Positions 1 through 64,000 of a DNA stretch of 64,000 nt are shown here, in pieces (the stretch's first letter is position 1; every line of letters starts with the position of its first letter). Source of the stretch: Mycetohabitans endofungorum. Its GTDB lineage: Bacteria; Pseudomonadota; Gammaproteobacteria; Burkholderiales; Burkholderiaceae. The DNA is taken from contig NZ_CP132744.1 in the NCBI RefSeq assembly GCF_037477895.1, forward strand, positions 1,302,001 through 1,366,000, in the 5' to 3' direction. The notes beneath the pieces were generated by a model, which was not told the origin of the DNA, ran no database searches, and saw only the letters and a list, made by a program, of their open reading frames with translations. A program made the position numbers and the translations under genes.

Positions 1-2
1 GC

Positions 3-146
3 GACGTTCGCGTATGCAGCGAACTGGGGGCGGGCTCCACGTTTTACGTCACCGTGCCAGTATGTCTGGTACAAGCCGGGGAAGCGCCGCATGCGACGGC
101 CGGGACGATACACATGCGTGGATGCAGCGGAGGGCAGGCAGCATGA
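3..146 (+). CDS. Sensor histidine kinase, C-terminal end (partial)
   Basis: Only the last 47 codons are in the window; the gene begins upstream of base 1. The reading frame starting at base 3 gives SELGAGSTFYVTVPV, which matches the G2 box and final beta strand of a HATPase_c (GHKL) domain. It is followed by a short tail ending in TGA. The stop overlaps the start of the next kinase gene as ATGA (143-146), so the two are translationally coupled and form one signalling operon. Sensor input and partner cannot be told from this fragment. Confidence 0.75.
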   Translation, partial: DVRVCSELGAGSTFYVTVPVCLVQAGEAPHATAGTIHMRGCSGGQAA

Positions 147-1666
147 GCACTGCAGCGACACTGATCGTCAATGTCGATGACAATGAGGGTGCCCGCTATG
201 TGAAGTCGCGCATCCTGAGCCATGCGGGGTTTGCGGTGATCGACGCGTCGACCGGATATGACGCGTTGCAGGTTGTGCGTGAGCGCGAGCCGGCGCTTGT
301 GTTGCTCGATGTGAGACTACCGGACATCAGCGGCATCGAGGTGTGCAAACTGATCAAGCAGGACGCGGCAACGAGTTCGACGCTTGTGCTACAAACGTCA
401 GCGGCTGCTGTGCAATCGCACGACAAGATTCTCGCGCTAGACGGCGGTGCGGACAGCTACTTGACCGAACCGGTCGATGCAGCCGAGCTGGTCGCCAACG
501 TGCGGGCATTGCTGCGGCTGCATGCGGCCGAGAAAGCGCTGCGGGAGGCGGATCGGCGTAAGAACCGGTTCCTCGCGACGCTTGCACACGAATTACGCAA
601 TCCTCTCGCACCGCTTCGCAATGCAATTGAATTGCTCGATCCCAAGTACGGAGCAACCGAGGCAATGCGCGCGGACGCCCGACTTATCGCCAGTCGCCAG
701 CTGGCGCATTTGGGGCGGCTGGTCGACGATTTGCTGGACGTGTCCCGCATTTCGTACGGAAAGATCGTGCTGCAAATCGCTGCGCTGGACTTGAAGGCAG
801 TCGTCGAGACGGCGGTCGAAACGAGTAAGCCGTTGCTCGACAGCAAGGGACACACGTTGTCGGTGACCGTGCCAACTACAGCGTGCCCGGTCGTCGGTGA
901 CAGCATCCGCATCGCACAAATCATCGGCAACCTGCTGTCGAACGCGGCAAAGTATACGCCCGATGGCGGCCGGATCGAGCTTCGGCTTGAGATTGGCGAC
1001 ACCGATGTTGCCGTTTGTGTGCAGGACAACGGCATCGGCATATCGTCGGAAGAACTACCGTCTGTGTTCGACCCGTTTATGCAGTCGAGCAAATCGATGG
1101 AACAGGCTGGCGGGGGCCTGGGCATCGGACTAGCGTTGGTGCGCGAGCTTGCGGAGTTGCACGGCGGATCGGCGACTGCGTATTCGGACGGGCCCGGACG
1201 GGGCTCTAGATTCGTAATTCGATTGCCGCTGGCCGACGTGGCGCAGCGTGAGCGCGCCGACAAGGCGTCGCGTGAGCCCACCGCTTGCGCTGCTGCAAAC
1301 CAACGACGGGTGCTGATCGCCGACGACAATACCGATGCGGCGATGTCTTTGCAGGTGTTGCTGGAGTTGTCAGGCCATATTGTGCGTGTCGCGCACGACG
1401 GCGTGTCGGCAATCGAAATGGCGCAAACGTTCGAACCCCAAGTGGCGATACTGGATATTGGGTTGCCGCATGCAAACGGCTACCAGGTGGCCAAAGCGCT
1501 GCGTGCGCAACCACGGACCGCACGCGCGCTGCTGATCGCATTGACTGGTTATGGGCAGCAGAGCGACAAGCGGGCCGCATCCGATGCCGGGTTCAATCTG
1601 CATTTGGTCAAGCCGGCTCGGCTGGATGAACTGTTGCGGGAGATCGAACGCGCAGAGGTGACGTGA
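143..1666 (+). CDS. Hybrid histidine kinase, REC-HisKA-HATPase-REC
   Basis: This 507-aa protein has no membrane segment and is likely cytoplasmic. An N-terminal receiver domain has acidic VDD near residues 11-13 and phospho-acceptor Asp56 in LLDVRLPD. A HisKA helix follows with His149 in LAHELRNPL, then a HATPase domain with NLLSNAAKY, DNGIGI and GGGLGIGLAL. A second receiver (about residues 390-507) has phospho-acceptor Asp438 in ILDIGLP and Lys in LVKPA. The architecture suggests a kinase whose N-terminal receiver takes a signal from an upstream kinase, probably the one ending at 146, and which passes phosphate to its own C-terminal receiver. The ATG at 143 is preferred over the further-upstream ATG at 14 because it overlaps the previous stop and begins exactly at the receiver domain. 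The output is unknown because no DNA-binding domain is present. Confidence 0.85.
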   Translation: MSTAATLIVNVDDNEGARYVKSRILSHAGFAVIDASTGYDALQVVREREPALVLLDVRLPDISGIEVCKLIKQDAATSSTLVLQTSAAAVQSHDKILALDGGADSYLTEPVDAAELVANVRALLRLHAAEKALREADRRKNRFLATLAHELRNPLAPLRNAIELLDPKYGATEAMRADARLIASRQLAHLGRLVDDLLDVSRISYGKIVLQIAALDLKAVVETAVETSKPLLDSKGHTLSVTVPTTACPVVGDSIRIAQIIGNLLSNAAKYTPDGGRIELRLEIGDTDVAVCVQDNGIGISSEELPSVFDPFMQSSKSMEQAGGGLGIGLALVRELAELHGGSATAYSDGPGRGSRFVIRLPLADVAQRERADKASREPTACAAANQRRVLIADDNTDAAMSLQVLLELSGHIVRVAHDGVSAIEMAQTFEPQVAILDIGLPHANGYQVAKALRAQPRTARALLIALTGYGQQSDKRAASDAGFNLHLVKPARLDELLREIERAEVT

Positions 1667-1668
1667 TC

Positions 1669-2034
1669 CTAGATTTTGTATGGGACGCGCACGCCTGGTT
1701 CGTCCGCAGGGAAATCTTTCGTATTTCGTGAAACAAGCAGCAGCGAGTGCACCTGTGCCGTCGCCCACACAATGGCATCGGGCAACCGAACCCGCTTGGT
1801 CTTCCGAATCTCCACTGCCCGGTTCGCAATCGCATTATCGAGGGCGACTACATCGAATGAGCCGAGCCATGCTCGAATTACGGATTCTTCCTCTGTGGCG
1901 GCACCAACAAGAATCTCCATCCAGGTAATCGTGCTGATCGCACGATATTCATAGCGCTCCAGCTCCTTCCTTGCAGCGCTGATCCCGCTTAGATAGTCGA
2001 TCAGGATGTTCGTGTCGAAGAGTGCCTTTACCAT
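1669..2034 (-). CDS. vapC: VapC-family PIN-domain toxin
   Basis: A 121-aa PIN-domain protein, the typical VapC size. The acidic residues expected for Mg-dependent RNA cleavage are visible: Asp7 in FDTN, Glu40 in MEIL, Asp86 in RLPDAIVWATA, and the SRNTKDF stretch near residues 102-108. VapC toxins cleave tRNA or rRNA and are held inactive by the partner antitoxin. The start at 2034 was chosen because MVKALFDTN is the canonical PIN start and because ATG overlaps the antitoxin stop by 7 nt, a layout usual for toxin-antitoxin pairs. The toxin looks intact. Its target cannot be read from the sequence. Confidence 0.85.
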   Translation of the reverse strand: MVKALFDTNILIDYLSGISAARKELERYEYRAISTITWMEILVGAATEEESVIRAWLGSFDVVALDNAIANRAVEIRKTKRVRLPDAIVWATAQVHSLLLVSRNTKDFPADEPGVRVPYKI

Positions 2035-2246
2035 TCGGAGCGAAGCTCCTGCTGGTAAGTAAGACCGTCGACCTTCTTGCTCTTCCACAATCCGAAGACG
2101 TCTGCCCCGAGTGTGCGCTTGCGCTGGGAGATATACGCCTCGATCGCGTCACGAATGATGGCAGCGCGTGGACGATGCTCGGCCTCCACGATAACCGCCA
2201 ACGCCTCGACCTGCGAATCCGGTAAGTCAACGAGGATACGACTCAT
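2028..2246 (-). CDS. vapB: Ribbon-helix-helix antitoxin of the VapC pair
   Basis: This 72-aa protein opens with MSRILVDLPDSQVEAL and continues RAAIIRDAIEAYI, the pattern of a CopG/Arc ribbon-helix-helix DNA-binding domain. A C-terminal tail (about residues 45-72) would wrap the toxin. The start at 2246 has a GGAG ribosome binding site six bases upstream. An alternative start at 2276 would place the coding sequence across the palindromic operator and is rejected. The protein should repress its own promoter through the inverted repeat at 2261-2283 and neutralise the downstream PIN toxin. The symbol is by role only, since VapB antitoxins come in several folds. Confidence 0.75.
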   Translation of the reverse strand: MSRILVDLPDSQVEALAVIVEAEHRPRAAIIRDAIEAYISQRKRTLGADVFGLWKSKKVDGLTYQQELRSEW

Positions 2247-2260
2247 AACGGCTCCATTAA

Positions 2261-2283
2261 ATGATATATACATCATATATCAT
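2261..2283. promoter_or_regulatory. Palindromic operator of the toxin-antitoxin operon
   Basis: A 9-bp perfect inverted repeat, ATGATATAT and ATATATCAT, is separated by five bases. It lies 15 bp upstream of the antitoxin start in otherwise GC-rich DNA. This is the expected position and form for binding by the ribbon-helix-helix antitoxin or the toxin-antitoxin complex (conditional cooperativity). AT richness suggests that it overlaps the promoter. Confidence 0.65.
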
Positions 2284-2443
2284 AAGGGATGTAGTACAAA
2301 ATTCGTATCGCGTCTTGCGCCGGCTGCGTTCTCGTCAATCATGCCTGGCGGATATAGGCTTTGAGTAGCCTACTCGATAACAAAAAGTGCGGCATGTGAG
2401 CCGGGCTAATGACACGTTCGGCATGCCTCGCGCGCATCCCGCG

Positions 2444-3946
2444 TCAATGCGCGTCAACAGCCGCCGTGGCCAACTGCCGCCCGCACGCAACGGCTTTTCC
2501 CATTGCTGCAACGATTGCTTCCCGCGCCGCAGCACCGTCTACCCGCAGCGCATAGGACGGGTGCCACGTGGCGATCAACCACGCGTCACCGAGCCGCACA
2601 GGAGCGTGCAGATAGTCGTGCAGGTTGACGTTGCGACGCAGGACCGCACCGAGTGCCGTGGCGCCCAGTGTGACGATGACGGCCGGCCGCACACGCGCCA
2701 GTTCTTGCTCTAACCAATGAGCACAAGCGTGGACCTCGCGTTGTGCTGGCGTTTTGTGCAAACGCCGCTTGCCGCGCGCAATCCATTTGAAGTGCTTGAC
2801 CGCATTGGTCAGGAAGACCGCGTCGCGCGGCACACCGGCGCGGCGCAACGCCTCGTCCAGTACTTGACCGGCAGGGCCCACGAATGCGCGGCCAGTCAAG
2901 TCCTCATGATCGCCCGGTTGTTCGCCGATCACCATCATCCGAGCGGTTTCCGGACCGTAGCCTGGCACCGCCTGCGTGGCATTGCGCCACAATTCGCAGC
3001 GACGGCATTCGTCCAGCGAAGACGGGATCGGCCGTGACGGCTGCGCGCGCTGCGCGTCCACGGCGACTTGCTTGCCTGTCATCGCGCGCACTGCGCTGGC
3101 TTGCGCCACACGACGCGCGCCACTTCGCGCGTCGGCGATCATTGCTGGTATCAACGATCCCTCGGGTAAATGCTTCCAAAAGCGCACCGGCATATGCTGG
3201 TGCAGCGCCGTTTCGTTTAGCCGTGCCGGATTGAAAGTGCTTTTGTAGTAGGCGAGCCACAGCGACTTGACTTCGTCAACAGCGGCACTGGCCCGTATTG
3301 TCGCCGCATCGCCAGATACGGCCGACAACTGCAGCGTCGCGCCATCCCACAGCGCTGCGCCCTGTGGCGTGCCGATCCACCAGGACGACGGTCCCATGCG
3401 GTGTGCAAAGTGCTCTGCGGCGTACGCCAACACCTCATGCTCGGGCTCGTACCAGGCCAGGTATTCCGGTATCCCGGCGCCGCCACGTCGATGAAAACGC
3501 ACATACGCGATCATGTCGTGCTTGGCACGCCGCACGGACCTGGCCATCGCGTGCAATCGCGCGCCGTCTTCGTCGGCCGCCGACGCCACCGCTCGATCGC
3601 CATGCCACCATCGCCACAGGACCCGATACAAAAGCGCCCAACGTTGCGGCGAACGATACAGCGCGGCGTCCTGCAGCAGGGACGCCAACGCGCTCGAGAC
3701 GCTCACGCGCAAGCTGGCGCTGTCGCTGTGCGCACCGGATCCCTGCGTCCGATCGTCGTACACGACCGGTGTGGCTGTCGGGTAGTCCAGCGGCATTTGT
3801 GCCGTGGTGACGCTTGTTACCGAACCGTGCTCGACCCATGTCACGGCCTCTGGCGGCCAACCCGCCGCGAGCGCGCGCAACGCCTGCGAGCGCCAGCTGG
3901 CGTAGCCACCGTCGATCAGCAACGTGGACGGGCACGCGCCGTTCAT
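2444..3946 (-). CDS. DUF4130 - UdgX-type uracil-DNA glycosylase fusion
   Basis: A 500-aa two-domain protein. The N-terminal half (about 1-250) matches the DUF4130 family (TIGR03915, putative DNA metabolism). The C-terminal part is a family 4/UdgX-like uracil-DNA glycosylase with GEQPGD, LTGRAFVGPAG, TNAVKHFKW, then KRRLHKTP and ATWHPSYALR. UdgX enzymes have a KRRIH loop whose His forms a covalent bond with the uracil-derived abasic site; here the loop reads KRRLH with the His kept. The start overlaps the stop of the radical SAM gene as ATGA, so the genes are coupled. The pair is a recurrent DNA-repair couple (TIGR03914/03915 with TIGR03916), and here it sits behind a LexA box. The exact lesion handled by the DUF4130 half is unknown. 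Confidence 0.88.
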   Translation of the reverse strand: MNGACPSTLLIDGGYASWRSQALRALAAGWPPEAVTWVEHGSVTSVTTAQMPLDYPTATPVVYDDRTQGSGAHSDSASLRVSVSSALASLLQDAALYRSPQRWALLYRVLWRWWHGDRAVASAADEDGARLHAMARSVRRAKHDMIAYVRFHRRGGAGIPEYLAWYEPEHEVLAYAAEHFAHRMGPSSWWIGTPQGAALWDGATLQLSAVSGDAATIRASAAVDEVKSLWLAYYKSTFNPARLNETALHQHMPVRFWKHLPEGSLIPAMIADARSGARRVAQASAVRAMTGKQVAVDAQRAQPSRPIPSSLDECRRCELWRNATQAVPGYGPETARMMVIGEQPGDHEDLTGRAFVGPAGQVLDEALRRAGVPRDAVFLTNAVKHFKWIARGKRRLHKTPAQREVHACAHWLEQELARVRPAVIVTLGATALGAVLRRNVNLHDYLHAPVRLGDAWLIATWHPSYALRVDGAAAREAIVAAMGKAVACGRQLATAAVDAH

Positions 3947-5154
3947 AACAACGCCAATTGGACGGGGGCGCGCGACAGTGCATGCCGCAGCTGTTCCGAT
4001 GGCATATCGACTCGTGCGGGCCTGTAGTCTTGCGCCACAATAAACGATTTGACCTGATCCATCACGCAACGCAGGTGAATCAAATCGTGATAGCGGATAG
4101 CGCGCACGCGACGCAGCTGCGCCAGCCGCTTTGCATTGCGTACACCGATGCCCGGTACGCGTGCGATTAGCCATGATGGCGCGCGATTCAAATCGACCGG
4201 AAACGATTCACGGTGTGCCAACGCCCATGCCAGCTTAGGGTTGATATCCAGCGGCAGGTCGCCGTCGTTTTGAAACAGTTCTTCGGCACGAAAACCATAA
4301 CCGCGTAACAGGAAGTCCGCCTGATACAGCCGATGCTCGCGTAGAAGCGGCGGAGCTTGCGAAGGGAGCGCGGACGGGCTATCCGGGATCGGGCTGAAAG
4401 CGGAGTAATACACGCGCTTCAATTGGTATGCACCGTACAGCGTTTGCGCGGTGCGTAAAATGGTGCGGTCATCGGCATCATCAGCGCCCACGATCATTTG
4501 TGTGCTTTGCCCGGCCGGCGCGTTCAGTGACGCATGCTTCTCGCTTTGCGCTTGTTCCCGAGCCAGACGGATGGTTCCCATGGCACGCTTGATCGTTGAC
4601 GCGTTTTTCTCGGGCGCCAGCCGTTGCAGGCCGCGGTCGGTCGGCAGTTCGATGTTCACGCTAAGCCGGTCGGCATATCGGCCGGCCTCTGAGATGAGCC
4701 GCGGATCGGCGTCCGGGATCGTCTTCAAATGGATATAACCGCGAAATTGGTGCTCTTCACGCAGTGACCGTGCCACGTGGACCAACTGCTCCATCGTGTA
4801 GTCGGCGCTGCGGATCACGCCGGAACTGAGGAATAGGCCGTCGATATAATTGCGCCGGTAGAAGTCCATTGTCAGATTGACGACCTCTTGCGGCAAAAAA
4901 CGCGCGCGCGGGACATTGCTGGAGCGCCGGTTCACGCAATACTGGCAATCGTACTGGCAAAAATTGGTCAGCAAGATCTTTAGCAACGACACACACCGGC
5001 CATCTGGCGTATAGCTATGACAAATTCCGGCGCCCACGTTCGCACCAAGCCCGGCACGCGCTCGCGCATCTCGTTCAGGCGCGCCGCTGCTGGCACATGA
5101 TGCGTCGTATTTCGCCGCATCTGCCAAAATTTCGAGCTTCTTCAGCAATTCCAT
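3943..5154 (-). CDS. Putative DNA modification/repair radical SAM protein
   Basis: A 403-aa radical SAM protein with the cluster motif NFCQYDCQYC near residues 69-78 and the glycine-rich GLFLSSGV strand. The C-terminal third holds a helix-hairpin-helix, WLIARVPGIGVRNAKRL, pointing to DNA binding. The family is TIGR03916, known to be linked with a UDG-superfamily partner, which is the next gene and overlaps by 4 nt. The start at 5154 lies 14 bp from a perfect LexA box, so expression should be damage-inducible. The reaction is not established for this family; repair or modification of a base is inferred from the partner and the HhH motif. Confidence 0.85.
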   Translation of the reverse strand: MELLKKLEILADAAKYDASCASSGAPERDARARAGLGANVGAGICHSYTPDGRCVSLLKILLTNFCQYDCQYCVNRRSSNVPRARFLPQEVVNLTMDFYRRNYIDGLFLSSGVIRSADYTMEQLVHVARSLREEHQFRGYIHLKTIPDADPRLISEAGRYADRLSVNIELPTDRGLQRLAPEKNASTIKRAMGTIRLAREQAQSEKHASLNAPAGQSTQMIVGADDADDRTILRTAQTLYGAYQLKRVYYSAFSPIPDSPSALPSQAPPLLREHRLYQADFLLRGYGFRAEELFQNDGDLPLDINPKLAWALAHRESFPVDLNRAPSWLIARVPGIGVRNAKRLAQLRRVRAIRYHDLIHLRCVMDQVKSFIVAQDYRPARVDMPSEQLRHALSRAPVQLALL

Positions 5155-5167
5155 CGCGCCGGTAATA

Positions 5168-5183
5168 CTGTATGCATATACAG
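5168..5183. promoter_or_regulatory. LexA (SOS) box
   Basis: CTGTATGCATATACAG matches the CTGT-N8-ACAG consensus perfectly and sits inside a wider AT-rich palindrome (5163-5188). It lies directly upstream of the radical SAM/UdgX operon on the minus strand and is the only such site I found here. It implies SOS control of the operon. Confidence 0.85.
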
Positions 5184-5262
5184 TATTATACGCAATTGCA
5201 CGTTGACCGCAACTTAGGCGTCACCACACAGTCGGGCTACGCGACACTGTAGCCATGAGCCG

Positions 5263-5472
5263 CTAGCTCACCTTCTTCAGCGCATCCGCTTTGTGGATTG
5301 CAGTTTTGCCGGTACGTGCGCTTTTGACTTCGTACTGAGGGTCGCGGGCAGACGCCTTGACAACGTGGCGGCCCGCCTTAGCGGTACCGGTCACCTTACG
5401 GGTGACGACGCCATCCGTGCGTCCCCGCGAAGTTTGCCATTGGACTTTGTCGCCTTTGGATAAAGTAGCCAT
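5263..5472 (-). CDS. DUF2945 (Tudor-like, hypervirulence-associated) small protein
   Basis: A 69-aa basic protein beginning MATLSKGDKVQWQTS and containing HVVKASARDPQYEVKS and KTAIHKADALKK. This pattern is that of the DUF2945/HVA1 Tudor-like family, small SH3-like barrels common in proteobacteria with no settled function. The start at 5472 is chosen because a GGGAGA ribosome binding site precedes it and the family begins there. The longer upstream in-frame extension lacks family similarity. The gene stands alone. Confidence 0.8.
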   Translation of the reverse strand: MATLSKGDKVQWQTSRGRTDGVVTRKVTGTAKAGRHVVKASARDPQYEVKSARTGKTAIHKADALKKVS

Positions 5473-5739
5473 ACCGATCTCCCGAAAACGCGGCGGCCGG
5501 ATGGGCCCCCGACGATCGGTTGACACGCAACAAGTGTGCCGTTGGTGGCGGTTAACCGATTCGATAAATCCGATGCTACGGTGAAGGCTTGCAAACTTTC
5601 TTCGTCAACGAGCAAGCGCAGTTTCGTTGCTCGGCAGCGCTGCTCTGAGCCGTTTGGTTAGTGCGTATGCGGGCCGCCCCCCGTGCGACTGCCAACGAGT
5701 CCGCGGCGCGCGTTCATCGGCGCCGCATCGACCTGCGGT

Positions 5740-5943
5740 TCAATCGGGGGCGTGCGTGAAACGCATCGCAGTTCCATCGCGCGTGATGCGCTCCCAGACC
5801 GCGCGTTTTTCATCGTCGGTCATCAATACCCAGTTCGATACCTCCGCCGCTGTCCGACCACAGCCTTTGCAGACTTCGTCAAACAAGGTGGAGCATACGC
5901 CGATGCAAGGGCTGTCCGGCTGCGAGTGAAGGGGGGAACTCAT
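5740..5943 (-). CDS. DUF1289 family Cys-rich protein
   Basis: About 67 aa with CIGVCSTLFDEVCKGCGRT followed by EVSNWVLMTDDEKRAVWERI. The four-cysteine N-terminal motif and the W..M.D.EK..V tail define DUF1289 proteins, probably small metal-binding proteins of unknown role. No strong ribosome binding site precedes 5943; an in-frame GTG at 5994 would add 17 residues. The stop of the dehydratase gene (5996) is immediately upstream, so translation is probably coupled to it. Confidence 0.75.
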   Translation of the reverse strand: MSSPLHSQPDSPCIGVCSTLFDEVCKGCGRTAAEVSNWVLMTDDEKRAVWERITRDGTAMRFTHAPD

Positions 5944-5995
5944 CGGTGAAATCGTGAAGGACGGAAAGAGGCAAAAATTGGGGGCGGCGGGCACG

Positions 5996-7069
5996 CTAGC
6001 TCGACAGCTTGCGGGCGTAGGTCAGGTGCTGGTACAGCGTATCGGCGTCAGTGTTAGTGCCGCACAGTAGCACGCCGACGCGCTTGCCTTCGAGCACATC
6101 GCGCAGCGGCCCAAGCAGTGCGGCGAGCGCCGCCGCGCACGCAGGCTCGACAGCCAGTTTCAGTTGCTCGAACAAGCGCAGCATAGCCACGCGCAGCTGG
6201 TCATCGGACACGGTGACCATCCGGTCGATGTGCCGGCGGCACAACTCGTAGCTGTACGCCTCGGTGTGCGGCGCCATCAGCGAATCGGCGACACTGCGCA
6301 TCGGGCCCATCTTCACCGTATGGTTTGCCGCAAAGCTTTTGCTCATCGCGTCGGCCCCTTCCGGCTCGACGCCATAGACATGAATGCACGGGTCCACCAG
6401 GCGCAACGCGGTGGCGACACCCGCACCGAGCCCGCCGCCGCCGACCGGCACGATCACCGCGTCCAGTGCCGGCGTCTGCGTGGCCCATTCGTAGCCGAGC
6501 GTCGCTGTGCCGAGCACGGTGCGATACCCATTGAACGGATGGATGAAGCAGCGCCGCTCGTCTGCCCCGATGCGTCGGACCTTGTCGAACGCCTGCGCGC
6601 CGTCGTCGGCGAACACCACTTCGGCGCCGTACTGCCGACACAACTCGATGCGCGTCGGGCTGGCTGTCTTAAGCATCACCACCTTAGCGCTGATACCCAG
6701 ACGCATCGCGGCGTGCGCGACGGCGGCCGCGTGATTGCCGGCACTCACGCACGTGACGCCAGCGCTACGCTGCGCGTCGTTCAGCGCCAGTAGGTTGGAG
6801 AACGCGCCGCGCACTTTGAAGGAGCCTGCGGCCTGGAATAACTCGAACTTGAAGTTGATCGTTGTGCCTTCGAGGGACGGAAAATCGCTGCGATCGAAGG
6901 TTGGCGTGCGAATCACCCAAGGGGCGAGCGCTAGGTGCTGCGCGGCGATATCATCCAGCGTCGGTACGCGTTGGCCGTCGATCGACGCGGGCGTTGTCGA
7001 TAGGTTCGCCGCGGACGCGGGCAACGGCTTTGAAACAGGCGGCGGCGCGGCCCAGTCAGACATGTGCAT
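5996..7069 (-). CDS. PLP-dependent threonine dehydratase / serine-threonine lyase
   Basis: A 357-aa fold-type II PLP enzyme. The Schiff-base lysine is in AAGSFKVRGA (about residue 85), the substrate loop is SAGNHAAAVA, and the phosphate-binding glycine loop is VPVGGGGLGAG. No C-terminal ACT regulatory domain is present, so it resembles the catabolic or single-domain threonine dehydratase and serine racemase-like group rather than full-length IlvA. It would deaminate threonine to 2-oxobutyrate or act on serine. The ATG at 7069 overlaps the end of argE (stop at 7056), implying coupled translation. The first 40 residues are low-complexity and variable. Confidence 0.82.
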   Translation of the reverse strand: MHMSDWAAPPPVSKPLPASAANLSTTPASIDGQRVPTLDDIAAQHLALAPWVIRTPTFDRSDFPSLEGTTINFKFELFQAAGSFKVRGAFSNLLALNDAQRSAGVTCVSAGNHAAAVAHAAMRLGISAKVVMLKTASPTRIELCRQYGAEVVFADDGAQAFDKVRRIGADERRCFIHPFNGYRTVLGTATLGYEWATQTPALDAVIVPVGGGGLGAGVATALRLVDPCIHVYGVEPEGADAMSKSFAANHTVKMGPMRSVADSLMAPHTEAYSYELCRRHIDRMVTVSDDQLRVAMLRLFEQLKLAVEPACAAALAALLGPLRDVLEGKRVGVLLCGTNTDADTLYQHLTYARKLSS

Positions 7070-8309
7070 GAACCTCGAGACTGGTGATCAGTTTGCGAAT
7101 GAACGACTCGCTCGCGCCAAGTTGCTCGAGCGAAACAAATTCGTTTGGCTTATGGGCTTGCTCGATATTGCCCGGACCGCAGACGACGGTCGGGATCCCG
7201 GCACGCTGGAACAGGCCGGCCTCGGTGCCGTAGGCGACCTTGCGCTTGTCCTGGTCGGCGGTCAGCGCCCGTACCAGTTGCGTGATCGCCGCCTGCTCGC
7301 TGGCATCCAGCCCCGGGGCAGCGGCGATCTCTGAGATCTCGATGGCTGCGTCCGGATGCTCGCGGCGCATCTGCGGCAGCAGCGTATCACGCGCATACGT
7401 CTCGATTTGCGCCAAGATGGCTTGCGGATCCATCGTCGGCAGGTTGCGGAATTCGAACTGGAATTCGCAGTGCGCTGGGACCGTATTGATCGCATTGCCA
7501 CCCATGATCGTACTGGTCTGGGCAGTCGTAAACGGCACGTCGTAGAGCGTGTCGAACGGCCCCTGCGAGCGGTAGCGCTGCGCGACGTCGCGTATGTGGC
7601 AAATCAGCCGCGCCGCATACTCAATTGCATTGAGTCCCTGTGGCGTCAGCGATGAGTGGGCCGCGTGCCCGCGCACGCAGCAGCGGTATGCATTGATCCC
7701 CTTGTGGGCAATGATCGGGCGCATGCTGGTCGGCTCGCCGACGATGCACCCTTCGGGTCGCAGGCCGCGCTTTTGCAGATCCGCGAGCAGCAGGGGCGCG
7801 CCGGCGCAACCCACTTCCTCGTCAAATGACAGCGCGAAATGAATCGGCTTGGCGAGCTTGGCCGACTGCATGTGCGGCAGCAGCGCGAGCGCGGTGCCAA
7901 TGAACCCTTTCATATCGCAGCTGCCGCGCCCGTAGAGCTTACCGTCGTCGATGCGGGCAACGAACGGATCGCTGTCCCATTGCTGTCCGTCGACTGGTAC
8001 CACATCAGTGTGGCCGGATAGCACGATGCCGCCGTGCGTGGTGCCGTCATGAGCCGGCACGGTGGCGAACAGATTGGCCCATTGCCCTGTTTCGTCGTAC
8101 GTCAGCGTCGCGTCGAGACCGACTGAGCGCAGGTAGTCGCGTACTGTTTCAATCAATCCGAGGTTGGGCAGGCGGCTCGTGGTATCGAAGCTAATCAGCT
8201 TCTCGGTCCACGTAATGGCGGCGGCGCTGGCGGGCAGGTCGGACGAGGGCGGAGTACCCGGCGGTGCCGCCGATGGACCGGCCGGTGCCGATGTCGCGGA
8301 TGCAGACAT
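7056..8309 (-). CDS. argE: Acetylornithine deacetylase (M20 family)
   Basis: A 417-aa M20 metallopeptidase. Zinc ligands and catalytic residues are visible in SGHTDVVPVDGQQW, GRGSCDMKGF and FDEEVGCAGA. KGINAYRCCVRGHAAHSS marks the start of the dimerisation domain. These are the ArgE/DapE signatures, and the closing substrate motif PNEFVSLEQL supports ArgE, which removes acetyl from N-acetylornithine in arginine synthesis. The ATG at 8309 has GGGAGCC eight bases upstream. The first 35 residues are Ala/Pro/Ser-rich and lie outside the fold. It overlaps the dehydratase gene by 14 nt. Confidence 0.88.
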   Translation of the reverse strand: MSASATSAPAGPSAAPPGTPPSSDLPASAAAITWTEKLISFDTTSRLPNLGLIETVRDYLRSVGLDATLTYDETGQWANLFATVPAHDGTTHGGIVLSGHTDVVPVDGQQWDSDPFVARIDDGKLYGRGSCDMKGFIGTALALLPHMQSAKLAKPIHFALSFDEEVGCAGAPLLLADLQKRGLRPEGCIVGEPTSMRPIIAHKGINAYRCCVRGHAAHSSLTPQGLNAIEYAARLICHIRDVAQRYRSQGPFDTLYDVPFTTAQTSTIMGGNAINTVPAHCEFQFEFRNLPTMDPQAILAQIETYARDTLLPQMRREHPDAAIEISEIAAAPGLDASEQAAITQLVRALTADQDKRKVAYGTEAGLFQRAGIPTVVCGPGNIEQAHKPNEFVSLEQLGASESFIRKLITSLEVHAHV

Positions 8310-8455
8310 AGTGTGGCTCCCATTGATCACGAGTCGATCATACCCAAAAACGAATTCGTTCCAAAGCTGCGGGACGTAAATTCCCTAGTGTCGTGCACAC
8401 GGCATTTGACTCAAACGGTTGCACGACATGCGTGAGCGGTACAGCGTGGCGCCAC

Positions 8456-11400
8456 TCACGCGTTGGCTCGCTGCTTGCCCGGTGCGCCCAGCGCCCGCAG
8501 CGTTTCCTTGACTGTCGCGACCCGGCTCGCCAGGTCAGGACTGTGCAGCTCGATCCGCAACTTGTCTTGCCCCGCCAGCTTGATGTGCCGGTGTTTTTGC
8601 ACCATTTCGATGATGCGTATCGCGTCGATCGGCGGATTCGGCACGAATTGCAGCCCGATTGCGCTTTCCGCTGCGTCGATCTTGATGATGCCCAGCGGCT
8701 TGGCGGCCAGCCGCAGTCGATGCGTTTCAATCAGCGCCTGCGCCTGTGCTGGCAGCTTGCCGAAGCGGTCGATCAGCTCTTCATGGATGGCGTCGATAGC
8801 CTCGTCAGCCTCGCAATTGGCCAGTCGCTTGTACAGTGACAGGCGCTCCTGCACGTCGCTGCAATACTCGGCCGGCAGGATGGCCGGCACATGCAGGTTG
8901 ATCTCGGTGGTAGCGGCCAGCGGCGCGTTTAAGTCCGGCTCGCGGCCATCCTTCAACGCGCGCACGGCGTCGTTGAGCATATCGGTATAGAGTTGGAAGC
9001 CAATTTCCTGGATGTCACCGGACTGCTTGTCGCCCAGCACCTCCCCAGTGCCGCGGATCTCCAGATCATGCATCGCGAGATAGAAGCCGGCCCCCAGTTC
9101 CTCCATTTGCTGGATCGCTTCGAGGCGGCGCTGCGCCTGCCGACTCAGCGACTGCGGGTCGTTGACCAGCAAGTAGGCGTACGCTTGGTGATGGGAGCGA
9201 CCGACACGGCCCCGCAACTGGTGCAGTTGGGCCAAGCCGAATTTATCGGCGCGATGAATCAGGATTGTGTTGGCGCTCGGCACGTCGATCCCCGTTTCGA
9301 TGATCGTCGTGCACAGCAGCACATTGGCCCGTTGCGCCACGAAGTCGCGCATCACGCGCTCAAGCTCACGCTCATGCATCTGGCCATGCGCGACCGCAAT
9401 GCGGGCTTCGGGCACCAGCGCTTCGAGTGCCGCGCGGCGGCTGTCGATCGACTCAACCTCATTATGCAGAAAGTAGACTTGGCCACCGCGCTTCAGCTCG
9501 CGCAACATCGCTTCGCGGATCACACTGTCTTCCTCGCGTCGCACGAAGGTTTTGATGGCCAGGCGTTTTTGCGGCGCGGTGGCAATCACCGAGAAGTCCC
9601 GCAACCCTTCCAGCGCCATGCCCAGCGTGCGAGGGATTGGCGTAGCGGTCAATGTCAGCACGTCGACTTCCGCGCGCAGCGCCTTGAGGGCCTCCTTTTG
9701 CCGCACGCCGAAGCGGTGCTCCTCGTCGATGATCACGAGTCCCAGGCGCTTGAAGCGCACCTCTGCGGATAGTAGCTTGTGGGTGCCGATCACAATGTCG
9801 ACGTTGCCGTCGTTGATCGCCTGGATCGAAGCACTGACCTCCTTGGCGGACTTGAACCGCGATAACTCGGCGATGCGCACCGGCCAGTCGGCAAAACGGT
9901 CGGTGAAGGTTTGCATGTGCTGCTCGGCCAGCAGCGTCGTTGGCGACAACAACGCCACCTGCTTGCCGCCGAGCACCGCGATGAAGGCCGCACGTAGCGC
10001 CACTTCGGTTTTGCCGAACCCGACGTCGCCGCACACCAGCCGGTCCATCGGCTTGCCACTGGTCATATCGCCGATCACTGCGGCGATGGCGGCGGCCTGG
10101 TCCGGCGTCTCGTCGAAACCGAAGCTTTCTGCAAAGCGCACGTAATCGCGCGGGTCCAGCTCGAACGCGTGGCCCTGGCGCGCTGCGCGGCGCGCATACA
10201 GGTTCAGCAGCTCCGCTGCGGTATCTCGGATCTGCTGGGCGGCGCGCCGCTTGGCTTTCTCCCATTGGCCCGAGCCGAGCGAGTGCAACGGTGCACTGTC
10301 CGGATCGGCGCCGCCGTAGCGAGAGATCACGTGCAACTGCGACACCGGCACGTACAGCTTGCTGTCGCCCTGATACGCCAAGTGCAGAAACTCGGTATCG
10401 CCTTCGCCCAGATCCATCGTCACCAGGCCCATGTACCGTCCGATTCCGTGCTGGCTATGAACGACAGGGTCGCCGACCTTCAGTTCAGACAGATCGCGCA
10501 CCATCGAATCGACGTCGCTAGCCTGTTCCTGGCGCCGACGGCTGGCGCGGCGCGCGAGCGGCCCGTATAGCTCGGTTTCGGTGACCAGCGCAATATGTTC
10601 GGCCGGTAGCACGAAGCCGGATGCAAGAGGCGCAACGGCCAGCCCGAACGGCGCGTCGCCTTGTACGAACGCGTCGAACGAATCGAACAGCGACGCTCGC
10701 AGATGGTGCTCGGCGAGCAATTGGGCGATGGTTTCGCGGCGTCCAGCTGACTCCGCGACGAGCAGAACCCGCTGACCCGTCGTGTCGAGATAGCGGCGCA
10801 GCGCGTCGAGCGGATCGTGCGCGTGCCGGTCGATTGCCAGCGACGGCAGCGGCATCGACCAGCGCTTGGCGTCGTCCGAGGGCTTCGCACCCAGCGAGAG
10901 CCGCGCAAACGGCTTGGCCAATGTGAAGAAGTCCTGCTCGGATAGAAATAGTCGCGCGGGCGCCAGGATCGGGCGCTCGCGATCATGCGACAAAAACGCG
11001 TGCCGCTGCTTCGTCTCGTCGCTGAACTGCCGGATCGACGCCTCGATATCGCCGACCAGCACCAAATGCGTGTGCTCGGGCAGGTAGTGGAACAGCGTCG
11101 CGGTGTCGTCGAAGAACAGGGGCAGGTAGTATTCGATACCTGCCGACGGCACGCCATTGCCGATGTCCTTGTAGATCGGCGCGCGGGACGGATCACCTTC
11201 GAATTCGGCACGCCATCGACTGCGAAACGCAGTGCGTGCGGCCTCGTCGAACGGGAACTCGCGTCCCGGCAGCAGGCGTACGTCGCGCACCGAGTAAAGA
11301 CTGCGCTGCGTATCGGGATCGAATGCGCGAATCGAATCAACCTGGTCGTCGAACAGGTCGATCCGGTACGGCAGCGATGAGCCCATCGGGAACAAATCGA

Positions 11401-11953
11401 TCAGCGAGCCGCGCACGCAATATTCGCCCGGACGCACGACCTGGCTCACGTGCTCGTAGCCGGCCAGCGTGAGCCGCGACTTGAGCTTGGCTTCGTCTAA
11501 CCGCTGGCCTTGCTTGAACTCGAAAGTGTACGCGGCCATGAACGTGGCCGGCGGCATCCGATACAACGCGGTCGTGGCCGGCACGACGAGTATGTCGCAG
11601 CGTCCTTCGCCCAGGTCGTGCAGCGTGGCGAGCCGTTCCGAAATCAGATCCTGGTGCGGCGAGAAGGTATCGTATGGCAGGGTTTCCCAGTCTGGTAGAA
11701 GCCGCACGCGCACACCGGGCGCAAAGCAACCGATTTCCTGCTGCAGGCGCTGCGCATCGACCGCGCTCGCGCAGATCAGCGTGAGCATCGGCATGCGGTC
11801 GCGATACGCCAAATGGTAGCGCGCAATCGCCAGTGCATCGGCAGACCCCGATGCGCCATCGAACGCATAGCGATGGCCTTCCTTGATGAATGGAACGGGG
11901 CAGGAGAACGGGGCGGATGGTGAGTCGGGCGGGGTAGCGGAATAATCTGGCAT
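8456..11953 (-). CDS. mfd: Transcription-repair coupling factor Mfd
   Basis: A 1165-aa protein of the usual Mfd length. The N-terminal UvrB-like part begins RYAFDGASGSADALAIA. The RNA-polymerase-interacting CarD-like segment contains LKVGDPVVHSQHGIGRY. The superfamily 2 translocase has Walker A GDVGFGKTEVALRAAF, Walker B DEEHRFGVRQ and motif III TATPIPRTL, followed by TGIDVPSANT and QLRGRVGRS. The C-terminal TRCF domain contains SLYKRLANCEADEAID. Mfd displaces stalled RNA polymerase and recruits UvrA to the template lesion. It is transcribed away from ispD, with 91 bp between the two starts. Confidence 0.97.
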   Translation of the reverse strand: MPDYSATPPDSPSAPFSCPVPFIKEGHRYAFDGASGSADALAIARYHLAYRDRMPMLTLICASAVDAQRLQQEIGCFAPGVRVRLLPDWETLPYDTFSPHQDLISERLATLHDLGEGRCDILVVPATTALYRMPPATFMAAYTFEFKQGQRLDEAKLKSRLTLAGYEHVSQVVRPGEYCVRGSLIDLFPMGSSLPYRIDLFDDQVDSIRAFDPDTQRSLYSVRDVRLLPGREFPFDEAARTAFRSRWRAEFEGDPSRAPIYKDIGNGVPSAGIEYYLPLFFDDTATLFHYLPEHTHLVLVGDIEASIRQFSDETKQRHAFLSHDRERPILAPARLFLSEQDFFTLAKPFARLSLGAKPSDDAKRWSMPLPSLAIDRHAHDPLDALRRYLDTTGQRVLLVAESAGRRETIAQLLAEHHLRASLFDSFDAFVQGDAPFGLAVAPLASGFVLPAEHIALVTETELYGPLARRASRRRQEQASDVDSMVRDLSELKVGDPVVHSQHGIGRYMGLVTMDLGEGDTEFLHLAYQGDSKLYVPVSQLHVISRYGGADPDSAPLHSLGSGQWEKAKRRAAQQIRDTAAELLNLYARRAARQGHAFELDPRDYVRFAESFGFDETPDQAAAIAAVIGDMTSGKPMDRLVCGDVGFGKTEVALRAAFIAVLGGKQVALLSPTTLLAEQHMQTFTDRFADWPVRIAELSRFKSAKEVSASIQAINDGNVDIVIGTHKLLSAEVRFKRLGLVIIDEEHRFGVRQKEALKALRAEVDVLTLTATPIPRTLGMALEGLRDFSVIATAPQKRLAIKTFVRREEDSVIREAMLRELKRGGQVYFLHNEVESIDSRRAALEALVPEARIAVAHGQMHERELERVMRDFVAQRANVLLCTTIIETGIDVPSANTILIHRADKFGLAQLHQLRGRVGRSHHQAYAYLLVNDPQSLSRQAQRRLEAIQQMEELGAGFYLAMHDLEIRGTGEVLGDKQSGDIQEIGFQLYTDMLNDAVRALKDGREPDLNAPLAATTEINLHVPAILPAEYCSDVQERLSLYKRLANCEADEAIDAIHEELIDRFGKLPAQAQALIETHRLRLAAKPLGIIKIDAAESAIGLQFVPNPPIDAIRIIEMVQKHRHIKLAGQDKLRIELHSPDLASRVATVKETLRALGAPGKQRANA

Positions 11954-12044
11954 GAGCAGGCAATGAGGGCTGCGGGCGGCAACTTGAACCGTCTATTATA
12001 AAATCCGTCTTTCATTTTGACTCTGCACAGATTGTGCGACTTTC

Positions 12045-12782
12045 GTGATCTCCCGCCTGTTTGCCCTGATTCCTTGCGCCGGCACCGGCTCGCGCGCGGG
12101 TTCGCCAATCCCAAAGCAGTACCGGACGATTGCCGGACGCAACCTGTTGTACTACTCGCTGGCGGCGTTCGATGCATGCTCGGAGTTTACCCAAACCCTA
12201 GTGGTGCTCGCGCCCGACGATGGCTATTTCGATCCGCGGCGCTTCGGCGCGTTGCGCTACGCGGTCAAGCGCTGCGGCGGCGAAACTCGGCACGCATCGG
12301 TGCACAACGGGCTGCTCGCGCTGGCCGAATTCGGCGCGCGAGACGATGACTGGGTCCTGGTCCACGATGCGGCCCGACCGGGTATTACACCGGGGCTGAT
12401 CCGCGCGCTGGTAACCGCTGTGCGGGACGACCCGGTTGGCGGCATCGTGGCGATGCCGGTGGCCGACACACTCAAGCGGGTCAATCTGTCGCAGTGTGCT
12501 GCGGGCAGCGACGACCCGGCGACACCGCGTATCGGCGCCACCGAGCCGCGCGACCATCTGTGGCAGGCGCAGACGCCGCAAATGTTCCGCATCGGCATGC
12601 TGCGCGAGGCGCTCGTGCAGGCACAGGCGCGTGGCCATGCAGTGACCGACGAGGCTTGTGCGCTCGAATCGCTCGGTTACGCCCCTCGGGTCGTGCAGGG
12701 CAGCCTGCGCAACTTCAAGGTGACGTATCCGGAAGATTTCGCGCTAGCCGAAGCGTTCCTCACGCATGATGCGGCGCGCTGA
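12045..12782 (+). CDS. ispD: 2-C-methyl-D-erythritol 4-phosphate cytidylyltransferase
   Basis: A 245-aa nucleotidyltransferase with the family start [13 protein letters not shown], then [25 protein letters not shown] and [10 protein letters not shown], and Asp in TDEA. IspD transfers CMP from CTP to MEP in the non-mevalonate isoprenoid pathway. The start codon is GTG at 12045, judged from the family's usual short N-terminus. There is no good ATG. It sits 75 bp upstream of ispF, the usual pairing, and is divergent from mfd. Confidence 0.95.
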
Positions 12783-12857
12783 ACACTGCTACGCCCGTCG
12801 CGCCACGCTCAGCTTGCCGCGGCGCGCAGTCCACTCAACCCAGCAGGAGAGCGACAA

Positions 12858-13337
12858 ATGAATTTGCGAATTGGCCAGGGCTACGACGTGCATGCGCTCG
12901 TGCCGGGGCGGCCGCTGATACTCGGCGGCGTGACGGTGCCCTACGAATGCGGGCTGCTCGGCCATTCGGACGCCGATGCGCTGCTGCACGCGATCACTGA
13001 TGCGCTGCTCGGCGCTGCGGCGCTGGGTGACATCGGCCGTCATTTCCCCGATACCGATCCGCACTTTGCCGGCGCCGACAGCCGGGTGCTGCTGCGCGAG
13101 GCGGCGCAGCGGGTGGCGCAAGCGGGCTATCGCATCGTCAACGTGGATAGCACGGTGATTGCGCAGCAACCCAAGCTGGCCAAACATATTCCGGCGATGC
13201 GCGAGAACATTGCGGCGGATCTTAGCCTGGGCGGCGACGCGGTCAACGTCAAGGCGAAGACTAACGAAAAGCTAGGCTATCTCGGTCGCGGCGAGGCCAT
13301 TGAGGCACAGGCCGTGGTGCTGCTCGCCAGCTACTGA
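12858..13337 (+). CDS. ispF: 2-C-methyl-D-erythritol 2,4-cyclodiphosphate synthase
   Basis: 159 aa, standard IspF length. The zinc ligands in [12 protein letters not shown] and the [23 protein letters not shown] block are intact, as are FPDTDP and [13 protein letters not shown]. IspF closes the cyclodiphosphate two steps after IspD. An AGGAG ribosome binding site stands ahead of the ATG. The gene is co-transcribed with ispD. Confidence 0.96.
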
Positions 13338-13464
13338 GACGCCGCTGCTGCGGCAAGCAAGGGTGTGGCGTCGGGCGCTGCCGTCCGCCGGCATCCGCCC
13401 GAAGGTGCAATCGGCTGCGTGTTGGCGTTGCGCCGAGGGTGGCCTTCATGCGCCGATGCGCGTA

Positions 13465-14829
13465 TCAGACCGACTCCGGAAGGCCATTGCGGCTGAGCGG
13501 AAAATCGATCGTGACCTCCAGCCCCGGGCCGGGCACGCGATTGCGCAGCCGCAGCGAGCCGCGGTAGCGGCTGACGAGTCGCTGCACAATCGCCATGCCC
13601 AGCCCGGTGCCATCGGCCTGGCTGCGGGCCGTGTCTACACGGTAGAACGGGCGGGTCACCAGGCTGAGTTGGTCATCCGGGATGCCCGGGCCCTCGTCCA
13701 GCACCGATAGCTCAACGCGTGCATGCACGAGCTGCGTCTCGATCGTGATGTGCGGGATGCCATCTTCCGCGCTGCGCCCGTACTTGCGGGCGTTTTCGAG
13801 CAAGTTGCCGACCACGCGGCGCAGATCTGTTGTGTCTGCGTCGACCAGTGCGCCTTGCGACAGCCGCGTGGTGATGCGCACGCCATCTTCCGATGCCATA
13901 CGCGTGACTGCTTCGCTAGCGATCATGGACAAATCGACGCGCTCTGGCGCTCGCTGCACCGGACGCGCATAGTCGAGGAAACGACCGATAATCCTGTCCA
14001 TCTGCTCGATATCATCGATCATCGCGGCTTTCGTCGTGTCGTCCGACGGACTCATTTCGGTTTCGAGCCGCAGGCGGGCCAGCGGCGTGCGCAAATCGTG
14101 CGAGATGCCGGCAAGCATCAGCGCGCGGTCCGCCTCGAGTTGCTGCAGATCGCGAACCATCTGGTTAAAACTGCGGTTTGTTTCGGCTGCGACGCCGAGC
14201 CCACGCTCGGGCAGCGGCTCCGGCGTTTGTCCCTGGCCGACGCGGCGTGCCGCCATCGCCAGCCGCGAGAACGGCCGATTCACCAGACTCGTGATAAATG
14301 CCGCCCCGAACAGCGACAGTGCCAGCGCAAACGTGCCCCAGCCGAACCATTGTAGGCCGGTGACGGTGTCGAGCTGCTCCCGGTCCAGCGCGACCCAGTA
14401 GTCGTCGTCATCGATTTTGAAGCTGATCCACACGCCCGGTATGTCATTGACCGACTGGGCGACGATAGTATCCTCGCCGAGCCGTGCGCGAATATTCTTC
14501 TCGATCAGCCGCGTCAATAATTCGTCCGGCTGTAGCGCGTACACATCGGTGGGCTCGCGCGGGTAGACCCGGACGCCCTCGTTGCTTTCCAGGTCCTGCA
14601 GCAGCGCGCGCCGCAGATCCGGGTCAGAGTACAGCAGCGCAGTGCGCGTAAGCTTGACGATCGCCACCAGTTGCATCGCGACGCGCTCGGCGCGCGGCTC
14701 ACGCTCGATCACCCGGAAACTCTGGAACCATGAGGCTAAACTCACTGCGATCAATAAAGCAATCAGCAGGAAGGTGCGCCAGAATAAACCGCCGAACGCG
14801 AGCGTTAGTAACCGACGGTCGATGCGCAT
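13465..14829 (-). CDS. envZ: EnvZ-type osmosensor histidine kinase
   Basis: A 454-aa inner-membrane kinase. Two membrane segments (about residues 18-38 and 160-182) flank a periplasmic domain of roughly 125 aa. HAMP follows (SLVNRPFSRLAMAARRVGQG), then HisKA with the phospho-His in AGISHDLRTPLARLRLE, and HATPase with NLLENARKYG, DEGPGIP and GTGLGMAIVQRL. It should phosphorylate the OmpR-like regulator encoded just upstream (stop 14890, 60 bp gap). Naming follows the gene pair and domain layout. The sensed signal is inferred from the family. Confidence 0.85.
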   Translation of the reverse strand: MRIDRRLLTLAFGGLFWRTFLLIALLIAVSLASWFQSFRVIEREPRAERVAMQLVAIVKLTRTALLYSDPDLRRALLQDLESNEGVRVYPREPTDVYALQPDELLTRLIEKNIRARLGEDTIVAQSVNDIPGVWISFKIDDDDYWVALDREQLDTVTGLQWFGWGTFALALSLFGAAFITSLVNRPFSRLAMAARRVGQGQTPEPLPERGLGVAAETNRSFNQMVRDLQQLEADRALMLAGISHDLRTPLARLRLETEMSPSDDTTKAAMIDDIEQMDRIIGRFLDYARPVQRAPERVDLSMIASEAVTRMASEDGVRITTRLSQGALVDADTTDLRRVVGNLLENARKYGRSAEDGIPHITIETQLVHARVELSVLDEGPGIPDDQLSLVTRPFYRVDTARSQADGTGLGMAIVQRLVSRYRGSLRLRNRVPGPGLEVTIDFPLSRNGLPESV

Positions 14830-14889
14830 CGTAGGAGGGCGTTAGTGTAATGAGCCGTCAAGCCGGGACGTGTATCGCGCGGTGCATGT

Positions 14890-15615
14890 TCAGGCAGCGC
14901 CATTGGGAATGAACACGTAGCCCAAGCCCCACACGGTCTGGATGAAGCGCGGGCTGCCCGGATCGGGCTCGATTAGCTTGCGTAGTCGCGAGATCTGCAC
15001 GTCGAGGCTGCGGTCGAATACCTCATATTCGCGGCCGCGCGCCAGCTCCATCAGCTTTTCTCGCGACAGCGGCTGGCGCGGATGGCGCGCAAACACCTTT
15101 AGCACCGAAAACTCGCCGGTGGTCAGCGGGATCTCCTGCCCATTCTTGGTCAGCGTACGGGTGGCCAGGTTCAGCGCGAACTCGCCGAACTCGAACACTT
15201 CCGCTGTCTCTGATGGCGCGCCGGGCAACTCCGATGGCGCTTGGCGACGCAATACCGCATGAATGCGCGCAACAAGCTCGCGAGGATTGAACGGTTTCGG
15301 GAGATAATCGTCCGCTCCCATTTCGAGGCCAACGATGCGATCCACATCCTCTCCCTTTGCGGTAAGCATGATGATCGGCGTGCGGTCGTTGCTGCCGCGT
15401 AAGCGGCGGCAGATCGACAGGCCGTCCTCACCAGGCAGCATCAGGTCGAGCACGAGCAGGTCGAAGCGCTCGCGGACCCACAGCTTGTTCATCGAAGGCG
15501 CGTTTTCCGCCACATATACGTTGAAGCCCTGTTCGCCTAGATAGCGACGCAACAGGTCGCGCAAACGAGGATCGTCATCGACCACGAGAATTTTTGATGG
15601 GCTTTTGGTTTCCAT
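14890..15615 (-). CDS. ompR: OmpR-family response regulator
   Basis: 241 aa. The receiver has DDD near the start, the phospho-acceptor Asp in LLVLDLMLPGEDG, Thr in MLTAKGE and Lys in LPKPFNPREL. The winged-helix output domain contains LTTGEFSVLKVFARHP, SREKLMELARGREYE, RSLDVQISRLRKLIEPDP and TVWGLGYVF. The protein is of OmpR type and partners the kinase downstream. It is divergent from a small exported protein at 15800, so the interval 15616-15799 should hold promoters for both. Confidence 0.92.
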   Translation of the reverse strand: METKSPSKILVVDDDPRLRDLLRRYLGEQGFNVYVAENAPSMNKLWVRERFDLLVLDLMLPGEDGLSICRRLRGSNDRTPIIMLTAKGEDVDRIVGLEMGADDYLPKPFNPRELVARIHAVLRRQAPSELPGAPSETAEVFEFGEFALNLATRTLTKNGQEIPLTTGEFSVLKVFARHPRQPLSREKLMELARGREYEVFDRSLDVQISRLRKLIEPDPGSPRFIQTVWGLGYVFIPNGAA

Positions 15616-15799
15616 GGCGGAATCTTAGCGCGTTAGGACCGAACACGAGGTGGGCTTCATTATAGGGTTACACAAGGTTACAAAATTTACCCATGCCGAC
15701 GCATGTGGTAAACCGGCCACGCGTAGACTTCGTTATAAGCAAGGGTCCTATGGTCGCAACGAAGAGCAAGATATTGTCGCAAGCAACGAAGGGAACGAC

Positions 15800-16114
15800 A
15801 TGACGGAGTGGGTGCGATACGTCAGGGCAGGCGCGCTCGGGCTTGCCCTGGGCGGTGCCGTAACCGGCCCAATCGTCCACACGAGTCCGGCGTTTGCGCA
15901 AGATAACCGCGAGCGGCCGTCGCCTCCCAAGGGGCTACACCGGTACACGCCGCCCAAGCCGGCCCAGCCGCCTACCAGCGAGGCGGCGAATCGCTCCGCC
16001 GTGCCCACCGAGTTCGACCAGCAGCGCAGACGCGATGGACGCATGACACCGGAAGAGCGGCGTTTGCTGCGCCAGCATATCGAAGATGCCGTGCGCGAAT
16101 TGTACAAGCGATAA
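15800..16114 (+). CDS. Small exported proline-rich protein, unknown function
   Basis: 104 aa. A signal peptide is likely: RYVRAGALGLALGGAV, then a cleavage-like SPAFAQ at about residues 29-34. The mature part is proline/charge rich (RPSPPKGLHRYTPPKPAQPP) and ends in a basic helical stretch, MTPEERRLLRQHIEDAVRELYKR in outline. AAGGGA precedes the ATG. I do not recognise a named family. Position between ompR and a DUF1501 gene suggests a periplasmic role, nothing firmer. Confidence 0.6.
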   Translation: MTEWVRYVRAGALGLALGGAVTGPIVHTSPAFAQDNRERPSPPKGLHRYTPPKPAQPPTSEAANRSAVPTEFDQQRRRDGRMTPEERRLLRQHIEDAVRELYKR

Positions 16115-16197
16115 GCTTGGCCGCCGCGCGATCATGATGCTGCGGCGCTGACGGATTCTCATCAAGCGTTTTGAACGCCAGCTAACCTTGCCAGACC

Positions 16198-17331
16198 GTG
16201 CATCGGAGACAATTTCTTACTGTTGGTGGCGCCGCGCTGTGCGCACTGTGCGTACCCGGCTCGCCGGGGCTACTTGCGGCGCGGGCGCCACATGCAATGG
16301 TTGCCGCGCGTGGCCGTGAAGCGCCGGCCCACCGGATGACGTTGATCCTGATCGAGCTTAGTGGCGGCAACGATGCGTTGAATACAGTCATTCCGTATGA
16401 GGATCCGCGCTATCGGCAGCTAAGGCCGACGATTGGGATCGCGCGCGAACAAGTGATTCCGCTTAACGGGGGCACCGGCCTGCATCCGTCGTTGGCCGCG
16501 CTGAAGCCGTGGTGGGACGACGCGTCGCTCGCCATCGTGCAAGGCGTGGGCTACCCGCGGCCGAACCTGTCTCACTACCGTTCACGGGAAATCTGGGAAA
16601 CCGCATCGGCATCGCACGAATACTGGCATGACGGCTGGCTGGCCCGAGCCTTCGCACCATCGGCGGGGCAACCGCCGTCGCCAGGGCAGTCGCCATTGTC
16701 AGTGCAGCTACCGTTGCCAGGAGAGGAATTGCCTGGGCCCGGACCTTCGCGAGAGCAGGGGCGATTACCCAGGCGGGGGCCATCGCCCGAATATGGGGAT
16801 CTCGGCGATCAGTTTGCGACCCGCTTTGCCCGTGACGCGTTCGGCACGGCAATCAGTCACGCTATGCAGCGGCTTGCTCTCGCGCGCCACGATCCGACGC
16901 ATGCCCCACCCGTGATTCGGCTTACGTTGAGCGGTTTCGACACCCACCATAATCAGCCGGCACGGCATGCCGCGTTGCTCGCACAGTTGGCCGATGGCAT
17001 GGTCGCGCTGCGCGGCGCGTTGACAGAACTCGGCTGTTGGGAGTCAGCGCTGGTCATGACATATGCGGAATTCGGCCGCCGTGCCGACGAAAACGCCGAT
17101 GGCGGCACCGAACACGGTACCGTTGCCGCACACTTCGTTGCCGGTGGACGCGTGCGGGGCGGATTCTATGGTGTCGCGCCGCAACTGAGCCAGCTCGATG
17201 GTGACGGCTATCTGCCTCTCGGTATCGATTTCCGCTCGCTTTATGCGACGGTGCTGCAGCAGGGGTGGGGTATCGAGGCCGCCCCCGTGCTTGGTGCACG
17301 GTTTGATAGGTTGCCGGGGTTGTTGCGCTGA
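16198..17331 (+). CDS. Tat-exported DUF1501 protein
   Basis: 377 aa from a GTG start. HRRQFLTVGG followed by a hydrophobic run is a twin-arginine-like signal. The body shows the DUF1501 hallmarks LILIELSGGNDALNTVIPY, GLHPSLAAL, GVGYPRPNLSHYRSREIW, LSGFDTHHNQ and TYAEFGRRADENADGGTEHG. DUF1501 proteins are alkaline-phosphatase-like exported proteins of unknown substrate. Between about residues 155 and 205 there is a Pro/Gly/Ser/Gln-rich stretch that looks like an expanded in-frame minisatellite; it separates normal family blocks. The gene is otherwise intact. Confidence 0.8.
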   Translation: MHRRQFLTVGGAALCALCVPGSPGLLAARAPHAMVAARGREAPAHRMTLILIELSGGNDALNTVIPYEDPRYRQLRPTIGIAREQVIPLNGGTGLHPSLAALKPWWDDASLAIVQGVGYPRPNLSHYRSREIWETASASHEYWHDGWLARAFAPSAGQPPSPGQSPLSVQLPLPGEELPGPGPSREQGRLPRRGPSPEYGDLGDQFATRFARDAFGTAISHAMQRLALARHDPTHAPPVIRLTLSGFDTHHNQPARHAALLAQLADGMVALRGALTELGCWESALVMTYAEFGRRADENADGGTEHGTVAAHFVAGGRVRGGFYGVAPQLSQLDGDGYLPLGIDFRSLYATVLQQGWGIEAAPVLGARFDRLPGLLR

Positions 17332-17389
17332 GCAGGCGCCCGGAGATGACGGGCGCCCGGGGATGGGTGCCGTTGCGGGCAAAAGTGCG

Positions 17390-18211
17390 TCAGCGCGTGC
17401 ACCAGGCAATCCACAACTTGCGCAGCGGCGTTAGCGCGATGCGCTGATGCAGCACGCGATAGTCTTCTGCCTCGAGTTCGTGCAGCAGCGCCAGCGACAT
17501 GGCGGCTTGCGCGCGGAGCACGCGCTGCGTCCGGTGCTCGGCGGCCGGCATCGCGCCGAGCGCCTCGGTGAGCGCGCGACGCGCACGCTCGACCTGGAAC
17601 GACATCAATTGCGTGAAGCCTTCGCCGTAGCGACGATGCAGGATGTCGGCGGCTGTCACGCCGAATCGCTGCATTTCATCAATCGGGATGTAGATACGGC
17701 CGCGTCGCGCGTCCTCGCCGGTGCGCTCGACGATATCGGCAAGCAGCAACGCCCGCCCGAGCGCCGGGGCCCATGACGCTAGGCTGGCCGGCTCGCGCGC
17801 GGTGACCCCGGCCACAGTATTTGCCAATGCAGCGCCCACCTGCTCCACGTAACGGTGCAGTCCCGCGAAATCGAGATAGCGTGCCTGGTCCAAGTCCATT
17901 TGGTAACCGGACAGCCACGTCATGAACGTTCCGACCGGCGCCGTGCTAGCGTACTGGCGGGCGATCGCCTGCGTCACCGGATGGGTCGGCGCATCCTGTG
18001 CGAGGGCGCCGAATTCGCTCTGCCACCAGGCGAGTTTGGCGCGCCCGACGGCGGGGTCACTCACCTCGCTGACGCTTTCAGCCAGCTCCCGATGCAATGC
18101 GTACAGCGCGGTCAACAACGGCTGCGCGGTCAGCGGCGCCCGCCGCAGCGCATAATACGTGCTGGATCCGGCCGGGGCCGCCTTTTGCTGGCAATAATCG
18201 TCGATATTCAC
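17390..18211 (-). CDS. Squalene/phytoene synthase family protein
   Basis: About 273 aa from a GTG start (VNIDDYCQQKAAPAGSS), the family start; an in-frame ATG at 18265 would add 18 residues. Features include SSTYYALRRAP, LTALYALHRELAESVSEVSDP, AKLAWWQSE and the second Asp-rich region LLADIVERTGEDARRGRIYIP. The first Asp-rich motif of true head-to-head prenyl synthases (DDxxD) is replaced by RELAESVSE with no clear pair of Asp, so activity on farnesyl diphosphate is uncertain. No hopanoid or carotenoid genes lie nearby. Confidence 0.8.
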   Translation of the reverse strand: MNIDDYCQQKAAPAGSSTYYALRRAPLTAQPLLTALYALHRELAESVSEVSDPAVGRAKLAWWQSEFGALAQDAPTHPVTQAIARQYASTAPVGTFMTWLSGYQMDLDQARYLDFAGLHRYVEQVGAALANTVAGVTAREPASLASWAPALGRALLLADIVERTGEDARRGRIYIPIDEMQRFGVTAADILHRRYGEGFTQLMSFQVERARRALTEALGAMPAAEHRTQRVLRAQAAMSLALLHELEAEDYRVLHQRIALTPLRKLWIAWCTR

Positions 18212-18408
18212 GCGAAGCGAAACGTGCAAGAGCGCGCGCGGCGTGTACCACGCGCAAAGCACCAAAGTTTAACATTGCCCGTACACGCGGTGCAGACAAC
18301 GCGCGGCGAATCGGTTAGAATCTTGTCCTTGCAGCGCTCGGGTCAGGCTGATCGACCTTCGGCGACGCAGAACAGCACAACCGGGTGGCGTGCAATGCGC
18401 CCCTGGAT

Positions 18409-18495
18409 GCGAGGATGGCGAAATTGGTAGACGCACCAGGTTTAGGTCCTGACGCCCGCAAGGGTGTAGGGGTTCGAGTCCCCTTCCTCGCACCA
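18409..18495 (+). tRNA. tRNA-Leu (UAG anticodon)
   Basis: 87 nt including CCA. The acceptor stem GCGAGGA pairs with TCCTCGC. The D-arm is AATTGGTAGAC-type, the anticodon stem CCAGG/CCTGA encloses loop TTTAGGT giving anticodon TAG, a long variable arm (CGCCCGCAAGGGTG region) is typical for leucine, and the T-arm contains GGTTCGAGTCC. The encoded CCA is present. Confidence 0.97.
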
Positions 18496-18652
18496 CTGAC
18501 CGCCAGCGTACCTCGCTGGCCGCTATTAGGGCGCCGGCGAGGGCCGTGCGCGAGCAGCGGGCCGTGTGCCGGGCCGAGCTACGCCCGCGTGCCAGTCGTG
18601 CCGATCGTGCCGTCATCGTCGGCAACCCGCTACCCCTTTGCAGGATAATCAG

Positions 18653-18904
18653 ATGGCCGAAAGGATCGTCGGCAATTTTATCGTTCGCACGATGCAGAGT
18701 TCGACGCGGCCAGGCGAATGGACGTCCACTTACTTCATTTCTCGGCTTGACGCGAAGCTGCGCGAGGGGTGGGTCATGCGGCAGATGATCGACGCGATAT
18801 TCGACAATCAGAATGCCGCCGCTGAGTATGCGCTTGACGCCGGCGTCAAGGCGGCCGCCCGGCTTGCGCCCGATGCGCGCGGCGCCGGCCGCGAGCGCGG
18901 CTAG
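18653..18904 (+). CDS. Conserved small hypothetical protein
   Basis: 83 aa beginning MAERIVGNFIVRTMQSSTRPGEW, with YFISRLDAKLREGWVMRQM. AGGA lies about nine bases ahead of the ATG. I do not recognise a family. Regular coding character and the ribosome binding site support it. It converges on the MarR gene, and the two stop codons overlap by 4 nt. Confidence 0.6.
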   Translation: MAERIVGNFIVRTMQSSTRPGEWTSTYFISRLDAKLREGWVMRQMIDAIFDNQNAAAEYALDAGVKAAARLAPDARGAGRERG

Positions 18905-19410
18905 CGTGACGACGCGCTCGCGCGTTTGGCGCGCGGTTTAATCGTTTTCTGTGCCGTCAATACCTTCGCGTGGCGCGCTGCGGCAATCACCTTATCGAGC
19001 AGCCGGCTCAGTTGGGCATGCTCGCGCTCGCCAAGCACAGCGAACATGTCGTCGTTCCAGCGCCGCGCGATCGGCATGATTTTGCGATACAGCGCACGCC
19101 CGGCCGGGGTCAGCGACACGACGACGATACGTCCATCGTCGCGGCTTGCTTGGCGCTGCAGTAGCGCGCGCCGCATCAAGGCTTCCGCGGCGCGGCTTGC
19201 CTGGCTCTTGTCGAGATTGGCGTGCCGGGCCAGTTCCATGACCGAGAACGGCCCGAATGCGCCGACGGCTGCGATCACGCGCGCCTCGGCGATCGATATG
19301 CCGATTTTGCGCTGATAAAGCTCGCTGATGCCGCGCTCGGACAGCTTGTTGAGCACGTGTATGCGGTAGGTGAGGAACTGGGTCAGGCCGGATTGGTCGG
19401 CAGAAGTCAT
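18901..19410 (-). CDS. MarR-family transcriptional regulator
   Basis: 169 aa. The winged helix contains ISIAEARVIAAVGAFGPFSVMELARHANLDKSQASRAAEALMRR and the wing RDDGRIVVVSLTPAGRALY, the MarR pattern. A basic tail (AQKTIKPRAKRAS) follows. These dimers usually repress neighbouring genes and release on phenolic or similar ligands. No obvious divergent target is adjacent, so the regulon is unknown. Confidence 0.88.
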   Translation of the reverse strand: MTSADQSGLTQFLTYRIHVLNKLSERGISELYQRKIGISIAEARVIAAVGAFGPFSVMELARHANLDKSQASRAAEALMRRALLQRQASRDDGRIVVVSLTPAGRALYRKIMPIARRWNDDMFAVLGEREHAQLSRLLDKVIAAARHAKVLTAQKTIKPRAKRASASSR

Positions 19411-19429
19411 GTCGCTCCTGTTGAAGAGT

Positions 19430-19750
19430 CTAGCGTAGAGAGGGGAATTTGACGCACCGACGCTGCTCCGCGGTATCGTTGAGCAGCGTCGGTGCGTTGC
19501 GAATGGCCGAATCCAGCGACATGGGGCCCGGCACCGGCGAAAAGCAGCGGGCGAAATGCTCGCTTAGCCGCGCCAGCGCGTCGGAATCGAGTGCGCCGGA
19601 CAGCAACGTGGCCGGCATGTCCGCGTGCAGCTTCCAGCAGCGTGGCATAACGGGTGCGCCATGCCGGGTGCGGGTCCCGGCATGGGATGGCCGCACAGCC
19701 GTGGCGGCAGCCGGGCGAGCATCGGTGCGATGAGATGAAGAAGCAGGCAT
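19430..19750 (-). CDS. Possible small hypothetical protein
   Basis: An open frame of about 106 aa, starting MPASSSHRTDARP and containing ADMPATLLSGALDSDALARL and ARCFSPVPGPMSLDSAIRNAP. The second half looks protein-like; the first half is low-complexity and Ala/Arg-rich, so the start could be further in. No clear ribosome binding site and no recognised family. If it is not real, 19411-20058 is mostly non-coding. Confidence 0.35.
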   Translation of the reverse strand: MPASSSHRTDARPAAATAVRPSHAGTRTRHGAPVMPRCWKLHADMPATLLSGALDSDALARLSEHFARCFSPVPGPMSLDSAIRNAPTLLNDTAEQRRCVKFPSLR

Positions 19751-20058
19751 CGGAACAACCCGTCTCCTAGTGTCTTGGGGTTGGCCGCTCGACAACGGGG
19801 TGAACCGAGAGCTTACCAAACGCGGCGCGCGCTGCCATCCGTAAGAGTAGGCACGACGGCGCGCGGTGCATGGGCGAAATCGCGCGCCAGACGGAGTAAA
19901 ACCGCGATTTCCGACGTCACGAGTCAATAGTTTGCTAAACTATCTGGCTTTCCAGACCCGACTGGCTGTGCCACCGCGCGCGTTCCCTGGTATCGGGCCG
20001 CCGGTCGCCTGGCGCACGGAGAACCAGACGCTCGAACACTTTAGGACGGATTGAATTC

Positions 20059-21414
20059 ATGGCTAACGTTGTAGAAAACCTCGGCAAACTCGAACGGCGC
20101 GTGACGATTTCGCTGCCGAAGGAGGTCGTTCAAAAGGAAATCGACGCGCGTATCCGCAAGCTGGCGAAGAATGTCCGCATGCCTGGTTTCCGTCCGGGCA
20201 AAGTGCCGCTGAAGATGGTCACGCAGCAGTACGCCGGCCAGGTTGAGGCGGAAGTGCTCAGCGACAAGATTGGCAAGGAGTTCTTCGACATTAGCCGCGC
20301 GGAGAACCTGCGTGTGGCGGGACAGCCAAGCTTCGCGGCGAAGCAGGAACCGGCGCCGGACGACGCGTATGCGTTTGATGCGACGTTCGAGGTCTATCCA
20401 GAAGTGAAGCTTGGCGACATCTCGAGCGCGGAAATCGAACGCAAGACGACGACGATCAGCGACGCAGAGATCGACCGTACCCTCGAAATTCTGCGTAAGC
20501 AGCGGGTGCATTTCCACCCCCGCGGCGAGGTGGGCGAGCATGGCACAGGCGGCGACGAGGTCAGCGCGCAGAACGGCGATCGCGTGACAGTCGACTTCGT
20601 AGGCAAGATTGACGGCGAGGCGTTTGCCGGCGGCAGTGCCGAGGACTTCGCGTTCGTGCTCGGCGAAGGCCGGATGCTGCCGGAGTTCGAGCAGGCGGCG
20701 CTGGGCATGAAGACGGGCGAGTCGCGAGAATTCGACCTGAAGTTCCCCGACGATTATCATGGCAAAGAAGTGGCGGGTAAGACCGCGCGTTTTACGATCA
20801 CCGCCAAGAAGGTCGAATGGCCCCATCAGCCCGAAATCGACACGGAATTTGCGAAGTCGCTCGGTATCGCGGATGGCGATTTGGCGAAGATGCGGGCGGA
20901 GATCAAAGATAATTTGGAACGCGAGGCGAAGCGCCGCACGCAGGCCATCCTGAAGAATCAGGTAATGGATGCGCTGTTGAAGCTCGCTGAGTTGGATGCG
21001 CCGAATGCGCTGATTGAGCAGGACCAGCAGCGCCTGGTCGAAATGGCCCGTCAGGATTTGGCGCAACGCGGCGTGCCCGATGCGGCGAAAGCCCCGATCC
21101 CGGCCGAGATGTTTAAGGAGCAGGCCGAGCGCCGCGTAAAGCTCGGGTTGATCCTGGCCGAGTTGGTCAAGGAGCATAAGCTGGAGGCGAAACCCGAGCA
21201 GATCCGGGCCGAGGTGGACGAATTCGCGAAGAGCTACGAGGACCCGAAGGAAGTCGTGCGCTGGTATTATTCGAACCAGCAGCGCCTTGCCGAGATGGAA
21301 GCGTACGTGGTCGAGAGCAACGTCGTTGACTTTGTGCTGAGCAAGGCGAAGGTGACCGATAAGGAAGTCGACTTCGAGGAACTGGCGAACGCCTCGCAGG
21401 CGGCTCAGGCGTAA
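20059..21414 (+). CDS. tig: Trigger factor
   Basis: 451 aa. The N-terminal ribosome-binding domain includes [15 protein letters not shown], the loop that docks on L23. The FKBP-type PPIase domain runs from about residue 165 to 245 ([38 protein letters not shown]). The C-terminal chaperone arms follow. Trigger factor shields nascent chains at the ribosome exit tunnel. It heads the usual tig-clpP-clpX-lon run. The 478-aa open frame on the opposite strand is a codon-bias shadow. Confidence 0.97.
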
Positions 21415-21553
21415 CGGCGGCGCAACAGGGCGGCGGGCGAAACGGTCGAATAGACGGTTTCGTACGCCGCTTACCATTTGTGCGCAGTTTTGGCATTCCG
21501 GTTATCGTTGTATCACCGAAGCATCGAACCACTCCAAACAGAAGGACAGACGC

Positions 21554-22207
21554 ATGACGTTCCGCGCAGATTTGCTGAATCAACTCGCCACGCACGCGCC
21601 TCGGGATTTTGAGGCCCAGGCCCTGGGCCTTGTGCCGATGGTCGTCGAGACGAGCGGCCGGGGTGAGCGTGCCTACGATATCTATTCGCGCCTGCTCAAG
21701 GAGCGGCTGGTCTTTCTGGTGGGTGAAGTGAACGACCAGAGCGCGAATTTGGTCGTTGCTCAATTGCTGTTTCTCGAAAGCGAAAATCCGGACAAGGACA
21801 TCAACCTGTACATTAACAGCCCGGGCGGCTCGGTGTCGGCCGGCATGGCGATCTACGATACGATGCAGTTCATCAAGCCGGATGTGACCACGCTGTGCAT
21901 GGGTCTGGCGGCCAGCATGGGCGCGTTCCTGCTCGCCGCTGGCGGGAAAGGCAAGCGCATTGCGCTGCCTAATGCGCGCGTGATGATTCACCAGCCGCTG
22001 GGCGGCGCGCGCGGCCAGGCGTCCGATATCGAAATCCAGGCGCGCGAGATCCTGTTTTTGAAGGAGCGCCTGAACAACCTACTCGCGCAGCATACTGGGC
22101 AACCGATCGAGCGGATCCAGCGGGATACCGATCGCGACAATTTCATGTCAGCTGAGGACGCGCAGGCCTATGGGCTAATCGACCAGGTGTTGCATAAGCG
22201 TCCGTGA
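21554..22207 (+). CDS. clpP: ATP-dependent Clp protease proteolytic subunit
   Basis: 217 aa. The serine-protease triad is visible: Ser in [12 protein letters not shown], His in [11 protein letters not shown], and Asp in the [13 protein letters not shown] region. [19 protein letters not shown] is the family block. ClpP forms the double-heptamer chamber that works with ClpX, encoded next. An AAGGACAGACGC ribosome site lies ahead of the ATG. The 160-nt gap before clpX may carry a separate promoter. Confidence 0.98.
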
Positions 22208-22367
22208 TGCGGCACTTGTTACAGGGGCCCGCTGTTGTGTTGGGCGGGATTTCACCGATAGGTGCCGCCAGAAAACCGCCGACAATGGACTGATGACCGG
22301 TTTCGCACTGCTGGGGGTGGTCAATCGGCGTATGATATGAAAGAAGTGTCCGGAGGCTTATATATTT

Positions 22368-23639
22368 ATGGCGGACAAGAAAGGTTCGAATAGCGAGAAG
22401 CTGCTGTACTGCTCGTTTTGCGGAAAGAGTCAGCACGAGGTCAAGAAACTCATTGCGGGACCGTCGGTCTTTATTTGTGATGAATGCATTGACTTGTGCA
22501 ACGAAATCATCCGTGACGAGGCAGCCGGCGCGTCCGGCGATGCGGGGATCACCCGGTCGGATCTGCCCAGCCCGCTGGAAATACGGGAGATTCTCGATCA
22601 ATACGTGATCGGGCAGGAGCGCGCGAAGAAGATTCTCGCGGTGGCGGTGTACAACCACTACAAGCGTCTGAAGCATCTCGACAAGAAGGACGACGTCGAG
22701 TTGTCCAAGAGCAATATTCTGTTGATTGGGCCGACTGGGTCAGGCAAGACGCTGCTCGCACAAACGCTTGCAAGACTGCTGAACGTGCCGTTCGTGATCG
22801 CGGACGCGACCACGCTAACGGAGGCGGGGTACGTCGGCGAGGACGTCGAGAACATTATTCAGAAGCTGCTGCAAAATTGTAACTACGAGGTCGAAAAGGC
22901 GCAGCGCGGCATCGTTTACATCGATGAGATCGACAAGATCAGCCGCAAATCGGACAACCCGTCGATTACCCGTGACGTATCGGGTGAAGGTGTGCAGCAG
23001 GCGCTGCTCAAGCTGATCGAGGGCACGATGGCGTCGGTGCCACCGCAAGGTGGCCGCAAGCATCCGAACCAGGACTTTATCCAGGTCGATACGACCAACA
23101 TCCTGTTCATTTGCGGGGGAGCGTTCGATGGCCTCGAAAAAGTGATCACGAACCGTACCGAGAAGACCGGTATTGGTTTTGGGGCCAGTGTGAAGAGTAA
23201 GCAGGACCGCGACGCAGGCGAGGTGCTGCGGGATGTCGAGCCGGAAGATTTGATTAAATTCGGCTTGATTCCCGAACTCATCGGCCGCCTGCCGGTTGTC
23301 GCGACGCTGGGCAAGCTCGACGAGGCCGCGCTGATGAAAATCCTAGTTGAGCCGAAGAACGCGTTGGTCAAGCAGTATCATAAGCTGTTCAACATGGAGC
23401 GGGTGGAGCTCGAGATTCGGCCCACGGCGCTGCAGGCGGTCGCAAAAAAGGCGATTCGCCGCAAGACCGGCGCGCGTGGCTTGCGCTCGATCTTGGAACA
23501 GGCATTGCTAGATGTGATGTACGAGCTGCCAACGCTTAAAGGGGTCAGCAAGATTATTATCGATGAGAACGTCATCGACGGTGATGGCAAGCCATTGCTG
23601 ATCTATGAAGACACGCCAAAGGTAGCTGGGAGCAATTGA
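22368..23639 (+). CDS. clpX: ATP-dependent Clp protease ATPase subunit ClpX
   Basis: 423 aa. The N-terminal zinc-binding domain has CSFCGKSQ and [10 protein letters not shown]. The AAA+ core has Walker [13 protein letters not shown], Walker [10 protein letters not shown], pore loop GYVGEDVE, the RKH-type region and sensor 2 [10 protein letters not shown]. ClpX unfolds substrates and feeds them to ClpP. An intrinsic terminator follows 26 bases after the stop codon. Confidence 0.98.
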
Positions 23640-23664
23640 TCGGCGACGCGCCTGCGTGGCGAGG

Positions 23665-23694
23665 GCCGTTCATGGCGACGTGGACGGCTTTTTT
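23665..23694 (+). terminator. Intrinsic terminator after clpX
   Basis: GCCGTTCA pairs with TGGACGGC (one G-T wobble) around an 8-nt loop and is followed at once by six T. This separates clpX from lon. Confidence 0.75.
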
Positions 23695-23836
23695 CGTTTA
23701 AAGTGGAGCGGTCCCAAACTTTTGCGCATCCTGCGACTCGGATTGGAAGTTTCTGCATCTGTCCGCGCCCCGAAGCTTGCAATACGGCGTTATTGCCTCA
23801 ACTTTCGAACGAACTGATTCCACACTGGGGATAGAA

Positions 23837-26251
23837 ATGTCAGGAAGCCAACTTCTCCCGACTGAACGCACCACTTTGCCACTGCTTCCGCTGCGAGATG
23901 TGGTCGTGTTCCCGCACATGGTGATACCGCTGTTTGTTGGCCGCCCGAAATCGATTAAGGCCCTCGAAGCAGCAATGGAAGGCGGCAAGCATATTATGCT
24001 GGTCGCGCAAAAGGCTGCTGCGAAGGACGAACCAACTGAAAAGGACCTTTATGAGGTCGGATGCGTCGCCAATATCCTGCAAATGCTGAAGCTGCCGGAC
24101 GGCACTGTGAAGGTGCTGGTCGAGGGGCTGCAGCGAGCCAAGACATTGTCGATCGAAGAGCAGGAGACGATGTTCTCGTGCGAATTGATGCCGCTGGAGC
24201 CGGACCGTGCCGACAGCGCGGAGACCGAGGCGCTGCGACGCGCAATCGTGTCGCAATTCGACCAGTATGTGAAGCTTAACAAGAAGATCCCCCCCGAGAT
24301 TCTGACGTCACTGTCCGGCATCGACGAGGCTGGGCGCTTGGCCGATACGATCGCCGCGCATCTGCCGCTGAAGCTGGACCAGAAGCAAAACATCCTGGAG
24401 ATGTTTCCTGTTGTTGAGCGCCTGGAGCACTTGCTTGCGCAACTCGAAGCCGAAATCGACATCCTGCAGGTCGAGAAGCGCATCCGTGGGCGCGTGAAGC
24501 GTCAGATGGAAAAGAGCCAGCGCGAGTATTATCTGAACGAGCAGGTCAAGGCGATCCAGAAGGAGCTCGGCGAGGGCGAGGATGGCGCCGACATTGAGGA
24601 ACTCGAGAAGCGGATCACGGCTGCGCGTATGCCGAAGGAGGCGAAGAAAAAGGCGGATGCTGAACTCAAGAAGCTGAAGCTGATGTCGCCGATGTCCGCC
24701 GAAGCCACGGTGGTGCGCAACTACATCGAGACGTTAATCGGCCTGCCGTGGCGCAAGAAGAGCAAGGTCAACAACGACTTGGCGAATGCCGAACGTGTGT
24801 TGGACGAAGACCATTTCGGTCTCGAAAAGGTGAAGGAGCGCATCCTCGAGTATTTGGCGGTTCAGCAACGCGTGGACAAAGTGAAGGCACCGATCCTGTG
24901 CCTGGTCGGGCCTCCCGGCGTGGGTAAGACCTCGCTTGGGCAGTCGATTGCGCGCGCAACGAACCGCAAGTTCGTGCGCATGGCGCTCGGTGGCGTGCAT
25001 GACGAGAGCGAGATTCGCGGTCACCGTCGCACTTACATCGGATCGATGCCGGGCAAAATCCTGCAGAGTCTGACGAAGGTGGGCGTACGCAATCCGCTGT
25101 TTCTGCTCGACGAAGTCGATAAGATGGGGATGGATTATCGCGGCGACCCATCGTCCGCGTTGCTCGAGGTGCTGGATCCGGAACAGAACCACACGTTCGC
25201 AGATCACTACGTCGAGGTCGATTTCGATCTGTCGGACGTGATGTTCGTGGCGACGTCGAATTCGCTGAATATTCCGGCGCCATTGCTTGACCGGATGGAA
25301 GTGATCCGGCTGTCCGGCTACACCGAAGACGAAAAGGTCAACATCGCGCAGCGCTACCTGCTGCCTAAACAAAAGCGCAACAATGGGCTGAAGGAAGGCG
25401 AGATCGATGTGACCGAAGCGGCGATTCGCGACATTATCCGTTACTACACGCGCGAGGCGGGGGTGCGCTCGCTTGAGCGCGAAGTATCGAAGATCTGCCG
25501 CAAGGTCGTGAAGATGCTGCTGCTGAAGAAGGCGGATGGCGCGATCACGGTCGATGGCGGCAACCTAGATACGTTCCTGGGCGTGCGCAAGTTCGACTTC
25601 GGGCTGGCGGCGAAGGAAAACCAGATTGGCCAGGTCACTGGGCTCGCATGGACGGAAGTCGGCGGCGACTTGCTGACGATTGAGGCGGCGCTGATGCCCG
25701 GCAAGGGCAACGTGATACGTACCGGCTCGCTCGGCGATGTGATGAAGGAGTCCGTCGAGGCCGCCCGCTCGGTCGTGCGTTCGCGCTCGCGTCGGCTGGG
25801 CATCACGGATGAGGGGTTCGAGAAGAGGGACATCCACATCCACGTGCCGGAAGGCGCGACGCCGAAGGACGGTCCTTCCGCGGGCATTGCGATGACGACC
25901 GCGCTGGTGTCGGTGTTGACCGGCATCCCGGTGCGCGCTGACGTCGCGATGACCGGCGAGATCACGCTGCGTGGTGAAGTACTGCCGATCGGTGGACTGA
26001 AGGAGAAATTGCTGGCTGCGCACCGCGGCGGCATCAAACTCGTGCTGGTTCCGGAAGAGAACGTGAAGGATCTCGCCGAGATTCCGGATACGGTGAAGAA
26101 CAGCATCGAAATCGTGCCGGTGCGTTGGATCGACAAGGTGTTGGAACTGGCGCTCGAGCGGATGCCGGATGCGCTGCCGGAAGAGGACACCAAGCCTGCA
26201 CCGGTTGCGGAGGCAAAGAAGGAAGCGAGTAGCGAAGTCGTCAAGCACTGA
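23837..26251 (+). CDS. lon: ATP-dependent protease Lon
   Basis: 804 aa from the ATG at 23837, which has GGGGAT upstream and gives the family start [23 protein letters not shown] in outline; the 20-residue upstream extension is not family-like. The substrate-binding N domain runs to about residue 200, then a coiled coil, then AAA+ with Walker [14 protein letters not shown] near residue 358. The protease domain carries the catalytic dyad Ser681 ([10 protein letters not shown]) and Lys724 (GGLKEKLL). Lon degrades misfolded and regulatory proteins. It is the last intact gene of the ancestral block before the accessory region. Confidence 0.97.
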
Positions 26252-26345
26252 AACCCGGGTAGCGCCGTGCGCTGGGCGCACCGGAGTGCGACACAGCGCA
26301 AAGAACTTGCAGCGAGCCGCTTGCCGTGGCTCAGTCGTGCTACCG

Positions 26346-26382
26346 AACACCCCGCATGCATAAGCCGCGGGGTGTTTTCTTT
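26346..26382 (+). terminator. Intrinsic terminator after lon
   Basis: A perfect 10-bp stem, AACACCCCGC with GCGGGGTGTT, has an 11-nt loop and is followed by TTCTTT. It is a strong terminator for lon. Confidence 0.88.
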
Positions 26383-26418
26383 GGATTCAGGGATGTTCCG
26401 GATACGCCTGCGATCGCC

Positions 26419-26447
26419 TTGACGCGACAGTTTGGGATGCTTTTAAT
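26419..26447 (+). promoter_or_regulatory. Sigma-70-like promoter, probably orphaned hupB promoter
   Basis: TTGACG and TTTAAT are separated by exactly 17 bases, close to consensus, just after the lon terminator. In related genomes the HU gene starts here. No matching coding start follows; the next recognisable DNA is an IS3 remnant. I read it as the promoter left behind when the 5' part of hupB was lost. The role is inferred from position. Confidence 0.5.
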
Positions 26448-26565
26448 GGCTCCGCGCGGCTTGCGGCCGGCGCATCACCTCGGGCGTACACCCAATGCGC
26501 CTGCAACCCATGCCCAACTCATGCCAATTTTCTATCGCAAGGCATACCCAGGTGAATTTTTTGAC

Positions 26566-27070
26566 TGGAGTTGACCCCGTAGCCCCGGACACGACCTCAC
26601 GCTACGGTTGATGAATCCACGGTGCGTCGAAACTCGCGCGGTGAGCGATATTTCAGCGCGCTATGGGGATGCTTCTCGTTGTAATGCTCAAACGCAATGG
26701 CGAGATTGGGCACGGCCGTCGCCGCATCCGATTTTGGCATAAAGGCCACGTAATCGCGCTTCATCGTCTTCACGAAGCTCTCAGCCATGCCGTTACTCTG
26801 TGGACTGCACACCGGCGTCGTCTGCGACTTCAGGCCGATTTCAGTTGCGAAGCGGCGCGTTTCGTCGGCCGCCAGCATCACATCACGCACCACGTCGCCG
26901 CTATAGCCAGCCGTCGTCGCCACCCAGCTTATCGCTTCGCGTTCGCAGCAATCCAGCGCGAACGTCACGCGCAGCGCCTCGCCATTGTCGCAACGGAACT
27001 CAAAACCGTCTTAAGCCTACCCGCTAGTTTAAGTAGCTGACTGTGTCCGGTGATTCACGGGGCTGCTCCA
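26566..27070. mobile_element. IS3-family element remnant with both ends
   Basis: About 505 bp. The left end (26566-26592, starting TGGAGTTGACCCCGTAGCCC) has an imperfect inverted counterpart at 27043-27070 (GTGTCCGGTGATTCACGGGG and onward to CTCCA), so both terminal inverted repeats seem to survive. Between them only the C-terminal part of orfB remains, on the minus strand. orfA and the start of orfB are deleted near 27012. It marks the left boundary of the foreign segment after lon. Confidence 0.6.
26597..27012 (-). pseudogene. IS3-family transposase orfB, C-terminal fragment
   Basis: The frame reads from about [15 protein letters not shown] through [17 protein letters not shown] to [22 protein letters not shown] and [21 protein letters not shown]. 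These are the second half of the rve integrase core of IS3 OrfB, including the last catalytic Glu (NGMAESF). A stop codon and sequence loss precede the fragment. The first catalytic Asp is outside, so it is inactive. Confidence 0.85.
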
Positions 27071-27360
27071 TGGACAGTCTGCTTGCGAAGAGCGGCAGGC
27101 AAATGGATGACTCGCTTCCCTTTAATGCGCTTCTTGCCTGTGGGTGCCGCTCGCTCAAGGGCGTGAATCACTGTCAACGCCAGAAAATGATGGCAGACGC
27201 TTTACAGTCTTTTAACGCGGCGTTAAGCGTTGCGATTACCTGAACCTTTCTGGCGGCTCTTGATAGCTGGGCATAGTGCTTGCGGATTCTGAAGCACTTA
27301 ACGTCGAACTGATGGGTCAGCGGACGGGTGCGTTGCCGTATGGCTCAATAAAAGTTATGT

Positions 27361-27389
27361 CTGGAGGAGTAAATGAAGAAGTCCTCCAG
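27361..27389 (+). promoter_or_regulatory. Hairpin over a strong Shine-Dalgarno
   Basis: CTGGAGGA (27361-27368) pairs perfectly with TCCTCCAG (27382-27389). The stem buries GGAGGAG and the loop contains an ATG at 27373. The arrangement could gate translation of the 15-residue frame below or simply be chance. Confidence 0.4.
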
Positions 27390-27420
27390 TCCTGAACCCG
27401 GTGCCTGTGCGGTGCGCTGA
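27373..27420 (+). CDS. Possible 15-residue leader peptide
   Basis: ATG at 27373, preceded by GGAGGAG at 5-nt spacing, opens MKKSSSPEPGACAVR followed by TGA. It lies 177 nt upstream of the NRPS start. The ribosome site is the best in this leader and is sequestered in a hairpin. A role as a leader peptide controlling the NRPS is speculation. Confidence 0.3.
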   Translation: MKKSSSPEPGACAVR

Positions 27421-27596
27421 CGCGTGCCGATGAATGACCCTGACTGCCGCAGTGAGTGGTTAAAAATTGCACGCGACGTGTGATAAAAGCCGGAGCGGTT
27501 CCCGAAGAACAACAATAGATTCCGATTGCGTCGTTATATTAATTGGTACACCTATTAATTAACAGGCTGCTTAGTCGCCTGAATCGGAGCTTTTTT

Positions 27597-30500
27597 ATGG
27601 ATGCTTGCATCACGCCCGTTACCCAGCCGTTATCCAGTGCGCAAACCGAAGTTTGGCTCGCGCAGCAACTACATCCAGACAGCCCTGTTTACAACATTGC
27701 GCAGTACACGGTGATCGATGGCTTGATTGATGCGACCGTCTTTGAAGCGGCATTGCGCCAAGTCATCGATGAGGCCGACACCCTGCGCTTGCAATTTGTC
27801 GATAGCAATGACGGGCTGCGGCAGAGGATCGGTGCACCCGCATGGTCAATGCCGGTGCTGGACCTCACGTCAGAAGCTGATCCTCAGGCAGCAGCCCAGG
27901 CGTGGATGCGCACCGATTATGAACAGTCGGTGGATCTACTGCAGGGGTCGCTTTTTCAGTATGCATTGTTGAAAGTCGCGCCCGAGCAGTGGTTTTGGTA
28001 TCAGCGCTATCACCATATCATGATGGATGGATATGGCCAGTACCTGATCGCGCAACGCGTTGCACATGTGTATAGCGCGCTGTGTGCTGGGAATGAGCCC
28101 GCGTCCTGTACGTTGGGCTCGGTGCTGACGCTGTTAGAAAGCGATGCACAGTATCAGACCTCCGCGCAGCGGGAGAAGGACGAAGCGTATTGGTTCAAGC
28201 ACTGCGCCCATTGGCCTGAGCCTGCGACGCTAGCAAGTCGCGCAGCCCCGGCTTTACAGCAACGACTGCGTCAGACGGCTGACCTGGCCACCCAATGGGT
28301 AGACGACTATGTGTTGGATGCGGGTCGGCTGGCGCAGTTCTTGAGCGCTGCACTGGCCGCGTATCTGCATCGCATGACCGGCGCGCAGGACGTGGTGTTC
28401 GGTTTTCCAGTGACTGCCCGCTTGGGGGCAGACTGGCACATTCCTGGCATGGTCGCCAATACGGTTCCATTGCGGTTCAGATTCGAGCCGGAGATCAACT
28501 TAGTGTCGTTGATGCGGCAGGCGGCGAAAGAAATCCAAAGCGCACTGCAATATCAACGCTACCCGAGCGAAGCGCTGCAGCGTCAACTTGGTCTGGCGCC
28601 GGGGCAGTCACTATTGGGCATCAAGGTCAACGTGATGCCGTTTGACTACGCGCTGTCGTTTGGCGGGCATTCATCGACGAGCCATAATCTGCTCGCGGGT
28701 CCGGTTGAGGATCTGATGATCGGTGTTTATTGGACACCCAATAGCCGTCAATTACGGATCGACTTTGATGCCAATCCTGCTTGCTACACCGCGGAGATGC
28801 TCGACACGCATCAGCGCCGGTTTATCCGGTTCATGCAAGTGCTCGCTGCCGATGCCATGCAACCGATTAGCGAGATCGATCTGCTCGACGCCGACGAGCG
28901 GTATCGGCTGCTGGTCGAGTGGAATGCGACGCAGCGGGACTACCCGTCGTACTTATGCATCCACCAGTTATTCGAAGCGCAGGTCGAGCGCACGCCCGAG
29001 GCAGTGGCACTGGTGTATGAAGATCAAACGTTGAGCTATGCGCAGCTGAACGCACAGGCCAATCGCCTCGCGCACCAGCTGATCGAGTTAGGCGTCAAGC
29101 CGGACACGCGCGTGGCGATCTGCATGCAGCGTAGTGCCGCGCTGGTCGTGGGGCTGTTGGCGATTTTGAAAGCCGGCGGTGCGTATGTGCCGCTCGATCC
29201 GAGCTACCCGGGCGAGCGCTTGGCGCACATCCTCGCCGATGCGGCACCTCGCATTGTGCTCGCCGATGCAGCTGGGCGCGCTGCATTGGGTGAGGCGGCG
29301 CTCGCGTCCTGCACGGTGCTCGATCCGGCCACCTCGCCAGCATTGCCGGACACCAATCCATCGGTAGCCGAGCTCACCGCCCAGCATCTGGCGTATGTGA
29401 TTTATACGTCGGGCTCGACCGGTATACCTAAGGGGGTAATGGTGCCGCATCGTGCGATTGCGCGGCTGGTTATCAACAATGGCTATGTTGACATCCGCAC
29501 CGATGATCATGTGGCGTTCGCAGCGAACCCGGCCTTCGACGCGAGCACGTTTGAAGTGTGGGCACCGCTGTTAAATGGCGCCACTGTCGTCCTATTCGAT
29601 CGGGATGCGGTGCTGAATCCCCAACGTCTAGAGGAGACACTGACACGATACAGGGTGACCACACTTTTTCTGACAACGGTGTTATTCAATCAGCTGGTTC
29701 CTTTGATGGCCCCGGCTTTGGCGCGATTGAAATATTTGCTCTGTGGTGGAGAACAAGAGAACCCTGAGCGCTTCGCGCAGCTGCTAAAGCATGACGGGCC
29801 GAAGCATTTGATCCACTGCTACGGGCCGACCGAGAATACGACTTTTTCAACGACTTATGAGGTCACTGAGCTTGGCGATCGATCTGAACGTTTACCGATT
29901 GGCCGGCCGATTGCGAACACGCGCGTTTATCTGCTCGATGCGCACGGCCAGCCGGCGCCACTGGGTGCAGTCGGTGAGTTGTATATTGGTGGTGCGGGGG
30001 TCGCGCGCGGTTATTTGAATCGCCCGGAGTTGACCGCCGAGCGTTTTGTGCCGGATCCGTTCTCCAATGACGCGGGTGCACGGCTGTATAAGACCGGGGA
30101 TTTAGCGCGTTATTTACCGGACGGCAATCTGGAGTTTGTGGGGCGCAACGATGAGCAAGTGAAGATCCGCGGCTTTCGCATTGAGCCGGGCGAGATTGCA
30201 GCGTGCTTAACGGTGCATCCGCAGGTGCGCGACGCGGTGGTGCTGGCAACCGGTGAGGGCTCGGATAAACGTCTGGTCGCGTATGTGGTGGCTGATCCGG
30301 ATGACGCGCTAGCGAGCACGCTGCGCGCGCAGGTGGCGGCAGCATTGCCCGAATATATGGTGCCCAGTGCATTTGTGCGGCTCGATGCGTTTCCGCTGAC
30401 ACCGAACGGCAAGCTGGATCGCCGAGCGTTGCCCGCACCGGATGATGCGGCGCTCGCGCATCAAGCGTATGAAGCGCCACAAGGCGAGCTCGAGACGACG

Positions 30501-33500
30501 CTCGCGGCGATCTGGGCCGAACTATTGGGTGTCGAACGCGTGGGGCGGCACGACAGTTTCTTTGCGCTCGGGGGCCACTCGCTGCTGGCGGTGCGGTTGA
30601 TTGAGCGCCTGCGGCGTCAGGGAGTTGGGTTATCCGTGCGCGCGCTGTTCGACACGCCGGTGCTTAGCGCGCTGGCGCAGACGTTGGGTCAGCGCCGTGA
30701 CGTGGTGGTGCCTGCGAACGCGATCACGCCCGACACCACGGCGATTACGCCGTCGATGCTGCCACTCATTGAGCTGACGCAAGCGGACATTGATAAGATT
30801 GTCGAGCAGGTGCCCGGTGGTGTGGCCAATATCCAGGACATTTATGCACTGTCGCCACTGCAAGACGGGCTGCTGTTTCACCATCTGTTGGCCACCGAGG
30901 GTGATCCGTATTTGTTGATCGTGCAGCTGGCGTTTGACACGCGCGAGCGGCTTGACCAGTATCTGCACGCGCTGCAGCAGGTAATCGATCGGCACGATAT
31001 TTTGCGTACCGCGTTTGTCTGGGAAGGGCTGTCCATGCCCTCGCAAGTGGTATGGCGCCACGCACGGCTGCCGGTCACCGAGCTGACGTTGGACGCCGCG
31101 GACGGGCCGATCGCCGAGCAATTGGCGCGGCGCTTTGATCCGCGTCACACACGCTTGGATCTGACGCAAGCGCCGCTGCTGCACGGTGCGATCGCCCAGG
31201 ATAGTGAAGGTTGCTGGTTGCTCACGCAGCGGCTGCACCATTTGATTGGCGATCATTCAACGCTGAAAGTGATGCACGCGGAGGTGCAGGCGTTCATCGA
31301 GGGTCGAGGCGACACCCTGCCGCCGGCGCAGCCGTTCCGCCAGCTGGTCGCGCAGGCACGCCTGGGTGTCAGTCAGGCTGAGCATGAGCGTTTCTTTACT
31401 GAGCAGCTCGCGGACATCGACGAGCCGACGTTTCCGTTTGGCCTAACGGACGTGCATCGAGACGGCGCACAGGTTGCCGAAACGCACCGGATGTTGCCGC
31501 AAGCGCTAAACGACCGACTACGGAAGCAGGCTAAGCGGCTGGGCGTGAGTCTGGCGAGCCTGTGCCATCTGGCGTGGGCGCAGGTGCTCGCGCGCGCCAG
31601 TGGCCAACCACGCGTGGTGTTTGGCACCGTGCTGTTTGGGCGGATGCAAGCGGGAGACGGTGCCGACAGTGCGATGGGCTTGTTTATCAATACACTGCCG
31701 CTGCGGGTGGACTTGGCCGATAGTGTGGAGGCGGCGGTGCGCGCCACGCATGCGCGGCTCGCTGCGTTGCTTGAGCATGAGCATGCGTCGCTGGCACTGG
31801 CACAGCACTGCAGTGGTGTGCCAGCCGGCACGCCACTGTTTAGCGCGCTGCTAAATTATCGGCACAACGCGCCGGGTTCAAGCGAGCGTGGCATCCTCCC
31901 CGGTGTGGAGCTGCTGTACACCGAAGAGCGTGACAATTATCCGATCGGGCTGTCGGTGGAGGACGATGGGCAGTCGTTGGGGCTGACGGCACAAATCGTT
32001 GAGCCACAGGAACCTGCCCGACTGTGTGCGTATATGCAGCAGGCGCTGCAAAGCTTGGCCGACGCGCTCAAGGCGACACCTGACACCGCAGTGCAGCAGT
32101 TGCAGGTGCTGCCCAAGGCGGAGCGCGAGCTGCTGCTTGATACATGGAATGCGACGCAGCAGGACTATCCGGCACACTGGTGCGTGCATCAGCTATTCGA
32201 AGCGCAGGTTGAGCGCACCCCCGAAGCGTCGGCGTTGGTGTTTGAAGATCAGACGTTTAGCTATGCGCAACTGAACGCCCGGGCCAATCGCCTCGCGCAT
32301 CGGCTCATTGAATTGGGCGTCAAGCCGGATGCTCGAGTGGCGCTCTGTGTTGAGCGCTCGCCGGCGATGGTCGTGGGGCTGTTGGCGATTTTAAAGGCCG
32401 GCGGTGCGTATGTGCCGCTCGATCCAAACTATCCGAGTGAGCGCTTGGCGCATATTCTGGCCGATGCGGCCCCGAGCATTGTGCTCGCCGATGCAGCCGG
32501 GCGCGCTGCGTTGGACGAGGCGGCGCTGGCCGAGTGCACGGTGCTCGATCCGGCCACCCTGCCAGCGTTGCCGGACACGAATCCGTCGGTGGTGGACCTG
32601 ACGGCCCGGCATCTGGCGTATGTGATCTATACGTCCGGCTCGACTGGCACACCCAAGGGCGTAATGGTGGAGCATCGAAGTGTCGTGAACCTTGTTCAAG
32701 CTGTGATCGGTTATTTCGATATTGGCCCCTTCAGCCGGATCTTGCAGTTTGCTTCGCTCGGTTTTGATGTCAATGTTTCCGAGACATTCATCGCATTAAA
32801 TCGTGGGGCAAGCTTATATTTACCGCCCGATACAGCGCGCCATGATCGCACTGAACTGTGGCGTTATTTGGAAAAGCACGCGATCACATACGCGGACATT
32901 CCCCCCGCACTGCTGCAGGCAGGCGACGATTTACCTCATTTAAACACCCCTCTGACGCTAATTTTAGGCGGTGAAGCTCCCAGTACGACGCTACTTCGAA
33001 ATTTGGTCCGTCAAGGCGCGGTGGTTTTCAATGCATACGGCCCAACCGAAACGACTATCTGCTCCACTGTTTGGCGTGGCTCACAAGATTTCAATGGCGA
33101 AGTGGTTCCGATTGGCCGGCCATTAGACAACACGCGAATTTATCTACTGGATGCACACGGTCAGCCGGTACCACTGGGTGCAGTCGGTGAGTTATATATT
33201 GGTGGCGTAGGGGTAGCACGCGGTTATCTAAACCGCCCGGAGTTGACCGCCGAGCGCTTCGTCACAGACCCGTTTTGCGACGTTGAAAACGCCCGCATGT
33301 ACAAAACTGGCGATGTAGCGCGTTATTTACCGAACGGTAATCTGGAGTTTGTGGGGCGCAACGATGAGCAAGTGAAGATTCGCGGCTTTCGGATTGAACC
33401 GGGTGAGACCGAAGCGTGCTTAACGGCACACCCGCAGGTGCGTGATGCGGTGGTGCTGGCAACCGGTGAGGGCGCGGATAAGCGGCTCATTGCCTATGTG

Positions 33501-36500
33501 CAAGCCGAAGCGGACAAGCAACTCGCGAGCACACTGCGCGCGCAGGTGGCGGCGAGCCTGCCCGAGTATATGGTGCCCAATGCTTTTGTGCGGCTCGATG
33601 CGTTTCCGCTGACACCGAACGGCAAGCTGGATCGCCGAGCGTTGCCCGCACCGGATGATGCGGCGCTCGCGCATCAAGCGTATGAAGCGCCACAAGGCGA
33701 ACTCGAGACGACGCTCGCGGCGATCTGGGCCGAACTATTGGGTGTCGAACGCGTGGGGCGGCACGACAGTTTCTTTGCGCTCGGGGGCCACTCGCTACTC
33801 GCGGTGCGGTTGATGAACCGGGTCAGAGCGCTGGGCGCTGACGTGCCGCTGGCGACGTTGTTCGCGACGCCCACGTTGGCCGCGTTTGCCGCGGCGCTCG
33901 AAGCCCACTTGCAGCAAGGCACCGATGCGCTGCCCGAGATCATGCCGGTGTCGCGTGAAGGCGGTTTGCCGCTGTCGTTCGCGCAGCAGCGGCTGTGGTT
34001 CCTCGCGCAGCTCGATGGGGTTAGTGACACATATCATATTCCGCTGGCGCTGCATGTGCGCGGGCCGCTTGATCGGGCCGCATGGCAACAGGCATTAGAT
34101 GCGCTGTTTGCCCGTCATGAAGCGCTGCGCTCAACGTTTGTGAGCGTTGACGGTCAGCCGCAGGTGCGGCTGCTGCCGGCAGACACGGGCGTGCCGCTGC
34201 GCTGGCATGACCTGCGCAGCGTACCAAACGCGCCGGCGAAACTGGCCCGCTTGCGTCACGAAGCCGCGCACGCGCCGTTCGATCTGGCGCGCGGCCCGTT
34301 GATTCACGCGTGCGGCATTCAATTGGCCGACGACGAACATGTGGTGCTGCTCACCCAGCACCATATTGTGTCGGATGGCTGGTCGGTCGGGGTGCTCACG
34401 CGCGAGTTAAACGCGCTGTATGCGGCGAGCGTTGGGGCGCAAGCCGATCCGCTGCCGCCGCTGGCGGTTCAGTATCCGGACTATGCGGCGTGGCAACGAC
34501 AGTGGCTCACGGGCGAGCGGCTGCAGGCGCAAAGCGACTACTGGCGCGCGACGCTGGCCGACGCACCTGTGCTGCTAACACTCCCGACCGACCGGCCGCG
34601 CCCGGCACAACAGTTGTTTGCCGGTGCGCAGGTGCCAGTGCACATTGAGGCGGCCACGACGCAAGCGCTCAAGCGCTTAAGCGCGGAGCATGGCACGACG
34701 CTATTTATGACGGTGCTTGCCGCATGGAGTGCGGTACTCGCGCGCCTGTCGGGTCAATGTGATGTGGTCATCGGCACGCCCAGCGCTAATCGTAACCATC
34801 GCCAGATCGAGCCGTTGATTGGTTTTTTTGTCAATACGCTGGCGTTGCGTGTGAATTTGGAGGGCGAGCCGACGACGGCACAACTGCTCGAGCGCGTGCG
34901 GCGCACGACGCTGGACGCGCAAGCACACCAGGATTTGCCATTCGAGCAAGTCGTCGAGATCGTGCAGCCGCCGCGTCGGCTCGATCATACGCCGTTGTTC
35001 CAGGTGATGTTGGCGTGGCAGAACAATGAGCCAGGCGAGTGGCGCCTACCTGGGCTCACGGCCATGCCGGCTGAGCTGGAGTATGACGCAGTGAGGTTTG
35101 ATCTCGAACTGAACTTATCTGAGGCAGACGAGGAGATCATCGGCAGCTTAGGGTATGCGACGGCGTTGTTCGACCGATCCACGATTGAGCGGCACGTTGG
35201 GTATCTGCAGACGATGTTGCAGGCGATGGCCACCCATACGCGGCAACCGGTGTCAACGTTTGAGTTGCTGTCACCGGATGAGCGTCAGTTGCTGCTGCAG
35301 ACATGGAATGCGACGCAGCAGGCGTATCCGGCGCACTGGTGCGTGCACCAGCTATTCGAAGCGCAGGTCGAGCGCACGCCCGAGGCGACGGCGCTGGTGT
35401 TTGAAGACCAAACGTTGAGCTATGCGCAGCTGAACGCACAAGCCAATCGCCTCGCGCATCAGTTGATCGAGCTGGGTGTCAAGCCCGATGCGCGGATAGC
35501 GATCTGCGTTGAGCGCAGTGCCGCGCTGGTCGTGGGGCTGCTAGCGATTTTGAAAGCCGGGGGTGCGTATGTGCCGCTAGACCCGAGCTATCCGAGTGAG
35601 CGCTTGGCGCACATCCTCGCCGATGCAGCACCGGCGATTGTGCTCGCCGATGCGGCCGGGCGCGCTGCGTTGGGCGACGCGGCGCTGGCCGAATGTACGG
35701 TGCTCGATCCCACCATCCTGCCGGCGTTGCCGGATACGAATCCGTCGGTGGCGGGCCTAACGGCCCGGCATCTGGCGTATGTGATCTATACGTCGGGCTC
35801 CACCGGTACCCCGAAGGGCGTGATGGTCGAGCATCGGAGCGTGGTGAACCTTGCTCTGGCGCAGATCGCCTGTTTTGGAGTGCAGCCAACCAGCCGCATT
35901 GTGCAGTTTGCGTCGTTCAGCTTTGATGCGAGTGCATTTGAAATCTTGATGGCCTTTGGCAGCGGTGCAGCATTGTATCTGTCACCCGAGATAGCTCGGC
36001 AGGATCGGCAGGCTCTGTGGGACTATTTGGCAAGCCATGCGATTACGCACGCGACTTTACCGCCTGCCCTGCTTCAACATGGCGCAGATTTGCCCAGCCT
36101 CGGTCCGTCTTTGACGCTGATTCTGGCAGGTGAAGCGCCCAGTGTAACGCTGGTTCGAGACTTGGTCGACCAAGGCACGGTCTTGAATGCCTACGGTCCC
36201 ACGGAGACGACCGTTTGTGCCACAGCATGGCGTGGTACACGTGAGTTCAGCGGCGCGGTCTCGATTGGCCGGCCGATTGCGAACACGCGCGTTTATCTGT
36301 TGGACGCGCATGGTCAGCCGGTGCCACTGGGTACGGTCGGCGAGTTGTATATTGGTGGCGCCGGGGTGGCACGTGGCTATCTGAACCGCCCGGCGTTGAC
36401 CGCCGAGCGCTTTGTGCCGGATCCGTTCTCCGATGAAGCGGGTGCACGGCTGTATAAGACCGGGGATGTGGCGCGGTATTTACCGGACGGCAATCTGGAG

Positions 36501-39500
36501 TTTTTGGGGCGCAATGATGAGCAAGTCAAGATCCGCGGCTTTCGCATTGAACCAGGGGAGATCGAAGCATGCTTAACGGCGCACCCACAGGTGCGTGATG
36601 CGGTGGTGCTGGCAACCGGTGAGGGCTCGGCTAAGCGGCTGGTGGCGTATGTGCAGGCTGAAGCGGATGAGCAACTGGCGAGCACACTGCGCGCGCAGGT
36701 GGCGGCGAGCCTGCCCGAGTATATGGTGCCCAATGCATTTGTACGGCTCGACGCATTCCCCTTGACGCCCAACGGCAAGCTTGATCGGCGTGCGCTGCCG
36801 GCACCGGATGACGAGGCGCTCGCGCATCAAGCGTATGAAGCGCCACAAGGCGAATTGGAGACCACGCTCGCGGCGATTTGGACGGAGCTACTCGGGGTAG
36901 AGCGTGTGGGTCGGCACGACAGCTTCTTTGTGCTCGGGGGCCACTCGCTGCTGGCGGTGCAACTCATTGAGCGCCTGCGGCGTCGGGGAGTCGGGTTATC
37001 CGTGCGCGCGCTATTCGACACGCCGACTCTCAGCGCATTGGCGCAGACGTTGGGCCAGCACCGTGACGTGGCGGTGCCTGCGAACGCAATTACGCCCGAC
37101 ACGACGGCGATTACGCCGTCGATGCTGCCGCTCATTGAGCTGACGCAAGCGGACATAGACCAGATTGTCGAGCAGGTGCCCGGTGGCGTAGCCAATATCC
37201 AAGACATTTATGCGCTGTCGCCACTGCAAGACGGGCTGCTGTTTCACCATTTACTCGCGCGCGACGGCGATCCGTATCTGCTGATCGAGCAGCTGGCCTT
37301 TGACACGCGCGAGCGGCTTGACCAGTATCTGCACGCGCTGCAGCAGGTGATCGATCGCCACGATATGCTGCGCACCGCGTTCGTGTGGGAAGGTGTGTCC
37401 ACGCCCGCGCAAGTGGTATGGCGCCACGCGCGGTTGCCGGTCACTGAGCTGACGTTGGACGCCGCTGATGGGCCGATCGAAGAACAATTGGCGCGGCGCT
37501 TTAATCCGCGTCACACGCGCTTGGATCTGACGCAAGCGCCGCTGCTGCACTGTGCAATCGCGCAAGATACCGAGGGTCGCTGGCTGCTCACGCAGCGGCT
37601 GCACCATTTGATTAGCGATCACTCGACGCTGGAAGTGATGCACGCGGAGGTGCAGGCGTTTATCGGGGGGCAAGGCGACACGCTGCCGCCGGCGTGGCCG
37701 TTCCGCCATCTAGTCGCGCAAGCCAGGCTAGGCGTGAGTGAAGCCGAGTATACGCGCTTTTTTACCGAGCTGCTCGCGGACGTGGAGCCGACCCTGCCGT
37801 TTGGGCTCGCGCAGGTACAGGGCGACGGCAGTGAAGTGAGCGAGTCACACCGGATGCTGCCGTCGGCTTTGAACGATCGGCTGCGTGCGCATGCGCGGCG
37901 CCTAGGCGTGAGTTTAGCGAGTCTGTGCCATCTGGCGTGGGCACAGGTGCTCGCCCGCGCGAGCGGCCAACAACGCGTGGTATTTGGCACCGTGCTGTTC
38001 GGGCGCATGCAAGCGGGCGACGGCGCAGATCGGGCGCTGGGGTTATTCTTGAATGTCCTACCGCTGCGCGTGGACCTGGATGGTAGCGTGGAGTCGAGTG
38101 TATATGCCACGCACGCTCAACTGGCGGCATTGCTCGAACATGAACATACGCCACTGGTGCGCGCGCTGCGTTGTAGTGGCGTGCCCGCCGGCTCGCCACT
38201 CTTTAGTGCGTTGTTAAATTACCGTCACAATACTCTCTCGACAGATAGCAGCGAAATATTGGCTGGCGTCCAATTTTTGAGGGCACAAGAGCGAAGCAAC
38301 TATCCACTGATATTGTCGGTGGAAGATTACGGTACCGCGCTCGGACTGACCGTGCAGATCGTACAACCTGGCAATCCTGATCGAGTTTGCGGTTACATGC
38401 AGCAGGTACTCGAGAGCTTGGCCGAGGCACTGGATTGCATGCCCAATCAGCCCGCTCAGCAGTTAAAGTGGCTGCCTAACACCGAGCGCGAACAATTGCT
38501 TCGGACATGGAACGCGACACAGCAAGCGTACCCAGCTCACCAGTGCGTTCACCAACTGTTTGAAGTACAGGTAAAGCGTACGCCAGAGGCGACGGCGCTG
38601 GTCTATGAAGGCCAGATGCTAAGTTATACGCAGCTTAATGCACGGGCTAACCGCCTGGCGCACCAACTCATTGAGTTAGGTGTGAGGCCCGATGCGAGGG
38701 TGGCGATCTGTGTGGCACGGAGTCCCGCAATGGTGGTGGGGCTGCTGGCGGTCCTAAAAGCGGGCGGCGCGTATGTGCCACTAGATCCAGCCTATCCGAG
38801 CGAGCGGCTCGCGCATATCCTATACGATGTGGTACCAGAAATCGTGCTAGCTGATGCGGCGGGCCGGGCCGCTCTGGGTGACGCAGCGCTCGCGTCCCGC
38901 ACGGTGCTTGACCCGAACTCATTGGCGGAACAGGCAGACACGAATCCTTTGGTGCCGGAGCTGACGTCCCGTCATCTTGCGTATGTGCTCTACACCTCCG
39001 GCTCCACCGGCGCTCCGAAGGGCGTAATGGTTGAACATCGCGGCGTGATGAACCTTGTGCACGCGCAGATTGCCCGCTTCGATGTGCGCGCGACCAGCCG
39101 CGTATTGCAGTTTGCCTCACTCAGTTTCGATGCGAGTATCTCCGAGATTCTGATGGCGTCTGGCAGCGGTGCGACATTGTATTTGCCGCCCAATACAGCC
39201 CGTTGGGATCAGCGCGAGCTTTGGACTTATTTGGCAAGCCACGCGATCACGCACGTGACGTTGCCACCCGCGATGCTTCAACAGGGCAAGGCACTGCCTA
39301 TCTTAAGTACGCCCTTGACGCTGATTCTCGCGGGTGAAGCTCCTGATGCGGCATTAGTACAGCATTTAAGCCAATACTACGCCGTCTTCAATGCGTATGG
39401 CCCGACAGAAGCAACCGTTTGCGCCACCGTATGGCGTGGTGCACGTGACTTCAGCGGTGAAGCCCCGATTGGCCGGCCGATTGCGAACACGCGCGTTTAT

Positions 39501-41051
39501 CTGCTCGATGCGCAGAGCCAGCCGGTGCCACTAGGTGCGGTTGGCGAGCTGTATCTTGGTGGCGCCGGTGTCGCACGGGGCTACCTGAACCGCCCAGAGC
39601 TGACGGCCGAGCGCTTTGTGCCGGATCCGTTCTCCGATGAAGCGGGTGCACGGCTGTATAAGACTGGGGATTTAGCGCGTTATTTACCGGACGGCAATCT
39701 GGAGTTTGTGGGGCGCAACGATGAGCAAGTGAAGATCCGCGGCTTTCGGATTGAACCGGGTGAGATCGAAGCGTGCTTAACGGCGCACCCGCAGGTGCGT
39801 GATGCGGTGGTGCTGGCAACAGGCGAGGGCTCGGCTAAGCGACTGGTGGCGTATGTGCAGGCCGAAGCGGATGAGCACCTTGCGAGCACGCTGCGTGCAC
39901 AGGTGGCGGCGAGCCTGCCTGAGTATATGGTACCCAGTGCGTTTGTGCGGCTCGATGCGTGGCCCTTGACGCCCAACGGCAAGCTGGATCGGCGTGCGCT
40001 GCCCGCACCGGACGCTGACGCGCTGGCGCATCAAGCGTATGAAGCGCCGCAAGGCGAGCTGGAGATGACGCTCGCGGTGATCTGGGCCGAGCTATTGGGT
40101 GTCGAACGTGTGGGCCGGCACGACAGCTTCTTTGCACTCGGGGGCCACTCGCTGCTGGCCATGCGCCTGATCAATCGCGTACGCACAGCGTTAGGAGTTG
40201 ATCTTGCCATTCGCACGCTGTTTGAGGCATCCACCCTCGCAGGCTTAGCACGCCATTTAGTTAAGCATGACGGGATGCAAGGAGACTCGTTTTCCGTTCT
40301 ACTTCCTCTTAAGCCCACAGGCAGCCGTCCTGCTCTTTTCTGCATTCATCCCGGATTTGGTTTGAGCTGGAGCTATATGGGTCTGTCCAGTTACCTTCCC
40401 CCGGATCAGCCCCTTTATGGCTTGCAGGCTCGTGGGTTAGATGGAACAAGCCCGCTTGCATCGACCCTTGATGAGATGGTGTCAGACTATCTTGAACAAA
40501 TGCGCCGTGTTCAACCCAAAGGGCCTTACTGCTTATTAGGATGGAGCTTCGGCGGCAATGTGGCGCATAGCATGGCTGTTCGACTTGAACACCAAGGCGA
40601 AGAAGTAGCGTTGCTGGCGTTACTGGATAGTACCCCTTTTGCGGGAAAAGCTTTCGAAGAGCAAGGAAATCAATTTGACCAGGCGATGGTGAGAGAGGTG
40701 TTTGCCGCCCACTATGGCAACGAATTAGTTTCGGCGATGGATAAGCATTTATTGGAAAACACCGAGAAAATTGGAAAGAATAATGGGCGTATCGTAAGAG
40801 ATTATTCTCCATCGCGGTACGGTGGGGATGCGCTATTGTTTCGAGCCACGGTAGCAGAGGCGGGAGGTGAAACGCTCGTCACGCCTGATGCGTGGAAACC
40901 GTATGTGCTCGGGGAGATAGAGGTTCATAATGTTCACTGTCGCCACGGAGAAATGCTTAAGCCAGAGTCAACGGCCATTATTGGTTCCATCCTAGAGCGT
41001 GTTATGCACTTTCAGCAAGTCTCAGAGTGGAATCGAGATGGAGAAACGTAG
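27597..41051 (+). CDS. Four-module nonribosomal peptide synthetase, C-A-T/CE-A-T/C-A-T/CE-A-T-TE
   Basis: 4484 aa from the ATG at 27597, which has GGAG seven bases upstream; a further-upstream TTG (27543) is not favoured. Domains: C1 (about 9-430, HHIMMDGYG at 139); A1 (437-945); T1 Ser995; dual C/E (1048-1508, extra HHLLATEGD at 1095 and HHLIGDH at 1214); A2 (1515-2018); T2 Ser2066; LCL C3 (2112-2560, HHIVSDGWS at 2255); A3 (2567-3069); T3 Ser3117; dual C/E (3172-3628, HHLLARDGD at 3217); A4 (3635-4138); T4 Ser4185; TE (4227-4466, GWSFGG with Ser4317, Asp4344, His4450). By-eye specificity codes: A1 DAFFLGCTFK (Val/Ile-like), A2 DVSDLGAICK (unassigned), A3 DAFTLAAVCK (Phe-like), A4 DASTLAAVCK (Tyr/Phe-like). 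The predicted chain is D-1, L-2, D-3, L-4. C1 implies N-acylation or an upstream donor. The last 19 codons come from an inserted IS. No tailoring, MbtH or export gene is adjacent. Confidence 0.93.
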   Translation: MDACITPVTQPLSSAQTEVWLAQQLHPDSPVYNIAQYTVIDGLIDATVFEAALRQVIDEADTLRLQFVDSNDGLRQRIGAPAWSMPVLDLTSEADPQAAAQAWMRTDYEQSVDLLQGSLFQYALLKVAPEQWFWYQRYHHIMMDGYGQYLIAQRVAHVYSALCAGNEPASCTLGSVLTLLESDAQYQTSAQREKDEAYWFKHCAHWPEPATLASRAAPALQQRLRQTADLATQWVDDYVLDAGRLAQFLSAALAAYLHRMTGAQDVVFGFPVTARLGADWHIPGMVANTVPLRFRFEPEINLVSLMRQAAKEIQSALQYQRYPSEALQRQLGLAPGQSLLGIKVNVMPFDYALSFGGHSSTSHNLLAGPVEDLMIGVYWTPNSRQLRIDFDANPACYTAEMLDTHQRRFIRFMQVLAADAMQPISEIDLLDADERYRLLVEWNATQRDYPSYLCIHQLFEAQVERTPEAVALVYEDQTLSYAQLNAQANRLAHQLIELGVKPDTRVAICMQRSAALVVGLLAILKAGGAYVPLDPSYPGERLAHILADAAPRIVLADAAGRAALGEAALASCTVLDPATSPALPDTNPSVAELTAQHLAYVIYTSGSTGIPKGVMVPHRAIARLVINNGYVDIRTDDHVAFAANPAFDASTFEVWAPLLNGATVVLFDRDAVLNPQRLEETLTRYRVTTLFLTTVLFNQLVPLMAPALARLKYLLCGGEQENPERFAQLLKHDGPKHLIHCYGPTENTTFSTTYEVTELGDRSERLPIGRPIANTRVYLLDAHGQPAPLGAVGELYIGGAGVARGYLNRPELTAERFVPDPFSNDAGARLYKTGDLARYLPDGNLEFVGRNDEQVKIRGFRIEPGEIAACLTVHPQVRDAVVLATGEGSDKRLVAYVVADPDDALASTLRAQVAAALPEYMVPSAFVRLDAFPLTPNGKLDRRALPAPDDAALAHQAYEAPQGELETTLAAIWAELLGVERVGRHDSFFALGGHSLLAVRLIERLRRQGVGLSVRALFDTPVLSALAQTLGQRRDVVVPANAITPDTTAITPSMLPLIELTQADIDKIVEQVPGGVANIQDIYALSPLQDGLLFHHLLATEGDPYLLIVQLAFDTRERLDQYLHALQQVIDRHDILRTAFVWEGLSMPSQVVWRHARLPVTELTLDAADGPIAEQLARRFDPRHTRLDLTQAPLLHGAIAQDSEGCWLLTQRLHHLIGDHSTLKVMHAEVQAFIEGRGDTLPPAQPFRQLVAQARLGVSQAEHERFFTEQLADIDEPTFPFGLTDVHRDGAQVAETHRMLPQALNDRLRKQAKRLGVSLASLCHLAWAQVLARASGQPRVVFGTVLFGRMQAGDGADSAMGLFINTLPLRVDLADSVEAAVRATHARLAALLEHEHASLALAQHCSGVPAGTPLFSALLNYRHNAPGSSERGILPGVELLYTEERDNYPIGLSVEDDGQSLGLTAQIVEPQEPARLCAYMQQALQSLADALKATPDTAVQQLQVLPKAERELLLDTWNATQQDYPAHWCVHQLFEAQVERTPEASALVFEDQTFSYAQLNARANRLAHRLIELGVKPDARVALCVERSPAMVVGLLAILKAGGAYVPLDPNYPSERLAHILADAAPSIVLADAAGRAALDEAALAECTVLDPATLPALPDTNPSVVDLTARHLAYVIYTSGSTGTPKGVMVEHRSVVNLVQAVIGYFDIGPFSRILQFASLGFDVNVSETFIALNRGASLYLPPDTARHDRTELWRYLEKHAITYADIPPALLQAGDDLPHLNTPLTLILGGEAPSTTLLRNLVRQGAVVFNAYGPTETTICSTVWRGSQDFNGEVVPIGRPLDNTRIYLLDAHGQPVPLGAVGELYIGGVGVARGYLNRPELTAERFVTDPFCDVENARMYKTGDVARYLPNGNLEFVGRNDEQVKIRGFRIEPGETEACLTAHPQVRDAVVLATGEGADKRLIAYVQAEADKQLASTLRAQVAASLPEYMVPNAFVRLDAFPLTPNGKLDRRALPAPDDAALAHQAYEAPQGELETTLAAIWAELLGVERVGRHDSFFALGGHSLLAVRLMNRVRALGADVPLATLFATPTLAAFAAALEAHLQQGTDALPEIMPVSREGGLPLSFAQQRLWFLAQLDGVSDTYHIPLALHVRGPLDRAAWQQALDALFARHEALRSTFVSVDGQPQVRLLPADTGVPLRWHDLRSVPNAPAKLARLRHEAAHAPFDLARGPLIHACGIQLADDEHVVLLTQHHIVSDGWSVGVLTRELNALYAASVGAQADPLPPLAVQYPDYAAWQRQWLTGERLQAQSDYWRATLADAPVLLTLPTDRPRPAQQLFAGAQVPVHIEAATTQALKRLSAEHGTTLFMTVLAAWSAVLARLSGQCDVVIGTPSANRNHRQIEPLIGFFVNTLALRVNLEGEPTTAQLLERVRRTTLDAQAHQDLPFEQVVEIVQPPRRLDHTPLFQVMLAWQNNEPGEWRLPGLTAMPAELEYDAVRFDLELNLSEADEEIIGSLGYATALFDRSTIERHVGYLQTMLQAMATHTRQPVSTFELLSPDERQLLLQTWNATQQAYPAHWCVHQLFEAQVERTPEATALVFEDQTLSYAQLNAQANRLAHQLIELGVKPDARIAICVERSAALVVGLLAILKAGGAYVPLDPSYPSERLAHILADAAPAIVLADAAGRAALGDAALAECTVLDPTILPALPDTNPSVAGLTARHLAYVIYTSGSTGTPKGVMVEHRSVVNLALAQIACFGVQPTSRIVQFASFSFDASAFEILMAFGSGAALYLSPEIARQDRQALWDYLASHAITHATLPPALLQHGADLPSLGPSLTLILAGEAPSVTLVRDLVDQGTVLNAYGPTETTVCATAWRGTREFSGAVSIGRPIANTRVYLLDAHGQPVPLGTVGELYIGGAGVARGYLNRPALTAERFVPDPFSDEAGARLYKTGDVARYLPDGNLEFLGRNDEQVKIRGFRIEPGEIEACLTAHPQVRDAVVLATGEGSAKRLVAYVQAEADEQLASTLRAQVAASLPEYMVPNAFVRLDAFPLTPNGKLDRRALPAPDDEALAHQAYEAPQGELETTLAAIWTELLGVERVGRHDSFFVLGGHSLLAVQLIERLRRRGVGLSVRALFDTPTLSALAQTLGQHRDVAVPANAITPDTTAITPSMLPLIELTQADIDQIVEQVPGGVANIQDIYALSPLQDGLLFHHLLARDGDPYLLIEQLAFDTRERLDQYLHALQQVIDRHDMLRTAFVWEGVSTPAQVVWRHARLPVTELTLDAADGPIEEQLARRFNPRHTRLDLTQAPLLHCAIAQDTEGRWLLTQRLHHLISDHSTLEVMHAEVQAFIGGQGDTLPPAWPFRHLVAQARLGVSEAEYTRFFTELLADVEPTLPFGLAQVQGDGSEVSESHRMLPSALNDRLRAHARRLGVSLASLCHLAWAQVLARASGQQRVVFGTVLFGRMQAGDGADRALGLFLNVLPLRVDLDGSVESSVYATHAQLAALLEHEHTPLVRALRCSGVPAGSPLFSALLNYRHNTLSTDSSEILAGVQFLRAQERSNYPLILSVEDYGTALGLTVQIVQPGNPDRVCGYMQQVLESLAEALDCMPNQPAQQLKWLPNTEREQLLRTWNATQQAYPAHQCVHQLFEVQVKRTPEATALVYEGQMLSYTQLNARANRLAHQLIELGVRPDARVAICVARSPAMVVGLLAVLKAGGAYVPLDPAYPSERLAHILYDVVPEIVLADAAGRAALGDAALASRTVLDPNSLAEQADTNPLVPELTSRHLAYVLYTSGSTGAPKGVMVEHRGVMNLVHAQIARFDVRATSRVLQFASLSFDASISEILMASGSGATLYLPPNTARWDQRELWTYLASHAITHVTLPPAMLQQGKALPILSTPLTLILAGEAPDAALVQHLSQYYAVFNAYGPTEATVCATVWRGARDFSGEAPIGRPIANTRVYLLDAQSQPVPLGAVGELYLGGAGVARGYLNRPELTAERFVPDPFSDEAGARLYKTGDLARYLPDGNLEFVGRNDEQVKIRGFRIEPGEIEACLTAHPQVRDAVVLATGEGSAKRLVAYVQAEADEHLASTLRAQVAASLPEYMVPSAFVRLDAWPLTPNGKLDRRALPAPDADALAHQAYEAPQGELEMTLAVIWAELLGVERVGRHDSFFALGGHSLLAMRLINRVRTALGVDLAIRTLFEASTLAGLARHLVKHDGMQGDSFSVLLPLKPTGSRPALFCIHPGFGLSWSYMGLSSYLPPDQPLYGLQARGLDGTSPLASTLDEMVSDYLEQMRRVQPKGPYCLLGWSFGGNVAHSMAVRLEHQGEEVALLALLDSTPFAGKAFEEQGNQFDQAMVREVFAAHYGNELVSAMDKHLLENTEKIGKNNGRIVRDYSPSRYGGDALLFRATVAEAGGETLVTPDAWKPYVLGEIEVHNVHCRHGEMLKPESTAIIGSILERVMHFQQVSEWNRDGET
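30372..30583 (+). repeat. Intra-NRPS repeat, copy 1 (A1 end to T1)
   Basis: 212 bp covering the A10 motif NGKLDRRALP and the carrier-protein core. It matches 33585-33796 with one mismatch by my reading (G at 30488 versus A at 33701). Confidence 0.85.
33585..33796 (+). repeat. Intra-NRPS repeat, copy 2 (A2 end to T2)
   Basis: The second copy of the 212-bp near-identical segment, 3213 bp downstream of the first. Sequence on either side diverges more, which points to recent duplication or gene conversion between modules 1 and 2. Confidence 0.85.
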
Positions 41052-41831
41052 AGCCTATCCTAACGACGTGACGGACGAAGAATGGCGCTTCGCTGCTGCG
41101 TATTTAACGTTGATGGGGCCAGATGCACCGCAAAGACGGTATGAATTGCGCGAGTTGTTCAACGCGCTGCGTTGGCTAGCTCGTGCGGGCGCTGCGTGGC
41201 GTATGCTGCCGACGAACTTTCCGCCATGGGAAGCGGTGTATCAGCAAACTCAACGCTGGCTGCGAACGGGCTGCTTCGAAGCGATAGTTCAGGATTTGCG
41301 TTCGGTGCTGCGTGTTGCGCAGGGTCGCCAAGGTCAGCCCAGTGCGGTGGTCCTGGACGGGCGTATGTTGCAGTCGAGCTGCGAGCGTGGCCCACGCGCA
41401 GGCTACGATGGTTACAAGCGCAAACGGGCAAGCAACGTGCATATGGCCGTCGATACGCTCGGGCATTGGCTGGCGATTCATGTCACGCCGGTCAATGAGC
41501 AAGCGCGCGCAGGTTCCGGTGTTAGCACAAGAGGGGCAACTTGTGAGCGGGCAGAGCGTGAAGCTTACCTTTGCCGACCAAGGTTATATAGGAGAAGAGC
41601 CTGCGCAAGCCGCGCAGGATGAAGGCATCGAATTGCAGGCAAAGAAGGGCTTTATCTTGCTACCGCGCCGATGGGTCGTCGAGCGCAGTTTCGAATGGCT
41701 CAATCGCTTTCGAAGGCTCGCTCGCGACGACGAGCGTTTGCCCGAAACGCTCGTCGGCCTGCATTTCGTCGTCTTTGCCATGCTCATGCTCGTTCATGCC
41801 GCACCTATCCTGCAAAGTGCATAACACGCTC
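40995..41831 (+). mobile_element. IS5-family (IS427-like) insertion sequence
   Basis: 837 bp with terminal inverted repeats: GAGCGTGTTATGCACTTT at the left end and its reverse complement at the right (from 41814). The repeats are flanked by TA on both sides (40993-40994 and 41832-41833), the target duplication expected for the IS427 group. The element sits inside the last codons of the NRPS gene on the left and against the hupB fragment on the right. Its transposase is frameshifted. Confidence 0.88.
41038..41824 (+). pseudogene. IS5-family transposase, frameshifted
   Basis: Frame 1 gives [40 protein letters not shown] and [22 protein letters not shown]. Near 41500-41512 it must change frame to continue as [30 protein letters not shown] and [32 protein letters not shown]. 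The break is at a GCGCGCGC run and looks like loss of 2 nt. A few residues usual before AKKGF are also missing. Catalytic Asp, Asp and Glu blocks are present but on two frames, so the copy is probably inactive alone. The start overlaps the NRPS stop. Confidence 0.82.
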
Positions 41832-41833
41832 TA

Positions 41834-42025
41834 AAGAAGGGCGGCAGCGTTACACTCGCTGGCTTCGACGCGTTTGCAGTGGGCAAGCACACCGCTCGCA
41901 CGGGACGCAATCCTCGCACCGGTGCCGTTATCAACATCAAGGCGACCAAAATGCCCAAATTTCGGCCAGGGAAAGCGCTGAAAGATGCAATTGACCGTGA
42001 TTTTTTCTTCCTCGCAAGAGTCTAG
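41834..42025 (+). pseudogene. hupB: HU-family DNA-binding protein, C-terminal fragment with altered tail
   Basis: In frame after the IS: KKGGSVTLAGFDAFAVGKHT, ARTGRNPRTG, then KMPKFRPGKALKDA. This is the beta arm and C-terminus of HU. The first 40% of the gene is missing. The tail then diverges to IDRDFFFLARV and a stop, instead of the normal LN ending that is found at 42957-42968. The Gly-Phe-Gly-Thr core has become GFDAF, so it is decaying. In relatives the HU gene lies between lon and tRNA-Val. Confidence 0.85.
41972..41988 (+). repeat. 17-bp direct repeat, left copy (att-like)
   Basis: AAAGCGCTGAAAGATGC within the hupB fragment, identical to 42942-42958. The copies bound a 970-bp unit carrying phage-like fragments, as expected of attL/attR at the 3' end of a target gene. 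Confidence 0.75.
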
Positions 42026-42272
42026 CGGACATGGGCTCCAATTCTGCTTCGCTAGTCCGCGAGCTTTCTGCGCCGCCGCATGCGTGCTTGGACTCATTAA
42101 AGGCCCTATGGCAGGCTGAGAGATAAGAAACTTGATCGACACAGCACATCATCCATTGCTCGCTGCCAGAAAGCTTCCTGACGTTGTTGCAAGTCACTTA
42201 TCTGTGCCGCACTTTTGGAGCGAGCAAGGCAACGAGGGTCAGTGACAACGGTGGACGCCAGCGACCGAAGGC

Positions 42273-42525
42273 CTGGCTCACCTGCTCAAGTGGCAGTATC
42301 AGTCGGGCCGACGGGGTTCAAGCTGGCAACGCACAATCAAGGAGCAACGGCGGGCATTGGACGCCGCACTCCTAGCCTTAAACTTTGTCCAATCACAACT
42401 GGATTACTCGGACGTGGGCTGATGCGGTTTCCAAGGCCGTTGAGGAGACCGGCTTGGATGTGTTCCCTGACGCCTGCCCGTGGTCGATGGATCAGGTGCT
42501 GTCCGTGTCGTCCTATCCTGATTAA
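42273..42525 (+). pseudogene. DUF29 family protein, C-terminal fragment, frameshifted
   Basis: Reading frame LAHLLKWQYQSGRRGSSWQR, TIKEQRRALDAALLALNF then a stop. A shift near 42415 restores TWADAVSKAVEETGL, DVFPDACPWSMDQVL and the terminal YPD. These blocks are the DUF29 core and its FPxACPW closing motif. The N-terminus is missing or unrecognisable upstream. DUF29 genes are commonly on mobile DNA; function unknown. Confidence 0.75.
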
Positions 42526-42660
42526 CTGTAATAGATAAGTGCGCGCTTGGTGCAACTGCGTTAACGTACGCTCATGCGGCGGACACGGCACATCCGCTGC
42601 TGTTCAGGGGAAGGTGTTTCCGCCGGCTTCCAGCGGTCCATTACAGGCCTGACGTGGCCC

Positions 42661-42843
42661 CTACACCTGCCGCCCGAACCACGCCACGCGCCCAATGACA
42701 GCGAACTTCCACTGATCATTCGCGTTCTCTATCGGCACCTCATACGGCGGGTAGTCCGCGTTCGCGCAGATGACCCGACGATAAGGGCCGTGCAAGCGTT
42801 GCAGCTGCTTCACAAGTACCTGGCGTCCGCCCGAATAACGTAA
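42661..42843 (-). pseudogene. Phage-type repressor (LexA/S24 peptidase fold), C-terminal fragment
   Basis: The minus strand reads LRYSGGRQVLVKQLQRLHG, RRVICANADYPPYEVPI and FAVIGRVAWFGRQV before a stop. This matches the end of CI/S24-like repressors, with the catalytic Lys in VLVKQLQRL. The DNA-binding half and catalytic Ser are absent. It supports a phage or integrative-element origin for the unit between the 17-bp repeats. Confidence 0.72.
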
Positions 42844-42938
42844 TGCCGTCCTGCGGCGACGTAAGCGCAAGATGGATGAGAGCGTCGTGCAGAACAGGAT
42901 ACAAGGAATCGCCGTATCCGTAGCCCCCCTTAAACGCT

Positions 42939-42968
42939 GGTAAAGCGCTGAAAGATGCGTTAAACTAG
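42939..42968 (+). pseudogene. hupB: Original 3' end of hupB
   Basis: GGT AAA GCG CTG AAA GAT GCG TTA AAC TAG encodes GKALKDALN and a stop, the normal end of Burkholderia HU, 28 bp ahead of tRNA-Val. The sequence just upstream is not HU. It is the displaced end of the target gene at the right junction of the integrated unit. Confidence 0.82.
42942..42958 (+). repeat. 17-bp direct repeat, right copy (att-like)
   Basis: Identical to 41972-41988 and embedded in the original hupB 3' end. The two differ immediately outside the core: the left continues AATTGACC, the right GTTAAACTAG. Confidence 0.75.
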
Positions 42969-42995
42969 CGTACTTTGTTGGACGCGACGTCGAAC

Positions 42996-43071
42996 GGGTG
43001 CTTAGCTCAGTTGGTAGAGCGGCGCCCTTACAAGGCGTAGGTCGGGGGTTCGAACCCCTCAGCACCCACCA
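42996..43071 (+). tRNA. tRNA-Val (UAC anticodon)
   Basis: 76 nt including encoded CCA. The acceptor GGGTGCT pairs with AGCACCC. The D-arm is AGCTCAGTTGGTAGAGC, anticodon loop CTTACAA gives TAC, and the T-arm is GGGGGTTCGAACCCCTC-like. Its position between hupB and ppiD is ancestral in Burkholderia. Confidence 0.97.
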
Positions 43072-43124
43072 TTCCGTTTCGCAAAGCCGTCCAACTCAGT
43101 CCGAGGAAGTCTGCTGTCGTCCTG

Positions 43125-43160
43125 AAACCCGCATGGCTATGGTTCTGCGGGTTTTTGTTT
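43125..43160 (+). terminator. Intrinsic terminator after tRNA-Val
   Basis: AAACCCGCA and TGCGGGTTT form a 9-bp stem with a 12-nt loop, followed by TTGTTTT. The stretch from here to ppiD (43161-43432) holds no gene I can support, only an unconvincing antisense frame. Confidence 0.8.
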
Positions 43161-43432
43161 TCGTATCTGTTGCTGCTAGTGTTGTATCTGCCGGCACGGT
43201 AGCGGAATCTGGTGCAATGCGTGACGGCTCACGTAGTTCCTCTCAAGCTTCACACTGTCACTGTCATCGAGCATTGCCCCGCGTGGGTTGTGCCGTACTG
43301 CCGCGCCCATTTCAACGGACGGAGTCAGGTGCTTTGCCGCCCACGCGATTTGCCCGCTCGCCGCGGTAAGGTAATATCGAGCGTTTATTGATTGTCGGCC
43401 TTGCCGGCTGCGTAACGTACTCAACCGATCTC

Positions 43433-45349
43433 ATGCTCGACTTCTTTCGTAACCACAAGCGCCTGATGATGTTCCTGCTGGTGATCCTCATTGTGCCAGG
43501 GCTCGGCTTCGTCGGCGTTCAGGGCTTTCGTAACTTCTTTGACGACAGCGCGGACGTCGCGAGCGTCGCCGGCCGCAAGATTACCCGGGCCGAATACGAG
43601 GGCGCCATGCGCGAGCAGCTCGATCGCGCGCGCCAGGTACTGGGCGCAAGCTTCGATGCCAAGGCAATCGATACACCGGAAATACGCCGTGCGATCCTCG
43701 ACAGTCTGGTGCAGCAGCGCGTGCTGGCCAAAGCGACCGAGGATCTGCATCTGAGCGCGTCTGACCAAGCAGTGCTGCGCGCGGAGCAGAGCATCCCGGC
43801 GATTGCCTCGTTGCGCAAGCCCGACGGCACATATGACGTAGACCAGTACAAGCAATTGCTGGCGATGCAGGGCATGACGCCGGAATCGTTCGACGAGCGT
43901 GTACGCTACCAATTGGCGAGCCGCCAGTTGCCGGACGGCATCCAAGCAAGCGCGTTCGCGCCCAAGGCCCTCGCGCAGCAGCTGGCCAGCCTGTCGGAAC
44001 AGAGCCGTGAGGTGCAAGGCCTGGCACTGCATGCGACCGACTATGCAGGCAAGGTGCAACCGAGCGACGTCCAGCTCAAGCAATACTACGATGCGCACCA
44101 CGATGCGTTCGCGACGCCAGAGCGCGCGACCGTTGAGTATTTGACGCTGTCGGCCGATGCGCTTGCGCAGCGCGCGCAGCCGAGCGAGGCGGACCTGAAG
44201 AAGTACTACGACGACAACGCGACAAAGTTCAAGACGCCCGGCGAAGTGCGCGCCAGCCACATCCTGATCGCAGTCGCCGCCAGTGCAAGCAAGGGGGAGC
44301 GTGACAAGGCGCGGCAGAAGGCCGAGTCGATTCTCGCTCAGGTTACCGCGCATCCGGAGCAGTTTGCCAAGCTGGCGCAACAGAATTCGGACGACCCCGG
44401 TTCCAAGGACAAGGGCGGCGACCTCGGCTTTTTTGGGCCGGGCATGATGGTCAAACCGTTCTCCGACGCCGCCTTCAAGCTGAAAAAGGATCAGGTCAGC
44501 GGCATCGTGCAAAGCGATTTTGGCTATCACATCATCAAGGTGACGGACATTAAGCCGGAACAGATCAAGCCGTTTGGCGAAGTCAACGCGACAATTGCGG
44601 CCGAGTTGAAGACCGAACAGGCCACCAAGGCCTATGCGGAACAAGCCGATGCGTTCACGAACATCGTCTACGAGCAAGCTAACAGCCTGAAGCCGGCTGC
44701 GGACAAATTCAAGCTGACGATCCAGACCGCGACATTAACGCGGGAAGGCAATCCTGCATTGCCACCGACTAGCCCGCTAAACAATCCAAAGCTGCTCGCC
44801 GCCGTGTTCGCTGACGACTCCGTCAAGGCCAAGCACAACACACCGGCGATCGACGTCGGCAACAATACGCTCGTATCGGCGCGCGTGGTGGACTACCAGC
44901 CAGCCTCCGTTCAGCCGTACGACACGGTCGCTGCGCAGGTGCGGCAAAAGGTGGTCGCGCAGCTGTCGGCAGACAAGGCTCGCGAGCAAGGTGAAGCGAA
45001 ACTGGCCGAAGTTCGGAAATCGGCATCCACGGCCGGATTCTCGGCAGTCACCAAAGTGACGCGGGCCGATACCCAAGGAGTACCGCCGCAAGCGGTTGCC
45101 GCGATATTTAAAGTCGATCCGCAAAAGCTGCCCGCTTACGTCGGCGTTGATCTGGGTGATGCCGGCTACGCGATTTACCGCGTGAACACGGTGAATATGC
45201 CGTCCAGCATCGACCCGCAACGCTTAAGCGGCGCGCAGCTGCAAATCGGCCAAGTGCTCGGCGACGCCGAATGGACCAGCTATGTCGATGCGCTGCGCGC
45301 CCGCTCGCGGGTGAAGCTGTGCGGCACGCCGGTCGCGGCGAATCAGTGA
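43433..45349 (+). CDS. ppiD: Periplasmic chaperone / peptidyl-prolyl isomerase PpiD
   Basis: 638 aa from the ATG at 43433 ([17 protein letters not shown]), the family start. One N-terminal membrane anchor is at about residues 11-32. A SurA-N-like chaperone region follows ([20 protein letters not shown]), then a parvulin domain around residues 265-370 ([36 protein letters not shown]). PpiD is anchored at the SecYEG exit and assists exported proteins. The parvulin motif is well preserved. It is the first intact gene after the accessory region. Confidence 0.93.
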
Positions 45350-45401
45350 CGCCGCGCAGCAGCGACCGCTGCACCAGCGGCTGCTGCTGCATGGCGCGCC
45401 G

Positions 45402-45734
45402 CTACAGGCAGCCGTTCACGTCAGCCGTTGCGCCCGGATAACCGATGCCGCGGATGCCGACCCACGACCCCTTGCCGGACGGGTCGGGTTGGATGACCAC
45501 CGCGGCGCCTCCAGGACGTTCCCCCGGCAGCAGCACGTCGAACGCCTGATCGTCCGCGAGCCTGTTCTGTAGCGTAACGGGCTGCTGCGACTGATCGGCC
45601 CATTTCTGCGACACGCATTGCGCGACTTGTTGAGGCGAGCGGGCACTCTTGCCAACCGGTTGCACGCCCGCCGGCGGTTGAGCCGCGCAAGCGGCAACGG
45701 CGACCGACACGGCGAGAATCGGCAAGTGTTTCAT
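45402..45734 (-). CDS. Small lipoprotein, unknown function
   Basis: 110 aa. MKHLPILAVSVAVAAC has a lipobox (AVAAC) with the lipidated Cys at about residue 16. The mature part contains QQVAQCVSQKWADQS and ends VGIRGIGYPGATADVNGCL. GGAG stands six bases ahead of the ATG. It resembles uncharacterised Burkholderia lipoproteins; no function is known. Convergent with ppiD. Confidence 0.75.
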   Translation of the reverse strand: MKHLPILAVSVAVAACAAQPPAGVQPVGKSARSPQQVAQCVSQKWADQSQQPVTLQNRLADDQAFDVLLPGERPGGAAVVIQPDPSGKGSWVGIRGIGYPGATADVNGCL

Positions 45735-45947
45735 GTTTACTCCTTATAAAAGCGCTCAGCGTCGGACCATTCGAGGACGGTGGCATCGGATTGAACGGCT
45801 GAGCAGTCATCCCGTCCGATCGATGAGCCATGCTTCCCAGCCGGCATGAAGTCACCGTCCCGCGGTGCTATCGCAATCCGCATGCCCGCACTGGCTGACA
45901 GTCAGCTTGATGAGACGCGTGTACCGCACTGCGCAGAGGGCATGCCG

Positions 45948-46355
45948 GATTTGTGTTCCAGTCGTTCCAGTTGATGCCGCACCTGAGCGCGTCGGAGAAC
46001 ATGATGTTGCCGCTGGAGTTGACCGGCGCCGCGCAACCTCGTGATGTGGCGCGGCGCGCGCATTCGCTATTCGAGCATGTTGGCCTTGCGGCGCGGGTCC
46101 ACCATTATCCGAAGCACCTGTCGGGCGGGGAGCAGCAGCGCGTCGCGCTGGCGCGCGTTCGTGATCGAACCGGACATCCTGTTCGCCGATGAGCCTACCG
46201 GCAGCCTCGACGCGGCCAACGGGCGTGCGGTAATCGACCTGCTGTTCGAGCTGAATCGCGCAAGCGGCGCAACGCTGGTGCTCGTGACACACGATACGGA
46301 GCTTGCGCAGCGCTGTGACGCAATCTTGGCACTCGAAGCAGGGTGGCTCGTCTAG
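45948..46355 (+). pseudogene. ABC transporter ATPase (LolD/YbbA-like), truncated and frameshifted
   Basis: The frame begins abruptly at FVFQSFQLMPHLSASENMM (Q-loop) and runs through HHYPKHLSGGEQQRVALAR (signature). A shift then gives FVIEPDILFADEPTGSLDAA (Walker B) and LVLVTHDTELAQR (H-loop). Walker A and the first third are missing, and the shift falls at a GCGCGC run where 2 nt seem lost. Not functional. LolD/YbbA enzymes power lipoprotein or peptide export. Confidence 0.87.
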
Positions 46356-46458
46356 ACTTACTGTTGCGCGGGGTAGCACGCCAGTAATCGCGGTGCGAGG
46401 CTCGCACTCGCACCGCCGCAAATTGCGAGCTGAGTGCGGCACGCGGGCCTTCGAGGCG

Positions 46459-46737
46459 TCCAACAAATCGTTTTTGCACAAAGGGTTGCGCGACTTCTTT
46501 GAGAAAGGCAGCAAAGCCGGCATCCAGCCGCACCACGCTGCACGGCTCGCCCGTCAGCTACGCCAGCTCGACGATGCAGCCGGACCTGACGACATGAACG
46601 TGCCGGGCTGAAAGTTGCATCCGCTGCATGGTGACCTTGAAGGACATTTTTCGGTATGGGTCAATGGCAACTGGCGGATGACGTTTCGCTTCGAAGGTGC
46701 CAATGCCGTGCTGGTTGATTACCAGGACTATCATTAG
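46459..46737 (+). pseudogene. higB: HigB-type toxin, inactivated by a nonsense codon
   Basis: The frame reads FLHKGLRDFFEKGSKAGIQP, HAARLARQLRQLDDA, DDMNVPG, TGA, then KLHPLHGDLEGHFSVWVNGN and WRMTFRFEGANAVLVDYQDYH. The family has Trp (PGW) where TGA stands at 46609-46611. No start codon is left at the expected place either (AAC AAA TCG). The toxin is dead while its antitoxin, 11 bp downstream, is intact. Confidence 0.87.
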
Positions 46738-46748
46738 GAGTTGTTTTC

Positions 46749-47060
46749 ATGAGCCGTATGTTCAATCCGCCATACCCCGGCGACACGCTGCGCGAGGACG
46801 TGCTGCCGGCGCTTGGCCTGACGGTCACACAGGCTGCGCAGCAGCTCGGCGTCACGCGTTCCGCGCTCTCGCGTGTGCTCAACGAGCACGCTGCGATCTC
46901 GCCCGAAATGGCGCTGCGTATCGAGGCATGGCTCGGCGTCGAGCGCGGCGGCCGCGCCGATGTGTGGCTGGCCGGACAGGCCGCCTATGACCTCTGGCAG
47001 GCGCGTCATAACAGTGGCAAGCTGCACGTCAAGCATGCCCCGGCCGAACCTACTCGTTGA
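46749..47060 (+). CDS. higA: HigA-family antitoxin
   Basis: 103 aa. The helix-turn-helix is LTVTQAAQQLGVTRSALSRVLNEHAAISPEMALRIEAWL, with the HigA start NPPYPGDTLREDVL and the ending WLAGQAAYDLWQARH. AGGAG precedes the ATG. HigA binds HigB and its own promoter. Here it outlives a mutated toxin, so it is an orphan antitoxin that could still neutralise related toxins. Confidence 0.9.
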   Translation: MSRMFNPPYPGDTLREDVLPALGLTVTQAAQQLGVTRSALSRVLNEHAAISPEMALRIEAWLGVERGGRADVWLAGQAAYDLWQARHNSGKLHVKHAPAEPTR

Positions 47061-47176
47061 CGGAGAGTGAAACGATAGGGTAGGGGATGTTTCTGGAGGG
47101 TATCCAGGTTGGGAAGAGCGTCGTTTCCAGCGTGTTGATGCGCGTTGAAATCGGCGTCGAACACGCGTCCGCGCCT

Positions 47177-47416
47177 TCACTCAGCCCTATCGGTTGCCGA
47201 CAGGCCATTTCGGCGTAACGGCGGCACACGAGGCTTGACATCGTTGATCACGGTCGCGATGGCTTGACGCTTCCCGCCTGCGCCGGACAATCCAATGGAC
47301 GGCACGTGACGATTTGCCAGTTTCGCGAACGGGCTGCTGGCTATGCCGGTGGCAGCGGGTGCAACCAGTTTCGCTGACCGTGGCTGGGCCGGTTCCGTGG
47401 CAACGTTAGCCGCCAT
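47177..47416 (-). CDS. Possible 79-aa hypothetical protein
   Basis: The frame starts MAANVATEPAQPRSAKLVAP with GGAG eight bases ahead of the ATG, and contains KLANRHVPSIGLSGAGGKRQ and AIATVINDVKPRVPPLRR. The N-terminus is Ala/Ser/Pro-rich and the tail basic. I recognise no family. It may be the N-terminal piece of a longer broken gene. The rest of 47061-47666 shows nothing else I can support. Confidence 0.35.
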   Translation of the reverse strand: MAANVATEPAQPRSAKLVAPAATGIASSPFAKLANRHVPSIGLSGAGGKRQAIATVINDVKPRVPPLRRNGLSATDRAE

Positions 47417-47666
47417 TTCAGTGCTCCAAAGTAACTTGCCTGAAATACGCCAGTGGTCTATCAGCCCGCTCCTTTTAAGTCCATTGCGTTGATGGTATGC
47501 AACGCCCGCCTGCATCGCGGGGACCAGCCGACGCGATTGGTCCCTAAACGAAGCTGTGGGGTGTGTTAATGATAGTCGGATCGCCCAGCAGCGACGCTGA
47601 TTAATAAGACTTTGGGTCGAAAAGCCTGGATGCCGCACCAGCGCACCGGCATACGATGACGCTTTT

Positions 47667-49292
47667 TCAGGATCGGAGCTTCGCACGTGCGCGGGCAATC
47701 AACGCGCTGGTGGACGAGTCGTGCTTGCGCGGATCGACCGACGACGCGGAGACCAGGTCCGCCTCGACGACCTTGCCGAGCATCTTGCCCAGTTCAACGC
47801 CCCATTGGTCGAACGGGTTAATGTTCCACACGGTGGCCTGCACGAGTGTCTTGTGCTCGTACAGCGCGATCAGGGCCCCGAGCGATTGCGGATTCAACTC
47901 GTCGAGCAAGATTGTGTTTGTCGGCCGATTGCCCGGGAAAACGATGTGCGGCACGAGTGCTGTCTGATCAGGCCCGGCGATGCGTTCCGCCTCCGACTGC
48001 GTGCGCCCCAGCATCAGCGCTTCGCCTTGCGCAAAACAATTCGCCAGCAGTTTTTCGTGATGACCGGGCAGGGGATGCTCGGGCGTGAGCGATACAATGA
48101 AGTCGATGGGCACGATCGTTGGCCCTTGGTGCAACATTTGGAAGAACGCGTGCTGGCCGTTCGTGCCAGGTTCGCCCCAGGTCACCGCCGAAGTCGGGTA
48201 ATCGACGAAATGCCCATCCAGCGTCACGGACTTGCCGTTGCTCTCCATCTCCAATTGCTGCAGGTACGCCGGCAGGAAGTGCAGCGCCTCCGAATAGGGC
48301 GCGACAACGTAGCTTTGTGAGCCGAAGAAATTGCGGTACCAGACGCCGAGCAGCCCGAGCAACACCGGCAGGTTGCGCTCCAATGGCGCGTGGCGAAAAT
48401 GCTCATCCATTAGATGAGCGCCCGCGAGCAATCGATCGAAGTGTTCGGGGCCGATCGCGATCATCACTGACAATCCGACTGCCGACCACAGCGAATAACG
48501 TCCGCCGACCCAGTCCCACATCTCGAACACGTTGTCGGGTGCAATGCCAAAACGCACCACTTCCTGCGGGTTCGCCGACACGCCGATAAAATGCCGAGCC
48601 AACTGGTCCGGTGCACAGCCGCTACGCAGGAACCAGTCGCGCAGTGAGCGCGCGTTGGTCATCGTCTCCAACGTTGTGAATGTCTTCGATACGACAATCG
48701 CCAATGTCTGTTCGGGATCGATCTGTTCCAGCACGCGCTGCAGGTCAACACCGTCGACATTGGACACGTAATGTGTGCGGATTTTCGGTGTTGCGAGGTG
48801 ATGCAATGCGTGCGCAACCATCTTCGGACCCAGATCCGAGCCTCCGATGCCGATATTGACGACGTGTCGAATCGGCTTGCCGGTGTGGCCCACCCATTGG
48901 CCGTTGCGCACCCGCTCAGCAAAAGCCGCCATTTTCGTGCGCTCTGCCTTGATCTGCGCGGCGTACGGCGCATTCGCGTCCGAGGTCCGCAAAGCCGTGT
49001 GCAATGCGGCGCGGCGCTCGGTCGGGTTCACGATCTCGCCGGCGAACATCGCGTCGCGTCGCGCCTGCACACCCGTTTCGCGAGCGAGCTGGACGAGCAA
49101 CGCGATCGTCTCGTCGGTCACGCGGTTCTTCGAGAAATCCAGCGTCAGCCCGCCGCCGCTGACGGTAAAGCGCTCCGCCCGCGTGGGCGCCGGATCGTTC
49201 GCGGGGGCGAACCAGTCGCGCATATGAGCATCGCGAATCGATTCATAGTGGGCGGCAAGGGCGGACCAGGCGGGAAGCGAATTCAGGCTCAT
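47667..49292 (-). CDS. pgi: Glucose-6-phosphate isomerase
   Basis: 541 aa from [12 protein letters not shown]; the longer upstream frame is not family-like. Markers are [70 protein letters not shown] with the catalytic His/Glu region, and [16 protein letters not shown] with the Lys-bearing end. It interconverts glucose-6-phosphate and fructose-6-phosphate. The gene is complete and lies 146 nt downstream of nnr. Confidence 0.96.
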
Positions 49293-49438
49293 AGACGTTG
49301 CTTGTCTCTGTGACGAAAGGAAAGCCGCCGCCGGTGCGCATGGTGGCGCGTGCCGGCGCGGGCGCTTGTGGATCTGACGCGTTGGCACCAAGTATAACGA
49401 TGCACGACGACATCTTGGAGTCGTCCGTTCGGCCGCGT

Positions 49439-51031
49439 TCAATGTGTGTAGAAGCGGGTATTGAGCAGCCGTCGTACCCGCGGTGCAAGCTCGCTAGCGG
49501 TGCACCCGGCCGGCCCATCGCCGTCCGCGCACAGTGATTCGGCCGCCGCGCCGTGCAAGTAAACCGCCGTGAGTGCGGCTTCGTACGGCGGCATGCGTTG
49601 CGCGGCAAATGCGCTGATCATCCCGCACAGCACGTCACCGGTGCCCCCGGTCGCCAGCGCAGCATTGCCGGTCGGGTTGATCGCCAGCGGCCGACGGCCC
49701 GGACTCCACGCGTCGGCAATTACGGTGCCGTTTCCCTTCAGGACCACCACCGCGTTCAGCCGCTCGGCCAAGCGCCGAGCCGCGCCGAACCGGTCACGCT
49801 GCACGCTCGCTGCCTCCACATTGAGCAGTCGCGCTGCCTCCAGCGGATGCGGTGTGATGATCGCCGCCGCCTGCCGCTGTGCGAGCCGGGCCGCCAGGCT
49901 AGCGTCGTGGGCGAGCAGATTCAGTGCGTCGGCGTCCACGACGATCGGCACGTTCAATGACAGGACGTCGGCGAGCACGCGCGCCGCGCGTTCGTCCCGC
50001 CCCATCCCTGGCCCGACGGCCAGTGCGCTCGCCGCATCCAAAGCCAGCGTGTGGATGGGGCTGAGCATCAGTTCCGGATGGACGGGATCATAGGACGGTA
50101 CGCCATCACCCAGCAAGCCGACATGGATCTTGCCGGCACCACAATACAGGGCAGCCCGCGCGGCCAGGATGGGGGCGCCGCACATGCCTGTTGCGCCGCC
50201 GATCACGGCCAGCGTGCCGAACGTGCCCTTGTGCGACGCCAACGCGCGCTCGGGCAGCCGCGACGCGAACAGCGCCGGTGCGTTGAGCATCGATACGCCT
50301 GACGGCGGCATGCCTGCTGGTATCGTGAGCGCGGCGGTCAACTCCAGTGGTGCAATACGCACGCGTCCCGCCAGATCTGGCCCGTGTGCGGTGTACAACC
50401 CTGGTTTGGCGCCAATGAACGTTAAGGTGTCGGTGGCGCGCACCGCAGTGCCGCCATGGGCCACGTTGCCGGTATCGCTGTCCAACCCGCTCGGCACATC
50501 GAGCGCTAGCACGCGCACACGTTGGCGCGCATGCTCGGACAGCAACGCGGCGATGCGCGCGAAATCGCCCTCTAACGGCCGGCCCAGGCCGATGCCGAAC
50601 AACCCGTCGAGCGCCCAATCAAACCCCTGCAGCGTATCCGGAATCGTCGTACTGATCGGCACACCAGCTTCGCGCGCGCGTTGCAACGCCCAGCGCGCGT
50701 CGTCCGGGACCACCTCGCACGGCATGCATACCTGCACGCGCACGCCGGCGCGATGCAACTCGCACGCGGTGACCAATGCATCGCCGCCGTTGTTGCCGGG
50801 CCCCACTGCAATCCACGCGGCGCGCACCGGCACTTCGTCGTAGAGCAGCACGGACGCGGCTGCATGGCCAGCACGCGCCATCAACGTGTGGGTGGGCAGA
50901 GAACGGGTAGCCTGCGCCTCGATTAGGCGCAGTGAAGCCACGTCGTACAGCGGCACCGCGCGCTCACGCGCATCGATTAACGATGCAGCGCGCACGCTGT
51001 GCCCGGCGGCGGATAGAACAGGATCAGTCAT
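49439..51031 (-). CDS. nnr: Bifunctional NAD(P)H-hydrate repair enzyme
   Basis: 530 aa. The N-terminal epimerase half (about 1-235, YjeF_N) has [28 protein letters not shown] and [12 protein letters not shown]. The C-terminal ADP-dependent dehydratase half has [42 protein letters not shown] and [17 protein letters not shown]. Together they repair hydrated NADH and NADPH. The fusion is the usual proteobacterial form. Confidence 0.95.
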
Positions 51032-51059
51032 GCGAGGCCTTCAATGAGCAACGAAGGGG

Positions 51060-51600
51060 CCAGGCGCCGACGCACGGGCGCACGAGCCGGCCGTCGATGG
51101 TGCTAGCCGGCGAGGCGCCCAGGCGAGGGCGCCGCCAGCGACGCAACCGGCAAAGCCGGCGATTCCCCCGACACCAGGTCTGCTATCACTGTAACAGAGC
51201 GAGGCGACAGGGCTGTGCGCGCAATCGACGAACACTCGCGGGTGGGCCGTCGCGCCGACCAGCAGCAGTCCGTCGGGCGACAGCAGCACCATATCGCTCC
51301 AGTTCAGCGCCGCGCAAATGCGCGCGGCGCTTGGGATCCACCGATGCGCGGCCCTGTTCGAGCAGTGAGATCGCCTATTCCGTGAAGGCCGCGGGTGGCA
51401 TTGCGTCTGCGTGGCGCCCGCTGCGCAGCAGCAGCGCACCGGCGATCCGCACGCGCTCGCCGAGTCGCATGATCGTGATCTGGCGCGTTACGTCGATGAC
51501 CGAGACTGGGGCGCGAATTCCGGGTATGCAATCGGCGCAGTCAGCGCGTGGATCCGTGCGCTGGCGGGGCCGGCGCACCGCGCGAAGGCGCGCAATCATA
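51060..51600 (-). pseudogene. Decayed conserved gene between nnr and purL
   Basis: Protein-like blocks lie in successive minus-strand frames: VSVIDVTRQITIMRLGERVR and IAGALLLRSGRHADAMPPA, a TAG stop near 51375, AISLLEQGRASVDPKRRA, then in another frame ALNWSDMVLLSPDGLLLVGA, RVFVDCAHSPVASLCYSDSR and a hydrophobic GGIAGFAGCVAGGALAWAP. The pieces join as one plausible exported or membrane-anchored protein broken by one stop and one frameshift. Family unknown to me. Confidence 0.5.
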
Positions 51601-51754
51601 GCATTGGCGCTGCCGGCCGCGAGCGCTGTCGCGGTCGGCGGGCGCAGCGCGGTATAATTGCGGTTTCCCCCAGCGCGTGGCGCCATGCCGCCCGGCATAC
51701 CGCGCAGCGTGCTTTGGTCGACAAGACGATCAGCAACCTTCGATGCAACGCCCC

Positions 51755-54700
51755 ATGGCTCACTTCTCGTGCTTCCCCGGCGCTTCGGCACTGTCCGATT
51801 TCCGTCAGAACCGCCTCTTGCAAACACTGCAGGCCATCGAACCGGCCGTGGTCGGCGTGCGTGCGCGCTACGTTCATTTCGTTTATGCGTCTGCTGGGCT
51901 CGGCGATGCCGACACGGCGCGGCTCGCCGCGTTGCTCGAGTACGGCGAGCCGGCGCCGGCTGATGATGGCGGCGAAACCTTCTTGGTGATTCCGCGGCTT
52001 GGCACGATTTCGCCATGGGCGTCGAAGGCCACCGATATCGCCCGGCACTGCGGGCTGGACAACGTGCACCGCATCGAGCGCGGCATTGAGTACGCGGTGA
52101 CGCTCAAGAGCGGCCTGTCCGGGCTGCTCGGCACGAAAAAGACGTTGAGCGGCGCGGCGTGGGCCCAGGTCGCAGCGGTGCTGCATGATCGGATGACCGA
52201 AAGCGTGGTGGCCACCCGTGACGAGGCGTGCCAGCTGTTCGACATGCTGCCCGGCAAGCCGCTGCAGTCGGTGGACGTGATCGGTCAGGGACGGGCCGCG
52301 CTGGCGGCGGCCAATGCCGAACTCGGACTCGCGCTTGCCAACGACGAGATTGACTATCTAGTCGACGCGTTCACGAAGCTCGCGCGCAACCCAACGGACG
52401 TGGAACTGATGATGTTCGCGCAGGCCAACAGCGAGCATTGCCGGCACAAGATCTTCAACGCGCAGTGGACGATCGACGGCCAATCGCAGGACATGTCGCT
52501 ATTCCAGATGATCAAGAATACGCACCGGCTCAGCGGCCAACGCACGATCGTCGCGTATTCGGACAACGCTGCGGTGATGGAGGGTGGCCTCGCACAGCGC
52601 TGGTTCGCCAGCGGCGACACGCAGCGCTATGCGCCAATGGAGGCGCTGACGCACACGCTGATGAAAGTCGAGACGCATAACCACCCGACGGCGATTTCGC
52701 CGTTCCCGGGGGCGGCGACGGGCGCCGGCGGCGAGATTCGCGACGAGGGTGCGACCGGACGCGGCGCGCGGCCCAAGGCCGGGCTGACCGGCTTCTCGGT
52801 GTCCAATCTGGAGTTGCCGGACGCCATCGAGACATGGGAAAACGCGCGCGACGCCGCGCAGCCGCTCGCCGAGCGTTGTCCCGATGACGCCGCCGGCCGC
52901 TATGGCCGGCCCGAGCGCATTGCGTCGCCGCTGCAGATCATGATCGATGGGCCGATCGGCGGCGCCGCGTTCAACAATGAGTTCGGCCGACCCAATCTGG
53001 GCGGTTATTTCCGCGTCTACGAGCAGAACATCGGCGGGCGCGTACGCGGCTATCACAAGCCGATCATGATCGCTGGCGGCATCGGCAATATCTCGCACGC
53101 GCATACGCACAAGCACGACGTACCGGCCGGCGCGCTGCTGGTGCAGATCGGCGGTCCCGGCATGCGCATCGGCATGGGCGGTGGCGCAGCCAGTTCAATG
53201 GCCACCGGGGCCAACACCGCCGAACTCGATTTCGATTCGGTGCAGCGAGGCAACCCGGAGATCCAGCGCCGCGCGCAGGAAGTCATTAACGCGTGCTGGC
53301 AACGCGGGGACGACAATCCGATCCTGTCGATTCACGACGTCGGCGCGGGCGGCTTGTCCAATGCGTTTCCGGAAATCGTCGACGGTGCCGGCAAGGGAGC
53401 TCGCTTCGAATTGCGACGCGTGCCGCTCGAGGAGAGCGGGTTGTCGCCGCGCGAGATCTGGTCGAACGAGGCGCAGGAGCGGTACGTGCTCGCGATCGCG
53501 GCCGATGGTCTGCCCGCGTTCGAGGCGATCTGCCGGCGCGAACGCTGCCCGATGGCGGTGGTCGGTGTTGCGACCGACGAACGTCAGTTGCAATTGATCG
53601 ACGATGCTGTGGCCGATGCCGCCGACCCGGCGCGCATGCCGGTTGACATGCCAATGGACGTGCTGCTCGGCAAGGCGCCGCGGATGCATCGCGACGTCAC
53701 GCGCGTGCATCGCACGTTTGCGCCGGTGGAGGTCACCGGCTTGAGCCTGTCGGACGTGGCCGCGCAGGTACTGAGGCATCCGACTGTCGCCAGCAAGTCC
53801 TTTCTGATCACGATCGGCGACCGCACGGTTGGCGGCCTGTCCGTGCGCGACCAGATGGTCGGCCCTTGGCAGGTGCCGGTGGCCGACTGTGCGATTACCG
53901 CGATGGACTATGCCGGGTTCCGTGGCGAAGCGATGACCATGGCAGAGCGCACGCCGCTCGCGGTGATCGATGCACCGGCCTCGGGACGTATGGCTGTCGG
54001 CGAAGCGATCACGAACATTGCTGCCGCGCCAATTGCGTCGCTGGATCGTCTAAAACTGTCGGCGAACTGGATGGCCGCATGCGGCAGTGCCGGCGAGGAC
54101 GCCGCGTTGTTCGACACCGTCAAGGCGATTGGCATGGAGTTGTGCCCGGCGCTGGGCATCGACATTCCGGTCGGCAAGGACTCGTTGTCAATGCGCACGC
54201 AGTGGCGCGAGGACGGCGTCGACAAGGAGGTCGTCGCGCCGGTGTCGCTGATCGTTTCCGCATTCGCGCCCGTGGAGGACGTACGCAGCCATCTGACGCC
54301 GCAGTTGCGCAACGTGGCCGATGTCGGCGACTCGGTGCTAATCCTGATTGATCTGGGTCGCGGGCGCAACCGTCTCGGCGGCAGCATCCTCGCACAGGTC
54401 ACGCAGCAGGTCGGCGACAGTGTGCCGGACGTGGACGATGCACCGGACTTAAAGCGCTTCTTCGACGCGATTCAGTTGCTCAACCGCGACGGCCGGCTGC
54501 TCGCGTATCACGACCGCTCCGATGGCGGCCTATTTGCGACGGTGGCGGAGATGGCTTTTGCTGGTCATGTCGGCGTGTCATTGAACGTGGATATGCTCAC
54601 GCTCGAGCAGGGACACGAGTTCGACTATGGTGATGCAAAGGACTGGGCGCGCCAGACAGCCGGACGCCGCGACGACCTGACGCTGCGCGCGTTGTTCTGC

Positions 54701-55810
54701 GAAGAGCTAGGCGCGGTGCTGCAGGTGCGCGCCGTCGAGCGCGATGGCGTGCTGGCGACGCTGCGCGAATTCGGTCTATCGGGCGCGAGCCACGTGATTG
54801 GCAAGTTGAACGAGCGCGACGTGATTGAGATCTATCGCGACGCGAAGAAGATCTACGAGGCGCCCCGTACCGAACTGCACCGAATCTGGAGCGAAGTCAG
54901 TTGGCGCATTTCGCGGCTGCGCGACAATCCCGCGTGCGCGGACGCCGAGTATGAGGCGTTGAGCGATGCGTCGGATCCGGGCATCGTGCCGCACCTGACG
55001 TTCGACCCGCAAGAGGACGTCGCGGCGCCGTTCATCTCGAGTGGCAAGCGGCCACGCGTGGCCATCTTGCGCGAACAAGGGGTGAACTCGCATCTGGAAA
55101 CTGCTTACGCGTTCCACCGCGCCGGCTTCGACGCGCACGACGTGCATATGAGCGATCTGATCGAGGGGCGCGCCGATCTGGCGCAATTTGCCGGTGCGGT
55201 AGCGTGCGGCGGGTTCTCATACGGCGACGTACTGGGCGCCGGCGAGGGCTGGGCGAAGACGATTCGCTTCAATGCACGCTTGTCGGACATGTTTGCCGCG
55301 TTCTTTGCGCGTCCCGATACGTTTGCGCTCGGCATCTGCAATGGCTGCCAGATGATGAGCAGCCTCGCGTCGATGATTCCTGGCGCGCAAGCATGGCCGC
55401 GTTTCGTGCGCAACCGCTCCGAGAAGTTCGAGGCACGCTTTTCGTTTGTGCAAATCGAAAAATCGCCTTCGATTTTCTTCGCCGGGCTCGAGGGCTCCCG
55501 CCTGCCTGTCGCTGTGGCGCACGGCGAAGGCTATGCGGACTTTTCGCAACAAGGAGATCTGTCGAGCGTACAGGTCGCGATGCGCTATATTGACCATCAC
55601 GGCGTGATAACCGAGCGTTACCCGTTCAACCCGAACGGCTCGCCGCAAGGCATTACGTCGGTGACTACGCCGGACGGTCGTTTTACCGTCCTCATGCCGC
55701 ACACCGAGCGCGTACACCGAACCGTGCAAATGAGCTGGCATCCGCAAGAGTGGGGCGAGGCAAGCCCGTGGCTGCGGCTGTACCGTAATGCGCGGCGCTG
55801 GATCGGTTGA
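51755..55810 (+). CDS. purL: Phosphoribosylformylglycinamidine synthase (single-chain)
   Basis: 1351 aa from [16 protein letters not shown], the usual betaproteobacterial start. Order: N-terminal PurS-like part; linker; synthetase halves with [49 protein letters not shown] in outline, [11 protein letters not shown] and YHDRSDGG; C-terminal glutaminase with [30 protein letters not shown] and the nucleophile Cys in [10 protein letters not shown]. It makes FGAM from FGAR, glutamine and ATP in purine synthesis. Intact. Confidence 0.97.
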
Positions 55811-55872
55811 TTGGACGCGCATCGTGCCGGCCACCTTTATCGCGGCGTTGGATAAGCCAATCGTTGGATAAG

Positions 55873-55901
55873 CCAATGGCCGCCTGCTGGGCGGCCATTG
55901 G
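55873..55901. terminator. Strong hairpin between convergent purL and parvulin genes
   Basis: A perfect 12-bp inverted repeat, CCAATGGCCGCC and GGCGGCCATTGG, with a 5-nt loop lies in the gap between two converging genes. There is no T run on either side, so it may slow RNA polymerase or protect transcript ends rather than be a classic intrinsic terminator. Confidence 0.5.
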
Positions 55902-55954
55902 TAAGCTGGGACGCGCCACCACCCAGTATGAGGGTGGCGGCAACCTCACTCATA

Positions 55955-56734
55955 CTACTGAATCTTCGCGTGCTGGCGGAGTTCGGCGTTGAATTGCTGC
56001 AGCTTTTCCTGTGTCAGTTGCTGCGCCACTTGCGTCTTGACCTGGTCCAGCGGGGGCGGCTGGATCGCCCGCGAGTCGTCGAGCCGGATAATATGCCAGC
56101 CAAACTGCGTATGGACGGGGGCCGGCGTCACTTCGCCCTTTTTCAGCTTACCCGCTGCGTCCGCGAACTCGGGAACATAGCTTTGCGGGTTCGCCCAGTC
56201 TAAATCTCCACCGTTCTTGGCCGAGCCCGGATCCTTCGAATATTGCTTCGCAAGCTCCTCGAAGCTTGCACCCGCCTTGATTTTGGCGATTAGATCCTTC
56301 GCCTGCTGCTCGTCCGGCACCAGGATGTGATGCAAGTGCAGCTCGTTACCACCGGCCTGCTTGATCAACTGCTCATAGCGCGCCTTGATTTCGTCGTCGC
56401 TCGGCTTGTTGTTCTTCAGGAAATCCTCAATCAGCGCGCGGATCACGACGCTCTGGTCGGCCAGCGCAATCTGCGCCTTCACGTCGGGCCGGTTCGCGAT
56501 GCCGCGCCGCAGCGCTTCCTTCATCAGCAACTCGCGATTGACCAGTTCCTCGCGGACCATCACCTGCAGCTGCGGCGAGTCCTGTTGCCCTTGGCGCGTC
56601 AGCTCCTTGACCAGCGCGTCGGCGTGCGCCTTCGGTATTGGTGTGCCATTAACTACGGCAATGTTCTGGGCAAATGCGGGTGCCGCTACGCAACCTGCGA
56701 GCGCTGCCCACAAGCGGGCTTTTCTCAAGATCAT
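55955..56734 (-). CDS. Periplasmic parvulin-type peptidyl-prolyl isomerase
   Basis: 259 aa with a signal peptide (LWAALAGCVAAPAFAQ). A SurA-N-like helical part follows, then a parvulin domain: LHLHHILVPDEQQAKDLI, DPGSAKNGGDLDWANPQSYVPEFADAA, GWHIIRLDD. It should assist folding of outer-membrane or secreted proteins and is smaller than SurA, with one parvulin domain. Nine bases follow the bolA stop, so it belongs to the yciB-bolA operon. Confidence 0.92.
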   Translation of the reverse strand: MILRKARLWAALAGCVAAPAFAQNIAVVNGTPIPKAHADALVKELTRQGQQDSPQLQVMVREELVNRELLMKEALRRGIANRPDVKAQIALADQSVVIRALIEDFLKNNKPSDDEIKARYEQLIKQAGGNELHLHHILVPDEQQAKDLIAKIKAGASFEELAKQYSKDPGSAKNGGDLDWANPQSYVPEFADAAGKLKKGEVTPAPVHTQFGWHIIRLDDSRAIQPPPLDQVKTQVAQQLTQEKLQQFNAELRQHAKIQ

Positions 56735-56743
56735 CAGAACGTC

Positions 56744-57052
56744 CTAACGGGGAGACGAATGGAATTCTTCTGGCGTGTATGCATTGATCGACAGCGCGTG
56801 GATACCGCGCTGCATCGCATCAGAGAGCGCATCATACACTAGCCGGTGCCGCGCCACCCGGGTATGGCCGTCGAACGCGGCCGAAACGACGGTCACTGTA
56901 TAGTGACCGCCGGCAACCGCGCCGGCGTGTCCGGCATGTTGTGCGCTGTCGTCGCGGATCTCCAGTGTAAGCGGCGACAGGGCGGCGCCTAGGCGCGCGC
57001 GGATCAGCGCGATGCGCTGCTCGGCCGAGGCGGTCAAGAATACATCGGTCAT
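56744..57052 (-). CDS. bolA: BolA family protein
   Basis: 102 aa. IRARLGAALSPLTLEIRDDSAQHAGHAGA and HYTVTVVSAAFDGHTRVARHRLVYDAL are the BolA/KH-like fold signatures; the conserved C-terminal GIHALSINAYTPEEF is present. BolA proteins act with monothiol glutaredoxins in iron-sulfur handling and affect morphology and stress responses. Four bases separate it from yciB. Confidence 0.92.
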   Translation of the reverse strand: MTDVFLTASAEQRIALIRARLGAALSPLTLEIRDDSAQHAGHAGAVAGGHYTVTVVSAAFDGHTRVARHRLVYDALSDAMQRGIHALSINAYTPEEFHSSPR

Positions 57053-57056
57053 CAGC

Positions 57057-57587
57057 TTATTCTTCCTTCATGTGCCGGGCGAGCCACAGACTCTGCGCGA
57101 CGATGAACACGAGCATCGCGCCAGTCGTGCCAAACAGCTTGAAGTCGACCCAGGTATCGGTCGAGAACCGGTACGCGACAAACAAGTTGGCGGTGCCCAG
57201 TGCCGCGAAGAACAGCGCCCAGGCGACGTTGAGTTGGTCCCAGATCGGCGAGGGCAGTTTGATTTGCGCGCTCACTGCTTTCTGAATCAGATTCTTGCGC
57301 AGCACAAATTGCGAAAACAGCATCGCCAGCGAAAATGCCCAGTACAGCACGGTCGGTTTCCACTTGATAAACGTGTCGTTATGCAGCACCAGGGTCGCGC
57401 CGCCAAATACGACAACGATCGCCAGGCTCACCCACAGCATCGGATCGACGCGCCGATGGCGAAACGCCGACCACGTGACCTGCACTAGCACGGCGGCGAT
57501 CGCCACGCCGGTTGCGACATAGATGTTCCAAACTTTGAATGCAACGAAAAAAAGCGCGATGGGCAGCAGGTCAAACAGGAGTTTCAT
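57057..57587 (-). CDS. yciB: Inner-membrane septation protein YciB/IspA-like
   Basis: 176 aa from [17 protein letters not shown], with about five membrane helices. [19 protein letters not shown] and [20 protein letters not shown] are family blocks. YciB proteins affect envelope homeostasis and septation. ATG at 57587 was chosen because the family starts there; an in-frame ATG lies six codons earlier. 30 bases downstream of msrB. Confidence 0.92.
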
Positions 57588-57617
57588 GGTGGCGGGATCT
57601 GGCAAACGGGCATCGGT

Positions 57618-58103
57618 TTAGCTGGGATCGAATTGTAACGCAGCCGAGTTGATGCAATAGCGCAACCCGGTCGGCGCGGGGCCATCGTTGAACACGTGCC
57701 CGAGGTGCGCGTCGCACACGTTGCAGCGCACCTCGATGCGCAGCATGCCATGCGAGCGGTCCGTCTTCTCGATAATGACCTCGCCATGGATTGGCTTGAA
57801 GTAGCTGGGCCAGCCGCAGCCTGCATCGAACTTCGTCGACGATTCGAACAGCGGCGTGCCACAGCAAACGCAATGATAGACGCCGCGTTCCCAGTGATCC
57901 CAGTACGCGCCGGTAAACGGGCGCTCGGTCGCCGCGCGGCGGGTGACCTCGAAAGCCATCGGCGCGAGTTGCTCGCGCCACTCGGCATCGGACTTGCGCA
58001 CCGTATGTTGTGCCGCCGCCGCGAGCGGCTCGCCTGCCGCCGCGCTACACGAGACCGGGTGCGCCGGGTCTGTCAGGCCGGAAGGGTTGCGGATATCAGC
58101 CAT
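57618..58103 (-). CDS. msrB: Peptide methionine-(R)-S-oxide reductase
   Basis: 161 aa from the ATG at 58103, which has AGGAGG nine bases upstream. Zinc site CVCC and [12 protein letters not shown], the [11 protein letters not shown] block, and the catalytic Cys in [10 protein letters not shown] are all present. MsrB reduces the R-sulfoxide of methionine in proteins. The first 35 residues are a non-conserved extension without a signal peptide. Confidence 0.95.
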
Positions 58104-58226
58104 GATGGAATGCCTCCTGCTAATGAACGAGTGTGGACACACTTGTTGGCGACGACCATGCGAATCGTGCCGCCGTCACCCGTGCGGCTGCCGTAGCGAT
58201 GGTCGTGTGCATCACACGGCAGCCGC

Positions 58227-59777
58227 TCAGGACGAACAACTCACCGAAAGCGACGCGGCCCAATCCGGCGGCAGGGCCGCGTAGGCTTCATACTCGAGTT
58301 GCTCGTCGAACGGGTGCGACAAGACCTGCAATAGCCGCGCAATTTCGGTGAAATCCTTTTCGTTCGCTGCGCGGACCGCCTGTTCAGCCAAATGGTTGCG
58401 TAGAACGTATTTCGGATTGACGCGGTTCATCGCCGCGCGACGCGTCGCATCGTCTGCGGGCTCGGTTTTCAGCCGCTGTCGATAAGCGGCTGCCCATGCA
58501 TCGAACGCAGCACGATCGACGAACAAGTCCCGCACGGGTGCGTCACCGGAAGCATCGTGCCGGCGCACACCGGCCATGCGCCGAAAGGTCAATGTGAAGT
58601 CGGCGTGATTCGCGTGCATAAGCGCCAACAGACGATTAATCAATGCGACATCGTCCGGTTCGGCCGTGGTCAGTCCAAGTTTGGCACGGAAACGTGCCTC
58701 CAGTGCTGGGCCGAAGTGGGCTTGGTATTCCTGCAGCGCATCGCGTGCATCCACGATCGCACGCTCATCCCCGGCCGTGCCCCGGTGCGCGCCGATCAGT
58801 GGCAAGAGCGCCTGCGCCAGACACATCAAATTCCAGCGGCCCACGTGCGGCTGTTGCTGGTACGCATATCGCCCAGACGTGTCGGAGTGGTTGCAGATAT
58901 GGTTTGCGTCGAAGCCGTCGATGAAGCCGAACGGCCCATAGTCAATCGTTAGTCCAATGATCGACATGTTGTCCGTATTCATTACGCCATGGCAGAAACC
59001 CACGGCTTGCCAATGCGCTATCAACGCGGCCGTGCGCTCGCAGACGGCCGCCAGCAATGCGAGGTAGGGATCCTGCACATCGCGGCAGAACGGGAATGCA
59101 TGCTCGATCACATGGTCTGCGAGCCGACGCAACGCTTCCACTTGCCCAGTCGAATAGAAGTGCTCGAAATGGCCAAACCGAATGAATGTGGGCGCGACAC
59201 GCGTCGTGACTGCCGCCGTTTCCACCGTCTCGCGATAGACTGGTGCGTCTGAGCCGATCACACACAACGCGCGCGTGGTCGGAACGCCGAGAAAGTGCAT
59301 CGCCTCCGAGCACAGGAATTCGCGGATCGAAGAGCGCAGCACCGCCCGACCATCGCCCATGCGTGAGTAGGGGGTCCGGCCACCGCCCTTAATCTGTATT
59401 TCCTGGGGCTGTCCGCGATGCTCGGTCTCGCCGAGCGTCAACGCGCGTCCGTCGCCGAGTTGGCCGGCCCAGACGCCGAACTGGTGGCCGGAATACACGC
59501 TGGCGAAGGGCAACGCCGCGTGCTCCAGGTATCGCGTCAGATTACCGCAGAAGTAGTCAGCGAATGCGGGGTCGGTCAGTGCTGCGGCACTCAGGCCGAG
59601 TTCATGCGCGAGGTCGGTGGAAACAGCGACCACATACGGATCGGGCAACGGCGCGGCGCTTTGCCGCGTGAGGAACTGCGTGCCAAGCTGGGAGAACGCG
59701 CCGGGCCGATTCGGATCGATTGCGCCCGCGAATGCCGGCTGTTTGTGAACAACGGTGTCGCTTTGGGAAAACGCCAT
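58227..59777 (-). CDS. selO: SelO/YdiU protein adenylyltransferase (pseudokinase fold)
   Basis: 516 aa. [18 protein letters not shown], the glycine-rich [34 protein letters not shown], catalytic loop [11 protein letters not shown] and the metal site [12 protein letters not shown] are intact. SelO transfers AMP to Ser/Thr/Tyr on redox-linked proteins. The C-terminus ends SVSCSS; the penultimate-region Cys matches the place of selenocysteine in eukaryotic SelO. 123 nt upstream of msrB on the same strand, a related redox role. Confidence 0.95.
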
Positions 59778-60217
59778 GAGCGCTCCGGTGTCGTATCAGC
59801 TTCTATTGTAAATCGTCTGTCGTTGGCTTGCCGATCCTTAGCGAGCCGTGTGAGCATGGCAATGCCGTAGCCCACGATTGTACTGATGGACCGAAATGCA
59901 TCATAAGACGACACGATGCGCACCTTTACTCGCTAGATGAAGGGTAGTTAGTTCAGGTAGCGGATAATTCGTTGTGGGTCTCGTCGTTGATCGCGCATGC
60001 AGTGCGGCATTTCAGCGATGTCAAGATTGTGTTCCAACGCATCGACGGGGCGCCCATGCACGATGGCTGCCACGCGGCCGCCGCATGGCGGCATGCGACA
60101 GAATCGCCGATCAGAGGCAAAATGGCGGGCTTGCTGGTTCACCCCGCGACGCGATGATCGCCGCGTCGCGATGCAATGCAAGTTCAAATTGTCGGATCAG
60201 CGGCCAAGGAGGCAGAT
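59778..60217. other. Intergenic stretch with no gene recognised
   Basis: 440 nt between the divergent selO and Dabb genes. Short open frames exist on both strands (for example a minus frame ending RDPQRIIRYLN at about 59948), but none has a family match or good ribosome site. It may hold two promoters and the residue of a lost gene. Confidence 0.4.
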
Positions 60218-60520
60218 GTGCTGAAACATATTGTCATGTGGAAATTGAAGGAGCAAGCCGAAGGTGCGGATCGCGCAACGAACGCAGTCCGACTGAAAGC
60301 GATGCTTGAAGGCTGTCGAAACATCGTGTCCGGCATGCGCCGCTTCGAGGTCGGCATCGCGACGCCGGGGCTCGAGGCGACCTATGACGTGGTGCTCGTG
60401 TCCGAGTTCGATGACAAGGCCGCGCTTGAGGCCTATGCAGTCCATCCCGAGCACGAGAAAATCAAGGCGTTTGTTGCGAGTGTACGCGACGCGCGGCAGT
60501 GCATCGACTATGAAGCCTAA
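60218..60520 (+). CDS. Dabb (stress-responsive alpha/beta barrel) domain protein
   Basis: 100 aa from a GTG start with AAGGAGG upstream. VLKHIVMWKLKEQAEGADR, SGMRRFEVGI, TYDVVLVSEFDDKAALEAYAVHPEHEKIKAFV and CIDYEA fit the Dabb family, small ferredoxin-like dimers with unclear substrates. The stop overlaps the thioesterase start by 11 nt, so the two are coupled. Confidence 0.87.
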   Translation: MLKHIVMWKLKEQAEGADRATNAVRLKAMLEGCRNIVSGMRRFEVGIATPGLEATYDVVLVSEFDDKAALEAYAVHPEHEKIKAFVASVRDARQCIDYEA

Positions 60521-61016
60521 TACCGCGCCCGTGGCGAACGATACACCGCCGGCCGCAGTGCAAGCGCTGAGCAGTCCATTCGTCGACCATCTGGGCGTAC
60601 GGCTCGTCCAGGCGGCGCACGGGCACAGCGAGGTGGTGCTGCCACTCACGGCGTTGCACCTGAATACATGGGACGTCGCGCACGGCGGCGTGACGATGAC
60701 GCTGCTCGACGTGGGCCTGGCACTGGCCGCGCGCTCGTTGAGTAGCGGCGCGGGCGTGGTCACCGTCGAGATGAAGACCAACTTCATGCAACCCGGACGC
60801 GGCGAACTTCGGGCCCGGGCGCGGGTGCTGCACCGCTCCGCGACAATGGCTTATTGTGAGGGTGAGGTGCATGATAGCGACGGACGCTTCGTCGCCAAGG
60901 CGCTGGGCACGTTCAAGTACCTGAGCGCATTAGCCGTAGGTCGCGAGATCACCCACCAGCGGGTGGTACCGCAACCGGCTGTGCCGGACGCCGACCCGGC
61001 GCCGACGCACGACTGA
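60510..61016 (+). CDS. PaaI-type acyl-CoA thioesterase (hotdog fold)
   Basis: 168 aa. The hotdog core has NTWDVAHGGVTMTLLDVGLALAAR with the active-site Asp in LLDVG and the motif HGG. VTVEMKTNFMQPG and CEGEVHDSDGRFVAKALGTFKYL follow. It would hydrolyse aromatic or medium acyl-CoA thioesters. The last 25 residues are a variable Pro-rich tail. It sits upstream of a broken oxidoreductase in the same direction. Confidence 0.88.
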   Translation: MKPNTAPVANDTPPAAVQALSSPFVDHLGVRLVQAAHGHSEVVLPLTALHLNTWDVAHGGVTMTLLDVGLALAARSLSSGAGVVTVEMKTNFMQPGRGELRARARVLHRSATMAYCEGEVHDSDGRFVAKALGTFKYLSALAVGREITHQRVVPQPAVPDADPAPTHD

Positions 61017-61038
61017 CGTTCACCCCCAGGACGGAGAT

Positions 61039-62050
61039 ATGAGTGCATCGAATCAAGCAGCAGTGAATCACCAGATTTGGCTAGTGTCGCGTCCGGCCGC
61101 AGAGCCGTCGCACGACAATTTCCGGCTCGTGCAAATGCCGCTGGAGCCACTCGCGCCTGGCCAGGTTCGCGTCCGCAATCATTACCCGTCCCTCGATCCG
61201 TACATGCGCGGCCGCAGGAGCGACGCGAAATCGTATGCGCCGCCGCAGCCGTTGGAGCAAGTCATGCTCGGCGGCACGGTCGGTGAGGTCGTGGAATCGA
61301 CCCCTCCGCAATGGCACGTCGATGACAAGGGGCTGGCGAAGTTTGGCTGGCAGGAATATGGCACGTCAGATGGCACTGACATGGAAAAGATCGACGACAC
61401 GCGCGTGCCTTTGTCCGCCTATCTCGGCCCGGTCGGCATGCCGGGCGTCACCGCCTGGTACGGGCTGAACCGGATCATTGCGCCCCGGCCGGGCAGCACA
61501 GTAGTGGTCAGCGCGGCCAGTGTTGCGGTCGGCAGTGTCGTCGGCCAGTTGGCCAAGCTGAGCGGCGCGCGCGGTCGGCATCGCAGGAGGCGCAGACAAG
61601 TGCCGCTACGTCGTCGAGACGCTCGGCTTCGATGCGTGCATTGACTATAAGGCAGCCGATTGGTACCAGGACTTGCAACGCGCGACGCCGGATGGTGTCG
61701 ATGGCTGCTTTGAAAACGTTGGCGGCGTGGTGTTCGACGCAACGCTTACGCGGATGAATCCATTCGGCCGCATCGCGCTATGCGGGATGATCGCGGGCTA
61801 CAACGGCGAGTCCGCGCCGCTCAAGCATCCGGCGCTGATCGTCACGCAGCGGCTGTGCGTGCAGGACTTCATCGTCTCGGAGCACCTCGACGTATGGCCG
61901 CAGGCGCTGCGCGAACTTGGCGAATGGGTGGCCGCCCAATGCTTACACTATCGCGAAAGCATCGCAGAAGGCCTGGACAGTGCGGTGGATGCCTTCATCG
62001 GCTTATTCAAAGGCCGCAATTTTGGCAAGCAGCTGGTTAAGCTGGTCTAA
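61039..62050 (+). pseudogene. NADP-dependent oxidoreductase (MDR, zinc-free), frameshifted
   Basis: The first frame gives VRVRNHYPSLDPYMRGR, GGTVGEVVES, GMPGVTAWYGLNRI and VVVSAASVAVGSVVGQLAKL. After about 61575 the protein continues in the +1 frame: VGIAGGADKCRYVVETLGF, DGCFENVGGVVFDATL, CGMIAGYNG and LFKGRNFGKQLVKLV. The break is in GGCGCGCGCGG, where 2 nt seem lost. Repaired, it would be a normal 336-aa medium-chain reductase (curcumin/alkenal reductase-like). Probably inactive. Confidence 0.87.
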
Positions 62051-62149
62051 GCGCGCGCCAGGCACGGATACGGCGTGGGCGCGCACGCAGTTGGCGTCTC
62101 ATTGGCGCCTGACGCGGATCGCAGTCCGTTTGCCTCTGCGTCGGACCGC

Positions 62150-63169
62150 TCAAGGCGCTTGCGTCGGCAGCGGGTACGGCAGCGGTAAAAACGCCAGCGT
62201 TGGGCCGTGCGGAGAGCCGACGTGGATCGAGCCGGTATCGAGTGCGCCAAGCTTAAGCTGGACCAGGCAATCGACACCGCCTTCGGGAGCCGCAGCGGCA
62301 TTGACTACCATCCCGCACGGCTGGCTAGGGTCCTCCGAATGAAACACCTCGACGCCGGCGTGCGCCTGCGCGGCGTGTGCCAGCACCGTGCGGCGCTTGA
62401 TCGTGCCGCGATACTGAGAACGGGCGACCACTTCCTGCCCCGGATAGCAGCCCTTGCGGAAGTTGACGCCACCGACTAGTTCGAAATTTATCATCTGCGG
62501 CACGAACTGCTCGCTCGTCGCGGCATTCACACGCGGCTCGCCCGCGCGGATGTCAAGCCAGTCCCACAGTGCGGGATCGGCCCGTCGCGCGCGATGCGTC
62601 GCATCCAGTGCGGCAAGCTTCGCCTCAACTGCGGCCTTCGGCCCGACCCACAAGAAACGGGGCATGCTGTTCGCATCCGGCATGCGGATCAATTCCCCGC
62701 AGGCCGCGTCAATCTTCACGTGCACGCCGTCGGGCAACGCGTCGAAACACTGCGATAGCGCGGCACGGACATCGCCGGCAAAGCCGACCACGGCAAGGCC
62801 GTCGGTGGCGTTGATCAGCCGCGCTTTCGCACGTAGCACGAACATCGACAATCGCTTCTGAAGCGGCGCGACCAGATCCGCGGAAACCAGCATGCGCACC
62901 GCATCGCCGGCACGCCAAACCAGCAACGTGGCAAGCAGTCGCCCCTTGGGTGAACAAAAGCCGGCCAGCCGCACGCTGCCTGCTTCGAGCGTTTGAATAT
63001 CATTGGTCAATTGACCATGCAGGAAGCCCGCTGCGTCGTCGCCGTGCACATCGATCACGCCGAACTGGTCGAGCACTATATAAGCACCCCGTTCAGCGTG
63101 AAGCGCGTCGAACGCGTCGGTGTCACGCCCCGCATCGCCTGGCCCGATGGCTTTAGAGAATGTATTCAT
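62150..63169 (-). CDS. ygfZ: Folate-binding Fe-S cluster repair protein YgfZ
   Basis: About 339 aa. The signature KGCYPGQEVVARSQYRGTIKRR is intact, with its Cys. QFGVIDVHGDDAAGFLHGQLTNDI, RLAGFCSPKGRLLA and QMINFELVGGVNF are family blocks. YgfZ uses tetrahydrofolate to support assembly of certain iron-sulfur proteins. ATG at 63169 is preferred; TTG at 63175 is also in frame. In relatives it is divergent from mltG; here the divergent side holds mobile DNA instead. Confidence 0.93.
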   Translation of the reverse strand: MNTFSKAIGPGDAGRDTDAFDALHAERGAYIVLDQFGVIDVHGDDAAGFLHGQLTNDIQTLEAGSVRLAGFCSPKGRLLATLLVWRAGDAVRMLVSADLVAPLQKRLSMFVLRAKARLINATDGLAVVGFAGDVRAALSQCFDALPDGVHVKIDAACGELIRMPDANSMPRFLWVGPKAAVEAKLAALDATHRARRADPALWDWLDIRAGEPRVNAATSEQFVPQMINFELVGGVNFRKGCYPGQEVVARSQYRGTIKRRTVLAHAAQAHAGVEVFHSEDPSQPCGMVVNAAAAPEGGVDCLVQLKLGALDTGSIHVGSPHGPTLAFLPLPYPLPTQAP

Positions 63170-63252
63170 GTTCAAGCTGCGTTGTCAATTCTGACTTTGG
63201 CTTAGGCAAGCAAGTATTATATGCTTTCTGGCTATATTGGCGATATCCGCCA

Positions 63253-63326
63253 ATGGCACACCCGGCAAGGCTTTCAGCCATTCCGGATTAGATGCCTTGT
63301 GCCATAGAATAGGCCGTGTGCCATAG
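63253..63326. repeat. Cluster of TGGCACA/TGTGCCA repeats beside integrase
   Basis: TGTGCCATAG occurs at 63298-63307 and 63317-63326, 19 bp apart, and ATGGCACA lies in opposite orientation near 63252. They lie between ygfZ and the 3' end of the integrase gene, where arm-type or core integrase sites would be expected. The binding role is inferred. Confidence 0.45.
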
Positions 63327-63331
63327 ATTGA

Positions 63332-64000
63332 TTATCGTAGCGGTCTGACGCGCTCAGGTTTGCGGCGATAAATCCGTTCTGTAACCTTGCCGTCAGCGTG
63401 TGCTAACAAGCGGCGGGCGTGCTCTAACGTCTGTGCATCACTGGCGCACTTCGCGCGCAGGTCATGTTCAGTGAATCGCTCTTTGATTTTTGTGACCCTG
63501 AGGACCTTGTTCATAAAGTTGTGCCACATCCCGTCCCATCCCCTGGCGAGTCCGTTTTCTTCGTTGTAATAGCACGCGCCCCGGCCTGTGCAGAAGAGCC
63601 ACGGTGCAACATGGACCGGACGCGCGGCCTTGGCTGCGGCAACCGCAGCACGTAGCTCATCGGACCACTCAATGATTAGCTGCTTTCCGGTGGAGCTTTT
63701 GGTCTTGCCGGGTGTCACATGAATGCCATCTTCCTTGAGACTGGATTCCGTAATACGCAACAGGTCGCCGCGTCGCAGGCCGGTAAGAAGCTTGATTCGG
63801 ATATACGCCTGGATCGCACGAACGCTTCCTGATTTCCGGCGCGCAGGCAGCGACAGGCACTCGATGATTTCCCAGTCTTCAATGTACCGGTCACGTGGCT
63901 TTTCGCCTTTGAGACGCACTTCGCCCTTGAACGGGTGCCGATCAAGATAGCCCCACTCAACGGCTTTCGTGTACGCGTGCGACAGCACTGCGACTTCGCG
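63332..64000 (-). CDS. Tyrosine recombinase (phage-type integrase), partial
   Basis: The frame is open to the window edge on its 5' side. It contains YTKAVEWGYLDRHPF, KLLTGLRRGDLLRI (catalytic Arg I), GKTKSSTGKQLII (Lys), TEHDLRAKCAS (His-x-x-Arg) and LLAHADGKVTERIYRRK (His and the nucleophile Tyr), so all catalytic residues are in view. The N-terminal core-binding part is outside. It should drive integration of an element that extends to the right. The gene ends 162 bp from ygfZ, so the element junction is probably in that gap. Confidence 0.9.
   Translation of the reverse strand, partial: REVAVLSHAYTKAVEWGYLDRHPFKGEVRLKGEKPRDRYIEDWEIIECLSLPARRKSGSVRAIQAYIRIKLLTGLRRGDLLRITESSLKEDGIHVTPGKTKSSTGKQLIIEWSDELRAAVAAAKAARPVHVAPWLFCTGRGACYYNEENGLARGWDGMWHNFMNKVLRVTKIKERFTEHDLRAKCASDAQTLEHARRLLAHADGKVTERIYRRKPERVRPLR

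Follow-up and report, generated by a model that had tools for sequence, protein, structure and literature searches.

The window, by which we mean the whole stretch of 64,000 nucleotides analysed here, spans positions 1302001–1366000 of contig C1 in a 3.55-Mb, two-contig Mycetohabitans genome (C1 and C2 denote contigs throughout, and domains are named after their modules). The closest named relatives of this genome are Mycetohabitans sp. B8, M. endofungorum and M. rhizoxinica. On its forward strand a frame runs open to 41051 from a TTG at 27543 (4502 aa) or an ATG at 27597 (4484 aa). The frame, Pfam matches and motifs identify it as a four-module non-ribosomal peptide synthetase (NRPS) gene, 27597–41051 from the ATG, encoding a single protein with the domain order Cs-A-T, E/C-A-T, C-A-T, E/C-A-T-TE. 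Pfam finds four condensation, four AMP-binding, four AMP-binding_C and four PP-binding domains and one thioesterase (TE) stretch, along with four GGHSLL motifs of carrier domains, four YTSGSTG, four NGKLDRR and one GWSFGG of the TE, all in the order expected. The domain order and His motifs, which the first-pass annotation had read directly from the letters, are borne out by the Pfam and motif positions. The top NCBIfam match is SolG (NF041803, solanimycin), with 3949 bits summed over four stretches at a cut-off of 2200; the best of these stretches spans one module, and several general A-domain models also exceed their cut-offs. Thirteen more NRPS genes of this type occur in the same genome.

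Nine neighbouring frames in the window were scanned, corresponding to ClpP, ClpX, Lon, a SurA/PPIase-type protein (PpiD by position), phosphoglucose isomerase, a YjeF/carbohydrate-kinase protein, a PurL-like protein and two IS frames. None of the nine encodes a tailoring enzyme, a transporter, an MbtH protein or a PPTase, in agreement with the earlier remark that no such gene lies nearby. Elsewhere the genome carries PPTase-family genes (C2:642995 and C1:1983650) and a single MbtH gene (C1:912418); for Mycetohabitans rhizoxinica HKI454, one such PPTase besides ACPS is described, on the megaplasmid (PMC3102044).

Condensation domains and relatives of the synthetase

The condensation domain of module 1 (27624–28910; PF00668) has an intact active-site motif, HHIMMDG at 28011, which conforms to HHxxxDG. 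Against the starter domain of RzmA (7c1h) it scores 711 bits over 419 residues, compared with 211 bits for CDA-Cs and 169 bits for EntF, and in a quick IQ-TREE analysis it groups with the Cs domains of RzmA and HolA at 100% support. Of the two types between which the earlier reading had left this domain, starter or EntF-like, the first stands and the second falls. EntF-like chemistry was rejected on the bit scores; the NCBIfam models for EntF and MxcG, too, remain under their cut-offs (1865 of 2400 and 2170 of 2300). The domain is predicted to be a true lipoinitiating starter C.

Modules 2 and 4 begin with domains that carry two His motifs each, HHLLATEGD at 30879 and HHLIGDH at 31236 in module 2 (30834–32138; PF00668), and HHLLARDGD at 37245 and HHLISDH at 37602 in module 4 (37200–38501; PF00668). 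The combination of an extra N-terminal His motif with HHxxxD(H) fits the definition of dual E/C domains, and the extra motifs agree with the published consensus HH[I/L]xxxxGD (PMC1894796, PMC10531924). In the tree both domains group with three RzmA E/C domains (98% SH-aLRT; 99% with three CalA C domains added, two of which lack the exact E/C motif), separate from four rows labelled DCL and from ordinary C domains. The module 3 domain (33960–35297; PF00668) has HHIVSDG at 34359 and clusters with two of the ordinary C domains of RzmA (99%). Motifs and tree alike uphold the dual C/E domains and the ordinary LCL domain that the first-pass annotation had assigned to modules 2 and 4 and to module 3, with the domains of modules 2 and 4 lying outside the LCL and DCL rows. 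For this tree 91 C/E domains were extracted and 67 kept after random thinning of outside rows (456 columns); its labels derive from motifs and domain order rather than biochemistry, with the DCL label on 4 rows only, and several long branches were flagged among the outside rows. E/C domains are sometimes inactive in epimerisation (74 inactive versus 394 active, with no striking difference in the motif, in the comparison given in PMC10531924), and since such domains can be idle, the D configuration predicted at residues 1 and 3 is likely but not certain.

Two described synthetases of HKI454 are also single-protein, starter-C NRPSs with a TE, namely RzmA for rhizomide (heptarhizin; RBRH_RS12370) and HolA for holrhizin (RBRH_RS16800). 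Schlegelella brevitalea DSM 7029 has served as a laboratory host for rhizomide and holrhizin (PMC8302735). In the tree, the nearest counterparts of the condensation domains of module 1, modules 2 and 4, and module 3 are the Cs, E/C and C domains of RzmA, respectively, and the code DASTIAAVCK is common to both proteins, but RzmA has seven modules, a different code order, Arg148 at the gate for the acyl group (acetyl) and a cyclic product. HolA shares the Phe code DAFTIAAVCK but differs in having six modules, C domains without the E/C motif in modules 2–6, Ala149 at the gate (octanoyl) and a linear product. Identity with the rhizomide or holrhizin synthetase was rejected, as the number of modules (four) and the code order differ, and the idea that the gene is holA, rzmA or some other plasmid-borne NRPS was likewise rejected, as eight Mycetohabitans plasmid records match at 78–86% DNA identity and the corresponding site in HKI454, HKI456 and B8 contains no NRPS. 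CalA, the calpinactam synthetase of Mortierella alpina, has the E/C logic and an identical Ile code in common with the window NRPS but contains six modules and makes a caprolactam product; its starter C is reported to be truncated and inactive (PMC9893682). From these comparisons the window NRPS can be assigned to the RzmA/HolA lineage of single-protein, starter-C-initiated synthetases, as a new member of a known family.

The closest protein is P0021, an uncharacterised NRPS on a 2.74-Mb M. endofungorum contig, with 94% identity at 100% coverage and the same four codes. It is the sole protein above 75% identity among the 120 matches listed of 1286 scored, consistent with the earlier remark that no described product with this line-up is known, and we found no described product for it. 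The two proteins have the same length and align along all 4484 aa without a gap, differing at 268 positions, and their IS-derived tails (see below) differ at one residue. Since P0021 is open with nearly the same tail at 268 differences, the altered enzyme has stayed open over appreciable divergence.

Insertion in hupB and possible origin of the gene

In M. endofungorum HKI456, M. rhizoxinica HKI454 and Mycetohabitans sp. B8 an intact hupB gene (HU) lies between lon and tRNA-Val/ppiD, and the NRPS is absent there. On the lon side, the sequence aligns with HKI456 as far as 26527, some 10 bp short of the hupB start, and the homology resumes at 41829 inside hupB, where a 3' remnant on the forward strand (41832–42025) lacks the first ~34 codons, matches PF00216 at positions 28–89 and contains one internal stop. 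This arrangement indicates that the NRPS block 26527–41829 was inserted in hupB, destroying it; other HU/IHF-type genes are still present in the genome. In the left border of the block (26528–27072), about 40 bp (26525–26565) match at 88% the segment C1:1654119–1654157, DNA upstream of a paralogous NRPS, and ~26566–27070, breaking into the upstream region, is a degraded, internally deleted IS remnant, pieces of which are 90–96% identical to one element at C1:744587–745922; we labelled it IS3-type by eye. On the right lies an IS5-type element (40995–41831, forward strand) with a transposase in two frames, recognised from its sequence, its copies and matches to DUF4096 (IS4/5 family) and a DDE transposase. 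It has 18-bp terminal inverted repeats and TA at each side, and four further near-full-length copies (72–93%) occur in the genome. The final 18 codons of the NRPS, together with its stop, come from this element, which has replaced the native end of the TE. RzmA, by contrast, has a longer native C-terminal tail, and the lost tail is poorly conserved.

Just upstream of the start codon, alignment of eight upstream regions delineated a leader of ~190 bp (27410–27596, forward strand) which is common to seven other starter-C NRPS genes, six in the same genome (C1:1653.6k, C1:215k, C2:31k, C2:53k, C2:119k and C2:245k) and one in HKI454 (C2:1862k). Its conservation suggests a shared leader or common regulation; neither a sigma-70-like site nor, at E values up to 1, an Rfam family was detected within 27410–27596. 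Over the upstream 0.5 kb and the Cs region, the C1:1640–1654 kb paralogue is 92% similar, and along the protein the nearest relative switches block by block, giving a mosaic of paralogues in which the module 1 A core is 97% like that of module 2 of the C2:234k NRPS and the module 2 A core 95% like that of module 1 of the C1:890–907k NRPS. These patterns suggest that the gene may have arisen by duplication, core exchange and IS-assisted relocation.

Several related observations concern the paralogues themselves. The paralogous four-module NRPS at C1:1640202–1653564 is broken into two frames (957 and 3590 aa), and an HKI454 NRPS at C2:1834–1862 kb is likewise split. In this genome and in HKI454, A cores look exchanged between otherwise similar modules, and codes recur across contexts.

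Adenylation codes and predicted residues

The codes were read off a MAFFT alignment of the A domains of the genus, in which two rows were incomplete, neither from the window. All four A domains lie on the forward strand, with approximate bounds, and read DAFFLGCTFK in module 1 (28971–30425), DVSDIGAICK in module 2 (32190–33638), DAFTIAAVCK in module 3 (35350–36791) and DASTIAAVCK in module 4 (38550–39995). The GGHSLL motifs of the first three carrier domains follow at 30570–30587, 33783–33800 and 36936–36953, and the module 4 T domain is at 40071–40259 (PF00550, residues 4159–4221). A text search of the literature for the ten-letter codes and their parts gave no match, and the residues were therefore anchored through the products of relatives, namely CalA, HolA and RzmA.

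According to code tables taken to be valid here, the seven codes of RzmA read Leu-Thr-Tyr-Ala-Ala-Ala-Val and the six of HolA Val-Phe-Glu-Ile/Leu-Ala-Ile/Leu. With an acetyl group and a ring, the RzmA reading gives a computed m/z of 732.3927 (716.40 with Phe in place of Tyr), and the reported mass of its product is 732.391 (PMC7804268). With an octanoyl group, the HolA reading gives 817.5069, and the reported mass is 817.503 (PMC7804268); when the other five residues are fixed, Glu alone of 18 letters fits the mass at residue 3. Both mass fits leave the order of residues unfixed. Because the two readings match the masses, we take DASTIAAVCK to specify Tyr and DAFTIAAVCK to specify Phe within the genus, an assignment that combines the assumed tables with the mass fits. 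Together with the core comparisons, it predicts Phe for module 3 and Tyr for module 4. The earlier choice of Tyr or Phe at residue 4 is thereby narrowed to Tyr, as the code anchored on the RzmA mass, and Phe is dropped, still as a prediction.

The code of module 1 is identical to that of CalA module 5, at an A-core identity of 62%. The published synthesis of calpinactam used Fmoc-D-allo-Ile and attached the caprolactam at its C-terminal side, which makes D-allo-Ile the residue preceding the caprolactam (PMC10306108). Owing to the identical code and this residue, module 1 is predicted to select Ile; of the Val or Ile suggested by the first-pass annotation, Ile is kept and Val set aside, again as a prediction.

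The core of the module 2 A domain is 94–96% identical to other DVSDIGAICK cores and 87% to a DVSDIGAISK core, and the remaining matches listed (58–65%) carry DASTIAAVCK, DVSAIGAVCK, DAFTIAAVCK or DAGAIGAVCK, in a comparison set with few domains of known substrate. Domains for Tyr, Phe and Trp are on record with a similar code, DVSAIGCVTK (PMC12283262). Residue 2 is probably aromatic, which is the weakest point of the prediction, and Trp would be a guess.

Proposed product and competing readings

Combining these assignments, we propose with moderate confidence that the synthetase makes acyl-D-allo-Ile–L-aromatic–D-Phe–L-Tyr through its starter C, E/C, C, E/C and TE domains. The starter C would acylate Ile on the first carrier domain with a short chain, probably taken directly from acyl-CoA; the E/C domain of module 2 would epimerise Ile to D-allo-Ile and condense it with residue 2, probably aromatic. 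The ordinary C domain of module 3 would then add L-Phe, which the E/C domain of module 4 would turn to D-Phe before adding L-Tyr, and the TE would release acyl-D-allo-Ile-L-Xaa(arom)-D-Phe-L-Tyr, in the simplest case as a linear acid. For the Cs domains of RzmA and HolA, direct use of acyl-CoA was inferred by the authors, who left acyl-ACP possible (PMC7804268); with direct use, an acyl ligase or ACP would be unnecessary.

Three parts of this scheme have competitors. At residue 2, DVSDIGAICK agrees with the Arg consensus at Asp235, Val236, Asp278, Ile299, Gly301, Ala322 and Ile330 (PMC12283262), and a basic, Arg-like residue in an otherwise unchanged assembly line would yield a cationic acyl-tetrapeptide. 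However, the Arg consensus has Glu239 and Thr/Asp331 where the window domain has Ser and Cys (PMC12283262), and the whole core is closest to aromatic-type cores in the compared set; we regard the basic residue as unlikely and retain the aromatic one. The length of the acyl group is gated by Cs residue 148/149, which is Arg148 in RzmA with C2 and Ala149 in HolA with C8, and the acyl chain grows along the gate series R-M-L-V-A-G (PMC7804268). In the window the gate is Gln148, in the same register as in RzmA (HH at 139–140), and P0021 likewise has Gln148; Gln is not part of the series as given in sections 7–8 of PMC7804268. A medium chain of C8 or longer, which would make the product a holrhizin-like surfactant, fits the C2 to C8 range loaded by Cs domains of the RzmA/HolA family (PMC7804268) and the nearly equal tree paths from the window Cs domain to HolA-Cs (0.34) and RzmA-Cs (0.33). 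Gln, however, is long-sided as Arg or Met, unlike Ala, and since a longer side chain goes with a shorter acyl group, a short acyl group on residue 1 is likely and the medium chain improbable. As to release, the TE (40332–40991, forward strand; PF00975, residues 4246–4465) has the Ser (GWSFGG), Asp and His expected of the triad, all present in an alignment of 13 TE domains. It is 86% identical to the RzmA TE (HKI454, G005:C1:46053) and 48% to the HolA TE (G005:C1:511847), and the RzmA product is cyclic and the HolA product linear (PMC7804268). The TEs of four other NRPSs in the same genome are 81–90% identical to it; in a TE search of eight genomes taken as the genus, matches occurred in four, and the other four genomes are small (1.1–1.2 Mb), with a single unconfirmed candidate in each of three. 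The high identity to the RzmA TE and to those four TEs would suit a TE that closes the peptide into a ring or oligomerises it, but the window product is predicted to contain no Ser, Thr or Lys, the RzmA codes include a Thr-type one, and the N-terminus of the peptide is expected to be acylated. We consider cyclisation or oligomerisation less probable, if the strongest of these competitors, and because no Ser, Thr or Lys is predicted, linear acid release is held to be the simplest outcome, with a ring or dimer possible.

A further reading is that the gene is decaying or idle and yields little or no product. The IS-derived end of the TE, the lack of the insertion at this site in HKI456, HKI454 and B8, the split NRPS frames at C1:1640–1654 kb and in HKI454, and the description of genus genomes as undergoing loss (PMC12696581) all point in this direction. 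Against it, the frame has no stop within its 4484 codons and keeps the core motifs looked for, the TE retains its Ser, Asp and His and has lost a poorly conserved tail, and P0021 keeps the frame, the codes and nearly the same tail despite 268 differences in 4484 residues. Decay appears doubtful to us, and a functional synthetase that releases the short-acyl tetrapeptide is preferred.

The products of the genus named in the literature, as far as the sources cover them, are rhizoxin, necroxime, rhizonin, rhizomide/heptarhizin, holrhizin, habitasporin, endopyrrole and lasso peptides. A short-acyl Ile-Xaa-Phe-Tyr product is not described in the genus literature searched, with subscription papers mostly outside the search and the habA and endopyrrole genes outside the comparison; within this scope the statement in the first-pass annotation that no described product has such a line-up still stands. 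A survey of 28 genomes recorded 373 BGCs and 26 similar groups (PMC12696581), and the window NRPS may already belong to one of its unnamed groups. Of the other NRPS products of the genus, holrhizin favours colonisation and habitasporin sporulation (PMC12306442, PMC11104420). If expressed, the window NRPS would extend the repertoire of a model genus of fungal endosymbionts by a small peptide not yet described, and its forecast structure is specific and hence easy to test. For acyl-Ile-Xaa-Phe-Tyr with C2, C4 and C6 acyl groups, the computed [M+H]+ values are 670.32, 698.35 and 726.39 with Trp as Xaa, 647.31, 675.34 and 703.37 with Tyr, 631.31, 659.34 and 687.38 with Phe, and 640.35, 668.38 and 696.41 with Arg; a cyclised product would be lighter by 18.01.

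A more tentative view, somewhat less likely than not, is that in this genus an NRPS gene with its own leader acts as a portable unit, which is copied, reshuffled in its A cores and moved, with IS elements assisting, into core genes, here at the cost of hupB, and is given an IS-derived end; the short-acyl tetrapeptide made would then be undescribed and carry three adjacent aromatic residues. The insertion in hupB and the mosaic build offer a concrete case of how such NRPS genes spread and change. Among the genes sharing the leader, the C1:215k NRPS has the module 1 code VDTVISFGDK, which we presume to be beta-alanine-like. In HKI454, a phenylalanine aminomutase is annotated beside NRPS genes on pBRH01 (640104–641678), which suggests a beta-amino acid in the product of those genes.
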